Assembly (NCBI GenBank): GCA_021824175.1 | Contig: JAKALP010000016.1 | Coordinates: 62,001-126,000, forward strand | Direction: 5' to 3' | Length of the DNA stretch: 64,000 nt | From: Deltaproteobacteria bacterium | GTDB lineage: Bacteria > Desulfobacterota > Desulfobacteria > Desulfobacterales > Desulfosarcinaceae | Part shown: positions 1 to 64,000 of the stretch, piece by piece | How the letters are laid out: each line of letters starts with the position of its first letter | Numbering within the stretch: position 1 is the first letter of the stretch | Position numbers and translations under genes: made by a program | Notes under the pieces: generated by a model | What the model saw: the letters and a program-made list of their open reading frames with translations, nothing else | The model's database searches: none | What the model was told of the DNA's origin: nothing

Positions 1-406
1 AAAAGACGCCCAGCAAGTGGCCGTGATTCAGCAGATGACGCGTGATCTGGATTTTGACCTCCAGATTGTGGTCTGCCCGACCCTGCGCGAGCCTGACGGC
101 CTGGCCATGAGTTCGCGCAATGTTTATCTCTCCACCGCCGAGCGAGCCCAGGCTCCCACCATATCCAAAGCGCTGTTTGAAGCCGAGGCCATGATCCAAA
201 AAGGTGAGCGCACGGTGGCGGCCGTCAGCCAGCATATCCAGAAGAAATTGCAAACCATGCCCGGCGCCGCCATCGATTATATCAGCATCGTGGATGCCCG
301 CACCCTGGCGGATCTTGAAACCCTGCACTCCACCGTGCTCATCGCCGTGGCCGTCAAACTGGGCCGCACGCGCCTGATCGACAACATTCGCGTGGACGTG
401 TCCTGA
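1..406 (+). CDS. panC: Pantoate--beta-alanine ligase, C-terminal part (cut by window start)
   Basis: Cytoplasmic enzyme that joins pantoate and beta-alanine with ATP to make pantothenate, the last step of vitamin B5 synthesis. The reading frame is open from base 2, so the gene begins upstream and a GTG at 17 is only an internal codon. Visible family marks are KDAQQ (ATP/pantoate site), REPDGLAMSSRN (the KMSKS-like loop) and the C-terminal domain ending LIDNIRVDVS. About 135 of roughly 280 residues are present. It converges on the deacetylase gene downstream. Confidence 0.95.
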   Translation, partial: KDAQQVAVIQQMTRDLDFDLQIVVCPTLREPDGLAMSSRNVYLSTAERAQAPTISKALFEAEAMIQKGERTVAAVSQHIQKKLQTMPGAAIDYISIVDARTLADLETLHSTVLIAVAVKLGRTRLIDNIRVDVS

Positions 407-445
407 GCCACCGCCGACGCTTGAAGTAAATCGCGCGCCGATGAA

Positions 446-504
446 GAAATGCTTCGAAGAATAGACTGAAGACTGAAATTCCCCTCACCCCGACCCTCTC
501 ACCC
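446..504. repeat. Degenerate heptad repeat patch between convergent genes
   Basis: The gap between panC and the convergent deacetylase holds two stacked GACTGAA heptads and then a CCCTCACC-type run with the same spacing. Bases 450-473 are the near-perfect reverse complement (23 of 24) of 6937-6960, so a dispersed element is involved. No clear intrinsic terminator is seen in the gap. Confidence 0.5.
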
Positions 505-585
505 TTTGCACCTCTGCGCCTTTATGCCTGCAGCGAATCTACCTATTTCTTCCATCTGAATAGCATTGCGACTTCTCGGCCGGAA

Positions 586-1665
586 CTACCGCACCGCCTG
601 CGATTTGGCCGCCGCGGCCACCATGAACTCATTGACGACCATGGAGGCGGGGACAATGGTCACACTGGATTGCAAGGAGGGAACAAATTCTTTGAGCACC
701 TGGTAGGTGACTTGGTGAGGATGGCCGATGGCGATGGCATACCCTTGTTGCTGGGCGCGATGAATCAGTCGCTGTAATTGGGAGCGCACAAATGCTTCAC
801 TCTCCACATGGTCCAGGAAGATATCGCGCTCGGCAAACGGCAGATGCAGCAACTGAGCCGAAGATTCGGCTACGGTTTCAGCCGTGGTGCGGCTGTCGAT
901 GTAGTAAAGTCCCCGCTTTTTGAGGATGGAAAAGATCTGGCGCATCTGCTCGGAGGAAGTGGAGATGCGCGAGCCCATGTGGTTGTTCACTCCTTTCAAC
1001 CCTGGGAACTGATCGATATCTTGATTGAGCTGGGTGATCAATTCGTCCGGCCCCATGGCGCTTAGCAGAGCCCCTGGACCGGGTTTGACATTCGGGTATT
1101 CATTGGGTTCCATGGGCAGGTGCAGCATGATCTCAAAGCCCTGGGCGCGGGCCTGATCCAAAATGGCGCGACTGAAGGTGCCAAAGGGCAGCATGGAAAA
1201 GGTCAAGGGTATATCCAGGGCCATGAGTTCTTCGGCCATCTGGCGGTCATACCCAATATCATCGATGACGATGGCGACCAAAGGCTTTCGCTGTCCCGGC
1301 AGTTGCGGCAAAGGGACCAACGGCTTGGTGGGCAGATCCTCCTTGGCCGGGACTTCATACACTGGCTTGTGCTGAGGTTCGGCCAAGGGGGCGGGTGCCG
1401 TCGGTTTTTTGCTCTCAGGCTTGCGGACCGGCGCTTGCATTTCACGCCGAGGTTCGGTCAAATGGCTGTCCGGCCGGATGGCCGCGCTGCTGTGGCGTTT
1501 GGGCCGGCTTAAAAGAAGATCAGCCAGCAGCCCCACCCCCAATACCAATACAAGCAGGATGGCGATGCTGCTGATGACCTTGATGATCTGCAGCGAAAGG
1601 TCCTGATTTTTTTTGGCGGTGCGCTTCTTGGTGACCCGTTTAGTTTTGGTGCGCGCTTTAGCCAT
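586..1665 (-). CDS. Divergent polysaccharide deacetylase family protein (YibQ/DUF610-like)
   Basis: 359 residues: a very basic N-terminal tail, one membrane segment at about 25-52, a proline-rich linker to about 125, then the divergent polysaccharide deacetylase fold. Motifs are VIDDIGYD, LTFSMLPFG, HLPMEP, NNHMGS and AIAIGHPH. The enzyme domain should lie in the periplasm, anchored at the inner membrane. The substrate is not established for this family; a peptidoglycan or other envelope glycan is inferred from context. Its ATG lies inside the last codons of ctpA (8-base overlap), making it the last gene of the ftsEX-envC-ctpA operon. Confidence 0.88.
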   Translation of the reverse strand: MAKARTKTKRVTKKRTAKKNQDLSLQIIKVISSIAILLVLVLGVGLLADLLLSRPKRHSSAAIRPDSHLTEPRREMQAPVRKPESKKPTAPAPLAEPQHKPVYEVPAKEDLPTKPLVPLPQLPGQRKPLVAIVIDDIGYDRQMAEELMALDIPLTFSMLPFGTFSRAILDQARAQGFEIMLHLPMEPNEYPNVKPGPGALLSAMGPDELITQLNQDIDQFPGLKGVNNHMGSRISTSSEQMRQIFSILKKRGLYYIDSRTTAETVAESSAQLLHLPFAERDIFLDHVESEAFVRSQLQRLIHRAQQQGYAIAIGHPHQVTYQVLKEFVPSLQSSVTIVPASMVVNEFMVAAAAKSQAVR

Positions 1666-3040
1666 TGGCCAGCTTTTTAAAGATATCGTGGCTGATCAGG
1701 ATATCCAGGGCCCGCCGAACCTGATTGTCTTTAAGAAGCTGTTCCGCATTCAATGGACTGACGCGTGAGCGGACCGGCTTGGCGCCCTCTTTGTCTTTGC
1801 TCTTAGAGTCTTTGGGCTCCGGAGCTTTTTCCTTTGGTTTGTCCTTGGGTTCCGGGGCGTTTTCTCCGCCTTCGGATTCCAAATGATTGGCCAGATCCCG
1901 CTCCTTGAAGGTGCGATCCTTATCAGCCACTTCTTCCGTGATGATCTGGTGGGGCACCACAATGTCCGGCTCCACGCCCTTGGCTTGGATGGACCGGCCG
2001 CTGGGGGTGTAGTAGCGGGCCACGGTGAGCTTGAGGGCATAACCGTCGCTCAGGTTCTCAATGGCCTGCACCGAGCCTTTACCAAAGGTGGTGGTGCCGA
2101 GGAGCAGAGCGCGTTTGGAATCCTGCAGAGCACCGGCCACGATTTCAGATGCGCTGGCGCTGCCACCATTGATTAAAACCACCATGGGATAGGTGCGCGG
2201 CGGATTGCTCTTAGTAGCCATGTAGGTTTTGGTATGCCGTTTCAGGCGCCCCTTGCTGGTCATGATGACGCCCTCGTCAATGAATACATCCGACACATCG
2301 ATGGCCTGATTGAGAACGCCACCGGGATTGTCGCGCAAATCCAGCACCAGCCCCTTCATCGGCGGATCGGCTTTCTCCAGTTTCTGTAAGGCCGCCAGTA
2401 AATCTTCCAGTGTATTCTCCCGGAAATGGGTGATCCAGACATAACCGTAGCCAGGCTGCAATTGAACCGCTTTGACGCTGTGGATGGGGATCACATCGCG
2501 GATCAATTTGAAATCCATGGGCTTGGGCTCGCCTTCGCGCACAATGGTGATGGTGACCTCAGTGCCTTTGGGCCCGCGCATGCGTTTGACTGCGTCGTTG
2601 AGATTGTCCGTGGTGGTGCCATCCACCTTGATGATCTTGTCACCGGCTTTGATGCCGGCTTCATAGGCGGGCGTGCCTTCAATGGGAGAGATGACGGTGA
2701 CCAAGTTGTCGCGCATGGTCACATGGATGCCGATGCCGGTAAACTCGCCCTGGGTGTCGATCTGCAACTCTTTGAATGCATCGGGAGTCAGCAATGATGA
2801 GTGCGGGTCCAGGCTGCTGACCATGCCCTGGATGGCGTTTTCGATGAGGGTTTTGGGTTGCACCTCATCTACATAATCCTTTTGAACGATATCGATGGCA
2901 TCGGTAAACAGCTTCAGGCCTTGATAGGTTTCTTCTTTCTCGGCCGCCAGAAGCCGGTAAGCGCCGGGGGCGAATACCGCAATCGCGAGGATGATGACCA
3001 GCGCCATGACCCAGCGTGAAGTGTTGCGTGAACCAAACAT
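1658..3040 (-). CDS. ctpA: S41 family carboxy-terminal processing protease
   Basis: Periplasmic serine protease of the CtpA/Prc type, 460 residues. A membrane signal-anchor at about 10-33 is followed by a helical region, a PDZ domain (about 95-180, with GIGIHV and AGIKAGDKI) and the S41 domain. The catalytic Ser is in GGSASASE and the catalytic Lys in FGKGSVQ. A Lys/Glu/Pro-rich tail precedes the C-terminus. I chose the ATG at 3040 over 3058 because AAGGAG lies seven bases upstream; the 3058 ATG overlaps the stop of the preceding gene. In related bacteria such proteases trim peptidoglycan hydrolases or their activators, which fits the upstream EnvC-like gene. Confidence 0.93.
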   Translation of the reverse strand: MFGSRNTSRWVMALVIILAIAVFAPGAYRLLAAEKEETYQGLKLFTDAIDIVQKDYVDEVQPKTLIENAIQGMVSSLDPHSSLLTPDAFKELQIDTQGEFTGIGIHVTMRDNLVTVISPIEGTPAYEAGIKAGDKIIKVDGTTTDNLNDAVKRMRGPKGTEVTITIVREGEPKPMDFKLIRDVIPIHSVKAVQLQPGYGYVWITHFRENTLEDLLAALQKLEKADPPMKGLVLDLRDNPGGVLNQAIDVSDVFIDEGVIMTSKGRLKRHTKTYMATKSNPPRTYPMVVLINGGSASASEIVAGALQDSKRALLLGTTTFGKGSVQAIENLSDGYALKLTVARYYTPSGRSIQAKGVEPDIVVPHQIITEEVADKDRTFKERDLANHLESEGGENAPEPKDKPKEKAPEPKDSKSKDKEGAKPVRSRVSPLNAEQLLKDNQVRRALDILISHDIFKKLANG

Positions 3041-3057
3041 GGAATTTCTCCTTAACA

Positions 3058-4506
3058 TTATCCTTTATTTATCCAAACCAGCGGATCCACTGGTTTGCCG
3101 TGGTACCGCACTTCAAAGTGCAGTGCCGGTCCGTTCAAGGAACCGGAATCGCCCACCGTGGCAATCACTTCATCCTTATCCACGCGGTCGCCCTTGGTCT
3201 TGAAAAGCTCTTCCAGATGGGCGTAGACCGTATAGTAGTGATCGCCATGATCGATGATGATCATATTGCCGAAGCCTTTAAACCAATTGGCATAGATGGT
3301 GTGTCCGCTGGAAACGGCCCGGATCGGCTCTCCGCGCTCGGCTTTGATGTCAATGCCGCTTTGGAAATTGACCACCTCGCTCTTCTCATCCCGGAAGGGA
3401 CCATAAAACGAAATAATCTTACCCCTAACTGGCCAACTGAGCAAGCCTTTGTATGAAGCAAAATCGTGAATCTCTTCCTGTTTTTTGCCACGGGGTTCGG
3501 TGGGCGGCTTGGGCGGCGGGATGGGTTCGAGTTCATCGATGGTGCTGTCCAGTTCCCGGGCGGCCTGCCGCAGGGCTTGCAGGGCTGCTTTTTTAAGCTC
3601 TTTTTCATTGCGGATGCGATCAAGCATTTGGGTCCGGCGCTGCTGCTCGCCATTCAGGTCCGTGATGTGTTGGTTCAGGGCCAGTTCCGAGGCCCGCTTT
3701 TCGGCCTTGGTGGTTTTGAGCTGCTCCAACAATGACCCCAGCGCCAACTGGTCGCTGCGCAGTTTGTCCAGCATGGCCTCATCCTGAGCCAAAATCTGCT
3801 CCAAAGCGGACTTGCGGCTGATGAAGTCAAAAAAGGTGCCGGCCGTGGCCAACAATTGGATGCGTCCCACCCAATTGAGTTTGTAAAGCGCCACCAGCCG
3901 TCGCGCCGCATAGGCCTCGCCGCTGGCAATCTCCTTTTGAAGGCCAGCGGTCTGCTGCTCGATCTGGGCGACCTTCTCCTCCAAAGTTTTCAACTCCGCG
4001 CGGGCTTGCCTTACCTGCCGCCGGGCATTGTCCAGGGCCAATTCCGCCGTGTTGATATCACCGAGCAGCTCTTTTTCTTTTTGAGCCACGGCTTCCAATT
4101 CGCCCTTGGACGATTTAAGCTTCTCCTGGACCATTTCGGCTTGGCGGCTTAATTCCTTGAGTTTTTCCTGAGTTCCGACCGGATTCACATTCGCCGCCGA
4201 TGCGCGATGCTCGGTCTTTTCTTCTATCTCAGCCGCCTTGCCCAACCGTATAAAACGGGGGTTATCCTGGATGTAGCCCGAACGGCCGTTGTGCTCAATG
4301 CGCATCCAACCCTTCTTGCGTTCCAGCACCCGCACCTGGCTGTTTTTGCTCAGATGGAAGGCAACGGCCGAATTCTTGCCCGGCCCCTTGCGCACATTGA
4401 GATCGGAGACCAGAATGGTGGCCGTCTGCGCGGCGGCCATGGCGCCATGGCTGATCAACAAAAACATCAGGACCAAGGCCAACGTTTTTATCCGTAAAGG
4501 GATCAT
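3058..4506 (-). CDS. EnvC-like murein hydrolase activator (SH3 + coiled coil + degenerate M23)
   Basis: Exported protein of 482 residues. It has a signal peptide ending AMA, an SH3b domain (about 30-85), a long coiled coil (about 105-290), a proline-rich hinge and an M23/LytM domain (about 365-478). Two expected zinc ligands appear lost: the usual His of HxGxD reads QSGID, and the HLH motif reads ALH. This matches non-catalytic EnvC-type activators, which switch on amidases when pulled by FtsEX. The ATG at 4506 overlaps the ftsX stop (ATGA), so the two are translationally coupled; the open frame back to 4545 is ignored for that reason. Confidence 0.9.
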   Translation of the reverse strand: MIPLRIKTLALVLMFLLISHGAMAAAQTATILVSDLNVRKGPGKNSAVAFHLSKNSQVRVLERKKGWMRIEHNGRSGYIQDNPRFIRLGKAAEIEEKTEHRASAANVNPVGTQEKLKELSRQAEMVQEKLKSSKGELEAVAQKEKELLGDINTAELALDNARRQVRQARAELKTLEEKVAQIEQQTAGLQKEIASGEAYAARRLVALYKLNWVGRIQLLATAGTFFDFISRKSALEQILAQDEAMLDKLRSDQLALGSLLEQLKTTKAEKRASELALNQHITDLNGEQQRRTQMLDRIRNEKELKKAALQALRQAARELDSTIDELEPIPPPKPPTEPRGKKQEEIHDFASYKGLLSWPVRGKIISFYGPFRDEKSEVVNFQSGIDIKAERGEPIRAVSSGHTIYANWFKGFGNMIIIDHGDHYYTVYAHLEELFKTKGDRVDKDEVIATVGDSGSLNGPALHFEVRYHGKPVDPLVWINKG

Positions 4507-5374
4507 TTCAAAAACTGCTTCAAAGAGACCCAGCATCCCAGCCAACCGATGAGCGCGCCGCCAAGCACCACGGCCGCGCAGGTGGCCGGCGGGAAGAAGC
4601 GCAGCTGCAGGGCGCCGCTGGCAATGCCGGTTTTAAAATGGCTGATCAATGATAGATATCCGGCCAACAGGGTGCCCAGCCCCAGAATCGTGCCGGCTGC
4701 CCCCTGTAAGAGCCCTTGAAGGTAAAAAGGAATTTTAATGAAACGATCGGTGGCGCCCACCAGGCGCATGATCTCAATCTCCTCCCGGCGGGAATAAAGC
4801 ACCAGCCGGATGGTGTTGGCCACCACAAAGACCGTGGCCATGAAGAAAAGGGCACCTATGGCATAGCCCGCCAAACTGAAGAGTTGAATCACGCTGGTGA
4901 AGCGCTCGATCCACTGCCGGCCATACTCCACCTCGGCCACGGCAGGCAAGGTGGCAATGCGTTCGGATAGCAGCCGGAGCTCTGCGCTGGAACGGGTATC
5001 GGATTTGAGGGTCAGCTCAAAGGCATCGGGCAAGGGATTCTCTTTGAGGTTTTCCAGCAGGGCCAGGTGGCGTTGCATCTGTTCCTTCAACCGCGCCATG
5101 GCATCTTGCCGTGAAACGAAGACCACCTCCTGCACTCCGCCGATAGCCTGCAGCTTGAACTGGGTATCCAGGCGGGCCGCTTCCGAAGTGTCGGGCTTGA
5201 GATATACCATCATGCGGATGCCTTTTTGCCACATGGTGAGCACATCGCCGGCATTCATGAAGAAAAGGGCAAAGGCCGAGGCGATCAGAATGGAGACCGC
5301 AATGGTGGCCACGGTGACCGCGGTTAGAAAACGATTATCGGCAATATCTTTAATGGCGCGCTGAAAAAAACGCT

Positions 5375-5378
<4 letters not shown>
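4503..5378 (-). CDS. ftsX: Cell division permease FtsX
   Basis: Membrane subunit of the FtsEX complex, 291 residues. Four membrane segments are visible: about 20-45, then after the periplasmic loop at about 160-190, 215-240 and 260-285. The extracytoplasmic loop lies between segments one and two, where EnvC-type activators bind. The ATG at 5378 overlaps the ftsE stop (ATGA), with GGAG just upstream inside ftsE; the open frame up to 5414 is not used. FtsX passes ATP-driven movement from FtsE to the periplasmic hydrolase activator encoded next. Confidence 0.93.
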
Positions 5379-6079
<701 letters not shown>

Positions 6080-6178
6080 CGGCCTGCTTAGTTTCCGACT
6101 TTGTCTTTGACCCGTAAGGCCGCGGGTGGTATGAACTGCGCTCAAGTTCAAGGAGTGCCGTCCCCGGTTTTCCTTGCT

Positions 6179-6227
6179 ATGCCTCCACTGGAACCCGATC
6201 CACGGCTTCTTCCAACAGTGGAGGCAT
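6179..6227. promoter_or_regulatory. 12-base inverted repeat in the pyrE/ftsE intergenic region
   Basis: Perfect arms ATGCCTCCACTG (6179-6190) and CAGTGGAGGCAT (6216-6227) with a 25-base loop, between the divergent ftsE and pyrE genes. TATTAT directly follows the right arm and could be a -10 element. No T-run follows, so a terminator is unlikely. It could be an operator or a leader structure of pyrE. Confidence 0.4.
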
Positions 6228-6288
6228 TATTATCTCATAAGTGCTCTAAAATCAACGGTTTTTCAAATTCAAGCTCGCGGGAGACACC

Positions 6289-6843
6289 ATGAAAGAGGAA
6301 TTGATCACGCTGCTGTGCCAAAAATCATTTAAATATTCTGCCGAGCCCACCTTCAAACTGGTCTCCGGCCGCATGAGCCACTATTACGTCAATTGCAAAC
6401 CCACGCTCCTGGACCCGCGCGGCATGTACCTGACCGGCCATCTGATGTTCGAAGCGATTGCCGATCTGCATCCGGCCGGCGTGGGCGGCCTCACCTTCGG
6501 GGCCGACCCCATTGCCATGGCTACGGCCTTTGCTTCGGGCCTCAAGGGACAGCCCATCACCGCCTTCTCCATCCGCAAAGCCAAGAAGGATCACGGCATC
6601 GCCCGCTGGATCGAAGGCGATTTGCCGGCCGGCAGCCGGGTAGTCGTCATCGACGACGTGGCCACCACGGGCGGCTCCACCATCCAAGCCATCGAACGCG
6701 CCAGGGAAGAAGGATTGGAAGTAATTCGGGCCGTAGTCTTGGTGGATCGCCAGGAGGGCGGCCTGGAAAATATCCGCCAGCATGTGGCGGATGTGCGGGC
6801 GATTGTGACGCGGGATGAATTGATGGCAAGGGTGAAGGGTTGA
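6289..6843 (+). CDS. pyrE: Orotate phosphoribosyltransferase
   Basis: Cytoplasmic pyrimidine biosynthesis enzyme that turns orotate plus PRPP into OMP. 184 residues, the usual length. The PRPP-binding loop [14 protein letters not shown] lies at about residues 120-133, and the flexible catalytic loop RKAKKDHG at about 95-102. The ATG follows GGGAG six to seven bases upstream. No other pyrimidine gene is adjacent. Confidence 0.95.
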
Positions 6844-6868
6844 AGGTTCTTAGTATTTTGGTTGATCC

Positions 6869-6960
6869 GTTGATTGGTTGATTGGTTTTTCGTGAAGAGA
6901 TTGCCCCTCAATCAACGAATCAACCAATCAACTTCGGTCTTCAGCCTATTCTTCGAAGCA
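6869..6960. repeat. TTGATTGG-type inverted repeat plus dispersed 24-base element
   Basis: Between pyrE and the permease gene a TTGATTGG unit (period 8) runs on the plus strand, and its reverse complement follows 35 bases later. Perfect 15-base arms lie at 6869-6883 and 6918-6932. Bases 6937-6960 then repeat, in inverse orientation, the 24-base stretch at 450-473. The region can fold into a long hairpin. Confidence 0.55.
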
Positions 6961-6966
6961 ATTACC

Positions 6967-7824
6967 ATGAAACTATCCATCCCCCCCATATTCTACGCCC
7001 TCTTCTGCATCCTCGTCTGGGGACTTTCCTTTGCCGTGACCCGTAGCGCCGTGCAGCAGATTCCGCCCTTGACCCTGGCCAGCCTGCGTTTCTTTCTGGC
7101 CGCGGGCTTGTTGTGGCTGTTTACCCGCCAGCGCCGGATCAACCTGCAAGCTGAAGACCGCAAATGGATCTGGGCCATGGCTTTGTGCGGTATTACTTTT
7201 TACTTCACCTTTGAAAACATCGGACTCAAGCTCACCACCGCTTCCCACGGCTCTTTGATCGTCGCCACCATCCCCGTGGGCACTGAACTGGTGGTGGCCT
7301 GGCGCGAAGGACGCTGGCCCCGGCCCGTGGTGTGGCTGGGCACCGCCATGGCCCTGAACGGCGTGGCCTGGGTGGTGGGCCGCAAAGAGGCCGGTGCCAC
7401 CATCACGGGCGACCTGCTCATGTTTGGCGCAGTGGGATGCTGGATTGCGTATACCTTTCTGGTGCAGCGCCTGGCGGGGCGCTATCCCAACCTGATGATC
7501 ACCCGCTGGATTATGCTGGCCGGTGCCGTCTCATTGCTGCCCGCGGCCGTGCTGGAAATGCTTCTGTTGCCCTTGCCCCAGCCCGGACCGGCGGCCTGGG
7601 GGCAAGTGGCTTTCCTGGGCGTGGTCTGCTCGGCCATGGGCTATGATTTCTGGAACCGGGCCATTCCGGCCCTGGGCCCCACGGTGATCAACTCCCTCAT
7701 TTACTTCATCCCCCTGGTGGGGGTCATCGGTGGAATTGTGCTATTGGATGAGCCGGTAACGCCGGCCCTTTTCTTCGGCGGTGCCCTGATCTTCGGCGGC
7801 GTGTTGCTGGCGCGCAGAAATTGA
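6967..7824 (+). CDS. EamA/DMT family permease
   Basis: Inner-membrane transporter of the drug/metabolite superfamily, 285 residues with ten predicted helices in two EamA halves. The start of each half is recognisable (FYALFCILVWGLSFA and GDLLMFGAVGCWIAYTF). It ends GGVLLARRN, a usual EamA tail. The substrate cannot be told. I chose the ATG at 6967 because the upstream open frame (from 6874) runs through the inverted repeat and is not hydrophobic. The ribosome site is weak. Confidence 0.85.
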   Translation: MKLSIPPIFYALFCILVWGLSFAVTRSAVQQIPPLTLASLRFFLAAGLLWLFTRQRRINLQAEDRKWIWAMALCGITFYFTFENIGLKLTTASHGSLIVATIPVGTELVVAWREGRWPRPVVWLGTAMALNGVAWVVGRKEAGATITGDLLMFGAVGCWIAYTFLVQRLAGRYPNLMITRWIMLAGAVSLLPAAVLEMLLLPLPQPGPAAWGQVAFLGVVCSAMGYDFWNRAIPALGPTVINSLIYFIPLVGVIGGIVLLDEPVTPALFFGGALIFGGVLLARRN

Positions 7825-7857
7825 CCGCCATCAGTAATATTTAAGAAGTATTTGATT

Positions 7858-8026
7858 CAACGCGGAGGCGCAGAGTAGGGTGGCCCGTGGCCACCATAAA
7901 TATCTTCTCGCACAAAGCCACGCAGCCACGAAGATTTCTTCGTTCCCACGCTCGGCGTTGGAACTAGGGGTAAAAGTATTTCTCAGTCCCTCAGTCCCTT
8001 TGTCCCTTAGTCCCTCTATGCCTTGT
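7858..8026. repeat. Remnants of short-period intergenic repeats
   Basis: The gap between the permease and the MBL gene has a half copy of the CGCGGAGGCGCAGAG motif that recurs at 9022-9123. It also has a CAAAGCCACGCAGCCACGAAG stretch with heptad spacing, and a CAGTCCCT unit repeated about four times at 7983-8014 (period 8). No gene is supported here. Confidence 0.4.
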
Positions 8027-8067
8027 AACCTAAAATTGAATTTCTCTGGAACCTTTGCGCTTCTGAG

Positions 8068-8991
8068 CTAAACAAGAGTATCAGACAGATACCCCCAATA
8101 GCCGCGCACGCTGTTGCGCAGGAAGAAGCGCTCGCGCTCCTGGGCTTCGGGGGTGAGTTGGGAGAAATTGGAGAGCAGCGGATCGGTGGCCAGCAGGTGT
8201 TCGAGGCAGGCCTCAGTAGAGTGTTTGCTGTTTTGAGGATCTTTGTCAAACCAGGGCCGAATCCAGTCTCGCCAGCGCAGCAGCTGGTCGCGGTGGGTTT
8301 GCAGCATGGCCGTGGCATTGGGTTGCATGCCGATGTGACCGTAGCAGATGTTTTTGGGCCGGCAGTCAATCAGCCGGTCGATGCTTTCCAGGTAGGTCTC
8401 CAAATGCAGACGGGGCGGGGTGGCCGGTCGCAGGTAGTATTTTTCTTCTTCCAGGCCGATGCAGACGCCACCGGACTCTCCAGCAAAAAGCCAATCTTCG
8501 ATCAAAAAACTATATTGATGGGGGGCGTGGCCCGGTGCGGGAATGGCCTCCAGGCCGGGCGGGGGAATTGCCTCCACGCTGTGCACCTGGCGGCTGGCCA
8601 CCGGCGCAATGGGGCCGTACTGTTGGGCCAGGGCGCCCAAAGTTTTCTGGGAGCCTTCCCAAAGGCGCGTGGGATCAACGACATGCTCAATGGCCTTGGG
8701 ATGGCACACCACCGGAGTTTGAGGAAACGCAGCGGCCACTTGGCCAATGCCGCCGGCATGATCAATGTGAATGTGGGTCAGCAAGATGGCATCGGGCCGG
8801 GTCACGCCGATATCGACCAAGGCCTTGACCAGGTGGCCGGCCGTGGCCGAAGGCCCCACATCGATGACCACTACCGGACCGCCGGTGTAAACCCAGGAAG
8901 TGATGAACCCGTCAAAGCCGGTGATGGGTACCGGCAAAGAGATCAGGTAGAGATTCTTGGCAATGGTAATAATTTGGGCGGATGGAGGCAT
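8068..8991 (-). CDS. MBL-fold metallo-hydrolase
   Basis: Soluble 307-residue metallo-beta-lactamase-fold hydrolase. The metal motif is THIHIDHAG (about residues 97-105), with further ligands likely in PAPGHAPH, AGES and CYGH. A C-terminal helical extension follows the fold. Family members hydrolyse thioesters, lactones or other esters, and the substrate cannot be read from the sequence. It is a single gene flanked by repeat patches. The ATG at 8991 has no strong Shine-Dalgarno. Confidence 0.85.
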   Translation of the reverse strand: MPPSAQIITIAKNLYLISLPVPITGFDGFITSWVYTGGPVVVIDVGPSATAGHLVKALVDIGVTRPDAILLTHIHIDHAGGIGQVAAAFPQTPVVCHPKAIEHVVDPTRLWEGSQKTLGALAQQYGPIAPVASRQVHSVEAIPPPGLEAIPAPGHAPHQYSFLIEDWLFAGESGGVCIGLEEEKYYLRPATPPRLHLETYLESIDRLIDCRPKNICYGHIGMQPNATAMLQTHRDQLLRWRDWIRPWFDKDPQNSKHSTEACLEHLLATDPLLSNFSQLTPEAQERERFFLRNSVRGYWGYLSDTLV

Positions 8992-9021
8992 GGTATTTGG
9001 TCCCTCTCAGTGTTACTGTCC

Positions 9022-9123
9022 TTATTCAACGCAGGCGCAGAGGACGCGGAGATTCGCAAAGAATTTTGTAAAAGGTGTATCCTCTGCGCTCCTCCGCGAT
9101 CTCTGCGACTCTGCGTTGAATAA
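9022..9123. repeat. Inverted CGCAGAGG-type repeat (hairpin)
   Basis: Outer arms TTATTCAACGCAG (9022-9034) and CTGCGTTGAATAA (9111-9123) are perfect complements. Between them run GCGCAGAGGACGCGGAG on one side and its imperfect complement on the other, again with 7-8 base periodicity. Similar palindromes are scattered in many Desulfobacterota genomes (from memory, not checked). Confidence 0.6.
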
Positions 9124-9168
9124 AAAAGCTACGCAAAGCCCGGCTTCCCGATTGCTATCCAAGTAATT

Positions 9169-10098
9169 TTACTTCTTGGCTTCCAACCGCCCCGCCAGCG
9201 CCACCCATTCGCCCTTTTCTTCGATGGCCGTGATCTCAAAGCCGCGCTCCACCATTTTGCGGGCCACTTTGTCGCGATAGGCCTGGATGATGCCCGAACA
9301 GATGAACCAGCCGCCGGGCTTGATCATGGTGGTCACCGGGTCCAACAGCTCCAGGATCACTTCGGCCAGGATGTTGGCCACCACGATGTCATAAGCACCC
9401 TTGACTACCTCGACCAAGTGGCCACAGGCAAGATCAAAATCTTTTGCACCCATGCGGTTGCGCAGCAAATTTTGCCGGGCGATCTCCACGGCCACGGGGT
9501 CGATATCCACGCCGGTCAAACGGGTGGCGCCCAGCTTGGCGGCCGCAATGAGCAGAATGCCTGAACCGGTGCCCACATCCAGCACCTGATGGCCGGGCCG
9601 CACTAGTCGTTCGAGCAACTGGACGCACAACGCCGTGGTGGGGTGGGTGCCGGTGCCAAAGGCCATGCCGGGGTCGATTTCAATCACCTGCTGGCCCGGC
9701 TGGGGCGTATACTCCCGCCAGGTGGGTTTGACCACCAGGCCCTTGGAGATCTGCTCCGGGAAGAAAAAGGCTTTCCACGACTCGGCCCAATCTTCTTCGG
9801 CCACGGTCTGGTACTTCAGGGAGTATTTTAGTCCCTGCTGGGCAGCCAGGCCGCGCAAGCTGTTTTCCAGCTCGTGACGCCGCTGCTCCAGGCGCTGGTC
9901 GGCCGGCAGATAGCCGGTCACCGCGGGTTGGCTGGGCCGAGGCAGGGCATCCGATCCCCAGCCCTCCTCGGGTTCCAGCGACGGATCATCCACCACTACG
10001 CCGTCGATGCCCAAGTTTTGAAAAATATCGGCGATCAGCTCGGCGGCCATCGTTTCATTATCACCGGAGAAAATCACTTTTGCTTCGATCCAATTCAT
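9169..10098 (-). CDS. prmA: Ribosomal protein L11 methyltransferase
   Basis: SAM-dependent methyltransferase that modifies ribosomal protein L11, 309 residues. An N-terminal recognition domain (about 1-100) is followed by the Rossmann domain. The SAM-binding motif is VLDVGTGSG, the acidic motif is TGVDIDP and the active-site motif is VVANILAEV. It begins 13 bases after mgtE, so the two are probably co-transcribed. Confidence 0.93.
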   Translation of the reverse strand: MNWIEAKVIFSGDNETMAAELIADIFQNLGIDGVVVDDPSLEPEEGWGSDALPRPSQPAVTGYLPADQRLEQRRHELENSLRGLAAQQGLKYSLKYQTVAEEDWAESWKAFFFPEQISKGLVVKPTWREYTPQPGQQVIEIDPGMAFGTGTHPTTALCVQLLERLVRPGHQVLDVGTGSGILLIAAAKLGATRLTGVDIDPVAVEIARQNLLRNRMGAKDFDLACGHLVEVVKGAYDIVVANILAEVILELLDPVTTMIKPGGWFICSGIIQAYRDKVARKMVERGFEITAIEEKGEWVALAGRLEAKK

Positions 10099-10111
10099 GG
10101 AGCCGTCCGTG

Positions 10112-11470
10112 TTATTTGAATAAATTGATCAGCAGCAATGCGATCTGAAAGTAAATCGTGATGCCCAATGCATCCATGGTAGTGGCTATGAAGGGGCCGG
10201 CGGTCAGAGCCGGGTCCAGGTTAATTCTCTTCAACACCATGGGCATCAACGCGCCGATGAGGTTGGCGGTGATCAAGGTGGCCATCAGGGCCGCGGCCAC
10301 AATGGCGCCCAGCAGGATGTCATGATCCTGTAAAAAGACCCGGAAATAGGTCATCAAGCCCAGGGCCACGCCCAGACATAGGCCCATGACCAGCTCGCGC
10401 CGGAAGACCCGGCCGAAATCATTGAGCTCGATCTCTCCCAGCGCCATGCTGCGCACGATCATGGTGGCGGATTGGGTGCCGGCATTGCCGCAGGTGCCAA
10501 TAACCATGGGAATGAAGAAGGCCAGGGCCACCATCTGTTTGAGCATGGGGGCATTCCATTCCATGACGGTGGTGGAAATCAGGGAAGTAAAGAGCAAAAT
10601 GGCCAGCCATAGAAAACGGCTCCAGAAGAGCCGGGGCAGGGGCCGTTTGAAGTACTCCTCGTCAAAGGGCAACACGGCCGATATGCGTTGGAAGTCTTCG
10701 GTGCTTTCGGCCTCCACGATATCCAGCACGTCATCAACGGTGATGATGCCCAGCAACCGGCCTTCCTGATCCACCACGGGCACGGCCAGCAGGTCGTATT
10801 TGGAGATGGCCGCGGCCACCTCTTCGATGTCCATATCCTGGGGTACGCTGATCATATGGGTTTCCATGATGGCTTCCAGCATGGCTTTGGGTTTGGACAT
10901 GATCAGATCGCGCAGGGAGAGAATGCCCAGCAGGCGGCGGTTGGCGTCGGTGATGTAGATGTAGTAAATGGTCTCCTTGTTGGGGGCCATCAGCCGCAGT
11001 TTTTCCAGGGCCTCGGCTACCGTGATGTCCAAGGGCAGCATGGCGTATTCGGTGGTCATGGCCGCGCCGGCCGTGCCTTCTTTGTATTCCCACAATTTGC
11101 GGATGTCGTTGCGTTCGGCCTGGGCGATGAGGGGCATGATGGCCTCGCGCACATCGTCATCCACTGTTTTAAGCAAATCCACGCGGTCATCAGGCTCCAT
11201 GTTCTCCACGAAACGCAGCATGGTCTTGGCATTGGCGGCTTCCAGGCATTCCTGCTGGGTTTCGATGGAGAGCTGGGCAAAGGCTTCCACGGCCTTGTGG
11301 TTTCCGATTTTATAAAGGATCTGGACGATTTGGGAGGGTTGAGCATCGCTTTCCTCCAGGGCCTCGGCGATATCGGCCGGATGCATGCTGCGCAGGGTTT
11401 CGATCTCTGCGTTGCGCTCCTGGGGATCGGCGGTTTCGAGCAGATGGTGTATGTCGAGGGCGTAAGCCAT
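10112..11470 (-). CDS. mgtE: Magnesium transporter MgtE
   Basis: Mg2+-gated magnesium channel of 452 residues. It has the MgtE N superhelical domain (about 1-130), a CBS pair (about 135-255) and a five-helix pore domain (about 285-450). The pore motif PMVIGTCGNAGTQS is intact. High cytoplasmic Mg2+ closes the channel through the N and CBS domains. AGGAGG lies just upstream of the ATG. The roughly 220-base leader holds a hairpin next to the ribosome site. Confidence 0.95.
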   Translation of the reverse strand: MAYALDIHHLLETADPQERNAEIETLRSMHPADIAEALEESDAQPSQIVQILYKIGNHKAVEAFAQLSIETQQECLEAANAKTMLRFVENMEPDDRVDLLKTVDDDVREAIMPLIAQAERNDIRKLWEYKEGTAGAAMTTEYAMLPLDITVAEALEKLRLMAPNKETIYYIYITDANRRLLGILSLRDLIMSKPKAMLEAIMETHMISVPQDMDIEEVAAAISKYDLLAVPVVDQEGRLLGIITVDDVLDIVEAESTEDFQRISAVLPFDEEYFKRPLPRLFWSRFLWLAILLFTSLISTTVMEWNAPMLKQMVALAFFIPMVIGTCGNAGTQSATMIVRSMALGEIELNDFGRVFRRELVMGLCLGVALGLMTYFRVFLQDHDILLGAIVAAALMATLITANLIGALMPMVLKRINLDPALTAGPFIATTMDALGITIYFQIALLLINLFK

Positions 11471-11492
11471 AAGTGCCTCCTGAACGTTTTAA

Positions 11493-11513
11493 GCCGGGAA
11501 CCTTTGGCCCGGC
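11493..11513 (-). promoter_or_regulatory. Hairpin just upstream of the mgtE ribosome site
   Basis: GCCGGG and CCCGGC arms with a nine-base loop lie about 20 bases upstream of the mgtE start on the minus strand, followed by TTAAAA. The position suits control of translation or attenuation. I looked for the conserved bases of an M-box Mg2+ riboswitch in the leader and could not match them convincingly. Confidence 0.35.
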
Positions 11514-11690
11514 GGATGCTCAGAAGGCGCCTGAATGAAGAATTATGGGTAGGCGCGTGAATCTGGGGTGCCGTATCGGGGCCGAACGGTGCTGTGCCTT
11601 GAATGTGGGCTGTGACTATGGGGTAGCGATTCGCAACTGCCACCAGAGTCCTTTTCTTCCATAGGGTCCTCTATGTTTGATAAACAAACG

Positions 11691-11713
11691 ATGTGCCGGA
11701 AATTCCGGCACAT
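11691..11713. promoter_or_regulatory. Perfect 11-base dyad, operator-like
   Basis: Arms ATGTGCCGGAA and TTCCGGCACAT flank one central base, about 220 bases upstream of mgtE and downstream of the small exported protein gene. There is no T-run on either side. The tight symmetry looks like a dimeric repressor site, but no regulator is adjacent. Confidence 0.35.
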
Positions 11714-11818
11714 GCGATCACAAATCATATTGGTCTTTCATATCAAAGCGGGGCGGACGCTATTGCAAGCACCTGTAAAAAGCAAGCACAATAATGGTTC
11801 CGCCCCAAAGGTCGCCGG

Positions 11819-12220
11819 CTATTTGAACTTGAATTTGCTCACCTCGTTGACCTTAAATCCTTTGAACCGGAAATCGCCCACCTCTTTTTCCAGTTTGGCC
11901 TTGGCGATCTCTTCGGTTTTATAGGCCATGCGGGCACTGACCGTGTACTCCTCGCGGTCCAGCTTCAGCTCTTTTTCCATGAAGTCCTGAAAAGCCGATT
12001 CCATCTCAAGGATGGTCTCAGTGTCGGATACATACTCTTCGTTGTTATAACTGACGCCATCCACCTTCAGCATAAAGGTGGGCGTGTAGTAGACGATTTT
12101 GGTTTTAAACGAATAGGCCACGACATAATTGTAGGCCTTTTCCTTAGCCCAGCACATCGGTACGGAAAGCAGCATCCCCATCAAAACGACGACCAGCGAG
12201 CCAACCAATTTAGATTTCAT
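11819..12220 (-). CDS. Small exported protein of unknown function
   Basis: 133 residues with a clear signal peptide: a Lys-rich start, hydrophobic LVVVLMGMLL and cleavage near CWA. The mature part is rich in Lys, Glu, Tyr and Phe and has an alternating strand-like pattern (TFMLKVDG, EEYTVSARM, DFRFKGFKV). I do not recognise a family. GGAGG lies seven bases before the ATG. It is a single gene with a roughly 260-base AT-rich upstream gap in which I see no other gene. Confidence 0.75.
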   Translation of the reverse strand: MKSKLVGSLVVVLMGMLLSVPMCWAKEKAYNYVVAYSFKTKIVYYTPTFMLKVDGVSYNNEEYVSDTETILEMESAFQDFMEKELKLDREEYTVSARMAYKTEEIAKAKLEKEVGDFRFKGFKVNEVSKFKFK

Positions 12221-12482
12221 CGAGCACCTCCTAAGCGCAGTTTTTTACGACGAACATCAAAAGTGCCAACCCAAGCGGGATTGTGTCGCTAATCTTGAAG
12301 CCATTGCATCGTGTATGTGCGTGTTTGCCATCCACTGTTAACGATACGTTATCCTGAGTAAATCCGTCAAGAATAATGAAAATTCGAGCCTTAGCTCAAC
12401 TGTCACAAAACACTAAAAAAGCCTGATCACTCCTTGCCATGGCCATCCCTCGATCCATAAGACGGCCCACACCTCAAATGGT

Positions 12483-13838
12483 CTACCCTTGCCGGCTAAA
12501 GCTCTCTTTGGGCGGGTTGAAGTAGCCATGCCGCAGGGCGGGAAATGTTTGGCGGACTTTGGCCAGCAAGGGCTCCACGCCAATGGGCGCGTCGTGAGCC
12601 GCGGCCCGGTTCATCGCCGCCAGGTAGCGTAAGGGATCGAAATTGAGGTTGCGCCATTGAATCATGCGGACCGCATGATCCTTTAAAAACGACAGCAGTG
12701 CCCTGGATTCTTGGGGCGTATCGGTAAATCCCGGGCAGTTGAGGTAGTTGATGGCGACAAACACCCCACGGGAGGCGGCCGTATCGATGGCGGCCAAAAC
12801 CTGGTCAAAGGAGTAGCCTTTGGGCCGGAAATAGGCATCATAACAGGGCTGGCGCACGCTGTTCAGGCTGATGCGCAAGCTGTCCAGCCCGGCCGCGATA
12901 ACCTGGTCGATCTTTTGGGGCAGGCTGCCGTTGGTGTTCATGTGGATGGTGCCTTGGTCTGTTTCAGCCCGGATGAGCTCGATGGCGGCGCTGATAGTGT
13001 CAGCCGCCAACAATGGGTCGCCCTCGCACCCCTGGCCAAAACTCACCACCGCCTGTTTGACGCGCCGGATGTGGGCCAGGGCCACAGCTGCGATCTCCCT
13101 GGGGCTGGGGGTAAAGGCGATACGCTCCTGGCTGCAGGGGATATCCCCTTCGGCCTGCAAGGAGATGCAGCCCAGACAGCGGGCATTGCAGGAGGGCGAG
13201 GTGGGCAAGGGTGCTTCATAGCGGGCCAAGAAGAAGTTCTTGCCCGCCGGACAGCCATAGGTCAGGGCGCATTTCTCCAGATGGGCCCGCAGGCGGTTGT
13301 CGGGCAGCTCCTTGCGCAGGCGCCGGACGCCGGCTTGGATCTTCTCCAATGGCATCTGCCGCAGATCCTGGCGCGGTTCGGCATCCACTTGGATCACCGC
13401 CGAGCGGAACTTGCCGCGGTGCCAGCCCAAGGCACCATAGGAAAATAGCGGCAGGTGACCAGCCCCGGAATTCTCTTCATAGGCGCTGACGGCGGTCAAC
13501 AGGTAGCCAGGGGAATTGAAGGCCGCTACCGGAAAAATAGCCTGACCCGGCGCATACGGGTCTTCAGGCAGGGTGACCATGCAGCCGCGGGCCATGTCGT
13601 AAAGGATCGGCATGCGATCGGGCAGGCGCATCAATTCGCTGCCATGTGGCAAGGGGACTGTGGCTGCCGAAGTCAGGGGCGCCAGCAGGGGGCCATCCCG
13701 ACCCACGGCCGCATAGCCGTCCAGGTCAAAGATTTCACCGGCCGCGTTGGCTACAACGGCGGTGAGAAAAGGGGACGCGTGCAAATTCTTTTTGGCAGGC
13801 GGTTTGCGAAAAGGCCCTTTGCCTTGGTGCTTTTTCAC
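12483..13838 (-). CDS. Radical SAM protein
   Basis: 451 residues. A non-catalytic N-terminal region (about 1-205) is followed by the radical SAM barrel with the cluster motif CNARCLGC (CxxxCxxC) at about 215-222. Later motifs include GQGCEGDPL, TNGSLP and SLNSVR. The N-terminal extension looks like a separate domain that binds or presents a substrate. The reaction is unknown. It starts with GTG, whose bases overlap the TGA of the upstream glycosyltransferase fusion gene (GTGA), so the two are coupled. Confidence 0.85.
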   Translation of the reverse strand: MKKHQGKGPFRKPPAKKNLHASPFLTAVVANAAGEIFDLDGYAAVGRDGPLLAPLTSAATVPLPHGSELMRLPDRMPILYDMARGCMVTLPEDPYAPGQAIFPVAAFNSPGYLLTAVSAYEENSGAGHLPLFSYGALGWHRGKFRSAVIQVDAEPRQDLRQMPLEKIQAGVRRLRKELPDNRLRAHLEKCALTYGCPAGKNFFLARYEAPLPTSPSCNARCLGCISLQAEGDIPCSQERIAFTPSPREIAAVALAHIRRVKQAVVSFGQGCEGDPLLAADTISAAIELIRAETDQGTIHMNTNGSLPQKIDQVIAAGLDSLRISLNSVRQPCYDAYFRPKGYSFDQVLAAIDTAASRGVFVAINYLNCPGFTDTPQESRALLSFLKDHAVRMIQWRNLNFDPLRYLAAMNRAAAHDAPIGVEPLLAKVRQTFPALRHGYFNPPKESFSRQG

Positions 13839-15139
13839 GAGCGTTTATCCTTCTGGTACAGTGAGGCCAGTTTGCGGGGATGGGTGCCCAGCAAACAGCC
13901 CAAAGCAATTCGATAATTGATCCAGGTGGTGCGTGCGATTCCAATACTTCGCCAGCGCCGGCCCGAAGTGATGGCTACGCCCGGCGCCAGTTCCACGCGG
14001 CCCTTGCGCCCCATTTTGCGGGCCAGGTAAAGATCTTCGGCAATGGGTGCATCCGGAAATCCGCCGATTTGGTCGAAGCGCGTCCGGCGCATGAACATCG
14101 CCTGGTCGCCGTATGGCATCTTCAGCCAACGTGAGCGGACGTTGGCGGCCCACTCGATCCAGGGCATGGCCCAGTGGTCCCAATCGGTCCTGAAGTGAAA
14201 AGCGCCCAAGGCCACATCGGGATTCAGTAAAACCTCGAACACTTGGGCCCCGAAATCAGACGGCAGGCGCGTGTCCGCGTGCAGGAAAAGCAGCGCCTGG
14301 CCTTGGGATGCCCGCGCGCCTTGATTTTGCTGTCTTGCGCGGCCCTTTGGGGCCTGGATCACCTTGGCGCCGGCCTGGTGGGCCAAGGCTGGGGTCTCAT
14401 CCTGGCTGCCACCGTCAGCCACAATCACTTCGATGTCCGCGGCCTTCACATGGGCAATGGTTTGGGCAATTTGCTCAGCTTCATTCAGGGTGGGAATTAT
14501 GATGGAGAGAAACGGCTTGGTCCATCCCCCCTGAGGTTGCCAGGCTCGTAGATCGGCCTCGCAGTCAATATCATGGAGGGGCTGCAGCAGTGTTACCGAC
14601 AGCCCCTGCTGTTCAAGGCGCGCCAGGGTTTGTTTTAATGCCTCGGCCGTGCCCCAGGCGATGCCGTCAAAGATCTCCACCGGTCGCCGGCTGCCCACCA
14701 GCCAATAGCCGCCATCAGTGCTTGGCCCCAGGACCACGTCACGCTCGGCCAGCGCACTAAAAGCTTCGGTGAGATGGGCAATAGTCAGTTCGGGGATATC
14801 GGTTCCCATCAGGACCACTTGGCTCGCGCCCTGGGCAAAGGCGTGCGCCATGGCCAGACGCATGCGCCGTCCCAGATCACCCTCGGCCTGGGCTCGCAGA
14901 TGGACCTGGTCCTGGCCGACCCAGCGCCGCATCTGCGCCCTGGCACCACCGCTGAAGACAAAATCCACAGGCGCCAGGTTGGCCCGCTTGAATATGGTCA
15001 AAATATGCTCGGTCCACTGGCGCTGCAGCTCGGCCGCCCCCAGCGGCCCGACCACCGGAATCAAGCGGGTCTTGGTCAGGCCCGGCACTGGATAGCGGCC
15101 GAAGAGGATTAGGCGGCGTTCTATGGAGAAGGATTTCAT
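13835..15139 (-). CDS. Fused DUF2064 (TIGR04282-like) and family 2 glycosyltransferase (TIGR04283-like)
   Basis: 434 residues with two enzymes in one chain. Residues about 1-200 form a DUF2064 nucleotidyltransferase-like domain (FGRYPVPGLTKTRL, LMGTDIPE, GPSTDGGYWL). Residues about 205-425 form a GT-A glycosyltransferase 2 (FLSIIIPTLNEAEQI, EVIVADGGSQDET, FLHADTRLP). Both domain types carry arsenosugar-biosynthesis names in TIGRFAM, and fused versions occur in other bacteria (recalled). The real substrate is unproven. The start at ATG 15139 has no visible Shine-Dalgarno and sits beside a repeat patch. It is coupled to the radical SAM gene. Confidence 0.88.
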   Translation of the reverse strand: MKSFSIERRLILFGRYPVPGLTKTRLIPVVGPLGAAELQRQWTEHILTIFKRANLAPVDFVFSGGARAQMRRWVGQDQVHLRAQAEGDLGRRMRLAMAHAFAQGASQVVLMGTDIPELTIAHLTEAFSALAERDVVLGPSTDGGYWLVGSRRPVEIFDGIAWGTAEALKQTLARLEQQGLSVTLLQPLHDIDCEADLRAWQPQGGWTKPFLSIIIPTLNEAEQIAQTIAHVKAADIEVIVADGGSQDETPALAHQAGAKVIQAPKGRARQQNQGARASQGQALLFLHADTRLPSDFGAQVFEVLLNPDVALGAFHFRTDWDHWAMPWIEWAANVRSRWLKMPYGDQAMFMRRTRFDQIGGFPDAPIAEDLYLARKMGRKGRVELAPGVAITSGRRWRSIGIARTTWINYRIALGCLLGTHPRKLASLYQKDKRS

Positions 15140-15145
15140 TGCGTT

Positions 15146-15193
15146 TGCCCGTTGCCCGGTTGCCCGTTAGCCCGTTGGCCCGCAGGCCCGTTT
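15146..15193. repeat. GCCCGTT short-period repeat
   Basis: About six copies of GCCCGTT-like units with 7-8 base spacing lie directly upstream of the glycosyltransferase fusion start. They belong to the same class of degenerate short-period intergenic repeats seen elsewhere in the window. Confidence 0.55.
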
Positions 15194-15304
15194 CCATGCC
15201 CGGAGAGGAAACGGCGCAAGGAAGATATGAATTCACGCGCAGCGGGTGGGCACGCTGGCACGGCTGATACTTCGACCTTATACCTTCCACCTTTTGATGC
15301 AACG

Positions 15305-15329
15305 AAAAAGGCGGCCTGAGGCCGCCTTT
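15305..15329 (-). terminator. Intrinsic terminator of the LeuB-like gene
   Basis: Ten-base arms AAAGGCGGCC and GGCCGCCTTT with a three-base loop. On the minus strand they are followed by a T-run, 30 bases after the stop of the dehydrogenase gene. Confidence 0.85.
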
Positions 15330-15358
15330 GTTACTTAATACTTCTGGATGGAAATGCC

Positions 15359-16441
15359 CTACACCCGCTCGGCCACCATATCCCCCACCTGGCTGGTGCT
15401 GTAGCCCATCTTGCCGGCGGACAGGCTTGTGATCTTGGTGGCGGTGATTTCCCGCACCGCGTTTTCAATGGCTTTGGCCGCGGCCAGTTCGCCCAGGGTC
15501 TCCAGCAGCATGGCGCCGGCGCAAATGGCGGCCAGGGGATTGATGATATTCTGGCCGGTGTATTTGGGGGCCGAGCCGCCGATGGGTTCGAACATGCTCA
15601 CCCCTTCGGGATTGATGTTGCCCCCGGCCGCAATGCCCATGCCGCCCTGGGTTTCGGCACCAAGGTCGGTGATGATGTCGCCGAACATGTTGGAGGTGAC
15701 CAGCACATCGAACCACTCCGGGCTCTTGACCATGTACATGCAGGTGGCGTCCACATGGTAGTATTCGCGCTTGATATCCGGATAGTCTTTAGCGCCCACT
15801 TCGTGGAAAACGCGCTCCCACAAATCAAAGACATAGGTCAGCACATTGGTCTTGCCCACCAGGGCCAGGGTGTTGACATCGGCCTTGCCCTGGGCCTTTT
15901 TGCCATACTTGCGGGCATATTCAAAGGCGTAGCGCAGGCAGCGCTCCACCTGGTGGCGATTGTAGACTTCGCTTTGCACCGCCACTTCGTGGGGCGTGCC
16001 TTTCATGGAGACCCCGCCCGTGCCGGTGTAGATGCCGCCGGTATTTTCGCGCACCACGCAGTAGTTGATCTGCTCCGGGCCCTTGTTCTTCAAGGGCGTA
16101 TCCACTCCTGGAAAGAGGCGCACCGGCCGCAGATTGATGTACTGATCCAGCTCAAAGCGCAGCCGCAGCAAGATCCCCTTTTCGAGAATGCCCGGCTTGA
16201 CCCCAGGATGGCCAATGGCCCCTAAATAGATGGCGTCAAACTTCCGCAAATCATCGGCGGCGCTGTCCGGCAGAATCTCGCCCGTGCGCAGATAGCGCTC
16301 CCCACCGAAATCAAAATTGGTCATCTCCAATTTGAAGCCGAACTTGGTGGCCGCGGCCTTCAGGGACTTGCGTCCCTCGTTCACCACTTCCGGCCCCGTG
16401 CCGTCGCCTGGAATCACTGCAATTTTATACGTCTTGCCCAT
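15359..16441 (-). CDS. Isopropylmalate/isocitrate dehydrogenase family protein (LeuB-like)
   Basis: Cytoplasmic NAD(P)-dependent beta-decarboxylating dehydrogenase, 360 residues. Family motifs are IPGDGTGPEVV, a substrate loop LRLRFELDQYINLRPV, VVRENTGGIYTG, and the metal/cofactor region NMFGDIITDLGA with GSAPKYTG. It may be 3-isopropylmalate dehydrogenase for leucine or a related tartrate/D-malate or isocitrate enzyme. No leuACD genes are nearby, so context does not decide. The ATG at 16441 has GGGAG seven bases upstream and is preferred over a GTG at 16447. Confidence 0.88.
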   Translation of the reverse strand: MGKTYKIAVIPGDGTGPEVVNEGRKSLKAAATKFGFKLEMTNFDFGGERYLRTGEILPDSAADDLRKFDAIYLGAIGHPGVKPGILEKGILLRLRFELDQYINLRPVRLFPGVDTPLKNKGPEQINYCVVRENTGGIYTGTGGVSMKGTPHEVAVQSEVYNRHQVERCLRYAFEYARKYGKKAQGKADVNTLALVGKTNVLTYVFDLWERVFHEVGAKDYPDIKREYYHVDATCMYMVKSPEWFDVLVTSNMFGDIITDLGAETQGGMGIAAGGNINPEGVSMFEPIGGSAPKYTGQNIINPLAAICAGAMLLETLGELAAAKAIENAVREITATKITSLSAGKMGYSTSQVGDMVAERV

Positions 16442-16605
16442 ATCCACACTCCCTGTTTCAACCGGTCACGCCTTGGCGCTGATCCTGAAATCGCGATAAA
16501 TCGCGTTTATATATGCAATTCGGCGATATGGGTCAAGCCTGCTAATGGCGAAAGTCAGGGTGATTGCATGTAAAATTCAAATTATCCAAAACTTAAATGA
16601 ATATC

Positions 16606-16675
16606 GAATATCGAACAAGGAACAGTAAAATATCGAAAGAAAACTTTGTAATTCGAAATTTATTGTTCGATATTC
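16606..16675. repeat. GAATATC inverted heptad repeat
   Basis: Tandem GAATATC-type heptads run from about 16598. Their reverse complement follows, giving perfect 13-base arms at 16606-16618 and 16663-16675. The repeat lies in the leader region of the LeuB-like gene. Confidence 0.6.
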
Positions 16676-16717
16676 ATCTTTTTTGGGGATGGGGCATGGT
16701 GTTTTTGGCGGCTCAAT

Positions 16718-16736
16718 GGGCTATTTGCGATAGCCC
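16718..16736. promoter_or_regulatory. Short hairpin in the unexplained 16.68-16.80 kb stretch
   Basis: GGGCTAT and ATAGCCC arms with a five-base loop sit inside a roughly 120-base stretch without a gene, upstream of the LeuB-like gene on the minus strand. The stretch has several purine/pyrimidine-matched segments and could be a structured leader RNA, but I cannot match it to a known class. Confidence 0.25.
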
Positions 16737-16811
16737 CTGTGGCGAAACTTATTTTTGTGGCTTTTACCCCCTAAAGTTTGCGCTTTGTAGTTTACAATGG
16801 GGGGAAATGAA

Positions 16812-16838
16812 AAGCCCGGTGAAACTTTCACCGGGCTT
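16812..16838 (-). terminator. Terminator-like hairpin after the six-cysteine small gene
   Basis: Arms AAGCCCGGTGAAA and TTTCACCGGGCTT form a nearly loopless 13-base stem, with TTTTCATTT following on the minus strand. It lies about 78 bases after the stop of the 48-residue gene and is its likely terminator. Confidence 0.6.
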
Positions 16839-16915
16839 CGGTAATTTTTAGCTGAATGAAGATGGGCTTGAATGCAAAGTAAGTCGTTATGCTCTGGAAG
16901 ACGCCGAGGGTGTTG

Positions 16916-17062
16916 TTATCGGCTCGACTCCAGCCGGCAGCTTTCCCGGCACAGTCTCAAATCCTCCACGCAGCCCGAAGGCATGCGGCGGGTACAGCTT
17001 GCAAATTGATCTTCGCAACGGCTCATGCACTGACTTTTATCTTGAATGGCGGTATCGCTCAT
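16916..17062 (-). CDS. Small six-cysteine protein, 48 residues (new call)
   Basis: 48-residue ORF starting at ATG 17062, with AGGAGG four to five bases upstream and an in-frame stop directly before the ribosome site, so the start is well fixed. Cysteines lie at 12, 16, 23, 31, 38 and 42, giving spacings of 3, 6, 7, 6 and 3. This is a mirror-symmetric twin CX3C pattern like a disulfide-locked or metal-binding helical hairpin. No signal peptide is visible. A GC-rich hairpin lies upstream and a terminator-like hairpin downstream. I recognise no family. Possible roles are metal binding, redox or a zinc-staple partner protein. Confidence 0.65.
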   Translation of the reverse strand: MSDTAIQDKSQCMSRCEDQFASCTRRMPSGCVEDLRLCRESCRLESSR

Positions 17063-17097
17063 GGGGCCTCCTCATGGGTTGTGCTTATGTTTTATTT

Positions 17098-17128
17098 GCA
17101 GGCGGATTGGAAGTTCAAATCCGCCTGC
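17098..17128. promoter_or_regulatory. Strong hairpin upstream of the six-cysteine gene
   Basis: Eleven-base arms GCAGGCGGATT and AATCCGCCTGC with a nine-base loop lie about 35 bases upstream of the small gene and 110 bases beyond the stop of the VWA-OmpA gene. No U-run follows on the minus strand (AAATAAAA instead), so a 5' leader structure or RNA end is as likely as a terminator. Confidence 0.45.
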
Positions 17129-17237
17129 ATGGGGCAACCATAACCACGAACCGCATGCGCGCAACCCATGAAAAATTTTGCCCCACGCGAAAATTGGAAA
17201 AATAAGGGGCTTCGGTCAGACGCGATTTAGACGGTGC

Positions 17238-19334
17238 CTATTTCTGTTTATACTCCAGAGTGATGGTCACGGTGCGGTTCAACGCCCGGCCTTCGGGCCG
17301 ATCGTTGTCATATAGCGGCGCATTGGGGCCGACCCCTTTGACTTCCAGGCGTTGGGCCATGTCGGCAGCCACGGCCAGAATGGTTTGTTTTACCGCCTGG
17401 GCGCGACGGTCGGAGAGGGCCAGATTGTATGCTTCTTTGCCGATGGTATCCGTGTGACCCACGATGGTGACCTTGGCATCGGGCACTTGGTGCATGCGCT
17501 TGATGATGCGCTCCACAATGGCCTGATTGCGGCCTTTGATGGCGGCGCTGTCATAGTCAAACAGAATCAAGGCATACTGCTCGACGACTTTATACCCCTG
17601 GATCTGGGTGCTCTGTTCAGTGCGCCGGATGTAGTGGATGGGCAAGAGGATCGGCTCCGCACTGCTTAAGCTATTGCCCTCGGTGTCGCTGGCCTGCAGC
17701 TTCATCTGGAGGCTGCCGCAGTTGGAAAGCTCTTCGATCAGAACCGCATCCAAGGGAAGGGTCCATTCAGCCGGCGGCGCACCATGGCCTTTAAATGAAT
17801 GAAAGGGATGGTTCTCTTTCATCCCGCAGAACAGATCAACCTGCCAGTCGGCCAAGCCGACTTCGGATTCAATGTGGGGCGCAATGCGCAATTGGTTCAA
17901 GTCGCTGACCTTCTGAACATAGGCGCTGTCCACGGTGTCAAGGATATCGGGATAGTCGCTGTAAAGCTCAACCCGCTGGTTTTCGGCCTGGCCTTCGGGG
18001 ATGCGGTTGGTGCTGGCGGCTTCAGGTAGATTGCGCGGTTCAACCAGCATGCGCTCCGGCGCAATGCCCCAGACGTAACGCAGATAGGCCCGCACGGCTT
18101 CGGCCCGGCCGCGGGACAGGTCGGTACGACCCTTTTCCTTGCCCACATTGGAATTGCATCCCACAATGCGCAGGTTGGCCTCATGATTGTTTTGAAGCCG
18201 CAGGCCGATAATATTGAGCACGTGGCGATATTTATCCAAGGCCCCCGTGAGATTTTTTTCATTGAAGTTTTTGGCTTCTTCCGCATTGGCAAAGAGGACA
18301 TAGCGATTGGTCAATTCGCTTTGACCGGTCTCAAAGTAAATCTGGTTGAGCAACGGCGAGCTGTCGATGGTGGTGACCTCTTCAATGGTCAGCTTTTGGG
18401 CCTCAAAGGCCACCGTGCCCTTGGGTGGTTCCAGGAAGCGGTAGGAAATTAGGTAGCGGTGCAGTAAAATGGAGGAAAACGCCTGAAATACCGGCAGCAG
18501 CTGAGCGGCCGATGCGGCTTTCCAGGACCGGCCATGGTGCTGGGAGGAAAGCTGGCTCAAGAAGGGATCCATGTCCGGGCCCGGCATGTAATCCACGGCA
18601 TAGACCGCGAGGTTGGAAATGGTGCCGGCGAGATTTTCGACCTCTTTGGCGGTTATATCGGAATTGATATCTTCACCATCGGAAAAGATCACCAGGAACT
18701 TATTGTCCTTGGCTGGCATCCGGCCGGCCATATCCAGCCCCAGGCGGATGGCATCGAAAAGATAGGTGCCTTCAGTCAATCCTTCGTTCAAACCGTGACG
18801 CAAGAAAGCGCGCAATTGATCCGAATCTTTGGTTTGAATGCCTCTGGCATGCAAGGCGCGCCCGTCGACCGTGGTAGTATTTTGATCATCGAAGACAATG
18901 GCGGAAACAGTGTCAATGGGGCGCAAGGTGCTGTAAAATGCTTTCAAGGCGTCGGAAAGTGGTCCGACCGCTTCACGGAATTTCATGGATTTGGAGTTGT
19001 CCACCACCATGACGATGTTCAGGCCCACCTCCTTGCTGGTGGCCAGGGGTTCCACGGTGAGGACCTTGGCGGTTTTAGGTCCCTGGTGGATAGAGAAGTT
19101 TTCAGGGGTCAATCCACGAATGGGGTTTTCATCCGCATCGGTGGCCGATACCAACAATCGGCCGTCTTCCATGGTTTGAAAGGTGAGTTTGGCGACGTTT
19201 TGAGGGCCTTGTACCTGCAAGGGCGGGGGCGTTGGCGATGTCGCGGGTGTCGGGGTTGTATCGGTCTCTGCCTGGGCACAAAGCGGCAGATTGAAAAACA
19301 AGAGAATGATCAAAGGGATGAAACGTTTTTTCAT
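17238..19334 (-). CDS. VWA domain protein with two OmpA-like peptidoglycan-binding domains
   Basis: 698-residue exported envelope protein. A signal peptide (about 1-23, ending AQA) is followed by a Thr/Pro-rich linker and a VWA domain (about 110-300) with MIDAS motif DNSKS. Two OmpA-like domains follow: a divergent one at about 340-480 (IVGCNSNVG, SRGRAEAV) and a typical C-terminal one at about 565-695 (LFDYDSAAI, IVGHTDTIG, LSDRRAQAV). It should sit in the periplasm bound to peptidoglycan while the VWA part holds a partner through a metal ion. AAGGAG seven bases before ATG 19334 fixes the start; the open frame to 19427 is not used. Confidence 0.88.
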   Translation of the reverse strand: MKKRFIPLIILLFFNLPLCAQAETDTTPTPATSPTPPPLQVQGPQNVAKLTFQTMEDGRLLVSATDADENPIRGLTPENFSIHQGPKTAKVLTVEPLATSKEVGLNIVMVVDNSKSMKFREAVGPLSDALKAFYSTLRPIDTVSAIVFDDQNTTTVDGRALHARGIQTKDSDQLRAFLRHGLNEGLTEGTYLFDAIRLGLDMAGRMPAKDNKFLVIFSDGEDINSDITAKEVENLAGTISNLAVYAVDYMPGPDMDPFLSQLSSQHHGRSWKAASAAQLLPVFQAFSSILLHRYLISYRFLEPPKGTVAFEAQKLTIEEVTTIDSSPLLNQIYFETGQSELTNRYVLFANAEEAKNFNEKNLTGALDKYRHVLNIIGLRLQNNHEANLRIVGCNSNVGKEKGRTDLSRGRAEAVRAYLRYVWGIAPERMLVEPRNLPEAASTNRIPEGQAENQRVELYSDYPDILDTVDSAYVQKVSDLNQLRIAPHIESEVGLADWQVDLFCGMKENHPFHSFKGHGAPPAEWTLPLDAVLIEELSNCGSLQMKLQASDTEGNSLSSAEPILLPIHYIRRTEQSTQIQGYKVVEQYALILFDYDSAAIKGRNQAIVERIIKRMHQVPDAKVTIVGHTDTIGKEAYNLALSDRRAQAVKQTILAVAADMAQRLEVKGVGPNAPLYDNDRPEGRALNRTVTITLEYKQK

Positions 19335-19558
19335 AATTGCACTCCTTAACAATCGGTACAATTTCAATTTCGAATCAAAGAGGGCGTTGGTTATCCAGAG
19401 CCTGATGATTAGAAGGGGTGCCTCCACGGGAGGTTCACGGGTTGATCCTGAATTGGAGCCCTGGCTCCAGGCTGTTAAAGCAACGCGCGTACCATATACA
19501 AAATGGTTTTGATAAACAAATGGTTTTGTAAAAAGCCGGCCTGGATTTGTTTCGCGGT

Positions 19559-19705
19559 CGAGGTCATTTCAAAATGTTCAATCGGGCGCAAGATCAAGGC
19601 GGGGCGAGGTGGCCAACCGCAGACATACACCTAGTATTTCGAGCATTGGCCACCTCGCCCCAACGCCGATATTGAGACTGAGGGGACGTTTTTAAAATGA
19701 CCTCG
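19559..19705. repeat. 147-base palindromic element
   Basis: Terminal arms CGAGGTCATTT (19559-19569) and AAATGACCTCG (19695-19705) enclose a second perfect 16-base pair of arms at 19601-19616 and 19646-19661. The whole stretch can fold into one long hairpin with internal bulges. The build resembles a MITE or a structured repeat present in several copies per genome. It encodes no protein. It lies between the divergent VWA-OmpA and GatZ-like genes. Confidence 0.7.
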
Positions 19706-19797
19706 GTTACTGTTTTTGCGCCCCTAAGACCCAGGAGTTGCACTCCTCGGCATTGACCATTATGGTGAAAGAGAACTCATCCAATTCGAGGCTCACA

Positions 19798-21084
19798 ATG
19801 ACGGCATACTTGACCCAGCTCAAACAGCGGCACCTGAGGGGCGAGGCCGGCGGCCTGTTCGCGGTGTGCTCGGCCCACCCCCTGGTGTTGCGCACCGCCA
19901 TGGAAATGGCTGTGGCCCACGCCAATCCCTTGTTGATCGAAGCCACGGCCAATCAGGTCAACCAATCCGGTGGCTATACCGGCATGACGCCGGCGCGGTT
20001 TGCCACTTTTGTTTATCGGCTGGCCGCTGAAGTGGGATTGCCCCAGCAGCGCGTGATTCTGGGCGCCGATCACCTGGGGCCCCACGTGTGGCGGCGGGAA
20101 CCATCGGCCAAGGCCATGCAAAAAGCCGAGGTGTTAATCAGCCAATGCGTCGAAGCTGGATTTCAAAAGCTTCATCTGGATACCGCCACGGGCTGTGAGG
20201 ATGATCCTTCTGCTTTGCTGCCAGTCGACGTTACGGCCGAGCGCGCGGCCCGGTTGTGCCAGGCGGCCGAAGAAAGTGCCCACCGCAAGCAACTCGAATC
20301 GCGGCCGCTCTACATCATCGGCCATGAGGTGCCGACCCCGGGCGGCGGGTTGATTCAGGGCCAGGATGTGGCCATAACCGAATCCTCCCAACTGGCGGCG
20401 GCCATTGCGGAGAATGAAAAGGCTTTTCAAAAATCGGGTTTGTCCGCGGCCTGGCATAGAGTCATGGCCGTGGTGGTCCAGCCGGGAGTGGATTTTGGCG
20501 ATCATACGGTGGCGGCTTACCAGCCCGAGCGGGCCCAGCACCTCTCCCAAGCCCATGCCCAATTGCCGGGTATCATGACCTACGAGATCCACGCCACCGA
20601 TTTCCAGACCCCGGCTGCCTTGAAGCAAATGGTGCAGGACCATTTTTTACTGCTCAAGGTGGGACCCGCTTTAACCTTTGCCATGCGCCGGGCGCTGTAT
20701 GCCCTGGCCCAGATCGAAGATCAGTTGCCGGGGATCGAACGCCCATCTCAATTGATACACGTCATGGAGCGGTTGATGACCGCGCGGCCCGGGCACTGGC
20801 AGACCACTTACCAGGGGGACGCCCAAGAACTGGAAGCCCTGCGTCACGGCAGCCTGCGGGACCGTATTCGTTACTACTGGTCTTATCCCGAAGCCCAGAA
20901 TGCGGTGGCGCAACTGATAGAGAATTTACAACAGCCCCTGCCCGCTGAATTGGTGCAGGAGCATTTGCCCGACCTGTTCAGCACCATTCATCAGGCGGGA
21001 TTGGACGGAGATCCGGTGGCCATGGTGCAACTGGCCATTCAGGATACCTTGAGGCCGTATATGGAGGCATGTTGGCGGAGTTGA
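19798..21084 (+). CDS. GatZ/KbaZ-like tagatose-bisphosphate aldolase non-catalytic subunit
   Basis: Cytoplasmic TIM-barrel protein, 428 residues. Family motifs are PLLIEATANQVNQSGGYTG, RVILGADHLGPHVW, KLHLDTATG and YIIGHEVPTPGG. In enterobacteria this subunit stabilises the class II tagatose-1,6-bisphosphate aldolase GatY/KbaY. No catalytic partner or sugar transport gene is near, so it may act elsewhere or have its own aldolase or kinase activity. GAGG precedes ATG 19798; upstream in-frame codons from 19738 lack a ribosome site. Confidence 0.85.
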   Translation: MTAYLTQLKQRHLRGEAGGLFAVCSAHPLVLRTAMEMAVAHANPLLIEATANQVNQSGGYTGMTPARFATFVYRLAAEVGLPQQRVILGADHLGPHVWRREPSAKAMQKAEVLISQCVEAGFQKLHLDTATGCEDDPSALLPVDVTAERAARLCQAAEESAHRKQLESRPLYIIGHEVPTPGGGLIQGQDVAITESSQLAAAIAENEKAFQKSGLSAAWHRVMAVVVQPGVDFGDHTVAAYQPERAQHLSQAHAQLPGIMTYEIHATDFQTPAALKQMVQDHFLLLKVGPALTFAMRRALYALAQIEDQLPGIERPSQLIHVMERLMTARPGHWQTTYQGDAQELEALRHGSLRDRIRYYWSYPEAQNAVAQLIENLQQPLPAELVQEHLPDLFSTIHQAGLDGDPVAMVQLAIQDTLRPYMEACWRS

Positions 21085-21113
21085 GGAGAGTTTGTTGGAG
21101 CCGGGATAAAGAG

Positions 21114-21214
21114 CAGGAGTTAGTAGTCAGAAGTCAGGAGTCAGTAGTCAGGAGTCAGAAGTTAGGGGGGAAGTTTCATTCTATTCTGACTACTGACTTC
21201 TGACTCCTGACTAC
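21114..21214. repeat. AGTCAGG heptad repeat with 19-base inverted arms
   Basis: Six AGTCAGN heptads run in tandem from about 21118. Their reverse complement follows, giving perfect 19-base arms at 21144-21162 and 21196-21214. It lies between the convergent gatZ-like and receiver genes and could serve both as a hairpin terminator. Confidence 0.7.
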
Positions 21215-21253
21215 TTAAATAACGCAATTCAAATTTTACCACTGCCTCGCGCA

Positions 21254-21655
21254 CTACGCCGCTGTACTCTTCTTCGCATATCCCAAGGACAACATCTTCT
21301 GTTCCAGGGCATCGCGTTTGACCGGCTTGACCAGGAAACCGTTGCATCCCTTGCTGTAAGCCATGACCAGATTTTCTTTGGTGCCCGAGGCCGTGACCAT
21401 GAGTTTCTTGGCGGCCGGCGCGCGCTCTTGCAGTTCGAGCTGATTGATCTTCTCCAAAAGATCGTTGCCGTTGGCATCGCCTAATTGAATGTCAATGGTG
21501 ATGAGCTCAAAGGCCACCCCCGCCTTAATGCTCTTGGTGCACAATTGCAGCGCCTGGGCCGCATTGGTGCACAGGGTGCAGTCCCCATAGGGTGCCAGTA
21601 AAGCTTTCATTTTGGTTAATGCGGCCATCTCATCATCAATGATCAAAATCTTCAT
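21254..21655 (-). CDS. Stand-alone response regulator receiver
   Basis: CheY-like single-domain receiver of 133 residues. The acidic pair is in ILIIDDEM, the phospho-acceptor Asp is in ELITIDIQLGD, the switch Thr/Ser is in VTASG and the conserved Lys is in LVKPV. There is no output domain, so it would act by binding a partner or as a phosphate shuttle. It is the last gene of the HDOD - hybrid kinase - receiver cluster, and the kinase upstream carries an HPt domain able to phosphorylate it. Confidence 0.88.
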   Translation of the reverse strand: MKILIIDDEMAALTKMKALLAPYGDCTLCTNAAQALQLCTKSIKAGVAFELITIDIQLGDANGNDLLEKINQLELQERAPAAKKLMVTASGTKENLVMAYSKGCNGFLVKPVKRDALEQKMLSLGYAKKSTAA

Positions 21656-21720
21656 TTCTACCTCCGCGGTGGGCGTTCGCCGATCTTCTCTTTACTACCT
21701 CTTTCATTAATTTTGAAGAA

Positions 21721-23961
21721 CTACCATGTCATTTGAGAAACAAATTGCTTCAACTGTTGTGCCGAGGCCGACAAGCGGGCCACGGCGCCTGGCACCTGTT
21801 GGGTAACGCCTTCCTTGCAAAGCTGCTCCACCTCCGCGGCCACGGAAGATAAGGGCATGGCTTCCACCGTGGCTGCGCCTCCTTTGATGGCATGGGCGCG
21901 CCGCAGGACGGTTTGCCAATCTTCCGCGGCCAGGGCTTGCCCGATGTCGTCGAGATAATGCCCCAGGCTTTCCATGAGTTGCGTTACTACTTCTTTGACC
22001 AAATCCGCTTCACCGAATTCATAAAGCGCCGCCTCATAGTCCAGCGGCGGCTCAGGCAACGGCGCGCTCTGGGCATCGGGCGTGTTAGCGTTGATCGGGT
22101 CGGGTCGGGCCGCTGGCGAGACCCCAGGCGCCGATTGCTGCTGTCGCGACCAGGCCACCCATTGGTTCACGGCCGCCAGCAGCGGCGCTCGCCGGATGGG
22201 CTTGTTTAATATTGCGTCCATGCCGGCGGTCTTGCACTCCTCCAAGGTCTGGGCATCGGTGTTGGCGGTCAGGGCCACAATGGGGATTCTGCGGCCGGGG
22301 GGCAGCAAAGCCCGGATATTCCGTGTTGCTTCCAGTCCGTCCATTTCCGGCATCTGGACATCCATGAGGATCAGATCAAAAAATTGGGCTTTGCAGGCGG
22401 CCACCGCTTCGCGGCCGTTGGGTGCGATGATGACGATGTGGCCCTGGGACTCCAGGTGCTGGAGGATCACCATCTGGTTGACCGGGGTATCTTCCGCCAC
22501 CAGAATCGTACCCGCGCCTTGCAGGCGCTCGGTATCTTCGTGTTCTTCCCGCGGAGAGGTCTTTTCAGCGCAGGCATCATCCCGGACCAGATCAACGGTG
22601 AAGGCAAAGGTGGAGCCCTGGCCAGGCTCGCTCTCCACGCTCAGATGGCCACCCATGAGCTCGACCAACTGATAGGCGATGGCCATGCCCAGACCCGTGC
22701 CGCCATAGCGCCGCGTGGTGCTGGCATCCACTTGGGTGAAACGCTTGAAAATAGCATCCTGGCGATCCTTGGGGATGCCGATGCCGGTGTCCAGGACCGC
22801 AAAACAGAGCCGCTGCCGGTTCTCACTGCCAGGATCGCCGACCCGCGATACGGTCAGGGTCACCGCACCCTGGGAGGTGAATTTGATGGCATTATTGACC
22901 AGGTTGATCAAAATCTGGCGCAGGCGCAGCGAGTCGCCGATGACCCTGGGCGCCGGCCGGCCCGCGGTTTGCAGGGTCAGCTCCAACCCCTTGGCATCGG
23001 CCTGCACTTTGAGTCCGGTGATGATGGATTGCAGCAATTCCAGCAGATCAAAGGGATGCTGCTCCAATACTACTTTGCCGTCCTCGATTTTGGAGTAATC
23101 CAGCACATTGTTGATCAGATGCAGCAGGTGCTCGGACTCCTGCATGGCCACGGCCGCCAGCTCGTGGCACCCCACCACGCTGTTGGCCTTGAGCATCAGT
23201 TCCGTACATCCGATGATGCCATTGAGCGGTGTGCGGATCTCGTGGCTCATATTGGCCAGAAACTGTCCTTTGGCGTGATTGGCCTGGTCCGCTTCTCTGG
23301 CCAGCTGTTTCTGGTGCAGCATGGCTTTTTTTAACCGCCGCCGGGAGTTGTTGAGCCGGCGGGTGCGTTCAGCCACCTTCTCTTCGAGCAGCAGATTCTG
23401 GTTCTTGACCATCTGGTAGAAATTGAGGCTCTCCATGACGTTGGCCAGGTTGAACAAAGTGATGGAGAGCAGGGTCAGGGAGGTGGTGGGCAGGGTGGTC
23501 TGGCCCTCATGCATCATGCCCAGAAACATGCCCTGGACCCTGGAGTTGTTGGCAATGACATGCAACAGAAAATGGTGCGCGTGATCCTGGGAAGAGACAT
23601 GCAGGCCGCGCCGCTCTCGGATGGCCCAGGCAAAAAAGCCCTCCTCAATGATAAAATCCACATGCGGTTTCAGATCCGGGCACATGGTTTCGGGGCAGCA
23701 GTAAGTTTTGACAAATTCAGAGGTCTCGTCATCCACCAGGAATACCGCGCAGCCTTTTAAGGGGATGATGTTCTGAATGCGCTCCACCGCATCTTTAATC
23801 AGCCGCATCGCGCCGTCGGCATTGTTAAAATCAATCTGGAAATCGGCCATGGAGAGCACCATTTCCAAGGCGTTCTGAATGAACCGCCGATTCTCCTCCA
23901 GATGGTCGATACGGGCCTGAAGCTTTTCGATGCTTTTTTCCGAGGTTGACTGCGCAATCAT
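21721..23961 (-). CDS. Hybrid sensor histidine kinase (GAF-like, HisKA, HATPase, receiver, HPt)
   Basis: 746 residues. An N-terminal coiled coil and GAF-like sensor domain (about 20-195) include two Cys pairs around YCCPETMC. A second coiled coil is followed by HisKA with the phospho-His in MSHEIRTPLNG (about 240). HATPase_c has NLVNNAIKF, DTGIGIP and GGTGLGM. The receiver (about 485-600) has LMDVQMPEMDG, and the C-terminal HPt (about 650-740) has AHAIKGGAA. No membrane segment is seen, so sensing is cytoplasmic. It starts five bases after the HDOD gene. Confidence 0.93.
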   Translation of the reverse strand: MIAQSTSEKSIEKLQARIDHLEENRRFIQNALEMVLSMADFQIDFNNADGAMRLIKDAVERIQNIIPLKGCAVFLVDDETSEFVKTYCCPETMCPDLKPHVDFIIEEGFFAWAIRERRGLHVSSQDHAHHFLLHVIANNSRVQGMFLGMMHEGQTTLPTTSLTLLSITLFNLANVMESLNFYQMVKNQNLLLEEKVAERTRRLNNSRRRLKKAMLHQKQLAREADQANHAKGQFLANMSHEIRTPLNGIIGCTELMLKANSVVGCHELAAVAMQESEHLLHLINNVLDYSKIEDGKVVLEQHPFDLLELLQSIITGLKVQADAKGLELTLQTAGRPAPRVIGDSLRLRQILINLVNNAIKFTSQGAVTLTVSRVGDPGSENRQRLCFAVLDTGIGIPKDRQDAIFKRFTQVDASTTRRYGGTGLGMAIAYQLVELMGGHLSVESEPGQGSTFAFTVDLVRDDACAEKTSPREEHEDTERLQGAGTILVAEDTPVNQMVILQHLESQGHIVIIAPNGREAVAACKAQFFDLILMDVQMPEMDGLEATRNIRALLPPGRRIPIVALTANTDAQTLEECKTAGMDAILNKPIRRAPLLAAVNQWVAWSRQQQSAPGVSPAARPDPINANTPDAQSAPLPEPPLDYEAALYEFGEADLVKEVVTQLMESLGHYLDDIGQALAAEDWQTVLRRAHAIKGGAATVEAMPLSSVAAEVEQLCKEGVTQQVPGAVARLSASAQQLKQFVSQMTW

Positions 23962-23966
23962 GGCAT

Positions 23967-25193
23967 TTACCTTTTATTCAACACATCTCTGAAGCTTTCC
24001 AACTGATGTTCGGCCTGGTTGATCAGGGAGCCAAACGCGCTGGCGGGCAGGCTGACCCGCTCCCAGGCTTTGACATCAAAACTTGGTACGATCTGTTCAG
24101 CGCTGTTGCCGATACCCAGACCGTGCACGACCATATCGGCTAGCTGTAAAACGGCTGCCATGGCCGGATTGGGCGCCGATGAGGGGTGATGGTGATAATA
24201 GACATTGTTTTCCAGGGCCAGGGGCAGCTTCCATTTGTTGAGCAAGCGTTTGCCCAAATGCACATGGGTGCAACCGAGGACGTTCTGTTCGGCCTTCAAT
24301 AACGGTATCGTTGAACGCTGGGCCTCCATGAAGGCGAGCTTTGCCAATTCTGGGAAATATTTACATAAAATTAGCCGACCGATGTCGTGCAGCATGCCTG
24401 AAATAAAAAGCTGTTCGGTGTGTTGCTGGATGTTGGCGTGGGCCGCCAGAATGCGGGCCACTACTCCGCAAGCCAGATTATGTTCCATAAAAGAGGCCAC
24501 ATCCATCACCTCCTTAGGAATATCCTGAAAGATTTCCATAATGGTGATGCCCAATGCCATGTTGGACACCTCTCTGGGCCCGATGAGCATCACGGCCCTG
24601 GAGATGCTGTCAATTTTGGAGCGGAAGCCGTAAAAAGCGGAGTTGACGATCTTGAGCAGGGTGGCGGTCAGGCTGGGGCTTTTATTGACCACCGCGGCGA
24701 TGCCGTTGGCCGAAGACATGGGATCGGCGATGATCTCATTCAATTCAAACACCAGGGAAGGCACTTCGGGCAGTTTGATATCGATGCGGTCGATCTTGGA
24801 CAACATCTCCTGGGAGTTGGCCGGCTTGTGGCCATTGGTAACTTCCAAGGCCACGACGGGCGGGTCGGGCTGAAAATGCTTCAGGCGATAACGGAAGCAG
24901 ATGAGCGCCACCTCCTTGACCATGGGGTGCTCAACATCCACAGCCTGAAAGATCTTCTTGACCTGTTGGCTCACCGCGGCCGTTTGCTGGGAATTTACCG
25001 GTTCTTCAATCGGTGATTCCTTGGCATCGGCGCCATCCACCCGAACTTCAAAGATCCCCCACATTTTCATGATGCGAATGTGCTTATTTTCAATGGCCTG
25101 CCCTTTAGACAGCAACAGCCTGGAGTTGTTATCCAGCACATCCTCGGCCAGCACCTGGCCTTGCACCAGCTTTTCAACCTTAACCAATCCCAT
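23967..25193 (-). CDS. HDOD domain signalling protein
   Basis: 408 residues. A small N-terminal beta-rich domain (about 1-60) is followed by a linker and an HDOD domain (about 150-350; the signature region includes LPEVPSLVFELNEI, NKSPSLTATLLKIVNS and SGMLHDIGRL). HDOD proteins are catalytically degenerate HD-fold modules that pass signals in chemotaxis-like, c-di-GMP or cell-cycle pathways. GGAGG lies ten bases before ATG 25193, preferred over the upstream frame start at 25253. First gene of the operon with the hybrid kinase and receiver. Confidence 0.88.
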   Translation of the reverse strand: MGLVKVEKLVQGQVLAEDVLDNNSRLLLSKGQAIENKHIRIMKMWGIFEVRVDGADAKESPIEEPVNSQQTAAVSQQVKKIFQAVDVEHPMVKEVALICFRYRLKHFQPDPPVVALEVTNGHKPANSQEMLSKIDRIDIKLPEVPSLVFELNEIIADPMSSANGIAAVVNKSPSLTATLLKIVNSAFYGFRSKIDSISRAVMLIGPREVSNMALGITIMEIFQDIPKEVMDVASFMEHNLACGVVARILAAHANIQQHTEQLFISGMLHDIGRLILCKYFPELAKLAFMEAQRSTIPLLKAEQNVLGCTHVHLGKRLLNKWKLPLALENNVYYHHHPSSAPNPAMAAVLQLADMVVHGLGIGNSAEQIVPSFDVKAWERVSLPASAFGSLINQAEHQLESFRDVLNKR

Positions 25194-25341
25194 GAACCTG
25201 GTCCCTCCTGCGGCCGCCCACATGTCGCAGCCCATATTCCCGGGCTGAGACACCTCCCAAGGGCGTACCGGTAGTCGCTTCGTGTGTTATTGGTATCGGT
25301 CTGGATGGGGGATACTTTAGGGCAATGGTAACCACTCAGGC

Positions 25342-25438
25342 ATTCAGAAGCCAGAATTCAGAATAGAACAATGGCAAGGAAACTCGAAGATGCGAGGACC
25401 ATCCATTCTGAATTCTGGCTTCTGAATTCTGAATTCCT
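25342..25438. repeat. CAGAATT heptad repeat with 23-base inverted arms
   Basis: Heptads of the CAGAATT/CAGAAGC type occupy 25342-25364, with a perfect 23-base reverse complement at 25405-25427 and two more heptads after it. This fills part of the 420-base gap between the divergent HDOD and thiolase genes. I see no gene in the rest of the gap. Confidence 0.7.
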
Positions 25439-25612
25439 TGGGAGTTAGTTTGGTTAGGACACCCAGGCCGTGATTTTTGCCATGCAATCTGCCCAGTGGT
25501 TTCCCTTGGTGCTTTGCCCAAAAAATGCTACACCATTTTCCAAACAGCCCAATGAAAACTCCCCCATTGTTCAATTTTAATGGTTTCAACTTATTAAGAA
25601 AGGAAATCGGTT

Positions 25613-26791
25613 ATGAAAGAGGTCGTCATTGTGGGCGGCGCCAGAACCGCCATCGGCAATTTCAGCGGCGCATTGGAAAGCTTCAATCCCATTGATCTGG
25701 GCGTTTTCGCCCTCAAGGGAGCCATCGCTAAAACCGGCATTCAAGCCCGCGAGATCCAGGAGGTGATCGCAGGGCATTGCAACCAATCTTCCTCGCCCGG
25801 CAACAGCGCGCGCCATGTGGCCCTCAAGGCCGGCTGCGAGGTCTCTTCGGCCGCCTTCACCGTGCATCAACAGTGCGCATCATCCATGCGGGCGGCTGAG
25901 CTGCTTTCACAGGAGATCATGCTGGGCAAAATCGAGGTCGGCGCCGTGGTGGGCATCGAAAGCATGACCAATACGCCCTACTATCTGTTCGGCGCCCGCA
26001 AAGGCTATCGTCTGGGCAATGCCGAGCAGGTGGTAGACGGCCTGATGAAAGGCGGTTTGATCTGCGAATTCGTGGGCTATCACATGGGCGTGACCGCCGA
26101 AAATATTGCCGAGCAATACGGCATCAGCCGCCAGGAGCAAGATGAGTTCGCCTTGATGAGCCACCAGCGCGCCTGCCAGGCCATTGCCAAAGGCTGGTTC
26201 AAGGAAGAGATTGTGCCCATCGAAATCAAGACCCGTAAAGGCACTAAAATTTTCGATACCGACGAGCATCCCATGGCCGACACCACCCTGGAAGCCCTGG
26301 CCCAGCTGCGGCCGGCTTTCAAAAAAGACGGCACGGTCACGGCCGGCAATGCTTCGAGTCTGAATGACGGCGGCTCGGCCCTGATCATGATGAGCACCGA
26401 AAAGGCTGAAAAGCTGGGCATCAAACCTTTGGCCAAGGTAGTTTCTTCCGCGCCCGGTTCGGTGGAACCGCGCATCATGGGCATGGGCGTGGTGGAGGCG
26501 GTGCGTAATGCCCTGCGCTTTGCCGGTCTTAAACAAAATCAGATCGACTACTGGGAGTTCAACGAAGCTTTCGCGGCCCAGGTGATTGGCGTCAATCGCG
26601 AGCTTAAGATTGACTTGGCCCGCCTCAACGGCGTGGGCTCCGGCATTGCCTTGGGCCATCCCGTGGGCGCCACCGGCGCGCGCCTGATTCTGACCATGAT
26701 CCACGAGATGAAACGCCGTGGAGCCAGGTACGGCTGCGCCTCTCTGTGTGCCAGCGGCGGCCCAGCGCATGCGTTTATTATTGAGGTGTAA
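25613..26791 (+). CDS. Thiolase family protein (acetyl-CoA acetyltransferase)
   Basis: Cytoplasmic thiolase of 392 residues. The nucleophile Cys is in VHQQCASSM (about 87), the catalytic His is in LGHPVGATGARL (about 348), and NEAFAAQ and GNASSLNDGG are intact. The C-terminal active-site Cys loop reads LCASGGP where most thiolases have CxGGG, so a Ser replaces a Gly. It could work in beta-oxidation, ketone body or polyhydroxyalkanoate metabolism; neighbours do not decide. AAGGAAAT precedes the ATG. Confidence 0.9.
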   Translation: MKEVVIVGGARTAIGNFSGALESFNPIDLGVFALKGAIAKTGIQAREIQEVIAGHCNQSSSPGNSARHVALKAGCEVSSAAFTVHQQCASSMRAAELLSQEIMLGKIEVGAVVGIESMTNTPYYLFGARKGYRLGNAEQVVDGLMKGGLICEFVGYHMGVTAENIAEQYGISRQEQDEFALMSHQRACQAIAKGWFKEEIVPIEIKTRKGTKIFDTDEHPMADTTLEALAQLRPAFKKDGTVTAGNASSLNDGGSALIMMSTEKAEKLGIKPLAKVVSSAPGSVEPRIMGMGVVEAVRNALRFAGLKQNQIDYWEFNEAFAAQVIGVNRELKIDLARLNGVGSGIALGHPVGATGARLILTMIHEMKRRGARYGCASLCASGGPAHAFIIEV

Positions 26792-26824
26792 GGTGGAAGG
26801 TTGAAGGTAGAAGGTGGAAGGAGA
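26790..26824. repeat. AAGGTGG heptad repeat
   Basis: Five tandem AAGGTNG heptads begin directly at the thiolase stop codon. They belong to the same repeat class as the acyl-CoA dehydrogenase gap at 39.3 kb, without a matching inverted arm here. Confidence 0.6.
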
Positions 26825-26851
26825 TAGCTTGTAGATTAATACTTAATGGGT

Positions 26852-26969
26852 TCGTAAAAAGTTCGAAAGGGCATCACCCCCGCGAAGACGGAGGTCAGAA
26901 CAACCTGACTTTACTGGTTCCCCGCCTTCGCGGGGATGACATTAACGGCTGCTGTACCACTTTTTACGA
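26852..26969. mobile_element. 118-base MITE-like element
   Basis: Terminal inverted repeats TCGTAAAAAGT (26852-26862) and ACTTTTTACGA (26959-26969) enclose an inner perfect pair, CCCCGCGAAG (26878-26887) and CTTCGCGGGG (26926-26935). The layout (CGTAAAAAGT ends around a CATCCCCGCGAAGGCGGGG core) is a widely dispersed non-coding element in several proteobacterial genomes, as I recall. No flanking target duplication is obvious. Confidence 0.65.
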
Positions 26970-27016
26970 GGCCATCATACTCGTGTTTTTAATTGGCCTT
27001 GCATAGCGCGGCGCAC

Positions 27017-27066
27017 CTACCCTCTCCCCGGTCTATACACCGGTCTATACACGGGGGAGAGGGCAG
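27017..27066. repeat. CCCTCTCCCC inverted repeat with a tandem 12-mer
   Basis: Arms CCCTCTCCCC and GGGGGAGAGGG surround two exact copies of CGGTCTATACAC (27029-27040 and 27041-27052). The AGGGCAGGGTGAGGGG tail again has heptad-like spacing and runs into the next small ORF. Confidence 0.55.
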
Positions 27067-27067
27067 G

Positions 27068-27364
27068 GTGAGGGGTAAAAAATCACTTCCAATTAGCGAC
27101 AAGGAGCGGGCCAAGGCAGCCCGTACAACCATCCGCGATCAGGCGTCCCAACTGGTGGGGGATTTTGAACAGCAATTTGGCGACATCACCTGCATCGGCC
27201 TTATCCATATCGACTTTTCCAAAGGGGGTGCCTACAGGCGTTTCCTCAAAGCGGGGGTGGTTAAAGAAAAATGCGAACACTATGTGAAATATATCATCAC
27301 ACAGCTCTACAGGTTTGAAGGAATTGAGAAGATCGATCAGGCCGCGTTCCGGAGGAAGACCTGA
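27068..27364 (+). CDS. Hypothetical protein, 98 residues, start uncertain
   Basis: Open frame of 98 residues if begun at GTG 27068. A longer frame back to 26993 would translate the inverted repeat and is unlikely. It is Lys/Arg-rich at the start, then mixed (QLVGDFEQQFGDITCIGLIH, KCEHYVKYIITQLYRF). I recognise no family. The repeat elements that abut its 5' end suggest it may be the remaining C-terminal part of a longer gene. No strong ribosome site is present beyond the GA-rich repeat tail. Confidence 0.4.
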   Translation: MRGKKSLPISDKERAKAARTTIRDQASQLVGDFEQQFGDITCIGLIHIDFSKGGAYRRFLKAGVVKEKCEHYVKYIITQLYRFEGIEKIDQAAFRRKT

Positions 27365-27399
27365 AGAGGATTCCAATCGGCCACAAACGAGTTGGTTCT

Positions 27400-27446
27400 A
27401 CCGCAAAGCCATGAAGAGAGATTCTGAATCTTTATGGCTTTGCGGT
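27400..27446. terminator. Terminator-like hairpin
   Basis: Thirteen-base arms ACCGCAAAGCCAT (27400-27412) and ATGGCTTTGCGGT (27434-27446) with a 21-base loop lie 36 bases after the hypothetical ORF. The T-run is weak (TTTCAT). Confidence 0.45.
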
Positions 27447-27545
27447 TTCATACCAGGTTATTGGATGGGCGCGTATTTCGAAAGGGCTTGTAAAGCGCGC
27501 AACCCATCCTATCTTTGACCCAATCTGCCTCGAAAGGAGGTGGCC

Positions 27546-29804
27546 ATGACCTACGATAAGGAATCCTTGCGCTACCATAAGGAGCCGCGCCCCGGCAAAA
27601 CCGAAGTGGTGCCCACCAAGCCGTTTCTCAGCCAGACCGATCTCAGTCTGGCCTACACGCCCGGCGTGGCCGTGCCTTGCCTGGAGATCCACGCGGATCC
27701 TGAAAAATCCTATGACTACACCAACCGCGCCAACCTGATCGCCGTGATCACCAACGGCACGGCCGTGTTGGGGCTGGGTCGCATCGGCGCTCTGGCCAGC
27801 AAACCGGTCATGGAAGGCAAGGCCGTGCTGTTCAAACGTTTTGCCAACATCGATGTCTTTGATCTGGAGGTCAACACCACCGATCCCGATGAATTCATTC
27901 GCACGGTCAAGGCCCTGGAGCCGACCTTCGGTGGCATCAACCTGGAGGATATCAAGGCACCCGACTGCTTTTACATTGAGGAGCAGCTTCAAAAGCAGAT
28001 GGCCATTCCGGTATTCCATGATGACCAGCACGGCACAGCCATCATCTCCGCGGCCGCCATGCTCAATGCGGTGGCCATCACGGGCCGGCGATTGAGCGAT
28101 CTCAAGGTGGTGATCAATGGCGCCGGCGCGGCCGGCATTGCCTGCGCCAAGCTATATGTACAATTAGGGGTCCAAAAGAAAAATCTCATTCTTGTGGATA
28201 CCAATGGAGTCATCCATCAGGGCCGGACCAAAGGCATGAACCCGTATAAAACCGAATTTGCCTTGGAAACCTTGGACCGCACCTTGGCTGATGCGGTCCA
28301 AGGCGCGGGTCTGCTGGTGGGCATGTCGGTCAAGGGGGCCTTCACACCGGAGCTGTTGCAGCGTATGGCCGAGCGGCCCATCATTTTTGCCCTGGCCAAC
28401 CCTGATCCGGAGATCGATTACCATGACGCTAAAAAGGCCCGCCCGGACGCTATTGTGGCCACCGGCCGTTCGGATTTCCCCAACCAGGTGAACAACGTGC
28501 TGGGATTTCCTTTCATCTTTCGGGCGGCCCTGGATGTGCGCGCCACCCGCATCACCGATGAAATGAAGATCGCTGCCGTACACGCGCTGGCGGAACTGGC
28601 CAGGGAAGATGTGCCCGATGCCGTGATCCGGGCTTACGGCGGTCAGCCCATCCGCTTCGGGCCGGATTACATTATTCCCAAACCGCTGGATGACCGCGTG
28701 TTGCTTAAAGTCGTGCCGGCCGTTGCAGCGGCCGCGATTCAAAGCGGGGTGGCCCGCCTGCAACCGCCTGAGATGAAAGTCTATGCCCAGCGCCTGGAAG
28801 CCATTTTGGGACCGGAGCGGGGGCTGATGCGCAAAATTATCATCCGCGCCCAGCAAAACCCCTTGCCGATCGTCCTGCCCGAAGGAAACCATCCTGTGAT
28901 TATCCGGGCCGCCTATCAAGCCCTGGCGGAAGGCATCGCCCGGCCGCTGCTGCTGGGCGATCCCAGTGAGATCCATGCGGTCGCCAAGAAAATCGGCATT
29001 TCCATTGAAGGCATCGACATTCTTGACCCGCGTTGCAACCCCCACCTCGAAGGGTTTGAGGCCAAGCTCTTCGCCATGCGTCAGCGCAAGGGGTGGTCAT
29101 TAACTGAAACCCAGCGTCAATTGCAAAAACCGTATATTTTCGGGGCCATGCTGGTGCGGGAAGGCTTGGTGGATGGTCAAGTGCACGGCATTGCCCAATC
29201 CTACCCCAATGCCATCCGGCCGGTATTGCAGGTCATTCCCAGGATGCCGAGCTGCACCAAGGTGGCCGGCCTTTATCTGATGATCTCAAAAAATCATACC
29301 CTGTTGTTTGCCGACACTACCGTCAACATCCATCCCAGCGCCGAAGATTTGGCTGAAATCGCTATCATGAGCAGTGAAATGGCCCTCTTCTTCGGCATGA
29401 CGCCCCGGGTGGCCATGCTCTCCTTTTCCAATTTTGGCAGCGTGCGTCATCCCGATGCCCAACGAGTAGCCGATGCGGTTCAAATCGCCCGCGCCCAGCG
29501 GCCGGGCCTGATCATCGATGGTGAAATGCACGCCGACACCGCCCTGGTGCGAGACCGGCTCATGGAGGGCTATCCCTTCAACCAGTACCATGGCCGCATG
29601 CCCAATGTGCTGATCTTCCCCAACCTCTCCTCCGGCAACATCGGCTACAAGCTGGTGGAGCGCCTGGGCAACGCCAAAGCCGTGGGGCCCCTGCTCATGG
29701 GGCTTTCCAAACCCTTCAACGTCCTGCAACGCGACACCGACATGGAAAACGTGGTCAACGTCATGGCCATCACCGTGGCCCAGGCGCAGAACAACAAGGC
29801 ATAA
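27546..29804 (+). CDS. maeB: NADP-dependent malic enzyme with phosphotransacetylase-like domain
   Basis: Cytoplasmic enzyme that decarboxylates malate to pyruvate, of the long MaeB type (752 residues). The malic N domain (about 15-150) has [15 protein letters not shown] and the metal site FHDDQHGTA. The NAD(P)-binding domain (about 160-395) has [11 protein letters not shown]. The C-terminal domain (about 425-750) matches phosphate acetyltransferase ([21 protein letters not shown]) and is usually regulatory, binding acetyl-CoA. AGGAGG five bases before ATG 27546 fixes the start; a GTG at 27540 overlaps the ribosome site. Confidence 0.95.
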
Positions 29805-29884
29805 ATGGATGGTATGGTTGAGCAGCGGCTTGCAGCGTGACTAACATATGACCATGTTGTCCCTCGTTGCGCTGCTTGAATGGT

Positions 29885-30292
29885 TTAATGGAAACTGCCA
29901 CCAAATTTTTTTAGGCCAAAATGTATTTCGATCGGATGAAAATCCTTATCGTTGTGAAGAAGGAATATATCATGCTCAATAGCTACAGCAGCAATCATAC
30001 AATCCACGGACTTTCTTATCGTGACGCCTTTTCGACGAAGATTCCGATATATCTCTGCTGACCTTAAATAAACGGAATAACGCATGGGAAGAAAAATTAA
30101 ATTGGCAAGTAGCTCTTTGGTATGTTGAAATTCAGAATCATCCCTGATTCCCTGAAGAATTTCGGTCAGAATAACGCCGCAAAGACAAATGTCTTCCCTG
30201 TCAGCGATGAGTTTTTCAAGGGTTTTTACATGTGGTTTCAGTTTGGCTGAAAAAAAATCAATCCAAACCGTTGTATCAACCAAAACCATCAT
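29885..30292 (-). CDS. vapC: VapC-type PIN domain toxin
   Basis: 135-residue PIN ribonuclease, the toxin of a type II pair. The four acidic active-site residues are visible: LVDTTVWID near the start, LTEIL at about 40, SVDCMIAA at about 95 and HNDKDF at about 115. Such toxins usually cut tRNA or rRNA when free of antitoxin. The start ATGATG overlaps the vapB stop by four bases, so the pair is coupled. Ends in a short glycine-containing tail. The locus is AT-richer than its neighbours, a sign of transfer. Confidence 0.9.
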   Translation of the reverse strand: MMVLVDTTVWIDFFSAKLKPHVKTLEKLIADREDICLCGVILTEILQGIRDDSEFQHTKELLANLIFLPMRYSVYLRSAEIYRNLRRKGVTIRKSVDCMIAAVAIEHDIFLLHNDKDFHPIEIHFGLKKFGGSFH

Positions 30293-30492
30293 ACGCTTCG
30301 CCCCTGACGCCACTCATCCAAGTTGCCATTCCAATTAATTTTACCTTTTAATTCAAGTATTTTTGCCTGTTGTTCATGCCTGAGCAATTCACGCAAAGCA
30401 TGATCAATCAAGGCTTTTTGGGTTTTAATGCCAGTGGCATTTATGCAATCGTCGATCAATTTTTCGTCAAGCATGACATTAGTCCGTTTCAT
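30289..30492 (-). CDS. vapB: VapB-type antitoxin
   Basis: 67-residue antitoxin. The N-terminal part (KRTNVMLDEKLIDDCI) has the ribbon-helix-helix pattern for DNA binding, and the C-terminal part (KINWNGNLDEWRQGRSV) would wrap the toxin. AGGAG lies eight bases upstream of the ATG. A palindrome in the promoter is a likely binding site for the VapBC complex. Confidence 0.88.
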   Translation of the reverse strand: MKRTNVMLDEKLIDDCINATGIKTQKALIDHALRELLRHEQQAKILELKGKINWNGNLDEWRQGRSV

Positions 30493-30518
30493 GATAGTAT
30501 CTCCTAAAATTTATTCAT

Positions 30519-30550
30519 ACACATAATATCATGAATTATGTGTATTGCAA
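30519..30550 (-). promoter_or_regulatory. vapBC promoter with operator palindrome
   Basis: On the minus strand a -35 TTGCAA (30545-30550) and a -10 TATTAT (30523-30528) are 16 bases apart. A perfect dyad ACACATAAT / ATTATGTGT (30519-30527, 30535-30543, seven-base spacer) overlaps the -10 box and spacer. This is the expected layout for self-repression by a VapBC complex. Confidence 0.7.
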
Positions 30551-30623
30551 GACCTAAAACAAGCTGATGTATGACGTCGCCTAAAAAGCTGCCAAAGGCG
30601 GTCTTTACTGATGTTGAAAATAT

Positions 30624-30651
30624 AAAAGCCGGGGCAAACGCCCCGGCTTTT
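30624..30651 (-). terminator. Intrinsic terminator of the porin gene
   Basis: Twelve-base arms AAAAGCCGGGGC and GCCCCGGCTTTT with a four-base loop, T-rich after the stem on the minus strand, lie 33 bases past the porin stop. Confidence 0.85.
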
Positions 30652-30683
30652 ATTTTAGATGGGTCTAAGCGCAGAAATATTGC

Positions 30684-31952
30684 TTAGAAATCGATACGGG
30701 CCTGGACCAAGAAGTAGGTCGAGGTGCCCAGCTTGGTTTTGCTGCCGTCCGCATACTTGTTTTCGCCGAAGTCGAACACGCCAAATTCCGGCGTGAAAAT
30801 CACGCCCGGAGCAGCGGTGATGGGCAGTTGGGCATAATATTGCTGCCAGGTGTTCTCCGTCTTGCCGGTGGTGGCTATGCTATAACCCTCGGTCTTGTTA
30901 ATGGCGTAGCCTGCTTCCGCCGTCAGCATGGGATTGATCTTGAATCCAGCCACCAGCATGCCCTGGATGCCGGTGGAATCCTTGGCTTCGCCGTTAATGA
31001 TGCAACCACGGTTGGTTTGATAGGTGTTAGTCTGCCACAATCCGTAGTTGGCACCGTTCTGGTTGCCGGCGGCGGTGATATTGATGTAACCGGCGCCCAG
31101 GCGGATATTGGCGCCCAAGCCATACAGATAGCTGGTGATGGTTTTGGAGGTTTCGGTAGCGCCGTTCGTTCCAGTACGAGTCACGGCGTCATAGGCCTGG
31201 TAGCCAAGAATCGGCCGCAGGCTGATCATGGGACTGTTCCACTGATAGGCTAACTCGATGCGCGGCAGATTATAATCGATGTCACCTGCGTTCGCTCCAG
31301 TCGTAGTAGGCAAAGCTTGAATTCCGGTTAGGTATTTTACTGTACCCATGCTGTTGGATTTATTCGCTTCCATAATCGCGAACTGGAAACCATACATGGT
31401 CAATTTCACCTGGGGTTGGGAGCTGATGTAGGGAATGCCGCCGGTCACGCCGACTTCATCGCCGTCAAAAGCGCTGTCGCCGATACTGTTGGAGTAAAGC
31501 AGAAAAGTGGCCGGTGTATAATCTTGGCCTACTCGCAGGCTGCCCTCTCCGAACTTCCAGTTGCCGTAGATTTGGCGGAAATAGAGACCTCGATAAGGGT
31601 AGACATCGCTGCCCAACCGCCAGTTCGTGTCGGCATCAATATAACGAATTTCGACCTGGCCAGAGATCGCATCGGAAGTCACGACCTTGGCGCCGACTCG
31701 CTGAGCCTGTGTGGGCATATCCACCCAACCGGCGTCATCGTGGCCGCCAGATTGCGTGCCGGTGGGCTGGATTGATGGGTCATTGCCGGGAATGCTATTG
31801 ATGGCCTGTCCGCCAGTCTGTGCTCTGAGTTCCTGGCTGTTGCTGATATAGCCAACGTTGAGCCGGCCCGATCCATACCAGAACCACTGCGGAGCGGCCA
31901 TGGCCGGGGCTGCCAGTCCCAGCACCAATAATACTACCAATAATTTCTTCAT
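30684..31952 (-). CDS. Outer-membrane porin
   Basis: 422 residues. A signal peptide (MKKLLVVLLVLGLAAPAMA) is followed by a Tyr/Gly-rich chain with alternating beta-strand pattern and the C-terminal aromatic strand LVQARIDF ending in Phe, as needed for BAM-dependent outer-membrane insertion. This is the usual look of the major porins of sulfate reducers. Solute preference cannot be told. AGGAGG seven bases before ATG 31952 fixes the start. A strong terminator follows the gene. Confidence 0.85.
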   Translation of the reverse strand: MKKLLVVLLVLGLAAPAMAAPQWFWYGSGRLNVGYISNSQELRAQTGGQAINSIPGNDPSIQPTGTQSGGHDDAGWVDMPTQAQRVGAKVVTSDAISGQVEIRYIDADTNWRLGSDVYPYRGLYFRQIYGNWKFGEGSLRVGQDYTPATFLLYSNSIGDSAFDGDEVGVTGGIPYISSQPQVKLTMYGFQFAIMEANKSNSMGTVKYLTGIQALPTTTGANAGDIDYNLPRIELAYQWNSPMISLRPILGYQAYDAVTRTGTNGATETSKTITSYLYGLGANIRLGAGYINITAAGNQNGANYGLWQTNTYQTNRGCIINGEAKDSTGIQGMLVAGFKINPMLTAEAGYAINKTEGYSIATTGKTENTWQQYYAQLPITAAPGVIFTPEFGVFDFGENKYADGSKTKLGTSTYFLVQARIDF

Positions 31953-32318
31953 CTGTTGTCCTCCTTTGGACGGGGTTAAAATAAAACCAAACCAATAAAA
32001 CAAAAAGGCTGAATTGCACCAACAGCGCCGGCAAACTAAAGTACTCCCAACTCACCTCCTTTCGAGACGCGGCATATCAAAGATTGCACTGTTCTTTTCA
32101 GTTGGATATTGGGCCAAACCATGTTTGATCGGCGAATGTTAGGTTAATTCAGCCACCAACAATATGCAGCATACCTAACAAGGGAGAGTGTCGATGTCAA
32201 GCCTTTTTGCTTTTTCCCCGTCCCCGCGCGGCCAATGGGAACAAGGGAAAAAGACATTATGGAGTTTGCTTTTCAGCTTTGTGGCTTTGCGCGTGGATGT
32301 GATTCGAATAATTTCATC
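31953..32318. other. Porin upstream region without a gene
   Basis: Apart from the porin ribosome site this stretch holds a second AGGAGG near 32056 followed by no credible ORF, and short arms TGTTAGGT (32137-32144) and ACCTAACA (32173-32180). Promoter elements for the porin probably lie here but I cannot choose one with confidence. Confidence 0.4.
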
Positions 32319-33494
32319 TCAATCCCGGCTTACGAAGTCCTGCCACGTCCAGGCCCGCACTCCCGGAGCAACGGCGCGGGTTGCGGCTGGTCTTTTGGGC
32401 GATTGATGCACGAGATACATCTCGATCACCGTGCCCGTGGGGCGTTTCTTGCGCAGCGCCTCGGCCAGTCGTTGCAACGGTAAGGCCATGGCGGGAGTGA
32501 CGGTGTGCGTAGCCTTGCACTCGACCAGCGATATGCTGCCGCCGCGGCCGGGCATGACGAAGTCCACCTCCAGCCCCTGCTGGTCACGAAAATAGAAAAG
32601 CTCGCGCCGCCGCCCGGCGTTCAACTGCGCCTTGACGATTTCCGCGGCCACGAACCCCTCGAACAGCGCGCCGTAAAAAGGCGATTTGGCCAGCTCCGAC
32701 GGCGAATCCACGCCCAGCAGGTGACAAGCAAGGCCGGAGTCCGCGAGATAAAGCTTCGGTGACTTGATTAGGCGCTTGCCGAGATTCTCGAAAAACGGCG
32801 GGATGATCAAGACCTGCGCGGTGGTCTCCAATACGCCAAGCCACTGGGTGATGGTGGGCACACTCACTCCCATCGGGGCGGCCAGGTCGGTTTTGTTGAG
32901 CACCTGCCCGTGCCGGCTGGCCAGCAGCGCCAGGAAGCGTCGGAAAGTGGCAAGATCTTTTACCGCGGTCACGGCGCGCACATCCCGCTCCAAATATGTT
33001 TGCAGATAAGAGCTGAACCAGAGTCGCGCCGTGCTTGGACGGGCCAGGGCTTCGGGATAGCCGCCCCGCAGCAGCGTAACCTTCGGCGTTTCGCGCCAGG
33101 AAAGCGGCAGGAGTTCTAAAACGGCGGCGCGGCCAGCCATGGATTCGGTGACGCCCTGCATCAACGGCGCTTCCTGTGAACCGGTGAGCAGCCACTGGCC
33201 GGTGAGACGCGGCTGGCGGTCAATGCGCGCGCGGACAAAAGCGAACAGCTCGGGCACGTGTTGTACTTCGTCAAGAATCACGGGCGTCTTCAGCGCGTCG
33301 AGAAAGCCCTGGGGATCGGCCCGGAGCCGCCCCACCACGTCTGGATCTTCGAGCAGGAAGTAATGCGCCTTGGGGAAGAGCCGGCGTAGCAGCATGGTCT
33401 TGCCTGCCCGCCGCGGCCCGGTCAATACTACGGCGGGGAAGTTGCGGACCGCCTGAGACAATTGCTTTTCTATCTCTCGTCGAATGAAGTTCAT
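32319..33494 (-). CDS. AAA ATPase with DUF4143
   Basis: 391-residue P-loop ATPase of the archaeal-type/DUF4143 family. Walker A is GPRRAGKT (about 26-33), Walker B is VILDEVQ, the sensor region is LLTGSQ and the DUF4143 C-terminal half has YLQTYLERDV, LYLADSGLACHLLG and a nuclease-like ELFYFRDQQGLEVDFV. The last motif resembles a PD-(D/E)xK fold. Function is not established in this family; roles near mobile or defence loci are often proposed. A second, divergent member is at 57986-59137. Confidence 0.88.
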   Translation of the reverse strand: MNFIRREIEKQLSQAVRNFPAVVLTGPRRAGKTMLLRRLFPKAHYFLLEDPDVVGRLRADPQGFLDALKTPVILDEVQHVPELFAFVRARIDRQPRLTGQWLLTGSQEAPLMQGVTESMAGRAAVLELLPLSWRETPKVTLLRGGYPEALARPSTARLWFSSYLQTYLERDVRAVTAVKDLATFRRFLALLASRHGQVLNKTDLAAPMGVSVPTITQWLGVLETTAQVLIIPPFFENLGKRLIKSPKLYLADSGLACHLLGVDSPSELAKSPFYGALFEGFVAAEIVKAQLNAGRRRELFYFRDQQGLEVDFVMPGRGGSISLVECKATHTVTPAMALPLQRLAEALRKKRPTGTVIEMYLVHQSPKRPAATRAVAPGVRAWTWQDFVSRD

Positions 33495-33594
33495 GATTGA
33501 GAATTATAAAGTGGCACTTTATATTTCTCAAGCGCAAAATTATTGATGCCGCCATGAAGTGAACATGGGTATACGTCGAGAGCATTACTTCAAC

Positions 33595-33642
33595 CGGCAT
33601 CGGTATCGATATCGCAAAATTTCGATTCCGATACCGGTGCCG
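33595..33642. repeat. CGGTATCGAT imperfect hairpin
   Basis: Twenty-base arms at 33595-33614 and 33623-33642 pair with about three mismatches (CGGCATCGGTATCG with CGATACCGGTGCCG). Units of six bases (GGTATC/GATATC) recur inside. It lies just upstream of the cobT promoter region. Confidence 0.5.
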
Positions 33643-33651
33643 AAAACACGC

Positions 33652-33680
33652 TTGACACCGCAACGCTTTTTCCTTAAGCA
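33652..33680 (+). promoter_or_regulatory. Candidate promoter of the cobT riboswitch transcript
   Basis: A perfect -35 TTGACA (33652-33657), a 17-base spacer and a weak -10 TAAGCA (33675-33680) lie just before the riboswitch, so a transcript starting near 33687 would carry the whole aptamer. Confidence 0.45.
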
Positions 33681-33700
33681 GAGGGCCGATTGTAGATTAT

Positions 33701-33900
33701 CCGTGTTTTGGTCCCATCATGGGCGAAAAGGGAAGCCGGTGTGAATCCGGTGCGGACCCGCCGCTGTAAACCCGCTCCTGCCTTGCTGGGCAGGGGAACC
33801 GCCACGGCCCAGCGCGCCACTGTTGCAGTCAACTGCGATGGGAAGGCCGCCGTGGCGGCGGGCCAGCCAGAAGACCTGCCAAAACGCGTTGGACTTGAGG
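33701..33900 (+). promoter_or_regulatory. Cobalamin riboswitch
   Basis: The conserved AdoCbl aptamer elements appear in order: GGGAAGCCGGTG then AATCCGG near 33730-33750, CCGCCGCTGTAA near 33760, GCCACTGTTGCAGT near 33820, GGGAAGGC at 33840, and the B12 box AGCCAGAAGACCTGCC at 33865-33880. An intrinsic terminator and cobT follow, so high B12 should stop transcription of a B12 assembly gene. Confidence 0.93.
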
Positions 33901-33907
33901 TGATGGC

Positions 33908-33953
33908 AAAGCCCCAGGCTGATTTTAATCAGCGTGGGGCTTTTTGTTTTTTT
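33908..33953 (+). terminator. Riboswitch-controlled intrinsic terminator
   Basis: AAAGCCCCA pairs with TGGGGCTTT, with an inner CTGATT/AATCAG pair, and the stem is followed by TTTTTGTTTTTTT. It lies 28 bases after the B12 box and 54 bases before the cobT start. Confidence 0.88.
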
Positions 33954-34006
33954 GAAGTTCCAAGAGCTTTTATTATAACCATAAATGAATTGAACGGAGG
34001 AAGAAA

Positions 34007-35083
34007 ATGAAGCCACCCAAATCAATTGGCGAAATCATTGACGGCATACAGCCCATAGAGCCGGAATGGATTGAAAAAGCCCGCGGCCGCACGGCTCAAT
34101 TGGTCATGCCGCCCAGAGCCCTGGGACGGCTGCACGAGATGGCTGAGCGCTGCTGCGCCATTCAGCGGACACTATCTCCGCGCCTGGACATCAAGGCCGT
34201 GGCGGTGATGGCCGGCGATCACGGGGTAGCGGCCGAAGGGGTCAGCGCCTTTCCCCAGGCCGTGACCGGCGCCATGGTGCAAACCTTTTTAGCCGGTGGC
34301 GCGGGCATCAACGCCATTGCCCGCCATGCCGGCGCCCAGGTTTGGGTAGTGGACATGGGCATCATTCCATCCATCGATCCCCAGGAGGTACGCGGCGGCC
34401 ATTATTTGAAAGTCAGCAAGGTCGCCGCCGGCACCGCCTCGTTTCTCAGGGGACCGGCCATGAGCCGATCCCAGGCTGAACAGGCCGTAATGACCGGCAT
34501 TTCCCATGCCGCCGATCTTTTCGAGTCTGGGGTGGAGATTTTGGGTACAGGGGATATGGGCATCGCCAACACCACACCTTCGGCCGCCATTGGCGCGGTT
34601 ATCACCGGAGCCGGCCTGGAGGACATGGTCGGGCGCGGTACTGGGGTGGATGATGCCGGCTTGCGACGCAAGAAGGAAGTAATTGCCGGAGGCCTTGCCC
34701 TGAATCATCCCAATGCCAAGGACGGCCTGGATGTTCTGGCTAAGGTGGGCGGATTTGAGATTGGCGGCATTGCCGGCCTGGCGCTGGCAGGGGCCTATTT
34801 CCGCAAACCGGTGGTGGTAGATGGTTTTATTTCCACCGCCGGAGCTTTAATTGCCCAAGCCCTGTGTCCAGCCGTGACCGGTTATTTATTTGCCGGCCAC
34901 CAGTCTGAGGAGCCGGGCCATAAATTGATGCTGCGCCATTTGGGGCTGAGTCCGATTCTGGATCTGGGCATGCGTCTGGGAGAAGGCACGGGCGGCTGCC
35001 TGGCCATGACCATCCTGCAGGGTGCGGTGCGGGTCTTCAATGAGGTCATGACCTTTGAACAGGCCGGGGTGCCGGGAAAATAG
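34007..35083 (+). CDS. cobT: Nicotinate-nucleotide--dimethylbenzimidazole phosphoribosyltransferase
   Basis: Cytoplasmic enzyme that activates the lower-ligand base for cobalamin nucleotide loop assembly, 358 residues. Motifs are VMAGDHGVAAEGVSAFP, GGAGINAIARHAG, LGTGDMGIANTTPSAAI and the C-terminal catalytic Glu in RLGEGTG. GGAGG lies just upstream of the ATG. It is controlled by the cobalamin riboswitch directly upstream. No other cob genes are in the window. Confidence 0.95.
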   Translation: MKPPKSIGEIIDGIQPIEPEWIEKARGRTAQLVMPPRALGRLHEMAERCCAIQRTLSPRLDIKAVAVMAGDHGVAAEGVSAFPQAVTGAMVQTFLAGGAGINAIARHAGAQVWVVDMGIIPSIDPQEVRGGHYLKVSKVAAGTASFLRGPAMSRSQAEQAVMTGISHAADLFESGVEILGTGDMGIANTTPSAAIGAVITGAGLEDMVGRGTGVDDAGLRRKKEVIAGGLALNHPNAKDGLDVLAKVGGFEIGGIAGLALAGAYFRKPVVVDGFISTAGALIAQALCPAVTGYLFAGHQSEEPGHKLMLRHLGLSPILDLGMRLGEGTGGCLAMTILQGAVRVFNEVMTFEQAGVPGK

Positions 35084-35093
35084 AGAGCTGATT

Positions 35094-36200
35094 TCAAACC
35101 CGGATCAGCGTATACTCCCGCGATCCCAGGCCCAGTTGGACCGCATAGTCCAATTGGATCGCCCAATCCACCGCCGGATAGAGGCCCTTGAATTTGTCGC
35201 CGCCGGGCGCTGTATTGACTGTCAATGCGGTGTGGCTCAAAGCAGGCTCGGCATTGATCAGGTCCACGGCCGCCTGATCAATGGCCACGGGGTCCAAAGA
35301 GGCCAATACCCCGATATTTTTGACAATGGGTGCGTCGTTGGCCGCATAGCAGTCGCAGGCCGGCGACACATCGGTGATGAAGTTGACATACAGAGCCTTG
35401 CCAGTCTTTTGGCGAATTAAAGCGGCGGCATATTCCACCATGCCTTCCAAAAACCTGGGGATCTCCTGGTCCCAGGCGATTTCGATGGCTTTATTGCCGC
35501 AGATCAGGATGCACTCGCCACAGCCGATGCACTTTTCCGTGTCGATGGCGGCCTTCTCATCCATCAGGGCCAGCGCCTGCTGGGAGCAATGCTCCACGCA
35601 TTCCCCGCAGCCGATGCAGTTTTCGGCATTGACTTGGGGCGATACCGTGGAGTGCATGGCCAGTTTGCCTTTGCGCGACGCGCTGCCCATGCCCACATTT
35701 TTCAAGGTGCCGCCAAAACCGGACAGTTCGTGACCTTTGAAGTGGGCCACTGAAATCAGGGCATTGGCCTCGACGATTTCCTGGCCGATGTAGGCGTTTT
35801 CAAAATGCTTGCCGCGCACTGCAATGGCGGTTTCACTTTTGCCCCGTAAACCGTCGGCAATCACCAGCGGCGCCTCCACCACAGCATAGGCAAAGCCGTT
35901 CTGGATGGCCGTAGTCAGATGATGGGGGGCGTCGCTGCGGGTGCCAGCATAGAGGGTGTTGGCATCGGTCAGGAATGGCACGCCACCGGCTTTTTTGATG
36001 GCCGCTACGATGGTGCGCAGGTAAATCGGCCGGATAAAAGCGGCATTGCCCATCTCACCGAAGTGCAATTTGACCGCCACCAGATCCCTGGGATGAATGA
36101 CATTGGCCAGGCCGGTGCGCGCCATTACCTGTTCCAGCTTGGCCATCATGTTGTTTTGCACATCGGCGCGAAAATCGATAAAGAAGACATTGCTCGACAT
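35094..36200 (-). CDS. DUF362 domain protein with two [4Fe-4S] ferredoxin motifs
   Basis: 368 residues. The DUF362 halves (about 1-185 and 255-365) flank a ferredoxin module with CIGCGECVEHC and CIGCGECILIC, which should bind two [4Fe-4S] clusters. Typical of anaerobes, where these proteins are presumed electron carriers, but no reaction is established. A further CDC motif (SPACDCYA) lies after the module. Converges with cobT, with only about ten bases between the stops. Confidence 0.88.
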   Translation of the reverse strand: MSSNVFFIDFRADVQNNMMAKLEQVMARTGLANVIHPRDLVAVKLHFGEMGNAAFIRPIYLRTIVAAIKKAGGVPFLTDANTLYAGTRSDAPHHLTTAIQNGFAYAVVEAPLVIADGLRGKSETAIAVRGKHFENAYIGQEIVEANALISVAHFKGHELSGFGGTLKNVGMGSASRKGKLAMHSTVSPQVNAENCIGCGECVEHCSQQALALMDEKAAIDTEKCIGCGECILICGNKAIEIAWDQEIPRFLEGMVEYAAALIRQKTGKALYVNFITDVSPACDCYAANDAPIVKNIGVLASLDPVAIDQAAVDLINAEPALSHTALTVNTAPGGDKFKGLYPAVDWAIQLDYAVQLGLGSREYTLIRV

Positions 36201-36362
36201 GGAGTCCCCCCTTCACTGATTCGGGTTAATGGGGCTTAGAAAATGGTAGCCGCCAAATGAAGGCAAATGGTATGTTAAACAGCGGCAAGCGAATTTCTTT
36301 CGGCCCATTTTCAGAAGAAGACGTGGATATCCTGAGTTAACGATTTAAAAGAGAAATCATAT

Positions 36363-37070
36363 ATGTCTCCATCCGTCAATGCACGCACCAATCTGTTAAA
36401 GCAGATGTATACATTGTACGAGGATTTTAGCTCCCGGTATCCATTAGTCTGCCGCAAAGGATGTGATCTTTGTTGTACCGCCAATGTGACCATGACCAGC
36501 CTGGAGGGTTTGCTGATCCTGAACCATTGGGAGGGCCAGGGATTGACGCCACCCCAAACGGCGCTGCAGGCGGCAGTCCAAAGCAAACGTTTTCAGCCCT
36601 CATTGACCATTAACGTGATCGCGTTCCTATGTCTCCAAAACAAAGATATTCCCGAAGAAGCGGCCGACCCCGCAGCCGGGCCATGCCCTCTGCTTCATAA
36701 TGGCTGCTGCACTATCTATGCGGTGCGACCTTTCGGCTGCCGGGCCATGGTATCGCGCAGCCAATGTGTGCGGGGCGGCGCGGCTGAGATACCCGACGAA
36801 GTGCTCAGCGCCAATCATCTTTTGATGCAATTCATCGAAGCCATTGATGTACCGGGCCTCAGCGGCAACCTGACCGATATGTTGCTTTTGCTTTGCGACG
36901 CGCAGTTACGCGGGCAGGCGGAATCCGGTACTGGCATCGCCCCACCCCAGGGCATGGCCGCCAATCAACCAATCCCCGTACTGATGGTGCCGCCGGAACA
37001 TAGAGCCCGCTTGCAACCGTTGATCCGGGCTGTTCAGGAATGCATCGTCTCGCAGCGGCGGCAAAGATAA
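36363..37070 (+). CDS. YkgJ family cysteine cluster protein
   Basis: 235 residues with the metal-binding pattern of the YkgJ family: CRKGCDLCC at about 30-38, CPLLHNGCCTIYAVRPFGCR at about 103-122, and SRSQC shortly after. These Cys residues probably hold a zinc or iron-sulfur site. The role is unknown. AAAAGAG upstream of the ATG is a modest ribosome site. It stands alone between divergent and convergent neighbours. Confidence 0.85.
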   Translation: MSPSVNARTNLLKQMYTLYEDFSSRYPLVCRKGCDLCCTANVTMTSLEGLLILNHWEGQGLTPPQTALQAAVQSKRFQPSLTINVIAFLCLQNKDIPEEAADPAAGPCPLLHNGCCTIYAVRPFGCRAMVSRSQCVRGGAAEIPDEVLSANHLLMQFIEAIDVPGLSGNLTDMLLLLCDAQLRGQAESGTGIAPPQGMAANQPIPVLMVPPEHRARLQPLIRAVQECIVSQRRQR

Positions 37071-37106
37071 ATTCTTCCACATTTAGGAAGCGGAAATCCA
37101 TTCCTG

Positions 37107-37862
37107 TTACGGCGCTACGCCCGGTCCAGTCGGATTCGCATTCCCGGCGTCGATTTGCTCCACGTAGAAAAGAGTGGCACCCACTGGTGCAAAGGAGAGC
37201 AGCAGCAGATTGAGCACCGGAATCAGAAAAAGAATTCCAAAGCCCAGATGAAAAGCAAAATGGCGCCGCAGAAAAGTCAGGCGCTCTCTGAAAGGAGCCA
37301 TGCGCCGGGCCGGCACCAGATCAGTATTGTCCCAAGCCAGGAAAATGCTCGCCGCCAGCGGTGAAACAATGGTGAGCACCGGCCCCAGGGGCGTAAACCA
37401 GCTCAAGACCAGCAACAAAAGCGAGATCAGCACTGGAACAAAGACGCGTGGAATCTCCTGTCGCAGCAAATAAAAGAAGTAGGAGTACCACGGGATGGGG
37501 CCGCCCTGTTTGATCTGGCCGCTCAGGGCGCGTTCGGTAAGCTGGGACATCAAGTCCATCACCACCACGCTGAAGAGAAGCTGGGCCGCCAGAAAACCCA
37601 CCACCGCCGATATTCCTATCAAAAGCAGGGCCATCAACCAGGAAACCAGATGCCAGAGCCATACAATCCACATGCTTTGGGGTTTGTTCCACATCAGGTT
37701 AAGGATTTCCAGGTAATTCTCCAGAATGATGGTCGCGGCCGTGATGGTGATAATGATCATCACGACCAGGCGCACCAGGCCCAGCAGCAGTAGCTTGCCG
37801 GTTCGCAATCCCATACGTAACCCCTTGAGATTGTAACGAAGGCCCTGAATAAACGCCGTCAT
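37107..37862 (-). CDS. EI24 domain membrane protein
   Basis: 251-residue inner-membrane protein of the EI24/CysZ-like family. It starts with the family pattern FIQGLRYNLKGLRMGLRTGKLL and has four or more long hydrophobic segments (about 25-50, 70-100, 145-170, 205-235). The family includes the sulfate transporter CysZ, but a transport role here is only a suggestion. It converges with the YkgJ gene and is monocistronic as far as visible. Confidence 0.8.
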   Translation of the reverse strand: MTAFIQGLRYNLKGLRMGLRTGKLLLLGLVRLVVMIIITITAATIILENYLEILNLMWNKPQSMWIVWLWHLVSWLMALLLIGISAVVGFLAAQLLFSVVVMDLMSQLTERALSGQIKQGGPIPWYSYFFYLLRQEIPRVFVPVLISLLLLVLSWFTPLGPVLTIVSPLAASIFLAWDNTDLVPARRMAPFRERLTFLRRHFAFHLGFGILFLIPVLNLLLLSFAPVGATLFYVEQIDAGNANPTGPGVAP

Positions 37863-38023
37863 GGCTTGATCCTTTCGTGGGCAGTTTCTGTCCGTTTGCG
37901 GTTACTCGGTCCTGGCATTGTTCTGGCGATGCCGGGAGTTCGAGCAGATCTCCATCTCTACAATGAAAGTTCCGCATTGTCATGGGGGCCCGAGCCACCT
38001 GTTATTCCGGTTGAAACGATAAC

Positions 38024-38074
38024 GGTAGGGTGCGCTTTGCGCACCACGCACTGGCGCGCGGCAGGCACCCTACC
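38024..38074. repeat. GGTAGGGTGC palindromic element
   Basis: Ten-base ends GGTAGGGTGC (38024-38033) and GCACCCTACC (38065-38074) with an inner GCGCTTTGCGC stem. A related, looser copy lies near 55.17-55.24 kb. This short element type is common in many bacterial genomes. Confidence 0.6.
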
Positions 38075-38082
38075 TAAGAAGA

Positions 38083-39252
38083 TCAGGTGAGCTCCTTGGC
38101 AGTATAGTTGAGCAACTCCCGGGCAATGACCAAGCGCTGAATTTCGCCGGTGCCTTCATAAATATCAGTGATGCGGGCATCCCGGAACCACTTTTCCACC
38201 AGTTGGTCGTGGGTGATGCCCATTGCGCCTAGTATTTCCAGGGCCAGTTGGGCGCAGCGGCGGCTGACATCGCCGCCCTTTTGCTTGGAGACCGAAGCTT
38301 CCAGGTTGTTGGGCTTGCCTTGGTCGGCCAGCCAGGCGGCGCGCAGAGTGCACAAGGTGGCGGCTTCCATCTCGGCTTCCAGGTCGATCATTTTCTGCTG
38401 GATGGCGCTGCGTTTGTGTTGACCGGCTTCGTAATCCACCGTAATGCCTTCTTTGGCCATGGCTTCGGCCACGAAGTCCTGGCAGGCCATGATGTTGCCG
38501 ATGCCCATGGCGGCCACACCGGGCCGCGTCAAGTTGAAGGTCTTCATCAATCCCTTGAACCCGCCGCCGCCCTTTTTTACGATATCATCCATGCCCAGCA
38601 GATTCTCCCTGGGCACGCGGCAGTTTTTGAGGACGAAGGCGGCGGTATCACTGGAACGGATGCCCATCTTCTCCTCTTTTTTCACCAGTTCAAATCCGGG
38701 CGTGCCTTTCATCACCACGAAGGCTTTGATGCCGCCCCGGCCGGCCGATTTGTCGATGGTGGCCCACACCACGCAGCCTTCGGCCCGGATGCCGGTGGTG
38801 ACGAAGATCTTCTCGCCGTTGAGCACCCATTCGTTGCCATCCAGTTCGGCCGTGGTTTGGATGGCCTTGGAGTCCGAGCCGCACCCCGGCTCGGTATTGG
38901 CCATGGATAGGCGGGTTTTGGCCCAGCGCTTCTTCTGCTCATCGGTGCCGGCGGCGACAACGGAAGCATTGCCCAAGGCGGTCACGGGCACCTTCAGGCG
39001 CATCATGTCGCCCCAGGTGCGGTGCATCAACATCAGCAGGTAAAAAACGGTGGGCGTGGTGGCGTCCGGGCCGCGATCCGCCGCCATCTTGTCAATATGC
39101 GCGAACTCTTTGGCCTCCGGGAACTCGTCGGGCGGCAGCTCTTTTTCGTGCTCATCATAATAACGGGCATATTTTTCGCGCAGCACCATGCCTTCGCGCC
39201 GGATCTCACGGATGACTTCCTGCTCTTTGGCGTTCAAGGTGAAATCGACCAT
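38083..39252 (-). CDS. Acyl-CoA dehydrogenase
   Basis: 389-residue FAD enzyme of the acyl-CoA dehydrogenase superfamily that forms a 2,3-double bond in acyl-CoA. Visible marks are the signature TEPGCGSDS (about 130), the FAD region AEGCVVWATIDK, GAMGITHDQLVEKWFRDARI and the catalytic Glu in YEGTGEIQ near the end, with a complete C-terminal helix. Acyl substrate unknown (chain, cyclic or aromatic-derived). It lies 189 bases behind a second acyl-CoA dehydrogenase gene, and the gap is filled by heptad repeats. Confidence 0.9.
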   Translation of the reverse strand: MVDFTLNAKEQEVIREIRREGMVLREKYARYYDEHEKELPPDEFPEAKEFAHIDKMAADRGPDATTPTVFYLLMLMHRTWGDMMRLKVPVTALGNASVVAAGTDEQKKRWAKTRLSMANTEPGCGSDSKAIQTTAELDGNEWVLNGEKIFVTTGIRAEGCVVWATIDKSAGRGGIKAFVVMKGTPGFELVKKEEKMGIRSSDTAAFVLKNCRVPRENLLGMDDIVKKGGGGFKGLMKTFNLTRPGVAAMGIGNIMACQDFVAEAMAKEGITVDYEAGQHKRSAIQQKMIDLEAEMEAATLCTLRAAWLADQGKPNNLEASVSKQKGGDVSRRCAQLALEILGAMGITHDQLVEKWFRDARITDIYEGTGEIQRLVIARELLNYTAKELT

Positions 39253-39265
39253 ATGTTGCTCCTTT

Positions 39266-39440
39266 GTAAGGTATAAGGTTTAAGGTAGAAGGAGTAAGGT
39301 TGAAGGTTTAAGGCAGAAGAAGTTTTAAGGGTAAAGTTTAAAGTAGTAAAGTTGAGGAATTCTGCCATAAGATTCTTTCCTAATGCCTCTTTTCCTTAAC
39401 TTTAAACTTTCCTACTTTAAACTTTTTACTTCTCTTCCTT
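39266..39440. repeat. AAGGTTT/AAAGTTT heptad repeats between the two dehydrogenase genes
   Basis: About six AAGGNNN heptads (39269-39315) pass into AAAGTTT units, and an inverted block follows. Perfect 14-base arms are AAAGTTTAAAGTAG (39333-39346) and CTACTTTAAACTTT (39412-39425). The repeat ends two bases from the stop codon of the second dehydrogenase. Confidence 0.7.
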
Positions 39441-39441
39441 C

Positions 39442-40554
39442 CTACGCCGCCACCACGCCTTCCATCACGGTTAGGGTGCGGGCGTTGCGTAGCCACATCT
39501 CCAAAGGCAGATCGCGGATATAGCCGTGGCCGCCGAAAATCTGCACGCCGCGGTCCGCGATGATGACCGTATTTTTATTGGCATAGTGTTGGGCCAGGGC
39601 CGCGGCCTTGGTGGCGTCGCTGTTTTGATCCAGCTGACTGGCCGCTTTCCACACCAGCCAGCGCATGGCTTCGGTTTCAGAGTGCATCTCCGACAGCATG
39701 AAGGCAATGGCCTGGCGCGTGGCAATGGGCGCGTCAAAAGCCACACGCTGCTTTGAATAAGGCACCGAGGTGTCCAGCACCGCCTTGGCCAAGCCCACGC
39801 AAATGGCGCTGTTGGCCACGCGCAGGGTGTTGATCAGACGGCGTCCGTCGATGCTGTTGCTTTCGCCCAGCCGGTCTTTATCGGGCACATTCACATTAGT
39901 GAGGGTCAGCTTAGATTTAGGTAGCGGCTTGAGTCCCATGGTTTTTTCAAATTCCTGATCCACGGTCAGCCCTTTAGCATCCTTGGAAATGATAAAGGCT
40001 CCGACGTGGGCCAATCCGGTTTGATCGCCCATTTTGGCCAGCACCAGGAAGTGGTTGGCTTTTTGGGCAAAAGGCACCAACCGTTTGACGCCGTTGAGAA
40101 CCCAGTGATCGCCGCTTTTTTGGGCCACGGTGCGCATGTCAGTGACATCGAAGGTGAAATGGGGCTCGTGCAGCGCCGCGGCGGCGGCGGCAAATTTTTC
40201 ACCACTGTATGCGGGCAGGTAGCGTTGCTTCTGATCTTCGGTGCCAAAGTCAATCAGGGGATGGATAAAGGTGGACGGCGCCATGATGGCTGTCGCCAGG
40301 GAGGCGCAGCCATAGCCCAGCTCCTCGCAGATCAACGCTGAAGCCATGGCCGAGCGCGCCATACCGATGCCGCCAAAAGCCTCGGGCACGGCCGCGTTGG
40401 CCAAGCCCATTTCCCAGGCTTTATTCAGCACCTTGGGGGGGATGTCATCGTTTTCATCGCAATCCCGGGCGATCTGCCGCATTTCTCCAGCCGCAAACTC
40501 CTTGGCTGTTTTTTGAATCAGGCTTTGCTCCTTGGTTAGTTCGAAGGTGATCAT
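39442..40554 (-). CDS. Acyl-CoA dehydrogenase with short C-terminus
   Basis: 370 residues of the acyl-CoA dehydrogenase fold (N-helical domain about 1-120, beta domain about 120-230, C-helical domain about 230-370). The FAD-contact region FGGHGYIRDLPLEMWLRNARTL is present, but the chain ends MEGVVAA, five residues after the expected catalytic Glu-Gly. The terminal helix seen in the neighbour is therefore missing. The heptad repeat begins directly behind the stop, so repeat invasion may have cut the end, or this is the helper half of a hetero-oligomer with the downstream gene. AGGGGAGG precedes the ATG. Confidence 0.85.
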   Translation of the reverse strand: MITFELTKEQSLIQKTAKEFAAGEMRQIARDCDENDDIPPKVLNKAWEMGLANAAVPEAFGGIGMARSAMASALICEELGYGCASLATAIMAPSTFIHPLIDFGTEDQKQRYLPAYSGEKFAAAAAALHEPHFTFDVTDMRTVAQKSGDHWVLNGVKRLVPFAQKANHFLVLAKMGDQTGLAHVGAFIISKDAKGLTVDQEFEKTMGLKPLPKSKLTLTNVNVPDKDRLGESNSIDGRRLINTLRVANSAICVGLAKAVLDTSVPYSKQRVAFDAPIATRQAIAFMLSEMHSETEAMRWLVWKAASQLDQNSDATKAAALAQHYANKNTVIIADRGVQIFGGHGYIRDLPLEMWLRNARTLTVMEGVVAA

Positions 40555-40857
40555 TGAACCTCCCCTCTTTTTGATGTTCGTGGTTTTGGGCTTTTCTTGC
40601 CCTCCGGTCGGTTGTGTATGTATTTTTCATGGTTTGGGCAGCAGGCAAATGTCCGTAGATGGAACTGACCCCATTTACATCCGATGCCGGTTGGGTTCAA
40701 GTGCAAACGGACAAAACTGCAAAATGGTCCACCTGTACGATATTGCCGAACCACCGCTCCTACGACTCGATCCGTTGCCATAGCTGTTTGATCCTGATTC
40801 CGCTTTCTGATATGGTGCCAATCAAGAGATGGAAGTTCGATTGGAAAGGAGAGGCTT
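40555..40857. other. Gap without a supported gene
   Basis: About 300 bases upstream of the divergent dehydrogenase and small-protein genes. Open frames exist on both strands but have neither ribosome sites nor recognisable motifs. The GAACTGACCCCATTT stretch near 40660 recalls a common repeat-associated sequence, too short to name. Confidence 0.35.
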
Positions 40858-41139
40858 GTGGCACATCAACTACATATCAACCAAATAACTCCGCGCGATT
40901 ATAGCGATCCCTGGAACCCGGATCAGCAATTAATAGAAGCCCTGGCCGAAAGGGCCCGGTTTCTTGAAAAATACCCTCAATATCAATCGTTTCAGAATGA
41001 AATCGATGAGCTGCTGGATAAAGCCGGTACAGCCGAAAATCGTATGGCGGTCCTGGCCTTGCTCATGGAGGCCAAGCTGATTGAAATGCACGATCAGTTC
41101 CGGCAGCTCAACCATATCCTACTGAGAGTCAAAGGCTAA
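40858..41139 (+). CDS. Hypothetical small soluble protein
   Basis: 93 residues beginning with GTG, with AGGAG seven to eight bases upstream. Mostly helical and charged: an N-terminal Pro/Asp-rich segment, then ALAERARFLEKYPQYQSF and a C-terminal helix AVLALLMEAKLIEMHDQFRQ. It faintly resembles the DUF3135-type small proteins of this group, but I cannot confirm that. No Cys, no membrane segment. Single gene. Confidence 0.65.
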   Translation: MAHQLHINQITPRDYSDPWNPDQQLIEALAERARFLEKYPQYQSFQNEIDELLDKAGTAENRMAVLALLMEAKLIEMHDQFRQLNHILLRVKG

Positions 41140-41244
41140 CGGATTCTTAGCCGCGAAGGCTGCGGACAGTTTCATGGCGGGAGCAAAAAGGGTCTGGGAT
41201 GACCCGGACTGAACTCCGCTCCCATTGCTTTGGATGTGCGGCTG

Positions 41245-42387
41245 TTACTGGATGGACATGAGGAATGTCCGCAGGTTTACTTTTTTATTTTGCAGACGCA
41301 GTTTTTGACGAATGCTTTGGCGAAACGCTTCCACCGTGCGCGACGAGAGCCCCAAAACTTCGGCGATTTCTTTTGTTTTTTTGCCTTGGCGGATAAAATT
41401 GGCTACCTTGATCTCAGACGTTGAGAGTCCATAAAACTCAAATGAGAGGCGCCTTGAAAAACCACAGGTGATATCCACCAGGTTGGATTCCAGAATACCC
41501 AGGTAGACTTTTTGTTTCTCGTCCGAAATCTCTTTTTTCATTTTGGATAGGTAAGGCAAAACCAGCTTTTTGACGTTATACAAGACCTGTTCTTCCAGGG
41601 CGTGTTTGTCCATTTCACGGCGTTTGAGCAACACCTTCAGGGCCGTGTTGGCCTCCTTCAAATTGGCTTTCTCCAACTCCAGGGCCGTTTCACGCTGTCG
41701 CAACTCTTTTTCCACCGCCAGCCGTTCATCAATTTGCTGCTGCAATTGGGTATTGGTCTTGGTCAGTTCTTGGGTCCGGATGCGAACTCTTTCTTCAAGG
41801 ATTGCCTGTTCTTTAATAAGCTCTTGTTGCCTCTGGACAATTTCGGTGACGTCCCGACTAACGCCTTCATGCACGATAAAGCGCCCATCAGTGCTGAACT
41901 GCATGCTGCAATTGACCTCCAGCCAGCGGACCTCTCCCAATTTGGTGATGATTCTGAATTGGATGGTTTGAGAGCGATTTTGACGCGCAGCCACTGCTTC
42001 CAAGTAGGTCCCTACGGCGTAATCACGGTCTTCAGGATGGACAAATTCGAGAAACGGTCGGCCGACCAGCTCTTCGGGTGTATATCCGTTAAAAGCACTG
42101 GCTTTGTTTACTGTTAGAAACGTGCCCATTTCATCGAGGGCAAAAACCATATCAGGAATGTTTTCGATGAGGGTGTGGTACCGCTGCTGCAGATCGCGTA
42201 GCTCTTGATAAACCTGGTTATTCTTTTTCTTCTCGCCTTCGAGTTCTGTGATCCGATCATACAGAGTTTGGATCATCGGTGCGGAAAAGATTTCACCCAG
42301 GTTGGAAAAATTGGGGCGGTGATTGAACAGCGGGTCGGAGTGATCGTCTTCGGCAATTTTTATTGGTATGGTTACAGCCCGTTCCAT
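41245..42387 (-). CDS. PAS domain sensor with LuxR-type HTH output
   Basis: 380-residue one-component regulator. A PAS domain (about 60-180: NIPDMVFALDEMG, FNGYTPEELVGRP, EVRWLEVNCSM) is followed by a long coiled coil (about 195-290) and a LuxR-type HTH at the C-terminus (LSTSEIKVANFIRQGKKTKEIA, LSSRTVEAFRQSIRQKL). The lack of a receiver or kinase suggests direct sensing of a ligand or redox cofactor by the PAS fold. GGAG eight bases before ATG 42387 favours that start over the TTG further up. Confidence 0.85.
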   Translation of the reverse strand: MERAVTIPIKIAEDDHSDPLFNHRPNFSNLGEIFSAPMIQTLYDRITELEGEKKKNNQVYQELRDLQQRYHTLIENIPDMVFALDEMGTFLTVNKASAFNGYTPEELVGRPFLEFVHPEDRDYAVGTYLEAVAARQNRSQTIQFRIITKLGEVRWLEVNCSMQFSTDGRFIVHEGVSRDVTEIVQRQQELIKEQAILEERVRIRTQELTKTNTQLQQQIDERLAVEKELRQRETALELEKANLKEANTALKVLLKRREMDKHALEEQVLYNVKKLVLPYLSKMKKEISDEKQKVYLGILESNLVDITCGFSRRLSFEFYGLSTSEIKVANFIRQGKKTKEIAEVLGLSSRTVEAFRQSIRQKLRLQNKKVNLRTFLMSIQ

Positions 42388-42553
42388 TGCAATGGCTCCA
42401 GTTCCATCGTGCTGATTCAAAAAGGTTATCCATTATATATCGGTGAACCCATCGCTGAGTCAAGCTTAACGGCTTAGGGCTTGCCTAAAGTGATGATCGG
42501 GGGTACTAGACCACCTTTTATAAAACATTCCATGCAGTGATTGGAGAGCGGCA

Positions 42554-43588
42554 ATGAAACTTGGTTTGATTGGGTTGGCCGGAGCAGGCAAGACTACCCT
42601 GTTCGAAGCATTGACCAAAACTACGGTGGACCCGGCCCTTCGCAAAGAGAGCCGCATCGGGACGGTGCGCGTACCCGATGGGCGCGTGGATCGGCTCTCG
42701 GCCATGTACAATCCCCGCAAAACCATCTTTGCCCAGGTGGAGTATCTGTTACCCGCACCGGCCGAGCACGTAAAAGAAAAAGCCAGAGAGCAAAGCATTT
42801 GGACCCAGGTGCGGGATTGCGACGCCACCCTGCATGTCGTGCGTAATTTCCAGGATATGGGAGGTAAGTCCCCCACGCCCCAGACCGACTTTCAAGGTGT
42901 GGACCAGGAACTCACTTTTTCCGATCTGGTAGTGGTGGAAAAACGCTTGGAACGCTTTGAGCTGGATCAAAAGCGGGGCAAAAAACCCAATCCCGAAGAG
43001 CTGGCGTTGGTCAAGCAATGCGCCGAACATTTGAATCAGGAGGTCCCCTTAAGGCGCTTCCCGGAGCTGTCCCGCGCCAAGCTGTTGCGCGGCTACGCTT
43101 TTTTATCCGCCAAACCCAGCCTGTTGCTGTTTAACAATGCCGACGACGATGCCGTCCTGCCGGCCGATATGGCTTGGGCCAGTAGCGAAACCTGCATGGC
43201 CATCCGGGGCAAACTGGAGCAGGAATTGGGCCAGATGAGTCCCGAGGAGGCCCGGGACTTCATGGCTGAATTCGATATCCAAGATTTGGCCATGGACCGG
43301 GTGATCCACGCCTCGTATGCCTTGCTGGGACTGATCTCCTTTTTTACCGTGGGCGAGGATGAGGTGCGAGCCTGGACCATTCAGAAAAACACTGCCGCCG
43401 TGGATGCAGCTGAGGTAATTCATTCCGATATTAAAAAAGGCTTCATCCGGGCCGAAGTGTTAGCCTATGACGATCTCATGGCCGCCGGCAGCTACGCCGA
43501 AGCCCGCAAGCTGGGCAAGGTGCGGCTGGAAGGCAAAACTTATGAGGTCCAGGATGGCGATATCATCAATTTCCGGTTCAATGTGTAA
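42554..43588 (+). CDS. YchF/OLA1-related GTPase
   Basis: 344-residue Obg-family P-loop NTPase. G1 is GLAGAGKTTL at about 6-15, a helical insertion follows, and the C-terminal DUF933/TGS-like domain ends FIRAEV and DGDIINFRFNV. The usual NKxD specificity motif reads FNNADDD, which fits the relaxed ATP/GTP preference of YchF proteins. It is shorter and divergent from typical 363-residue YchF, so this may be a paralogue. It is followed after 42 bases by the KamA-like gene on the same strand. Confidence 0.85.
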   Translation: MKLGLIGLAGAGKTTLFEALTKTTVDPALRKESRIGTVRVPDGRVDRLSAMYNPRKTIFAQVEYLLPAPAEHVKEKAREQSIWTQVRDCDATLHVVRNFQDMGGKSPTPQTDFQGVDQELTFSDLVVVEKRLERFELDQKRGKKPNPEELALVKQCAEHLNQEVPLRRFPELSRAKLLRGYAFLSAKPSLLLFNNADDDAVLPADMAWASSETCMAIRGKLEQELGQMSPEEARDFMAEFDIQDLAMDRVIHASYALLGLISFFTVGEDEVRAWTIQKNTAAVDAAEVIHSDIKKGFIRAEVLAYDDLMAAGSYAEARKLGKVRLEGKTYEVQDGDIINFRFNV

Positions 43589-43630
43589 GAATTGGGAAAT
43601 AGTAAATTCCAATTGAAGGAAAGCGCCGCC

Positions 43631-44656
43631 ATGGCTTTCGGGGATAATCGGCTGCCGCTGAAAAGCCGGTCAGAACTGGAATTGAAGCTGAATTGTTCGT
43701 CGCCAGCGTCGGCCGTCGCGACCTTCCCTCAGAAGGCCAACGCCTATGTGCTCTCCTTAATCCAATCGGCGCACGATCCCATCGGCCGCCAAGTGCTCCC
43801 CGATCCCCGCGAGCTCGACGATCAAACCGCCGGCAATGATCCGTTGGCGGAAGAATCCCAGTCCCCCGCACCCCAGATCATTCATCGCTATCCCAACCGC
43901 GTGGTGTTCCTGGTTTCGGATCAATGCGCGGTCCATTGCCGCTTTTGTATGCGAAAGCGGCGAGTGACCGTCGGCGGAGAAGTCGGCGCTCATCTGATTG
44001 AGCAAGGGTTGCACTATATCCGCTCCCAAAGCCAAATCAACGAGGTGGTCCTTTCCGGCGGCGATCCATTGATGCTCGATGATGGTCGCCTCACGGGCGT
44101 TCTGCAAGCCTTGCGATCCATACCCCATGTGCGCTTATTGCGTATTCATACCCGTATCCCCAGCATGCTGCCCCAACGGGTGACCCAAGCCTTGGCGCAA
44201 CGTTTGGCGGCATTTCGCCCAATCTATGTGAACATCCATTTCAATCATCCGGCCGAGCTGACGCCCCAAGCCCGGCACGCCTGCGGTCTATTGGCGGATG
44301 CGGGCATTCCTCTGGGCAGTCAAACCGTATTGCTCAAAGGCATCAACGATGAGCCAGGTACGCTAATAGAGTTGTTTGAAACTCTGCTCGAATTGCGGGT
44401 GCGGCCATACTATTTGCACCAACTGGACCGGGTGCCTGGCACGGCCCATTTCAGAGTGGCGCTGGACAATGCCCTGGCATTGCTGGCAAAGCTTCGTGGT
44501 CAACTTTCGGGCCTGGCCATACCGCACTTTATGGTCGATCTGCCTGGCGGCGGTGGCAAGGTGGCCTTGACGCCTCAAGCCATCCTAAAAAAAGAAGAGA
44601 ATCATTGGCTGATACGCAATTGGGAAGGCCATATTTTCCAGTACCCCTTCGGATAG
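43631..44656 (+). CDS. KamA family radical SAM protein (lysine 2,3-aminomutase-like)
   Basis: 341 residues from ATG 43631, which has AAGGAA upstream; an in-frame TTG at 43592 is less likely. The radical SAM cluster motif is CAVHCRFC (about 90-97). The PLP-lysine motif PGGGGK near residue 305 marks the aminomutase family. Length and architecture are nearer to EpmB and short KamA paralogues than to 416-residue lysine 2,3-aminomutase. Possible reactions are lysine or glutamate 2,3-aminomutation, or beta-lysine for EF-P or osmolyte; no efp or epmA gene is adjacent. Confidence 0.85.
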   Translation: MAFGDNRLPLKSRSELELKLNCSSPASAVATFPQKANAYVLSLIQSAHDPIGRQVLPDPRELDDQTAGNDPLAEESQSPAPQIIHRYPNRVVFLVSDQCAVHCRFCMRKRRVTVGGEVGAHLIEQGLHYIRSQSQINEVVLSGGDPLMLDDGRLTGVLQALRSIPHVRLLRIHTRIPSMLPQRVTQALAQRLAAFRPIYVNIHFNHPAELTPQARHACGLLADAGIPLGSQTVLLKGINDEPGTLIELFETLLELRVRPYYLHQLDRVPGTAHFRVALDNALALLAKLRGQLSGLAIPHFMVDLPGGGGKVALTPQAILKKEENHWLIRNWEGHIFQYPFG

Positions 44657-44830
44657 TGTCATTAAGATTTCCTACTGCTTTTGAAGATTTGCGGGCCGGC
44701 GCTTAAAGACCTGAATTGTTCTTGTTGGTATAATTTTAGGATCGACCACGGGGAAATTGATTGGGTTGTATCCGATTGTTTTACTAGGAAAAGCGATTTC
44801 CCGCGTGGCGGCAGGCTTCGGGAAAAAAGC

Positions 44831-44877
44831 TTGACCCCGGTGTCATCTTGACTATAAGAGTCAAGAAATTGTTGACT
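44831..44877 (+). promoter_or_regulatory. Promoter and three-half-site operator of the rrf2-hmc locus
   Basis: A -35 TTGACC (44831-44836) and a -10 TATAAG (44853-44858) are 16 bases apart. Half-sites TTGACT (44848-44853), AGTCAA (44859-44864) and TTGACT (44872-44877) form two overlapping dyads, one lying on the -10 box. The first dyad is perfect over seven bases (CTTGACT / AGTCAAG). This is well placed for self-repression by the Rrf2 protein encoded just downstream. Confidence 0.65.
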
Positions 44878-44898
44878 AAGAACCCGGGTCGATACGCC

Positions 44899-45333
44899 AT
44901 GCTGACACCGACCAAAAAAGGCCAATATGCCTTACGGGCCGTCTACGAGCTGGCCAAACGTGATGGTCAGGGGCCGACTAAAATTTCGGCCATCGCAGAT
45001 GCCCAGGCGATCCCCCACCGATTTCTAGAAGTAATTTTGCACCAGCTCAAAGGCAGCGGCCTGGTCGTCTCCAAACGGGGATTTTACGGCGGCTATGTGC
45101 TGGCCAAACCCCCCCAACAAATTTCCGTCGGAGATGTGCTCAAATTTGTCCAAAAAGAGCTCGCCATCGCCCAGTGCGTGGCCTGTGTTTCCCAAGAAGA
45201 GTGCCCATTTATCAGTAACTGCGCCTTTTCAACCCTGTGGCGCAAGGTCAAGACCGCTGCGTTTCAAATTTATGATGATACTACTTTGCAGGATTTGATC
45301 GATCAACAAAAGGCCGCAATGGGCGCTAAATAA
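44899..45333 (+). CDS. Rrf2 family transcriptional regulator
   Basis: 144-residue winged-helix regulator of the Rrf2/IscR family. The HTH is at about 25-50 (KISAIADAQAIPHRFLEVIL), the wing is SKRGFYGGYVLAKPP, and a Cys cluster CVAC, EEC, SNC (about 100-115) could hold an iron-sulfur cluster for redox sensing. In Desulfovibrio vulgaris the rrf1 and rrf2 genes lie downstream of hmc; here the regulator is upstream, 29 bases before hmcA. The start at ATG 44899 is preferred because the earlier TTG lies inside the promoter. Confidence 0.9.
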   Translation: MLTPTKKGQYALRAVYELAKRDGQGPTKISAIADAQAIPHRFLEVILHQLKGSGLVVSKRGFYGGYVLAKPPQQISVGDVLKFVQKELAIAQCVACVSQEECPFISNCAFSTLWRKVKTAAFQIYDDTTLQDLIDQQKAAMGAK

Positions 45334-45362
45334 ACTTCCGGCGCCGGGGAGCAGGAATAGAG

Positions 45363-46982
45363 ATGCATCGTTTTGTGATCAGGAGCAGGGGAGTAAACCG
45401 CGCGCTCTGCGCTACCTTGGGGGCACTGTGCATCCTGGCAGTGGTCGGTCCTTGGTCGGCTGTTGCCGCAATTGAGCCGGCAGATGCCGTGGCGCCCGGT
45501 CGGGCGGATATCGTTATCATTGACGGCCTCAAATCCTTCGGCCCGCTGGAGAGAGCGCCGGTAGTATTTCTTCACGACCGACACACCGAAGCCATGGCCA
45601 AGCAGGGTAAAGATTGTCTGGCCTGCCATTTGATGGACAAGGAACGCTTGTCTCTGAAGTTCCAGCGCCTGGAAGAGCTGAACAAGCAGAGCGTGATGGA
45701 CCTTTACCACACCCAATGTGTGGCCTGTCATAAGGAGTATGGTCAACGAGCGGAGAAAACGGGGCCCATCACCTGCGGCGAATGTCATGCGGAGAAGAAA
45801 ACGGTTGCCAGCATTCGCCAACCATTGGGCCTGGATCGTTCGCTGCACTATCGCCACGCCAAGGCCAATGAAGATAAATGCGAGCGCTGCCATCACGAAT
45901 ATAATGCCCAGACCAAAACCCTTTATTATGCCAAGGGGCGGGAAGGGGCCTGCCTTTACTGCCATAAAGAAAAGACGGAGGAAAATCGTATCTCCAACCG
46001 GTTGGCCTCCCACATGGCTTGTATTGGGTGCCATCGCACTGTTTTGAGTCAAAAAAAGAAGGCCGGCCCCATTATGTGCGGCGGTTGCCACGATCCCAGA
46101 CAACAGGCCTTGATCGCCAAAGTGGAAGATCCGCCACGCCTGATGCGCAATCAGCCCGATGCGGTTTTGGTCAAAGTGTTTCGCGCTGATGAAATTACGA
46201 CCGCGCCACAAGAGCGGCTATCCGCCGTCCCCTTTGACCACAAATCCCACGAGGGCTATGCCAACCAGTGCCGCACCTGCCACCATGCGGCTTTAAGCTC
46301 CTGTGCCCATTGTCACACCATTCAGGGGCACAAGGACGGGCAGATGGTCAAGCTGGCCCAGGCCATGCACCAGCGGGATGCCATCATGAGTTGCGTGGGC
46401 TGCCACCGGCGCAAGCAGGAACAACCGGAGTGTTATGGCTGTCACGGCAGTATTCCCGCACAGCGGGTGTGGAGTACGGAAGCGGCCTGTCGAGTTTGCC
46501 ATGTCTCCTTGGCCAAACCCTTGGCCGCGGCCGCCGATGAAGAACAAACCAAGGCCCTGGCAGCCGAAATGATCGCGGCGCGCCGACAATCGCCCGCGCC
46601 GGTGGCCGTGGAAGATATTCCGGAGACGGTTTCGATCAACCATCTCATGAATCAATTCGAAGCAGTGAAAATGCCACACCGCAAAATCTTATTGGCTCTG
46701 GCCGAGAATGCCCGGGAAGACCGTCTGGCCTCCGCGTTCCACTCCCAATCCACCACACTGTGCCAGGGGTGTCATCACAATAGCCCGTCCAGCCTCAAGC
46801 CACCCCAGTGCGGTGCTTGTCACGGTCGCACCTCGGACGCATTGAATCTGACACGCCCTGGCTTGATGGCGGCCTTTCACCAGCAGTGCCTGGAATGCCA
46901 CCAGCGGATGGGGATAGAAAAACCGGCCCCCCGGGATTGCGCGGCTTGTCATGCCAAGCGGGGCTCCCAAGGTTTGAAGTGA
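45363..46982 (+). CDS. hmcA: Sixteen-haem high-molecular-weight cytochrome c
   Basis: 539-residue periplasmic multihaem cytochrome. The signal peptide (about 1-36, ending VAA) is followed by 16 CXXCH haem motifs by my count, the number known for HmcA of Desulfovibrio, whose length (about 545) also fits. Many additional His residues could serve as distal ligands. It would accept electrons from periplasmic hydrogenase or formate dehydrogenase through type I cytochrome c3 and hand them to the HmcB-F membrane complex. Confidence 0.95.
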
Positions 46983-46993
46983 AGGAACTACGC

Positions 46994-48049
46994 ATGAGGA
47001 TTTCACGCAGAAGATTTTTAGGCTGGATGGGCGCCGCGGGCGCGGCCGGAGCGTTACCGCGCGCGGCCCGGGCGGCGTCCAATAAAGTATTTGAAGGTTA
47101 TGCCGGTAGTAAAGCGGTGCTGCACGACATCACTCGCTGCATCGGTTGCCGCAAATGCGAAGCGGCTTGTAACAGCGTTAACGCATTGCCCAAGCCCGAA
47201 AAACCGTTCGACGATCTAAGCGTGCTTGAAACTAAACGGCGCACCACCGCGGAGGCTTATACGGTGGTCAATCAATTCACGCCCCAAGCTGCTGAAGCAA
47301 AGCGGGTTTACGTCAAGAAGCAGTGCAACCACTGTCTGGAGCCGGCCTGCGCCTCGGCCTGTTTTGTCAAAGCCTTCACCAAAACCCCTGAAGGCCCGGT
47401 CGTATATAACCCCGATGTCTGCGTGGGCTGCCGATACTGCATGATCGCCTGTCCCTTTGATATCCCGGCCTACGAGTATCACAAGGCCCTGGACCCCAAA
47501 GTGATGAAATGCACCATGTGCCATCCCCGTCTGCTGGAAGGCAAGCTGCCCGGCTGTGTGGAAGCCTGCCCCACCGAGGCTCTGGTGTTCGGGATGCGTG
47601 ATGATTTGATCCGGGTGGCCCGCGACCGCATTCAGAGTTATCCCGAGCGCTATCTGGATCACATCTACGGCGAGCACGAAATGGGCGGCACCAGTTGGCT
47701 GTATGTGACCGGCACCGCGTACGCTCAAGTGGGCATGCGTGAAGATCTGGGCAACACCGCCGCTGGTCAATTGACTTCGGGCGCCCTCAGCGCGGTCCCC
47801 ATGGTGGTTGGGCTATGGCCGGTGCTGCTGACCGGCATTTACGCCATCAACAAGCGCAAGGAGAAGATCGCCGCCCAGGAGCAGGCCGCAGCCGTGCAAG
47901 CCGCGGTAGAAAAAGTCCAAGCCGAGGCCGCGGTCAAACTCAAAGCCGCCGTGGAAAAAGCGGAAAAAGAGAAAGCCGCCGCCATTGATCGGGAAGTTAA
48001 AAAGGCATTGGCCGACGCGGCCAAGGAGAAAGAAGACAAGTCGATTTAG
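46994..48049 (+). CDS. hmcB: Ferredoxin-like iron-sulfur subunit HmcB
   Basis: 351 residues. A Tat-type signal ([12 protein letters not shown], then Ala-rich) is followed by four cluster motifs: [35 protein letters not shown] and [21 protein letters not shown] membrane segment near 275-295 comes next, then a Lys/Ala/Glu-rich coiled-coil tail on the other side. ATG 46994 lies 12 bases after the hmcA stop with AAGGAA upstream; the longer frame from 46808 overlaps hmcA and is not used. Electron relay between HmcA and the membrane subunits. Confidence 0.93.
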
Positions 48050-48108
48050 CTGAATGCAATTATTCTATTCGGACCGCCGACCGGCGGCCCGGATTTTAGG
48101 AGCAATCA

Positions 48109-49278
48109 ATGGCCGAAGAATCATCCGCCTCCACCCGCCGGCGCCTCACCCCCTTCAATGTGATCGCCGGCATCATCGTCATCATCGGCTTGTATGTCAC
48201 GGTCCGCCGCTTCACGTCCGGATTGTCCAGTGTCACCCATTTATCCAATAGCTACCCCTGGGGCCTATGGATCGCCTTTGATTTGCTGGTGGGGGTCGCT
48301 TTGGCGGCCGGTGGCTATGTGACCTCTGCGGCGGTCTACATTTTCGGAATGAAACGATATCACGCCGCGGTACGGCCGGCCATCCTGACGGGGTTTTTAG
48401 GCTATGCTTTGGTGGTGCTGGCCTTGAATTACGATGTGGGCCGGCCCTGGCGGCTGCCTTATCCCTTTGTGATTTCAAGAGGTACTACCTCTCTGCTCTT
48501 TGAAGTGGCGGCCTGCGTGGCGCTTTACCTGACCGTGCTGTTCGTCGAATTTTCGCCGGCCGCCATGGAGTGGCTGGGACTAAAAAAAGCGCGCAATCTG
48601 GTGGTGAAACTCACCATGGCCCTGACCATATTGGGAGTAATTCTCTCCACCCTACATCAAAGCTCGCTGGGAGCCCTCTTTCTGATTGCGCCCTCCAAGC
48701 TTCACCCCTTGTGGTATTCGCCGTATATCCATGTTTACTTCTTTGTCACAAGCACCATTGCTGGACTGTCCATGGTGATCTTCGAAGGCAGCTTGTCCCA
48801 CCATTATTTCAAAGACAAAATGGATGCAGAGCACCTGGCCGCCAAAACCGATCTGATGCTGGGCTTCGGCAAAGCCGCCGCCTGGGTGCTGGCCGGCTAC
48901 TTTGTCATCAAGGTGATTGGCATCGCCGCTGACAACAACTGGCACTATCTGGCCACCGGCTATGGCGCCTGGTATCTGGTGGAGCTGCTCGGTTTCGTAG
49001 CTCTGCCGGCCATGACCTACGCCATCGGCGTGCGCGAAAAAAATACTACCATCATTCGCTGGAGCGCGGTTTGGGCAGTACTGGGGATTGTGGTCAATCG
49101 CTTCAATGTCTGCCTGGTGGCCTTTAACTGGTATCTGCCGGCGGAAGAGCGCTACTTTCCGCATTGGATGGAGGTTGCCATTTCCGTGTTCGTTGTCACG
49201 TTGGGCTTGTTGGCGTTTCGTTTCATTGTGACCCGGATGCCCATCCTGTATGCCCATCCCGATTACGAAACCCATTAA
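48109..49278 (+). CDS. hmcC: NrfD-type membrane subunit HmcC
   Basis: 389-residue integral membrane protein of the NrfD/PsrC family with about ten helices. Family-like segments include SNSYPWGLWIAFDLLVGVALAAGGYVTSA, a conserved Gly/Ala-rich helix pair, and a C-terminal helix with VVTLGLLAFRF. NrfD proteins bind quinone and carry electrons (and perhaps protons) between quinol and a ferredoxin-like partner, here HmcB. AGGAG precedes the ATG. Confidence 0.92.
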   Translation: MAEESSASTRRRLTPFNVIAGIIVIIGLYVTVRRFTSGLSSVTHLSNSYPWGLWIAFDLLVGVALAAGGYVTSAAVYIFGMKRYHAAVRPAILTGFLGYALVVLALNYDVGRPWRLPYPFVISRGTTSLLFEVAACVALYLTVLFVEFSPAAMEWLGLKKARNLVVKLTMALTILGVILSTLHQSSLGALFLIAPSKLHPLWYSPYIHVYFFVTSTIAGLSMVIFEGSLSHHYFKDKMDAEHLAAKTDLMLGFGKAAAWVLAGYFVIKVIGIAADNNWHYLATGYGAWYLVELLGFVALPAMTYAIGVREKNTTIIRWSAVWAVLGIVVNRFNVCLVAFNWYLPAEERYFPHWMEVAISVFVVTLGLLAFRFIVTRMPILYAHPDYETH

Positions 49279-49292
49279 CGGGAGTATTTTAA

Positions 49293-49421
49293 ATGGAAAC
49301 GATTCATACGCTGCAACAGTTTATGCTGCATACGAAGAATATCATCTATATTCTAATCGTGCTGGCGCTGGCTGCCATGCCGGCCTTTTGGTGCTTTTTA
49401 ACCGGGCGGGATGAAGAGTAG
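49293..49421 (+). CDS. hmcD: Small membrane subunit HmcD
   Basis: 42 residues, too short for most gene callers. One membrane helix (IIYILIVLALAAMPAFWCFL) is preceded by a polar N-terminus and followed by TGRDEE. The ATG lies 14 bases after the hmcC stop with GGGAG upstream. Position and size match the tiny HmcD subunit of the Desulfovibrio hmc operon, which probably stabilises the complex. Confidence 0.8.
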   Translation: METIHTLQQFMLHTKNIIYILIVLALAAMPAFWCFLTGRDEE

Positions 49422-49514
49422 GTGAATCGTTGGTAGGTTGCATAGTTAATTCGGTTCGACCGATTAACTTATTAATCAGCGATTCAATCAAGCCAAAGGC
49501 CCAAGGAGAAAAGT

Positions 49515-50192
49515 ATGTATAAAATAGTCACCGGCCCGCTGGCCTGGAGTGCTTTCACGATTTTCTTCGTGGGATTGATCTTGCGCCTGATATGGTATAT
49601 CCGCGGCCTGGATTGGCAGTTGGACCGGGTCAGCTACCGGCCGCACATGGGGTTTGGTATTCGCGGCGCCCTGCGCTCCATTGTCCGCTGGCTGATTCCC
49701 TACGGCACCCATAGCTGGCGCTTTTACTCCATCTTTACCGCCCTGGTGTTCGTGTTCCATCTCGGTCTGTTGCTCACGCCCATATTTCTACTGGGGCACA
49801 ATGTCCTGCTGCAGGAGCGTTGGGGCTGGCATTTGCCGTCCCTGCCCGAGGCTCTCAGCGATGCCATGACGGTGGCGGTCATGGTGGCCGCGTTATTCAT
49901 TTTACTGCGGCGCATCACTTTGCCCGAAGTGCGAATTTTGACCAGTCGCTACGATCTTCTATTGATCCTTATCGCCGTGGCACCCTTCCTGACCGGCTTT
50001 TTGGCCTACCACCAAGTGGGGGAGTACAAATTCTGGCTGATCTGCCACATCCTTTGTGGCGAAATCATGCTCATCGCCATCCCCCTGACCAAACTGTCGC
50101 ACTTTTTGCTCTTCTTCCTCTCCCGGGCCCAACTGGGAATGGATTTCGGTATTAAGCGCGGGGGCATGAAAAGCAAGGGAATGCCGTGGTAG
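49515..50192 (+). CDS. hmcE: Cytochrome b-like membrane subunit HmcE
   Basis: 225-residue membrane protein with five helices and a NarI-like layout. His residues in GTHSWRF, VFHLGLL, AYHQVG and CHILCGE can ligate b-type haems. Together with HmcC and HmcD it would carry electrons across the membrane to HmcF. AAGGAG six bases before ATG 49515 fixes the start. A roughly 90-base gap before it holds a loose GTTAATTCGG-type hairpin. Confidence 0.9.
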   Translation: MYKIVTGPLAWSAFTIFFVGLILRLIWYIRGLDWQLDRVSYRPHMGFGIRGALRSIVRWLIPYGTHSWRFYSIFTALVFVFHLGLLLTPIFLLGHNVLLQERWGWHLPSLPEALSDAMTVAVMVAALFILLRRITLPEVRILTSRYDLLLILIAVAPFLTGFLAYHQVGEYKFWLICHILCGEIMLIAIPLTKLSHFLLFFLSRAQLGMDFGIKRGGMKSKGMPW

Positions 50193-50236
50193 AAGAACGG
50201 TGTGAAGTTTAAAGTAAAGAGTATAAGGAAAAACCC

Positions 50237-51622
50237 ATGCCCGAAGGAACCCTTTGCAATAAAACCCCCGTGACCACGGTGGAACAGCTCCAATCCCTGC
50301 TTTCTGATAAAAGCGGCAAGCAGTACTACGAAGAGATGCGCCAGCTGGACATCGATAGTTCGGCGCTGTGGGCCGCCATCCAAAAGTCACTCAAATCCAG
50401 GCTGCGCACCTGGCTTGAAATCTGCGCCCACTGCGGCATGTGCGCGGATAGCTGTTTTTTCTATCTGGCTAATGGCCGCGATCCCAAACAAGTGCCATCA
50501 TATAAAATCCAATCCACCTTAGGCCAGATCGTCAAGCGCAAAGGCCGGGTGGACAACGCCTTCATGCATTACTGCATGGACACCGCCTGGGGCAAGTGCA
50601 CCTGCTGCAACCGCTGCGCGTTGTACTGCCCATTCGGCATCGACATGGGTGTGATGTTCAGTTATTTGCGCGGATTGCTTTTCTCCCAAGGCTTCGTGCC
50701 CTGGGAGCTGAAAATCGGATCGGGCATGCATCGCATCTACCGTGCCCAAATGGATGTCTCCAGCGAAGATTGGGTGGAGACCTGCGGCTGGATGTGCGAT
50801 GAGTACCAGGAAGAGTGGCCGGGCTTGGAGTTTCCCATTGATAAACCCGATGCCGATCTCATCTACACGGTCAATGCCCGGGAAGTCAAACACTACCCCG
50901 AAGATCTGGCCGACGCCGCCGTATTATTCCATTTGGCTGGCGAAAACTGGACCGTGCCCAGCGAAGGCTGGGAAGAGACCAGCCTGGCCATGTTTGCCGG
51001 CGACTGGGCCGGCTGCAAGCAGCAGGTGGAGAGCGTCTATGCCGCCATCGAGCGCCTAAAGCCCAAGCGCATGGTGGTCACCGAGTGCGGTCACGCCTAC
51101 CGGGCCACGGTCATCGAAGGACCGTACTGGGCCGGCCGTAAAAACGGTCAAACCCCGGTGGAAACCCTTCACTACGTGGAGTGGGTGGCCGAAGCCCTGC
51201 GCACCGGCAAGCTTAAAATCGATCCGTCCAAAAAGATCAAAGAGCCGGTCACTTACCAGGATTCCTGCAATTATATCCGCAACGCAGGCTTGCGCTCCTG
51301 CGCCCGTGAAATCATGAGCTACATCGCCGAAGACTTCCGGGAGATGAAACCCTGCGGTGAACACAACTTCTGCTGCGGCGGCGGCGGGGGCATGAACGGC
51401 ATCGGCCGCTACCGCGAAGAGCGCAATGTGGGCCTGCAAGTCAAGCGCGATCAAATCCTGGCCACCGGCGCCAAGCTGGTCGTGACGCCCTGCCACAACT
51501 GCTGGGATGCCATCCGGGACCTGGAAGAGATCTACCACATCGGCATCCGCTGGTCTTTTCTCAAACCATTGCTGCTGAAAATGGTGATTGTGCCTGAGCA
51601 CCTCAAGCCGGAAGAAGAATAA
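50237..51622 (+). CDS. hmcF: Cytoplasmic CCG-domain iron-sulfur subunit HmcF
   Basis: 461 residues, soluble. Two [4Fe-4S] motifs ([11 protein letters not shown] at about 68-78, [11 protein letters not shown] at about 122-132) are followed by a CCG/heterodisulfide-reductase-like domain with [12 protein letters not shown] at about 378-389 and TPCHNCWD at about 417-424. This is the cytoplasmic exit of the Hmc complex and resembles HdrD and DsrK, suggesting that it passes electrons to the sulfate-reduction or CO2-reduction machinery. Last gene of the operon. Confidence 0.92.
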
Positions 51623-51628
51623 GATGAT

Positions 51629-51687
51629 ACTCGATGTTCAAGTTTTTGTTAATTTGAACAAATTCCCTAAAAACTTGAACATCGAGT
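51629..51687. terminator. Long perfect hairpin between hmcF and a convergent gene
   Basis: Nineteen-base perfect arms ACTCGATGTTCAAGTTTTT (51629-51647) and AAAAACTTGAACATCGAGT (51669-51687) with a 21-base loop begin seven bases after the hmcF stop. It suits both strands as a terminator, and it also belongs to the inverted intergenic repeat type of this genome. Confidence 0.65.
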
Positions 51688-51712
51688 GATAACGAAAACA
51701 CATTCAATTTTT

Positions 51713-52138
51713 TCAAAGAAACATCCGGTAGGCATTGGTTTGTTTCTGTTCAAAGCCCATTTTCAAATAGAGCGCATTGGCGGCCGTGCGGCCGGAATTG
51801 GAAGTTAAATCGATACTCCGTGCGCCAAAGCCCGACGCGGCCTGCACCGCATGGGCGATTAGTTTTTGACCGATTCCTTGGTCGCGTGCTTGACTATCCA
51901 CTACCACATCTTCGATGCGCGCCCTGCGGCCGGTGGGAATATCAAAAATCACCAGGGTTAAGGCACCAAGGAAGGTTTCCGATTCCATCGCCATGTATAG
52001 GTGGGAGGCCCCGGATGCAAGGATCGTCCGTAAATCTTCTTCGCTCACTCTCCGGGCGCTATCGGACAGCTGCGGCAACAGCCGGTTCAGAGCCGACAGT
52101 ACTTTCGGGGAGTATTCGGTAATTTTAACTACTTCCAT
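51713..52138 (-). CDS. GNAT family N-acetyltransferase
   Basis: 141-residue acetyltransferase. Motif A is DVVVDSQARDQGIGQKLIAHAV (the acetyl-CoA loop QARDQGIG), followed by SIDLTSNSGRTAANALYLKMGF. Acetyl acceptor unknown; small-molecule amines or protein N-termini are typical. Its start overlaps the end of the upstream membrane protein gene by 14 bases, so it is part of the DUF2238 - DUF1648-like - GNAT operon. Confidence 0.88.
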   Translation of the reverse strand: MEVVKITEYSPKVLSALNRLLPQLSDSARRVSEEDLRTILASGASHLYMAMESETFLGALTLVIFDIPTGRRARIEDVVVDSQARDQGIGQKLIAHAVQAASGFGARSIDLTSNSGRTAANALYLKMGFEQKQTNAYRMFL

Positions 52139-52640
52139 ACTTGCCTTGTGTTTTTGGTATTTGGCGAAAGTGCCCCAGGAGCGCTTTGAGCCATAAAAGC
52201 ATCAATGCCAGGAAGACAACCAAACCCCCTATGAACCAGGAGTTCGCCAATTTCGCCGGCTGGCGGCCATTGGCGAGAACCACCTGCCAATGTGCATAGC
52301 ACAGGAATGACAGCAGCAAGACGCCGAACCAAAGCAGGCTGGTGCGCAGATGGCTCACCGTTTCCGCGCGCCGCTCAGGAGCCAGCCAGTAATCGCGGTT
52401 CGGCACGTTGATGCGCGCCTTGGGGTTACCCAAGACCAGCCAAGTAAGGGCGACCGCAACCACAGGCAAGCCGATGACGAAGGCCAGCATAAAGCCCACA
52501 TAGACCGTGTGCGGCATGAAGCCGTTGGCGAAACCCGAGCCGCCAAAATGCGAAGCAACCAGAGGCGGCAAGTCTTTGCTGGTGAGCCAGATAAACGCCC
52601 CCCCGCAACCCACAAAGAAGAAGAACGACCGGGGTTTCAT
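52125..52640 (-). CDS. DUF1648-like membrane protein
   Basis: 171 residues with four membrane helices (about 5-20, 45-70, 100-120, 133-155). The LPPLVASHFGGSG-ANG segment after the first helix matches the DUF1648 pattern. Function unknown. ATGA overlap with the upstream DUF2238 gene and overlap with the downstream GNAT gene show that the three are translationally coupled. Confidence 0.75.
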   Translation of the reverse strand: MKPRSFFFFVGCGGAFIWLTSKDLPPLVASHFGGSGFANGFMPHTVYVGFMLAFVIGLPVVAVALTWLVLGNPKARINVPNRDYWLAPERRAETVSHLRTSLLWFGVLLLSFLCYAHWQVVLANGRQPAKLANSWFIGGLVVFLALMLLWLKALLGHFRQIPKTQGKYGSS

Positions 52641-53362
52641 TTGGAGGCCTCTGCAAAATTCTTAGAAGCCTCGATCCTCTGCTGGACGGCTTGATTGTGA
52701 AGTTTCGAAAGCAAAATAAGCGCTGTAATTGAACCGATCAGGCACCAGAACATATCGGATTGGGTGTCCCAGATATAGCCTTGGGTCCCCAGAAAGGCTT
52801 CCGTATCCGTTGGATTGGAAAGGGAGGCCAGCCATTCGATGATTTCGTAGAGCGCCGAAAACGCCAGCGGCACGGCCACAGAAATGAAACCAAGCCACTT
52901 GCCAGGTTTTAATGGCGAAGTTCGCATCAAGATTTCACGCACATAGATCGCCGGGCCAAAGCCCTGCATGAAGTGCCCGATCTTATCATAGTTATTACGA
53001 GTCCAGCCGAACCACTCCTGCATCCAAAAACCCAAAGGCACTTTGGCGTAAGAGTAATGCCCACCCAGCATCAGTATCATGGAGTGGATAGCGATCAGCG
53101 TATAGGTGAGCCCGGTCAGCGGAAATCGCCTGTACGTAAAAAGCATGATCGGCAAAGCAATCATGACCGGGAACGTTTCAAGGACCCAGGTAAGGCGGGT
53201 GTCGTGCACTTCGATTCCGGACCAGGTCCAGAAAGCCAATACGATAGTCAGCAAAATGGCGTGATACATGGCGGATTTCATGAGATTGTTTCTGGCCTCA
53301 TCAGTTTTGCGTTTGCGTTGCATCGTGGCGCCGTTGCGCGAGACAAATTCCTCTTGACCCAT
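52637..53362 (-). CDS. DUF2238 (YjdF-like) membrane protein
   Basis: 241 residues with six or more membrane helices. Family marks are GGHYSYAKVPLG, NNYDKIGHFMQGFGPA and SALYEIIEWLAS plus the end GYIWDTQSDMFWCLIGS. No proven function; it is an inner-membrane protein. It starts 14 bases after the beta-helix lipoprotein gene, with GGGAG before the ATG, so the two may share a transcript. Confidence 0.88.
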   Translation of the reverse strand: MGQEEFVSRNGATMQRKRKTDEARNNLMKSAMYHAILLTIVLAFWTWSGIEVHDTRLTWVLETFPVMIALPIMLFTYRRFPLTGLTYTLIAIHSMILMLGGHYSYAKVPLGFWMQEWFGWTRNNYDKIGHFMQGFGPAIYVREILMRTSPLKPGKWLGFISVAVPLAFSALYEIIEWLASLSNPTDTEAFLGTQGYIWDTQSDMFWCLIGSITALILLSKLHNQAVQQRIEASKNFAEASK

Positions 53363-53376
53363 TACTTCTCCCAGTA

Positions 53377-55011
53377 TCAGCGCTGCACCGCGCCCGCATC
53401 GCAGTTGTTGGGCAGGCGGGTTTTGCCGCGTTGGTCGGTGGTTGGGCAGTCGGCGCCGATAGCGATGGCGCTGCCGGCGGCCGGCATCATGGTTTGGGTG
53501 GGGCCGCCGTTGTCAGTCAATGCCGCCAGTTTGGGATCGATGTAGAGCGTATCGGCCGGGCAGGTGCCGGACTTGGGATATTGGACATTCTTCGCTCCCA
53601 GGGTGGTTTGGCACGATGTGTTCACAAAAAGGGTGTTGTAGAAAGTAATGTCGGCTGAGGGCGTGCTTTGCACAAAGGTGGCGTTGCGCACGACGGCCGG
53701 CCCGCCGTTGTTGAGGTTCACGGTCAGGCCATTGGGCTGGTTGTCGTAAAAAGTACTATTCTGCATATCAAGAGAGCTCTCCGTGATCCAGAGCCCTCCG
53801 ATTCCACCAAGGATATACTTGCCGTAGATATCGACATTGCCGCGGTTGCCGCTAAAGAGGGTGTCACTGACAGATAAGTTGCACTGCATGATATAAGAGA
53901 CCCCACCGGCTTTGGCCGTATTGCTCTTGAAAGTACATTGGTCGATCTCTATGTCGCAGATATCCACTTTATTGGGCGTGCGGAAGAGCACGCCGCCGAT
54001 TTCATTGCAGCGGTTGTTCTGGAAAACGCTGCCGCAAATGGCGTACACTGCGCCCGCTTCGTTGTAGCCATCAAAGTAAATTGCGCCCCCCAGTCCGCCC
54101 GCGCCGCTTTGCCCCTGATTGGGGACACTGAAGTCGGGGCAGCTGGAATCACCACCATTCTGGCCGATTCCTTCGGCCGTATTGTCCTGAAAAACGCAGT
54201 TATATATCTCGGGATTGGCAAAGAGCATGCCGATGGCGCCGCCGTTAGCCGCGCGGTTACCTTGAAAGCGGCTGTTGACGATTACTACTCCCTTGGAACC
54301 TCTGATGTATAAAGCTCCGCCGCCCACATCCGGGCCAAGCAGCGCGGCCTGATTAAAGTTAAACTCGCAATCAATAACATGCAAGATGCCGTCGTTCATA
54401 TATAGGGCGCCGCCCGCGCCATCTTTATAGCCATAGGAGCAGTTGGGGTGGGCGGGGTCCTGGGGGTAGTACTGCCCCAGAGGAGCCATGCCGTTGATCA
54501 GCACCAAGCGTTGAAGGGTGACGGTGGTAGTATTGCCCACCCAACCAGGACCATCGAAGTAAAAATGGCGAGCGCGGCCGCTCGCATCCAGCGTCACCTT
54601 GCCGCCGCCGTCGATCACGGTATCGACATTATTGGGCAAGGTGATGGTCTGGGTGATGTTGATCGTTATCGGCGCTGAGCCGCAGTTAAATGTAATGATA
54701 CCGCCCTTGGCTGCCTTGGAGCGCAAATCTGCTTCGGTGCAACTGGCGGCTGAACCCGTACCCACTACCGCGGTTGGTGTGGAGACATCGACGAGGGTGA
54801 TCGGCATCACACAAGTAGTGTCGGTTGGCATTGGCAGCGGGAGCTGATGGGGAATTGGGGCTGGTGCCGGTGTTGGTATTGGCGCGGGTCCGGGAGAGGT
54901 GGAAGAAGTTGACGCTCCGTTTGATCCGGAACCGCCGCAGCCGCAAATTGCCAAACTCAATGCCACAATTCCAAATACTACCCACCAGAACAATCTCTTC
55001 TCAAGATGCAT
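53377..55011 (-). CDS. Surface lipoprotein with right-handed beta-helix and choice-of-anchor Q-type end
   Basis: 544 residues. A lipoprotein signal (hydrophobic FGIVALSLAI then CGCGG) is followed by a Ser/Thr- and Pro-rich spacer, then a beta-helix of parallel right-handed coils (repeats such as DCEFNFNQAA, NSRFQGNRAANGGAI, NCVFQDNTAEG and QCTFKSNTAKAGG). The C-terminal part (DPKLAALTDNGGPTQTMMP, TDQRGKTRLPNNCDAGAVQ) matches choice-of-anchor Q proteins. It is probably an outer-membrane-attached adhesin or polysaccharide-binding protein. GGAGG six bases before ATG 55011 fixes the start; the open frame to 55149 runs through repeats. Confidence 0.88.
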   Translation of the reverse strand: MHLEKRLFWWVVFGIVALSLAICGCGGSGSNGASTSSTSPGPAPIPTPAPAPIPHQLPLPMPTDTTCVMPITLVDVSTPTAVVGTGSAASCTEADLRSKAAKGGIITFNCGSAPITINITQTITLPNNVDTVIDGGGKVTLDASGRARHFYFDGPGWVGNTTTVTLQRLVLINGMAPLGQYYPQDPAHPNCSYGYKDGAGGALYMNDGILHVIDCEFNFNQAALLGPDVGGGALYIRGSKGVVIVNSRFQGNRAANGGAIGMLFANPEIYNCVFQDNTAEGIGQNGGDSSCPDFSVPNQGQSGAGGLGGAIYFDGYNEAGAVYAICGSVFQNNRCNEIGGVLFRTPNKVDICDIEIDQCTFKSNTAKAGGVSYIMQCNLSVSDTLFSGNRGNVDIYGKYILGGIGGLWITESSLDMQNSTFYDNQPNGLTVNLNNGGPAVVRNATFVQSTPSADITFYNTLFVNTSCQTTLGAKNVQYPKSGTCPADTLYIDPKLAALTDNGGPTQTMMPAAGSAIAIGADCPTTDQRGKTRLPNNCDAGAVQR

Positions 55012-55045
55012 ATTCGTCCTCCAAGGCAGACCGAAGTACTCATGA

Positions 55046-55120
55046 TTATTGCTATCCGTGCCATCCGTATGATCCGTGGTGAATAATTGACCACGGATAG
55101 CACGGATGCCACGAATAATT
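55046..55120. repeat. ATCCGTGG inverted repeat
   Basis: TATCCGTGCCATCCG units with period about 8 face their reverse complement (CCACGGATAGCACGGATG) across a short loop. This ACCACGGAT-type palindrome recurs in many environmental bacterial genomes (recollection). It is the upstream region of the beta-helix lipoprotein. Confidence 0.6.
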
Positions 55121-55164
55121 GCAAAGCCATCTTGCTTGGGACGCATCACACCACCTTTTTACAG

Positions 55165-55245
55165 CTGACGCGATGCGCACAGCGCATCCTACCATGGATT
55201 CACGTAGGGTGCATTTTATGCACCATAAGATGGTGCGCGAAGCCC
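55165..55245. repeat. GTAGGGTGC element, second copy
   Basis: GCGCATCCTACC is followed by CGTAGGGTGCATTTTATGCACC and GGTGCGCGAAGCCCACC. These are variants of the GGTAGGGTGC element seen at 38.02 kb, arranged as small hairpins between the two lipoprotein genes. Confidence 0.5.
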
Positions 55246-55307
55246 ACCTCCATTATTGAAATATCCCACTATACTCTGAGTTATCTATGCCGACTTCTAC
55301 CTTCTAC

Positions 55308-57074
55308 CTACTCATTGGGCGCGCCCATGCGTAAAGGCCCGCCCCGGGAGGTGGCCCAGAGCAGGCAATTGTCGGCTGAGCCGGGCACGGTGAAGATGTC
55401 CAGGCCGTGGTCAAAGGTTTGCACCAGGATTTCCAGTTGGCCGTCGCCGTCTAAGTCCGCGATGGTGGGCGCGGCCGGCGCGCCGTTGCCATTGCCGTCA
55501 TAACCGGGGTTGGGCAGGGGCTCGTCGTACAGCTTTTGGCCGTCGGCCGCCAGAATGATCAGGCGGCCGGAATCCTTAACATTGGGATCGCCATAGGTAG
55601 TAAAGATGATTTCGGGCGAGCCGTCTTGGTTAAGATCGGCGATGGCCGGTTCCGAGGCGTACATGATGGTTTTGCCGTTGCGGTAGTCATAGGACCACAA
55701 GGGCTGAGTCGGGCCGTCAAAAGCGTACATGTGACCGTCATTGAGGGAGGCTATGATCTTCGGGCACGTATTGCCTTGGATATTCACCGTGGCGGCCGCC
55801 GGTACGCCGCCAGGCGGATAGTCGCCATTCACATGGATGGGCGCACCACCGCGCGGCAGGTTCTCCCAGCCGGCCAGGCGTATGGCGCTGCGGCTGCCGT
55901 CACCGTAAGCCCCTTCCAGCACCATGACGGCATAGGCTTGGGTTACATACGGATCGCCGGATTCCACATTGGGCACGCCGACGACTTCATTGTGGCCGTC
56001 GCCATTCAGATCCACTACATTGGGCGGGGAAGCGGTCCATTGGAGCCACTCCTGGCCGTTGGCGGGATCAGGTTTGTCAATGATATGCCGGTTTAAATAA
56101 TCTCGTTCCAATGTTGGGTCAAACCAGCGCTCAAACTGGCCCCAGGTCAGGCGTCGGCCCAGATAAGGACTCAGCGGGTTTGTGAAGTAGGAAGAAGCAT
56201 TGATGGCCACGCCCGTATGTTTAAAGGCTTGGATCGAGTGATCGTCGTAAGTCACGATGATCTCCAGGTCCGGGTCGTCGTCGATGTTGCCGATGCCGAC
56301 ATTGAGGCCATAACAGCCAAACCCGTGTTGGCCCGCGCCGTTGCGGTCGGCGTCCCCGCCTTCGCCGGTGAGGTTGTTGTAGCGCGGCCAGGCCGGGAAG
56401 CTCTGGCCGGCCGGCCGGTAATCCTCGCCTTTGGAGTTGTAGACAAACACCTGGGCTCCGCCGTGGGCCTCGTCTTCCTGCTGGGTAGTGGTGGCCACGA
56501 TTTCGATATTACCGTCACCATCCAGGTCCGCGGCAGCCAACCCGCGCACTTCCGGCACAAATCCGGGCGCGCTGGTATCTCTGGGCTGGGTCCAGCCGGG
56601 TTTGGGTTGCAGGCGGCCATTGCGCCATTCAAAAGCGTAAACGTAACGCCCCCGGCCGCAGACCACGTCCATTATGCCGTCGCCTTCGAGGTCCGTGACC
56701 ACGTGGGGGGCGTAGACGCGGTCGTCGTTGCCGTTTTCACGAAACAATAGCTTGCCCTGGTCGTCAAATACGAAGAGATCATAATAGGCCGCGATCAGCT
56801 CTTTGTGGCCATCACGGTTCAGGTCCGCCACCAGCGGAGACGCAAACCAGCCGGTCTGGCCGTCCAGGTTGCGGACGAATTGTGGCCTCTGCACGTCGCC
56901 GCTGCTGTTTCCCGCGTTGCAGACCGGATTGGTCAAGCCGCCCGTGGCGCTGCCGCCCCCAGGGTTGGAGTTGTTGCCGTTTGCAGAAGGGAGATTTACT
57001 TTGCCCCCGCCGCCGCACCCCAGGATCAATGCCATTATCAATCCGCCGCCGAATAGGATTGTTTTCAGATTCAT
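55308..57074 (-). CDS. Lipoprotein with FG-GAP/VCBS-type calcium-loop repeats
   Basis: 588 residues. A lipoprotein signal ending LILGCGGGG is followed by a Gly/Asn/Ser-rich spacer and a seven-bladed propeller-like region with repeated calcium loops DLNRDGHKE, DLEGDGIMD, DLDGDGNIE, DLNGDGHNE, DLNQDGSPE and DLDGDGQLE. Such proteins bind glycans or partners at the outer surface. GAGG six bases before ATG 57074 supports the start. It lies behind the beta-helix lipoprotein and could be a secreted surface set with it, although separated by repeat elements. Confidence 0.88.
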   Translation of the reverse strand: MNLKTILFGGGLIMALILGCGGGGKVNLPSANGNNSNPGGGSATGGLTNPVCNAGNSSGDVQRPQFVRNLDGQTGWFASPLVADLNRDGHKELIAAYYDLFVFDDQGKLLFRENGNDDRVYAPHVVTDLEGDGIMDVVCGRGRYVYAFEWRNGRLQPKPGWTQPRDTSAPGFVPEVRGLAAADLDGDGNIEIVATTTQQEDEAHGGAQVFVYNSKGEDYRPAGQSFPAWPRYNNLTGEGGDADRNGAGQHGFGCYGLNVGIGNIDDDPDLEIIVTYDDHSIQAFKHTGVAINASSYFTNPLSPYLGRRLTWGQFERWFDPTLERDYLNRHIIDKPDPANGQEWLQWTASPPNVVDLNGDGHNEVVGVPNVESGDPYVTQAYAVMVLEGAYGDGSRSAIRLAGWENLPRGGAPIHVNGDYPPGGVPAAATVNIQGNTCPKIIASLNDGHMYAFDGPTQPLWSYDYRNGKTIMYASEPAIADLNQDGSPEIIFTTYGDPNVKDSGRLIILAADGQKLYDEPLPNPGYDGNGNGAPAAPTIADLDGDGQLEILVQTFDHGLDIFTVPGSADNCLLWATSRGGPLRMGAPNE

Positions 57075-57355
57075 CTTTTACCTCGATCATTAAGCGATGG
57101 GCTCAAAATTCGTTTGTACCCGGTTGTAAGTTTAGGTTTCCCGGCTTGCCTCAATTGCACGATTGCAATGGGCATGCCCATGGATGAAGGCGCATAACTT
57201 ATTGAGATGGCATGTTTTGCGAATAGCAACGCCCAAACACCCGAACACTGCCGGCCCCATTTGTGCACCTTCTCATCCAATGGAAACGCTATTTCGTTCC
57301 CATCCCACACTCCTTATGGTAAGGCATGCGGCAACTCCAATACAGGAATCCAAGC

Positions 57356-57976
57356 ATGACCTCAACCCTGATCCATTTAATTCGTCACGGCGAAGTGCAC
57401 AATCCCCAAAAGATTCTCTACGGCCGACTGCCCCGCTTCGGCCTCAGCGCCAATGGCCGGCGGCAAGCCCAGGAGACAGCGACCCATTTAAGTCGCCAGC
57501 CGCTGGCCGCGATCTTCTCCAGCCCTTTGCTGCGGGCGCGTCAAACTGCGGCGGCGATTTTGGCTTTTCATCCCAGAATCAAACTGCGCATCACCCAAGC
57601 GCTCAATGAGGTCCATACGGTCTATGAAGGGGTGCCCGGCGAGCAGCTGGACCGCAAACGGGGAGACATTTACACGGGTATACCCCCCGAGTTTGAGCAG
57701 CCCGAAGATATCTTCCGGCGCGTACATGCGTTTTTCCAGCGCGCGCGCCGCCGGTTTGAAGGAAAGCAAATCGCGGCCGTCTCCCACGGCGATGTGATTG
57801 TCTTCACGGTGCTGTGGGCCAAAAGTTGGGAGTTGACGCCGTTGAACAAAACCCGCCTGCGCCAAGCCGGCTATGCCGCCGGCTATCCGGCCCACGCCTC
57901 GGTGACCACCTTGATCTTTACTACCACGGATGAAGAAGAACGGCCGGAAGTAGAATATCTTCAGCCGTGGAAGTAA
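57356..57976 (+). CDS. Histidine phosphatase family protein
   Basis: 206-residue phosphoglycerate-mutase-like phosphatase. The catalytic His is in LIRHGEVHNP near the start, with SSPLLRARQT (about 55-65) and the second active-site His in VSHGDV (about 140-147). This is the phosphatase branch (SixA/CobC/GpmB-like); substrate unknown. A weak CAGGA site precedes ATG 57356. It converges with the DUF4143 ATPase gene. Confidence 0.88.
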   Translation: MTSTLIHLIRHGEVHNPQKILYGRLPRFGLSANGRRQAQETATHLSRQPLAAIFSSPLLRARQTAAAILAFHPRIKLRITQALNEVHTVYEGVPGEQLDRKRGDIYTGIPPEFEQPEDIFRRVHAFFQRARRRFEGKQIAAVSHGDVIVFTVLWAKSWELTPLNKTRLRQAGYAAGYPAHASVTTLIFTTTDEEERPEVEYLQPWK

Positions 57977-57985
57977 TGACCGTAT

Positions 57986-59137
57986 TTACAATTGCCACTC
58001 ATTATCCCAAAGCCGCCGCAGGAATTCCGAATAGGGCATGATCCAGATGCCATCTTCGGTGCGCCGGGTCAATGGGTCCAGGCTGACCGCAATCAGGTGT
58101 TGGACTTTGGGATATTCTTCCCGGAATTGGCGCAAGCCCTTAAGATCCTTGGCCGTAATTTTCTCCTTGCCTTTGCTTTCGATGGCGACCTGAGCTGGTC
58201 CAAGGATGAAATCCACCTCGACGCCGGTGGTCAGGCGCCAGTAGCAAATATCATAAAACCGTTGGCAATAGCGGCTGTGCACGGATATCTCATGAAACAA
58301 CCAGTTTTCAAAGGCGTTGCCGCACAGCTCGGAGCCTGGACTGACCCAGCCCCGGCGCGCCAAATGGTTTACTACCCCGATATCCCGGAAGTAGAATTTG
58401 GGGGCATGCAGCGTGCGCCGTTTGGGTTTGGCGGTAAAGGCCGGCAAAAAGGCGCCCAGCAAGGTATCCACCAGGATCTGGTAGTGATCCCGCACCGTGG
58501 AGGCGGCCACGCCGCATTCGCGGGCGATATTGGAGAGATTGACAATGCCGGTATCGCCGATGGCCGCCATGCGCAAAAACTCGGAAAAGTGCGGCAAGCG
58601 GCGCACCAAGCCCTCCTGAAATACTTCCTCGCGCAGATAGTCTTCGACATAGCTCCGGATGGCCAGGGCGGGCTGATCGTGATCGTAATGGCTCGGCAAG
58701 GGACCGTGATTGAGCATGCGCTCCAAATCAAAGGTTGGGCCCAATTCCGCCGCCGTCAGGCCGAACAACTCATGCCGCAAAGCCCTTCCGCCCAGCAGAT
58801 TCGCGTGCCCCCGGCGCACCTTGCGCGCGTTGGAGCCGCACAGGATGAAGACCCGCTGTTGCTCCTGGATCAGGAAGTGGACCTCATCCAGCAGCGCGGG
58901 CGCTTTTTGAATCTCATCGATGATCACGATCTGTGAAGCAGGCAAAGGCAAGACCACTTCCCGCAAGAGCGCGGGGCGCTGAAGGTAGCGCATCAATACA
59001 TCGGTCTGCAGCAGATCGATGCGCAAAGCTTCAGGATAGCGCTCTTTGAGCAGGGTGGTTTTGCCGGTTTGACGCGGCCCCCAGAGAAAAAAGCTTTGGT
59101 TGGGGTGGGGCGGGAGCTCAAGCAGGCGTGAATACAT
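57986..59137 (-). CDS. AAA ATPase with DUF4143 (second copy)
   Basis: 383 residues. Walker A is GPRQTGKTT (about 20-28), Walker B is IVIIDEIQ, the sensor region is ILCGSN, and the C-terminal DUF4143 half has YVEDYLREEVFQEG, FYFRDIGVVNHLARRG and a likely PD-(D/E)xK-like core (GVEVDFI, AIESKGKEK). Same family as 32319-33494 but only distantly similar. Function unknown. It precedes the effector locus on the opposite strand. Confidence 0.88.
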   Translation of the reverse strand: MYSRLLELPPHPNQSFFLWGPRQTGKTTLLKERYPEALRIDLLQTDVLMRYLQRPALLREVVLPLPASQIVIIDEIQKAPALLDEVHFLIQEQQRVFILCGSNARKVRRGHANLLGGRALRHELFGLTAAELGPTFDLERMLNHGPLPSHYDHDQPALAIRSYVEDYLREEVFQEGLVRRLPHFSEFLRMAAIGDTGIVNLSNIARECGVAASTVRDHYQILVDTLLGAFLPAFTAKPKRRTLHAPKFYFRDIGVVNHLARRGWVSPGSELCGNAFENWLFHEISVHSRYCQRFYDICYWRLTTGVEVDFILGPAQVAIESKGKEKITAKDLKGLRQFREEYPKVQHLIAVSLDPLTRRTEDGIWIMPYSEFLRRLWDNEWQL

Positions 59138-59445
59138 GGTGCGCCTCCGCTAATATTCATGAAAATCGATGGTGCTAAGCTAAAATTTCATAAAATGCGG
59201 GGTGCTTCAAGCCAAAATCCACGGTATTATTTGCATTGACATTACCAATCGGTTTTGACATTTTTTCCGCCAAACGGCCTATCGGGCAACGGCACCCGAA
59301 ACAATTCCCACCAGTTCGATAGCGCCAATTTGAGTAAGCCATAAATACAAAAAACTTTTTAAGACCAGGTGCTGCTTCGGGCGAGGGGCATCCCTTTGCT
59401 GGGGCAAACCATCGGTTGGTTAAAATTGTTTTGGGGCGTTGCTTG

Positions 59446-59498
59446 CAAGCCATCTCAAAAAAGGATTTTGGGCCAAAAGGCTTTTTTGAGATGGCTTG
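59446..59498 (+). promoter_or_regulatory. 18-base perfect hairpin 27 bases before the effector gene
   Basis: Arms CAAGCCATCTCAAAAAAG (59446-59463) and CTTTTTTGAGATGGCTTG (59481-59498) match perfectly, with a 17-base loop. No U-run follows the stem. The rest of the 59138-59525 gap shows no gene; it carries AT-rich stretches that could contain the promoter. Confidence 0.55.
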
Positions 59499-59525
59499 TA
59501 CTAATCGGGCAGAATCAATTTCATA

Positions 59526-62500
59526 ATGGAACACACCGTCCCCACCCAAACCCATGACTACACATTCGAGGTCGTACGCGCCTGCGGGCCACCGGACGCC
59601 GAGCGTTTCAGCACGCCCTCCTCGGCGCGCGAAATACTCGAAGAAGTCAACAACGCCCCCGCGGGCCATGACTTCTTGAAGCAATTGCTTTGGACGATGA
59701 ATTACAACAGTATTGTTGGATCTGCCGAGCTTCTGGAAAAGCTCTCCACGGCCCTTTACGAGCGCAAGCTGGCGGTCATCAGGGCTCCACGCAACGGTAA
59801 AGAAGAAAAAGGGGCCTTTCTTTGCTTCAAGCCCGCCGACGAGGCACCGGCACCGGCTCATAGTTTTTGGACGGACGGCTCCCGGCCCATGAAGTCGTGG
59901 CAGGATTATGCGAAGCAAAAGCTCCGGCAAGCACCGAGCAATGACACGCGCCACAAACTGGCTTTGGAGATCGGCGGCACCGGCGCGTTCAAGCCCCTGG
60001 GACAATTAAAAGCCGTCGCATCAGGCGGCGCCGTCGGCCGCATCGATCTGTGCAACGGCCCGGCCGACGATCACCGCCGCGTGCTCTCTTTCCAGGTGCC
60101 CAAGCCCGATCAATACCAACTCTTTCTGAAAATCGACGGCTTTGACGGCTGCCAGGAGATTCCCCTGCTGGTCCGCCAAAAGAGCGCCACCTGCCCCATG
60201 CCCTCCCAAAAGGAGCAATGGGAAACAGTTCTGATCCCTATTGTGCCCCGCTGCTACACCAGCGTCTCCCTGCTGCGGAGCAAAGACAACGCCGATTATC
60301 CCCGGCCCGGCTGGATCTACATCTATATTGACGGCTTTCTGTGGCGCGAATTGCAGGTGAAAGAAAAGGGGTTCTTCTCCGACGTCAACCTGGAGAAAAT
60401 GAAGGGCCAGGATGAGCGCGACGCCACCGGCAAACCCGACACGGTGATTGTACTTCCCTTTCAGGTCAACGGCGTCAAACCCCGAATCGAAATTTGCTTC
60501 TCCGAAATCCAGTGGTCCTGGGCTCAAGTTCAAGCCCTGGGCGGCCTGGACCCAGCGGACAGCCGTAATCAAAAAGGGGCCAAGACAGAACCGTGCAGCG
60601 ACAAAGCTAAGGCCGCCGAGCTGCGCCAAAAGCGCCTGCAACCCGTCCAGTTGGATGACTACCCCAACTTCAACCAACCCACTGGACCCATCGGCAGTGC
60701 CGATCAAAAAGGCGAAGAAGGCGAGCGCCGGTCCGATCTTGCATCCTTTCGCGGCACCAACCTGCCGGTTTTCTACCTGCACGACGCATTGGGTATCGCC
60801 GAATCCTTAGTGGGCCAATACCACGAAGCCTTGATCCAATTGCGCGATATTGTCGCCGGACTGTCCGGCCTTAAAAATGTTAAGAACCTCGATTCAGCCA
60901 TGGCCTCGGCCTCCAATCAGGAAAAGGCAGCCTATTTCCGCAGCGCGGTGTTGGCTTACCGGCTTTTTTTCGACACCCAGCCCACATCGGCCAAAGGAGG
61001 TCCGCCCCGTGTCATCGCCAATTGCAAGCGCCACATGGATCAAAATCTTCTGGAAAATACGCTTCAAATCCAAAAACGCCGCGAACTGCGTCGGGATATG
61101 CGCTTTGCCAAATTGCTGCTGGCCCAATGGTTGGACGACAAGGTGCAAGACCAACTCGTCACAGCCAAACATGCGAACTTTGTTTCCGTCAACGCCATGC
61201 TCAGCGATTACGCCAATCTCAACGGTGAAGGCTACGGCTTGCTCTGGCACAAAGCGGCTGGCCTGTTTGCCTATCTCAACCACGAGCCCAGCCATGAAGA
61301 TGTGGGCATGGAACTCTCCCAGCAGGTGCGCGAAGAAGTATTTCAAAAAGGCGATCCGGGCTGCGCCTACCTGAATCGGCTGTTGACTCCCGATCATCCC
61401 CTGCACGCTTTGCTGATGCCCACCCAGGAGCAAGTGGATGAATTTTCCGAGAAATACTCCTCGCCAACCCCCGAACCGGCTGATGGCCAGGGCAAGTTCC
61501 GGCCCGGCGCCTTTGCCGCGCTGATCCAGTCCAAAACCCAGAGCAATGACAAGTCCGCCCTGGGACTTTTAAAAATCAACAAACAACTTGCTGACGACCT
61601 GCTCTTTATCTTCACCCGCCAGTTTGCCAAGGCCCAGCAAGAGCAAAGTCTAAAATCGGTCAGTTGCCTGGTGCGACTGGCCAAGGCCACGGCTGCTCCG
61701 CATCTGGACGGATTGCGCATCTTCCCGGCCGGCAGTACCATTGACCTGGACGGACAAGACTACGTTATCTTCGGCGCGGGCGAGGCCCGCTTGCAAGCCT
61801 TGAACCGCGCCCTGTTTCTGAAAGAGCGGCCCGGCAGTACTTCCCCAGGCGCAATTCCTTTGCGCGACGCCGATGCCGCCAATCCCATTGCAACCATCGC
61901 CGAACAAGGCAAGGGCCGGGTACGCTTCACCAGCGAGACCGCGGCCATATGCCGTTCCCAATGGCGCACCCTCTTTGCCCAGGAAACGGCCGCCGGTCAA
62001 GGGGGCTACAAAGCGCGCACCGATCTGCTGGTCACCTCAGCCGCCAACGAATACGGCGTCAAATACTACAACGCCGACAAACCCTTTGGCGGCCGCGGTT
62101 ATGTCAAAGGCGTCAAGGCCGCCATGCCGCCGATCATCGCTATTTTGGAGGCGATAAATTTTGGGAGGGCGTGTGTTGCTTTTGTGGGGCAATTTTCGAC
62201 AAGATCTTTTGATTTCAAGAAAACTGGATATTTAGCAACCTCTTTATTTGCTATGCCTTACTATCTTTTTGATGGTGCTGTGGCTTTAGCAGGGGAAGAG
62301 GCTGTAAAGCAGGGTCTTGGCCATTCAGGAAAAATTCTATTTGAAACAACGGTAACCTTTATGAAATCTAAGGTTACCATATTCAAGGCCTGGAGTGCTG
62401 GTGTCACTGGTATCACAGGCTTGTGGTGTCTCTACGACATGGCCGGCAAAATCCACCAAGAAGATTACGATTCTGCCGCGTGTTACGGCGTGGCAGCCGC

Positions 62501-63242
62501 AGGCTACGCTGGCATGGCCCTGGCCAAGATTGGCCAGGCCGCAGGCCAGCGCGCCCTGATGGCCGCTGTATCCGGCGTGGCCACCGAAGCCGGTCCCCTG
62601 GCCGTGCTGGGGCCTTATACCACCGTCTTTCTAATCATAGGCCTGATCGCCACGGCTGCGGCAATTTATTTTACTGATACCGATCTTGAAGTCTGGGCTA
62701 AAAACGGGCCGTTTGCCAAGGAGGGACCCGAGCGCTGGCAAGACGATTTCAAAGACAAATCCGCTGTTAATGCCATGAAGAAGCTTATTGGTCTGCTGAT
62801 GCAGCCCCAATTGCGCATTTCTTACAACGACACAAAAACCGACCTGGACGCCCATGGCCGCAATCTGCCACGGGTGGTGGTGGAGTGTACGGCGCCCGGC
62901 TTTGACAAGGACGCCAGTGAACTGGTGGTGGAAACCACAGCGCTCAATCTTCTTCCCGCCTTAACCAGTGCCACTCGCAACCACCACGACCCGGAAGCGC
63001 CGCAATTTCAATCACCGCTATCCAAGGAAGAAATCATTGATAACGAGAGCGGCCGCCCCATGGGCGTAAGGCTCGAATATCAGGGACTTGGCCGGCAAGG
63101 CCACCATCAATGGCGCGCCCGCGCTGTTCATCTCATTACCCTTGACGGGACCCAGGCCGGTGCGCCCTCCGGCGATCGGCAAAAGAGCAACCCAGATAAA
63201 ATCATCCCAGGCGAATCCGGCTGGGTCTATGCCGAAGCATAA
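59526..63242 (+). CDS. VasX-like pore-forming type VI effector candidate, 1238 residues
   Basis: Large protein without a signal peptide. The N-terminal region carries a segment typical of VasX-type effectors (YPRPGWIYIYIDGFLWRELQV near 258-278). A long helical middle follows. Four to five hydrophobic segments lie near residues 880-1050 (about AILEAINFGRACVAFVG, YLATSLFAMPYYLF, TGLWCLYDMAG, AACYGVAAAGYAGMA, TVFLIIGLIATAAAIYF), then a soluble C-terminal domain (1060-1238). Such proteins are delivered by type VI secretion and open pores in target inner membranes. The first two of these segments (about 62150-62420) are encoded by clearly AT-richer DNA than both sides. No T6SS structural gene is in the window, so the delivery route is inferred. 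Confidence 0.72.
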   Translation: MEHTVPTQTHDYTFEVVRACGPPDAERFSTPSSAREILEEVNNAPAGHDFLKQLLWTMNYNSIVGSAELLEKLSTALYERKLAVIRAPRNGKEEKGAFLCFKPADEAPAPAHSFWTDGSRPMKSWQDYAKQKLRQAPSNDTRHKLALEIGGTGAFKPLGQLKAVASGGAVGRIDLCNGPADDHRRVLSFQVPKPDQYQLFLKIDGFDGCQEIPLLVRQKSATCPMPSQKEQWETVLIPIVPRCYTSVSLLRSKDNADYPRPGWIYIYIDGFLWRELQVKEKGFFSDVNLEKMKGQDERDATGKPDTVIVLPFQVNGVKPRIEICFSEIQWSWAQVQALGGLDPADSRNQKGAKTEPCSDKAKAAELRQKRLQPVQLDDYPNFNQPTGPIGSADQKGEEGERRSDLASFRGTNLPVFYLHDALGIAESLVGQYHEALIQLRDIVAGLSGLKNVKNLDSAMASASNQEKAAYFRSAVLAYRLFFDTQPTSAKGGPPRVIANCKRHMDQNLLENTLQIQKRRELRRDMRFAKLLLAQWLDDKVQDQLVTAKHANFVSVNAMLSDYANLNGEGYGLLWHKAAGLFAYLNHEPSHEDVGMELSQQVREEVFQKGDPGCAYLNRLLTPDHPLHALLMPTQEQVDEFSEKYSSPTPEPADGQGKFRPGAFAALIQSKTQSNDKSALGLLKINKQLADDLLFIFTRQFAKAQQEQSLKSVSCLVRLAKATAAPHLDGLRIFPAGSTIDLDGQDYVIFGAGEARLQALNRALFLKERPGSTSPGAIPLRDADAANPIATIAEQGKGRVRFTSETAAICRSQWRTLFAQETAAGQGGYKARTDLLVTSAANEYGVKYYNADKPFGGRGYVKGVKAAMPPIIAILEAINFGRACVAFVGQFSTRSFDFKKTGYLATSLFAMPYYLFDGAVALAGEEAVKQGLGHSGKILFETTVTFMKSKVTIFKAWSAGVTGITGLWCLYDMAGKIHQEDYDSAACYGVAAAGYAGMALAKIGQAAGQRALMAAVSGVATEAGPLAVLGPYTTVFLIIGLIATAAAIYFTDTDLEVWAKNGPFAKEGPERWQDDFKDKSAVNAMKKLIGLLMQPQLRISYNDTKTDLDAHGRNLPRVVVECTAPGFDKDASELVVETTALNLLPALTSATRNHHDPEAPQFQSPLSKEEIIDNESGRPMGVRLEYQGLGRQGHHQWRARAVHLITLDGTQAGAPSGDRQKSNPDKIIPGESGWVYAEA

Positions 63243-63256
63243 AGGAAACCACATTT

Positions 63257-64000
63257 ATGCAAAACAGCTATAATGGTTACTACGCCCCAACCGCCTACGA
63301 TAGCACTCAACCCAGATTGATGAGTCCGGTTGACAATAACCGCTTTGGGTTTAGCACCCGCACTTTACGTACTAACATGTTGCCCGATTATGGCAATGCT
63401 CAGTGCTGTGAGCTTCTATCCCTTCCATCACAACATTCCGCCATCGAAGAGCTGACCTCAAATTCTAGTGAAATACAGCAATTTCTCAAAACACCGTATT
63501 ATGAGTCTTTGGAATGGGAGACTTTGCGTAACCCGCAGGGGGTTGTCAGGGTTTTAACTGGCCTAATGGGGATTTTTGCTTTAACCTCTTGGGCTCTTTT
63601 TTTCTTTGCAATAATAGTAGGCTTATTTACTTGGCCTGAATGGATATTTACGTCAAATTTTATTCTGGTTTTTTCTTTTCCAGCTATATCATCGCTTATC
63701 TATCTATCCGGTAAACAAATTCTTAAGTCAGGCATCATAAAAAACAAAAACAACATCATCTTCAACCGCCGCAAAGGCACCGTGGCCATTCCAGGTAAAA
63801 ATCCGGAAATCGTGGAAGTACTCTTTGACGAGTTTGATGCCTACCTGGAGCGCACCACCAACCCCAGCGGCCGCGAAGTATTTCACTTGGTGCTGGGCCA
63901 CCGGCACAGCCCCACACGCATCCCTGAACTTGGAGATCATGAGACACCCCGCCATGTGCAAGTGGAGTGGGAGTTTTTACTCCGCTACATGGATGTTGCT
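63257..64000 (+). CDS. DUF6708-like membrane protein (cut by window end), possible partner or immunity protein
   Basis: The first 248 residues are visible. A polar, Ser/Thr/Asn-rich N-terminus is followed by two membrane helices (about 95-150: GIFALTSWALFFFAIIVGLF and ILVFSFPAISSLIYLSG). Then comes a soluble domain starting NNIIFNRRKGTVAI that resembles DUF6708 proteins found beside T6SS effectors (from memory). ATG 63257 has AAGGAAA upstream and follows the effector stop by 14 bases. The first half is AT-rich and turns GC-rich abruptly near 63745. It could be the effector's immunity protein or chaperone. Confidence 0.6.
   Translation, partial: MQNSYNGYYAPTAYDSTQPRLMSPVDNNRFGFSTRTLRTNMLPDYGNAQCCELLSLPSQHSAIEELTSNSSEIQQFLKTPYYESLEWETLRNPQGVVRVLTGLMGIFALTSWALFFFAIIVGLFTWPEWIFTSNFILVFSFPAISSLIYLSGKQILKSGIIKNKNNIIFNRRKGTVAIPGKNPEIVEVLFDEFDAYLERTTNPSGREVFHLVLGHRHSPTRIPELGDHETPRHVQVEWEFLLRYMDVA

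Follow-up and report, generated by a model that had tools for sequence, protein, structure and literature searches.

CHCH and small Tim proteins of the eukaryotic intermembrane space carry twin CX9C and twin CX3C motifs, respectively, with four core cysteines and no third pair. Among the bacterial copper-storage proteins (Csp), two Csp3 proteins contain 18 and 19 cysteines. In Csp3, eight Cu(I) sites are each built on a CXXXC motif within a single helix, and the others on cysteines of adjacent helices; in the available part of their paper, the authors find it remarkable that disulfide formation is not facile (PMC5171941). For the plant alpha-hairpinins, the available part of a survey states that it left out sequences lacking a signal peptide (PMC11591084).

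The protein described here has 48 residues and six cysteines. It is encoded in a 64,000-nucleotide stretch of bacterial DNA, the whole of which is hereafter called the window.

A conserved small gene with mirror-spaced cysteines

The open reading frame lies on the minus strand (Table 1); the plus strand does not encode this protein here. The translated protein is MSDTAIQDKSQCMSRCEDQFASCTRRMPSGCVEDLRLCRESCRLESSR, and its cysteines are located at residues 12, 16, 23, 31, 38 and 42, giving a spacing of 3-6-7-6-3. The initial annotation had described a 48-residue frame with this mirror spacing; recomputation gave the same positions and spacing, and the strand is now fixed as minus. Six open reading frames of 30-100 residues with six cysteines were found in the window, and this gene is the one that is mirror-spaced. 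The exact cysteine pattern occurs once across the six frames of the window and in none of 30 third-order Markov simulations of it, while a single mirror-spaced six-cysteine frame of 30-100 residues was found in all 30 simulations together.

Across nine orthologues of the genus, the window gene included, pN/pS was 0.33 in the core (residues 12-42) and 0.68 in the tails (whole-gene value in Table 1). The numbers of variable columns at the three codon positions were 31, 26 and 42, and synonymous switching between TGC and TGT was observed at four of the six cysteine codons. This substitution pattern shows purifying selection at the protein level.

It is worth considering that the frame might be spurious or non-coding, that is, part of a small RNA, a leader or an antisense transcript. 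The frame is short and has no database family, and a sub-threshold Rfam match to Trp_leader adjoins it. Against this stand the protein-level selection, the switching at the cysteine codons and the preservation of the frame in 16 genomes across different gene neighbourhoods. We regard the non-coding reading as highly improbable, and the substitution pattern refutes it. The 48-residue frame is a genuine gene. The initial annotation had taken it for one, and had asked whether relatives lack the frame or the cysteines and whether the substitutions look non-coding; relatives retain both the frame and the cysteines, and the substitutions are those of coding DNA.

Signals and neighbourhood of the gene

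Table 1. Features of the small gene and its flanks, in window coordinates.
Feature	Position	Strand	Remark
CDS, six-cysteine 48-residue protein	16916..17062	-	stop codon 16916-16918; in 10/11 genus genomes; pN/pS 0.43
Shine-Dalgarno AGGAGG	17067-17072	-	read in sequence
Hairpin, possible terminator, 12 pairs, near-perfect inverted repeat	16812-16838	-	3' of stop codon; terminator scan: + strand only
Promoter-like TTGCGC-N16-TATGGT	17137..17164	-	motif shared upstream of genus members; putative

The AGGAGG site and the in-frame stop just upstream, both reported earlier, were found again, the stop being a TGA at 17072-17074, 12 nt upstream of the ATG. GGAG occurs within 16 nt before the ATG in all 16 members of the family. 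The downstream hairpin reported earlier was likewise found; read on the gene's own strand, it is followed by TTCATTTC, and the terminator scan has no minus-strand entry there. In the genus relatives, too, the stop codon is followed by a hairpin rich in G+C, in most of them with a run of T, as judged by eye. The Trp_leader match (16806-16912, minus strand) lies over the hairpin and, at 22.3 bits, falls short of the gathering score of 41; it is most likely due to chance.

The motif TTGCNN-N16-TANNNT was present within 130 nt upstream in nine of ten genus members (mean 0.03, maximum 2 in 2000 mononucleotide shuffles) and TTGNNN-N16-TANNNT in all ten (mean 0.17, maximum 3), these frequencies being counted on the very sequences from which the motif was derived. 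A generic sigma-70 scan of the window gave no minus-strand promoter at 17137-17164, and a minus-strand terminator-like hairpin at 17171-17144, found by scan, overlaps the promoter-like element. Separately, the A+T-rich intergenic region at 16595-16680 contains the words ATATCGAA and TTCGATATTC repeated on both strands, and is possibly a dispersed intergenic repeat.

In the window, the gene is flanked on the same strand by a VWA-OmpA protein gene upstream (17238-19427) and by a gene of the isocitrate/isopropylmalate dehydrogenase family downstream (15359-16447). The neighbours in relatives include MazG and MsrA/MsrB domains (genomes G002 and G003; MazG also in G010), a sigma-54 activator with a chemotaxis receptor (G006 and G009), an M28 peptidase (G005) and a LuxR-type regulator (G004). 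Pfam scans of chosen neighbours showed no constant neighbour or partner gene among the loci compared, and no copper gene. Given these differing neighbours and its own promoter-like element, the small gene looks like a stand-alone transcription unit; its context offers no functional clue.

At six of nine relative loci (L037, L038, L039, L041, L043 and L044), a homologue of the window's class III cytochrome gene lies some 3-7 kb away from the small gene, and four of these six also contain the Rrf2 regulator homologue. In the window, the class III cytochrome gene (45363-46982; region 44848-46982) is 28 kb from the small gene. The two genes perhaps share an old neighbourhood that was later rearranged.

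Distribution of the family

When the genomes of the bacterial family were searched with the protein, eight of the ten other genomes of the genus proved to carry a close relative (E 2e-14 or better). With a 14-row profile, ten of eleven genus genomes matched, the copy in G001 being diverged; together with G011 of the same family, this makes 11 of 30 family genomes. Genome G007 (91% complete, 600 contigs) gave no match to this profile. The loci L031-L033 are not independent of G006, G008 and G009.

Profile searches at the order and class levels each matched 25 of 389 genomes among the best 17-18 candidates per genome. Of these matches, 15 were kept and 10 dropped at the order level, and 16 were kept and nine dropped at the class level, the dropped ones having no stop-free six-cysteine pattern. 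Two of the dropped matches, in G306 and G321, are antiframe to a longer reading frame that is itself conserved. Outside the genus but within the order, intact six-cysteine members were found in six genomes (G011, G058, G061, G101, G117 and G154). The families of three of these carry the gene patchily, in 1 of 12, 2 of 7 and 1 of 3 genomes with the known carriers counted. A phylum-wide draw gave matches in 7 of 395 genomes at E <= 0.01 among the best 17-18 candidates per genome, namely the own genome and six weak partial matches, which were dropped as none had the six-cysteine pattern. In a second phylum-wide draw, the own genome was the one match among 99 at E <= 0.001, the candidates of one genome being scored in part. 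The negatives of the order, class and 395-genome searches are soft, because at most the best 17-18 candidates per genome were scored. So far, the six-cysteine family has been seen in one order only.

Exactly six cysteines are kept in all 16 intact members, which are 43-48 residues long; the central loop has seven residues in 14 members and nine in two. Two further stretches resemble the second half of the gene: a remnant in G139 (L094 6294-6380), with its first half out of frame, and a frame-broken or stop-interrupted stretch in G248 (L080, about 1509). Some lineages may be in the course of losing the gene.

Mobile elements were also searched. No plasmid matched at E <= 10 by tblastn; seven phage records matched a relative's protein, all at E 2-8, none of which is meaningful; and a scan of IMG/VR viral contigs, sensitive to close relatives only, gave none. 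Thus, nothing in these searches points to a mobile or phage gene. Matches in metagenome-assembled genomes titled Kuenenia and Akkermansia (L034 and L035) cover residues 17-47 only and have no six-cysteine pattern, and were attributed to chance.

The window protein matched no curated family. With 14 members as queries, Pfam returned only three spurious weak families (best E 0.043) and no match to DUF326 at E <= 1, NCBIfam returned none at E <= 1, and PHROGs none at E <= 0.1. Titles and abstract openings in the literature contained no description of such a family. The earlier view that the family is an unknown one is borne out in this respect, and the gene represents a conserved small-protein family without an entry in the three libraries searched with the 14 members. 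A RiPP precursor was considered as the protein is short and cysteine-rich, and was set aside because the neighbours compared have no modifying enzyme in common. SCIFF-type peptides bear a loose resemblance to the protein.

Predicted structure

AlphaFold2, run on the window protein and three relatives, placed helices at residues 3-26 and 32-47 (mean pLDDT 80, pTM 0.51; pLDDT 86-90 in three middle blocks). The 48-residue protein is thus predicted to be a helical hairpin, as the initial annotation had supposed it might be. From the helix geometry and the mirror spacing, the three cysteines of each helix (steps of +4 and +7) would lie on one stripe, and their mirror order would pair 12 with 42, 16 with 38 and 23 with 31 across the helices. 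Hydrophobic residues recur between the first and last cysteines at position 20 (F or Y, 16/16), position 35 (L, F, I, Y or W, 16/16) and position 32 (V, I or L in 15 members, A in one). These positions would make a small core for an unaided fold, and with so few hydrophobic positions besides the cysteines, the protein should depend on metal or disulfides to stay folded.

Foldseek gave no match at E <= 0.001. In the VIA-align list, ATP-synthase c-ring hairpins came first (Z 5.8) and the rows were mostly generic hairpins. Lower in the list were the cystine-dense peptide 6oke (Z 4.5), the cytochrome bc1 chain 5nmi_U (Z 4.2), Csp3 (Z 4.0, 31% identity over 45 residues), Csp1 (Z 3.8) and the Mic60-Mic19 fusion 7pv0 (Z 3.0). 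These Z values may reflect merely a common arrangement, and a family absent from this list is not thereby excluded.

One way to read the predicted hairpin is as a mini-adaptor with a Zn(Cys)4 site, an Fe-S cluster or a redox switch. The twin CX3C motifs would together form a single site of four cysteines where the hairpin is open, the pair 23/31 would close the turn, and the protein would act as a regulator or bind a partner rather than serve as a store. The twin CX3C is kept in all 16 intact members, and the strongly conserved, partly charged stretches of the genus (CED-F, PSGCVE and CRESC) exceed the needs of a bare metal sink. The pair 23/31, however, is equally invariant and is left unexplained by a single four-cysteine site, and the loci compared share no partner gene. 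We consider this adaptor reading rather unlikely.

Profile comparison with copper-storage proteins

The first profile search of the PDB gave 3lmf as its top match, at a non-significant E of 0.49; the best stretch aligns four cysteines, and a third stretch aligns all six at a negligible 1.1 bits. With a revised profile (A4), a vicilin (E 0.54) came just ahead of 3lmf (E 0.55).

The weak matches of these searches bear on a second alternative, in which the pairs 12-42, 16-38 and 23-31 are stacked disulfides that staple the hairpin into a binding or antimicrobial scaffold, as in alpha-hairpinins or CHCH and small Tim proteins. Three cross-helix staples would require just such a mirror spacing. The weak PDB profile matches include vicilin alpha-hairpinins (E 0.64 and up; 0.54 and up with the revised profile), and 6oke, 7pv0 and 5nmi_U, which we take to be the disulfide-linked hinge subunit of cytochrome bc1, are among the weak fold matches. 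On the other hand, hydropathy revealed no export-like hydrophobic stretch in any of the 16 members (top 15-residue mean Kyte-Doolittle 0.71), so that the protein should stay in the reducing cytosol. The vicilin alignments spanning both helices swap the order, with our helix 2 on their first, and are not colinear. According to the available part of the survey, moreover, the six-cysteine alpha-hairpinin motif is CX3CX3C-X4-20-CX3CX3C and not one built on CX3CX6C (PMC11591084). The stapled scaffold therefore seems unlikely to us.

The likeness to Csp was analyzed further by profiles. A tblastn search with the 3lmf fragment returned 22 plasmid records, each of which is annotated as 'four-helix bundle copper-binding protein'. 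Six of these plasmid proteins were aligned as the Csp profile, which matches solved Csp3 and cytosolic copper-storage proteins. In hhalign, the small family aligned with the six Csp over 35 columns; a single insertion was needed and each of the six cysteines was matched (E 0.0011, probability 20.6%; with the A1 alignment, E 0.00095 and 22.2%). When the cysteine columns were fixed and the others permuted, none of 150 permutations reached the observed score (maximum 18.2 versus 21.1), and when all columns were permuted, one of 150 exceeded it.

Profiles were also ranked on 4448 distinct open reading frames of the window and the fetched loci, of which 351 have six or more cysteines. Family members took ranks 1-5 with the profile of the Csp C-terminal hairpin, at weak E-values of 0.036-0.8, and the first three ranks with that of the N-terminal half (E 0.0036-0.17). 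With the full-length profile, one member came first (E 0.0081) and two unrelated frames second and third. These facts suggest that the likeness to Csp somewhat exceeds what the cysteines alone would give, and they are suggestive, though not proof, of homology between the small family and Csp. The Csp template was picked post hoc, after it had topped a non-significant PDB list, and the significance is modest; common descent with Csp is therefore not established.

Csp genes, recognized by DUF326 over its cut-off, were found in two of the 30 genomes of the bacterial family, both of which also carry the small gene, so that no replacement pattern is seen. The Csp genes of these two genomes, G004 and G002 (L105 and L106; 1486-1881, minus strand), encode 131 residues with 16 cysteines. 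The own genome gave no DUF326 match over the cut-off.

Possible function

The reading that we tentatively prefer, at a probability a little short of one half, is that of a cytosolic mini-bundle that would bind Cu(I) or another soft metal through thiolates, with a buffer or storage role. The initial annotation had offered a disulfide-locked helical hairpin or a metal clamp as possibilities. Metal binding appears likelier than disulfide formation, because no export-like stretch is present, the cytosol is that of an anaerobe, and the cysteine register resembles that of Csp with agreeing neighbouring residues. The genus presumably consists of sulfate-reducing anaerobes.

In the proposed mechanism, the stand-alone gene would yield a cytosolic two-helix hairpin with its six cysteines as a stripe facing the opposite helix. 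The reducing cytosol would keep the thiols reduced and allow a soft metal to be bound, most likely Cu(I), with Zn(II) or others possible. The ligands would be provided by the two CX3C motifs and the three cross-helix pairs, after the CXXXC and cross-helix pairs of Csp. Two hairpins would probably dimerise, as we infer purely by reasoning, into a twelve-cysteine four-helix bundle, a 'half-Csp' that could store or buffer metal.

A bolder version would be that this one-hairpin 'half-Csp' dimerises, holds Cu(I) or another thiophilic metal in a sulfidic anaerobic cytosol, and represents either the pre-duplication unit of Csp or a reduced derivative of it; as a whole, this appears improbable. If the link to Csp were true, the protein would exemplify a stage with one hairpin in the evolution of the copper-storage proteins of bacteria, and also a metal-buffer protein where sulfide might be expected to serve. 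The small protein could in any case be of use as a minimal natural scaffold for probing metal binding by cysteine-lined helical bundles.

Comparison with known systems

CHCH and small Tim proteins share with the small protein an antiparallel helix pair joined by facing cysteines. They differ in their twin motifs, whereas the small protein has three cysteines per predicted helix, spaced 3 and 6, and neither group was among the PDB profile matches of either search. Plant alpha-hairpinins are likewise short helix-loop-helix proteins with a CX3C in each helix. Their arrangement, as given in the available part of the survey, is CX3C-X4-20-CX3C with four cysteines or CX3CX3C...CX3CX3C with six, as against CX3CX6C...CX6CX3C in the small protein (PMC11591084).

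The likeness to Csp may extend to the register of the cysteines. The C-terminal hairpin of the six Csp holds C-X3-C-X6-C-X8-C-X6-C-X3-C as a subset of its cysteines, and there is agreement at some of the residues next to them (CV; R preceding the fifth cysteine). Csp is all-helical, as the small protein is predicted to be, and Csp3, according to the available part of the paper, has no signal peptide (PMC5171941). On the other hand, Csp has about 110-131 residues and two hairpins, whereas the small protein has 43-48 residues and one. The stretch that aligns contains two cysteines more in Csp than in the small protein, which at position 35 has a large hydrophobic residue opposite a cysteine of Csp. 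The DUF326 model (PF03860) does not recognise the small family, and a Csp is a four-helix chain with many core cysteines, in contrast to six cysteines and two predicted helices here. By the tests run, the small protein is not a member of that family; as judged from these alignments, the closest known thing to it is the C-terminal hairpin of Csp/DUF326 (PDB 3lmf, 5fig and 6zif).
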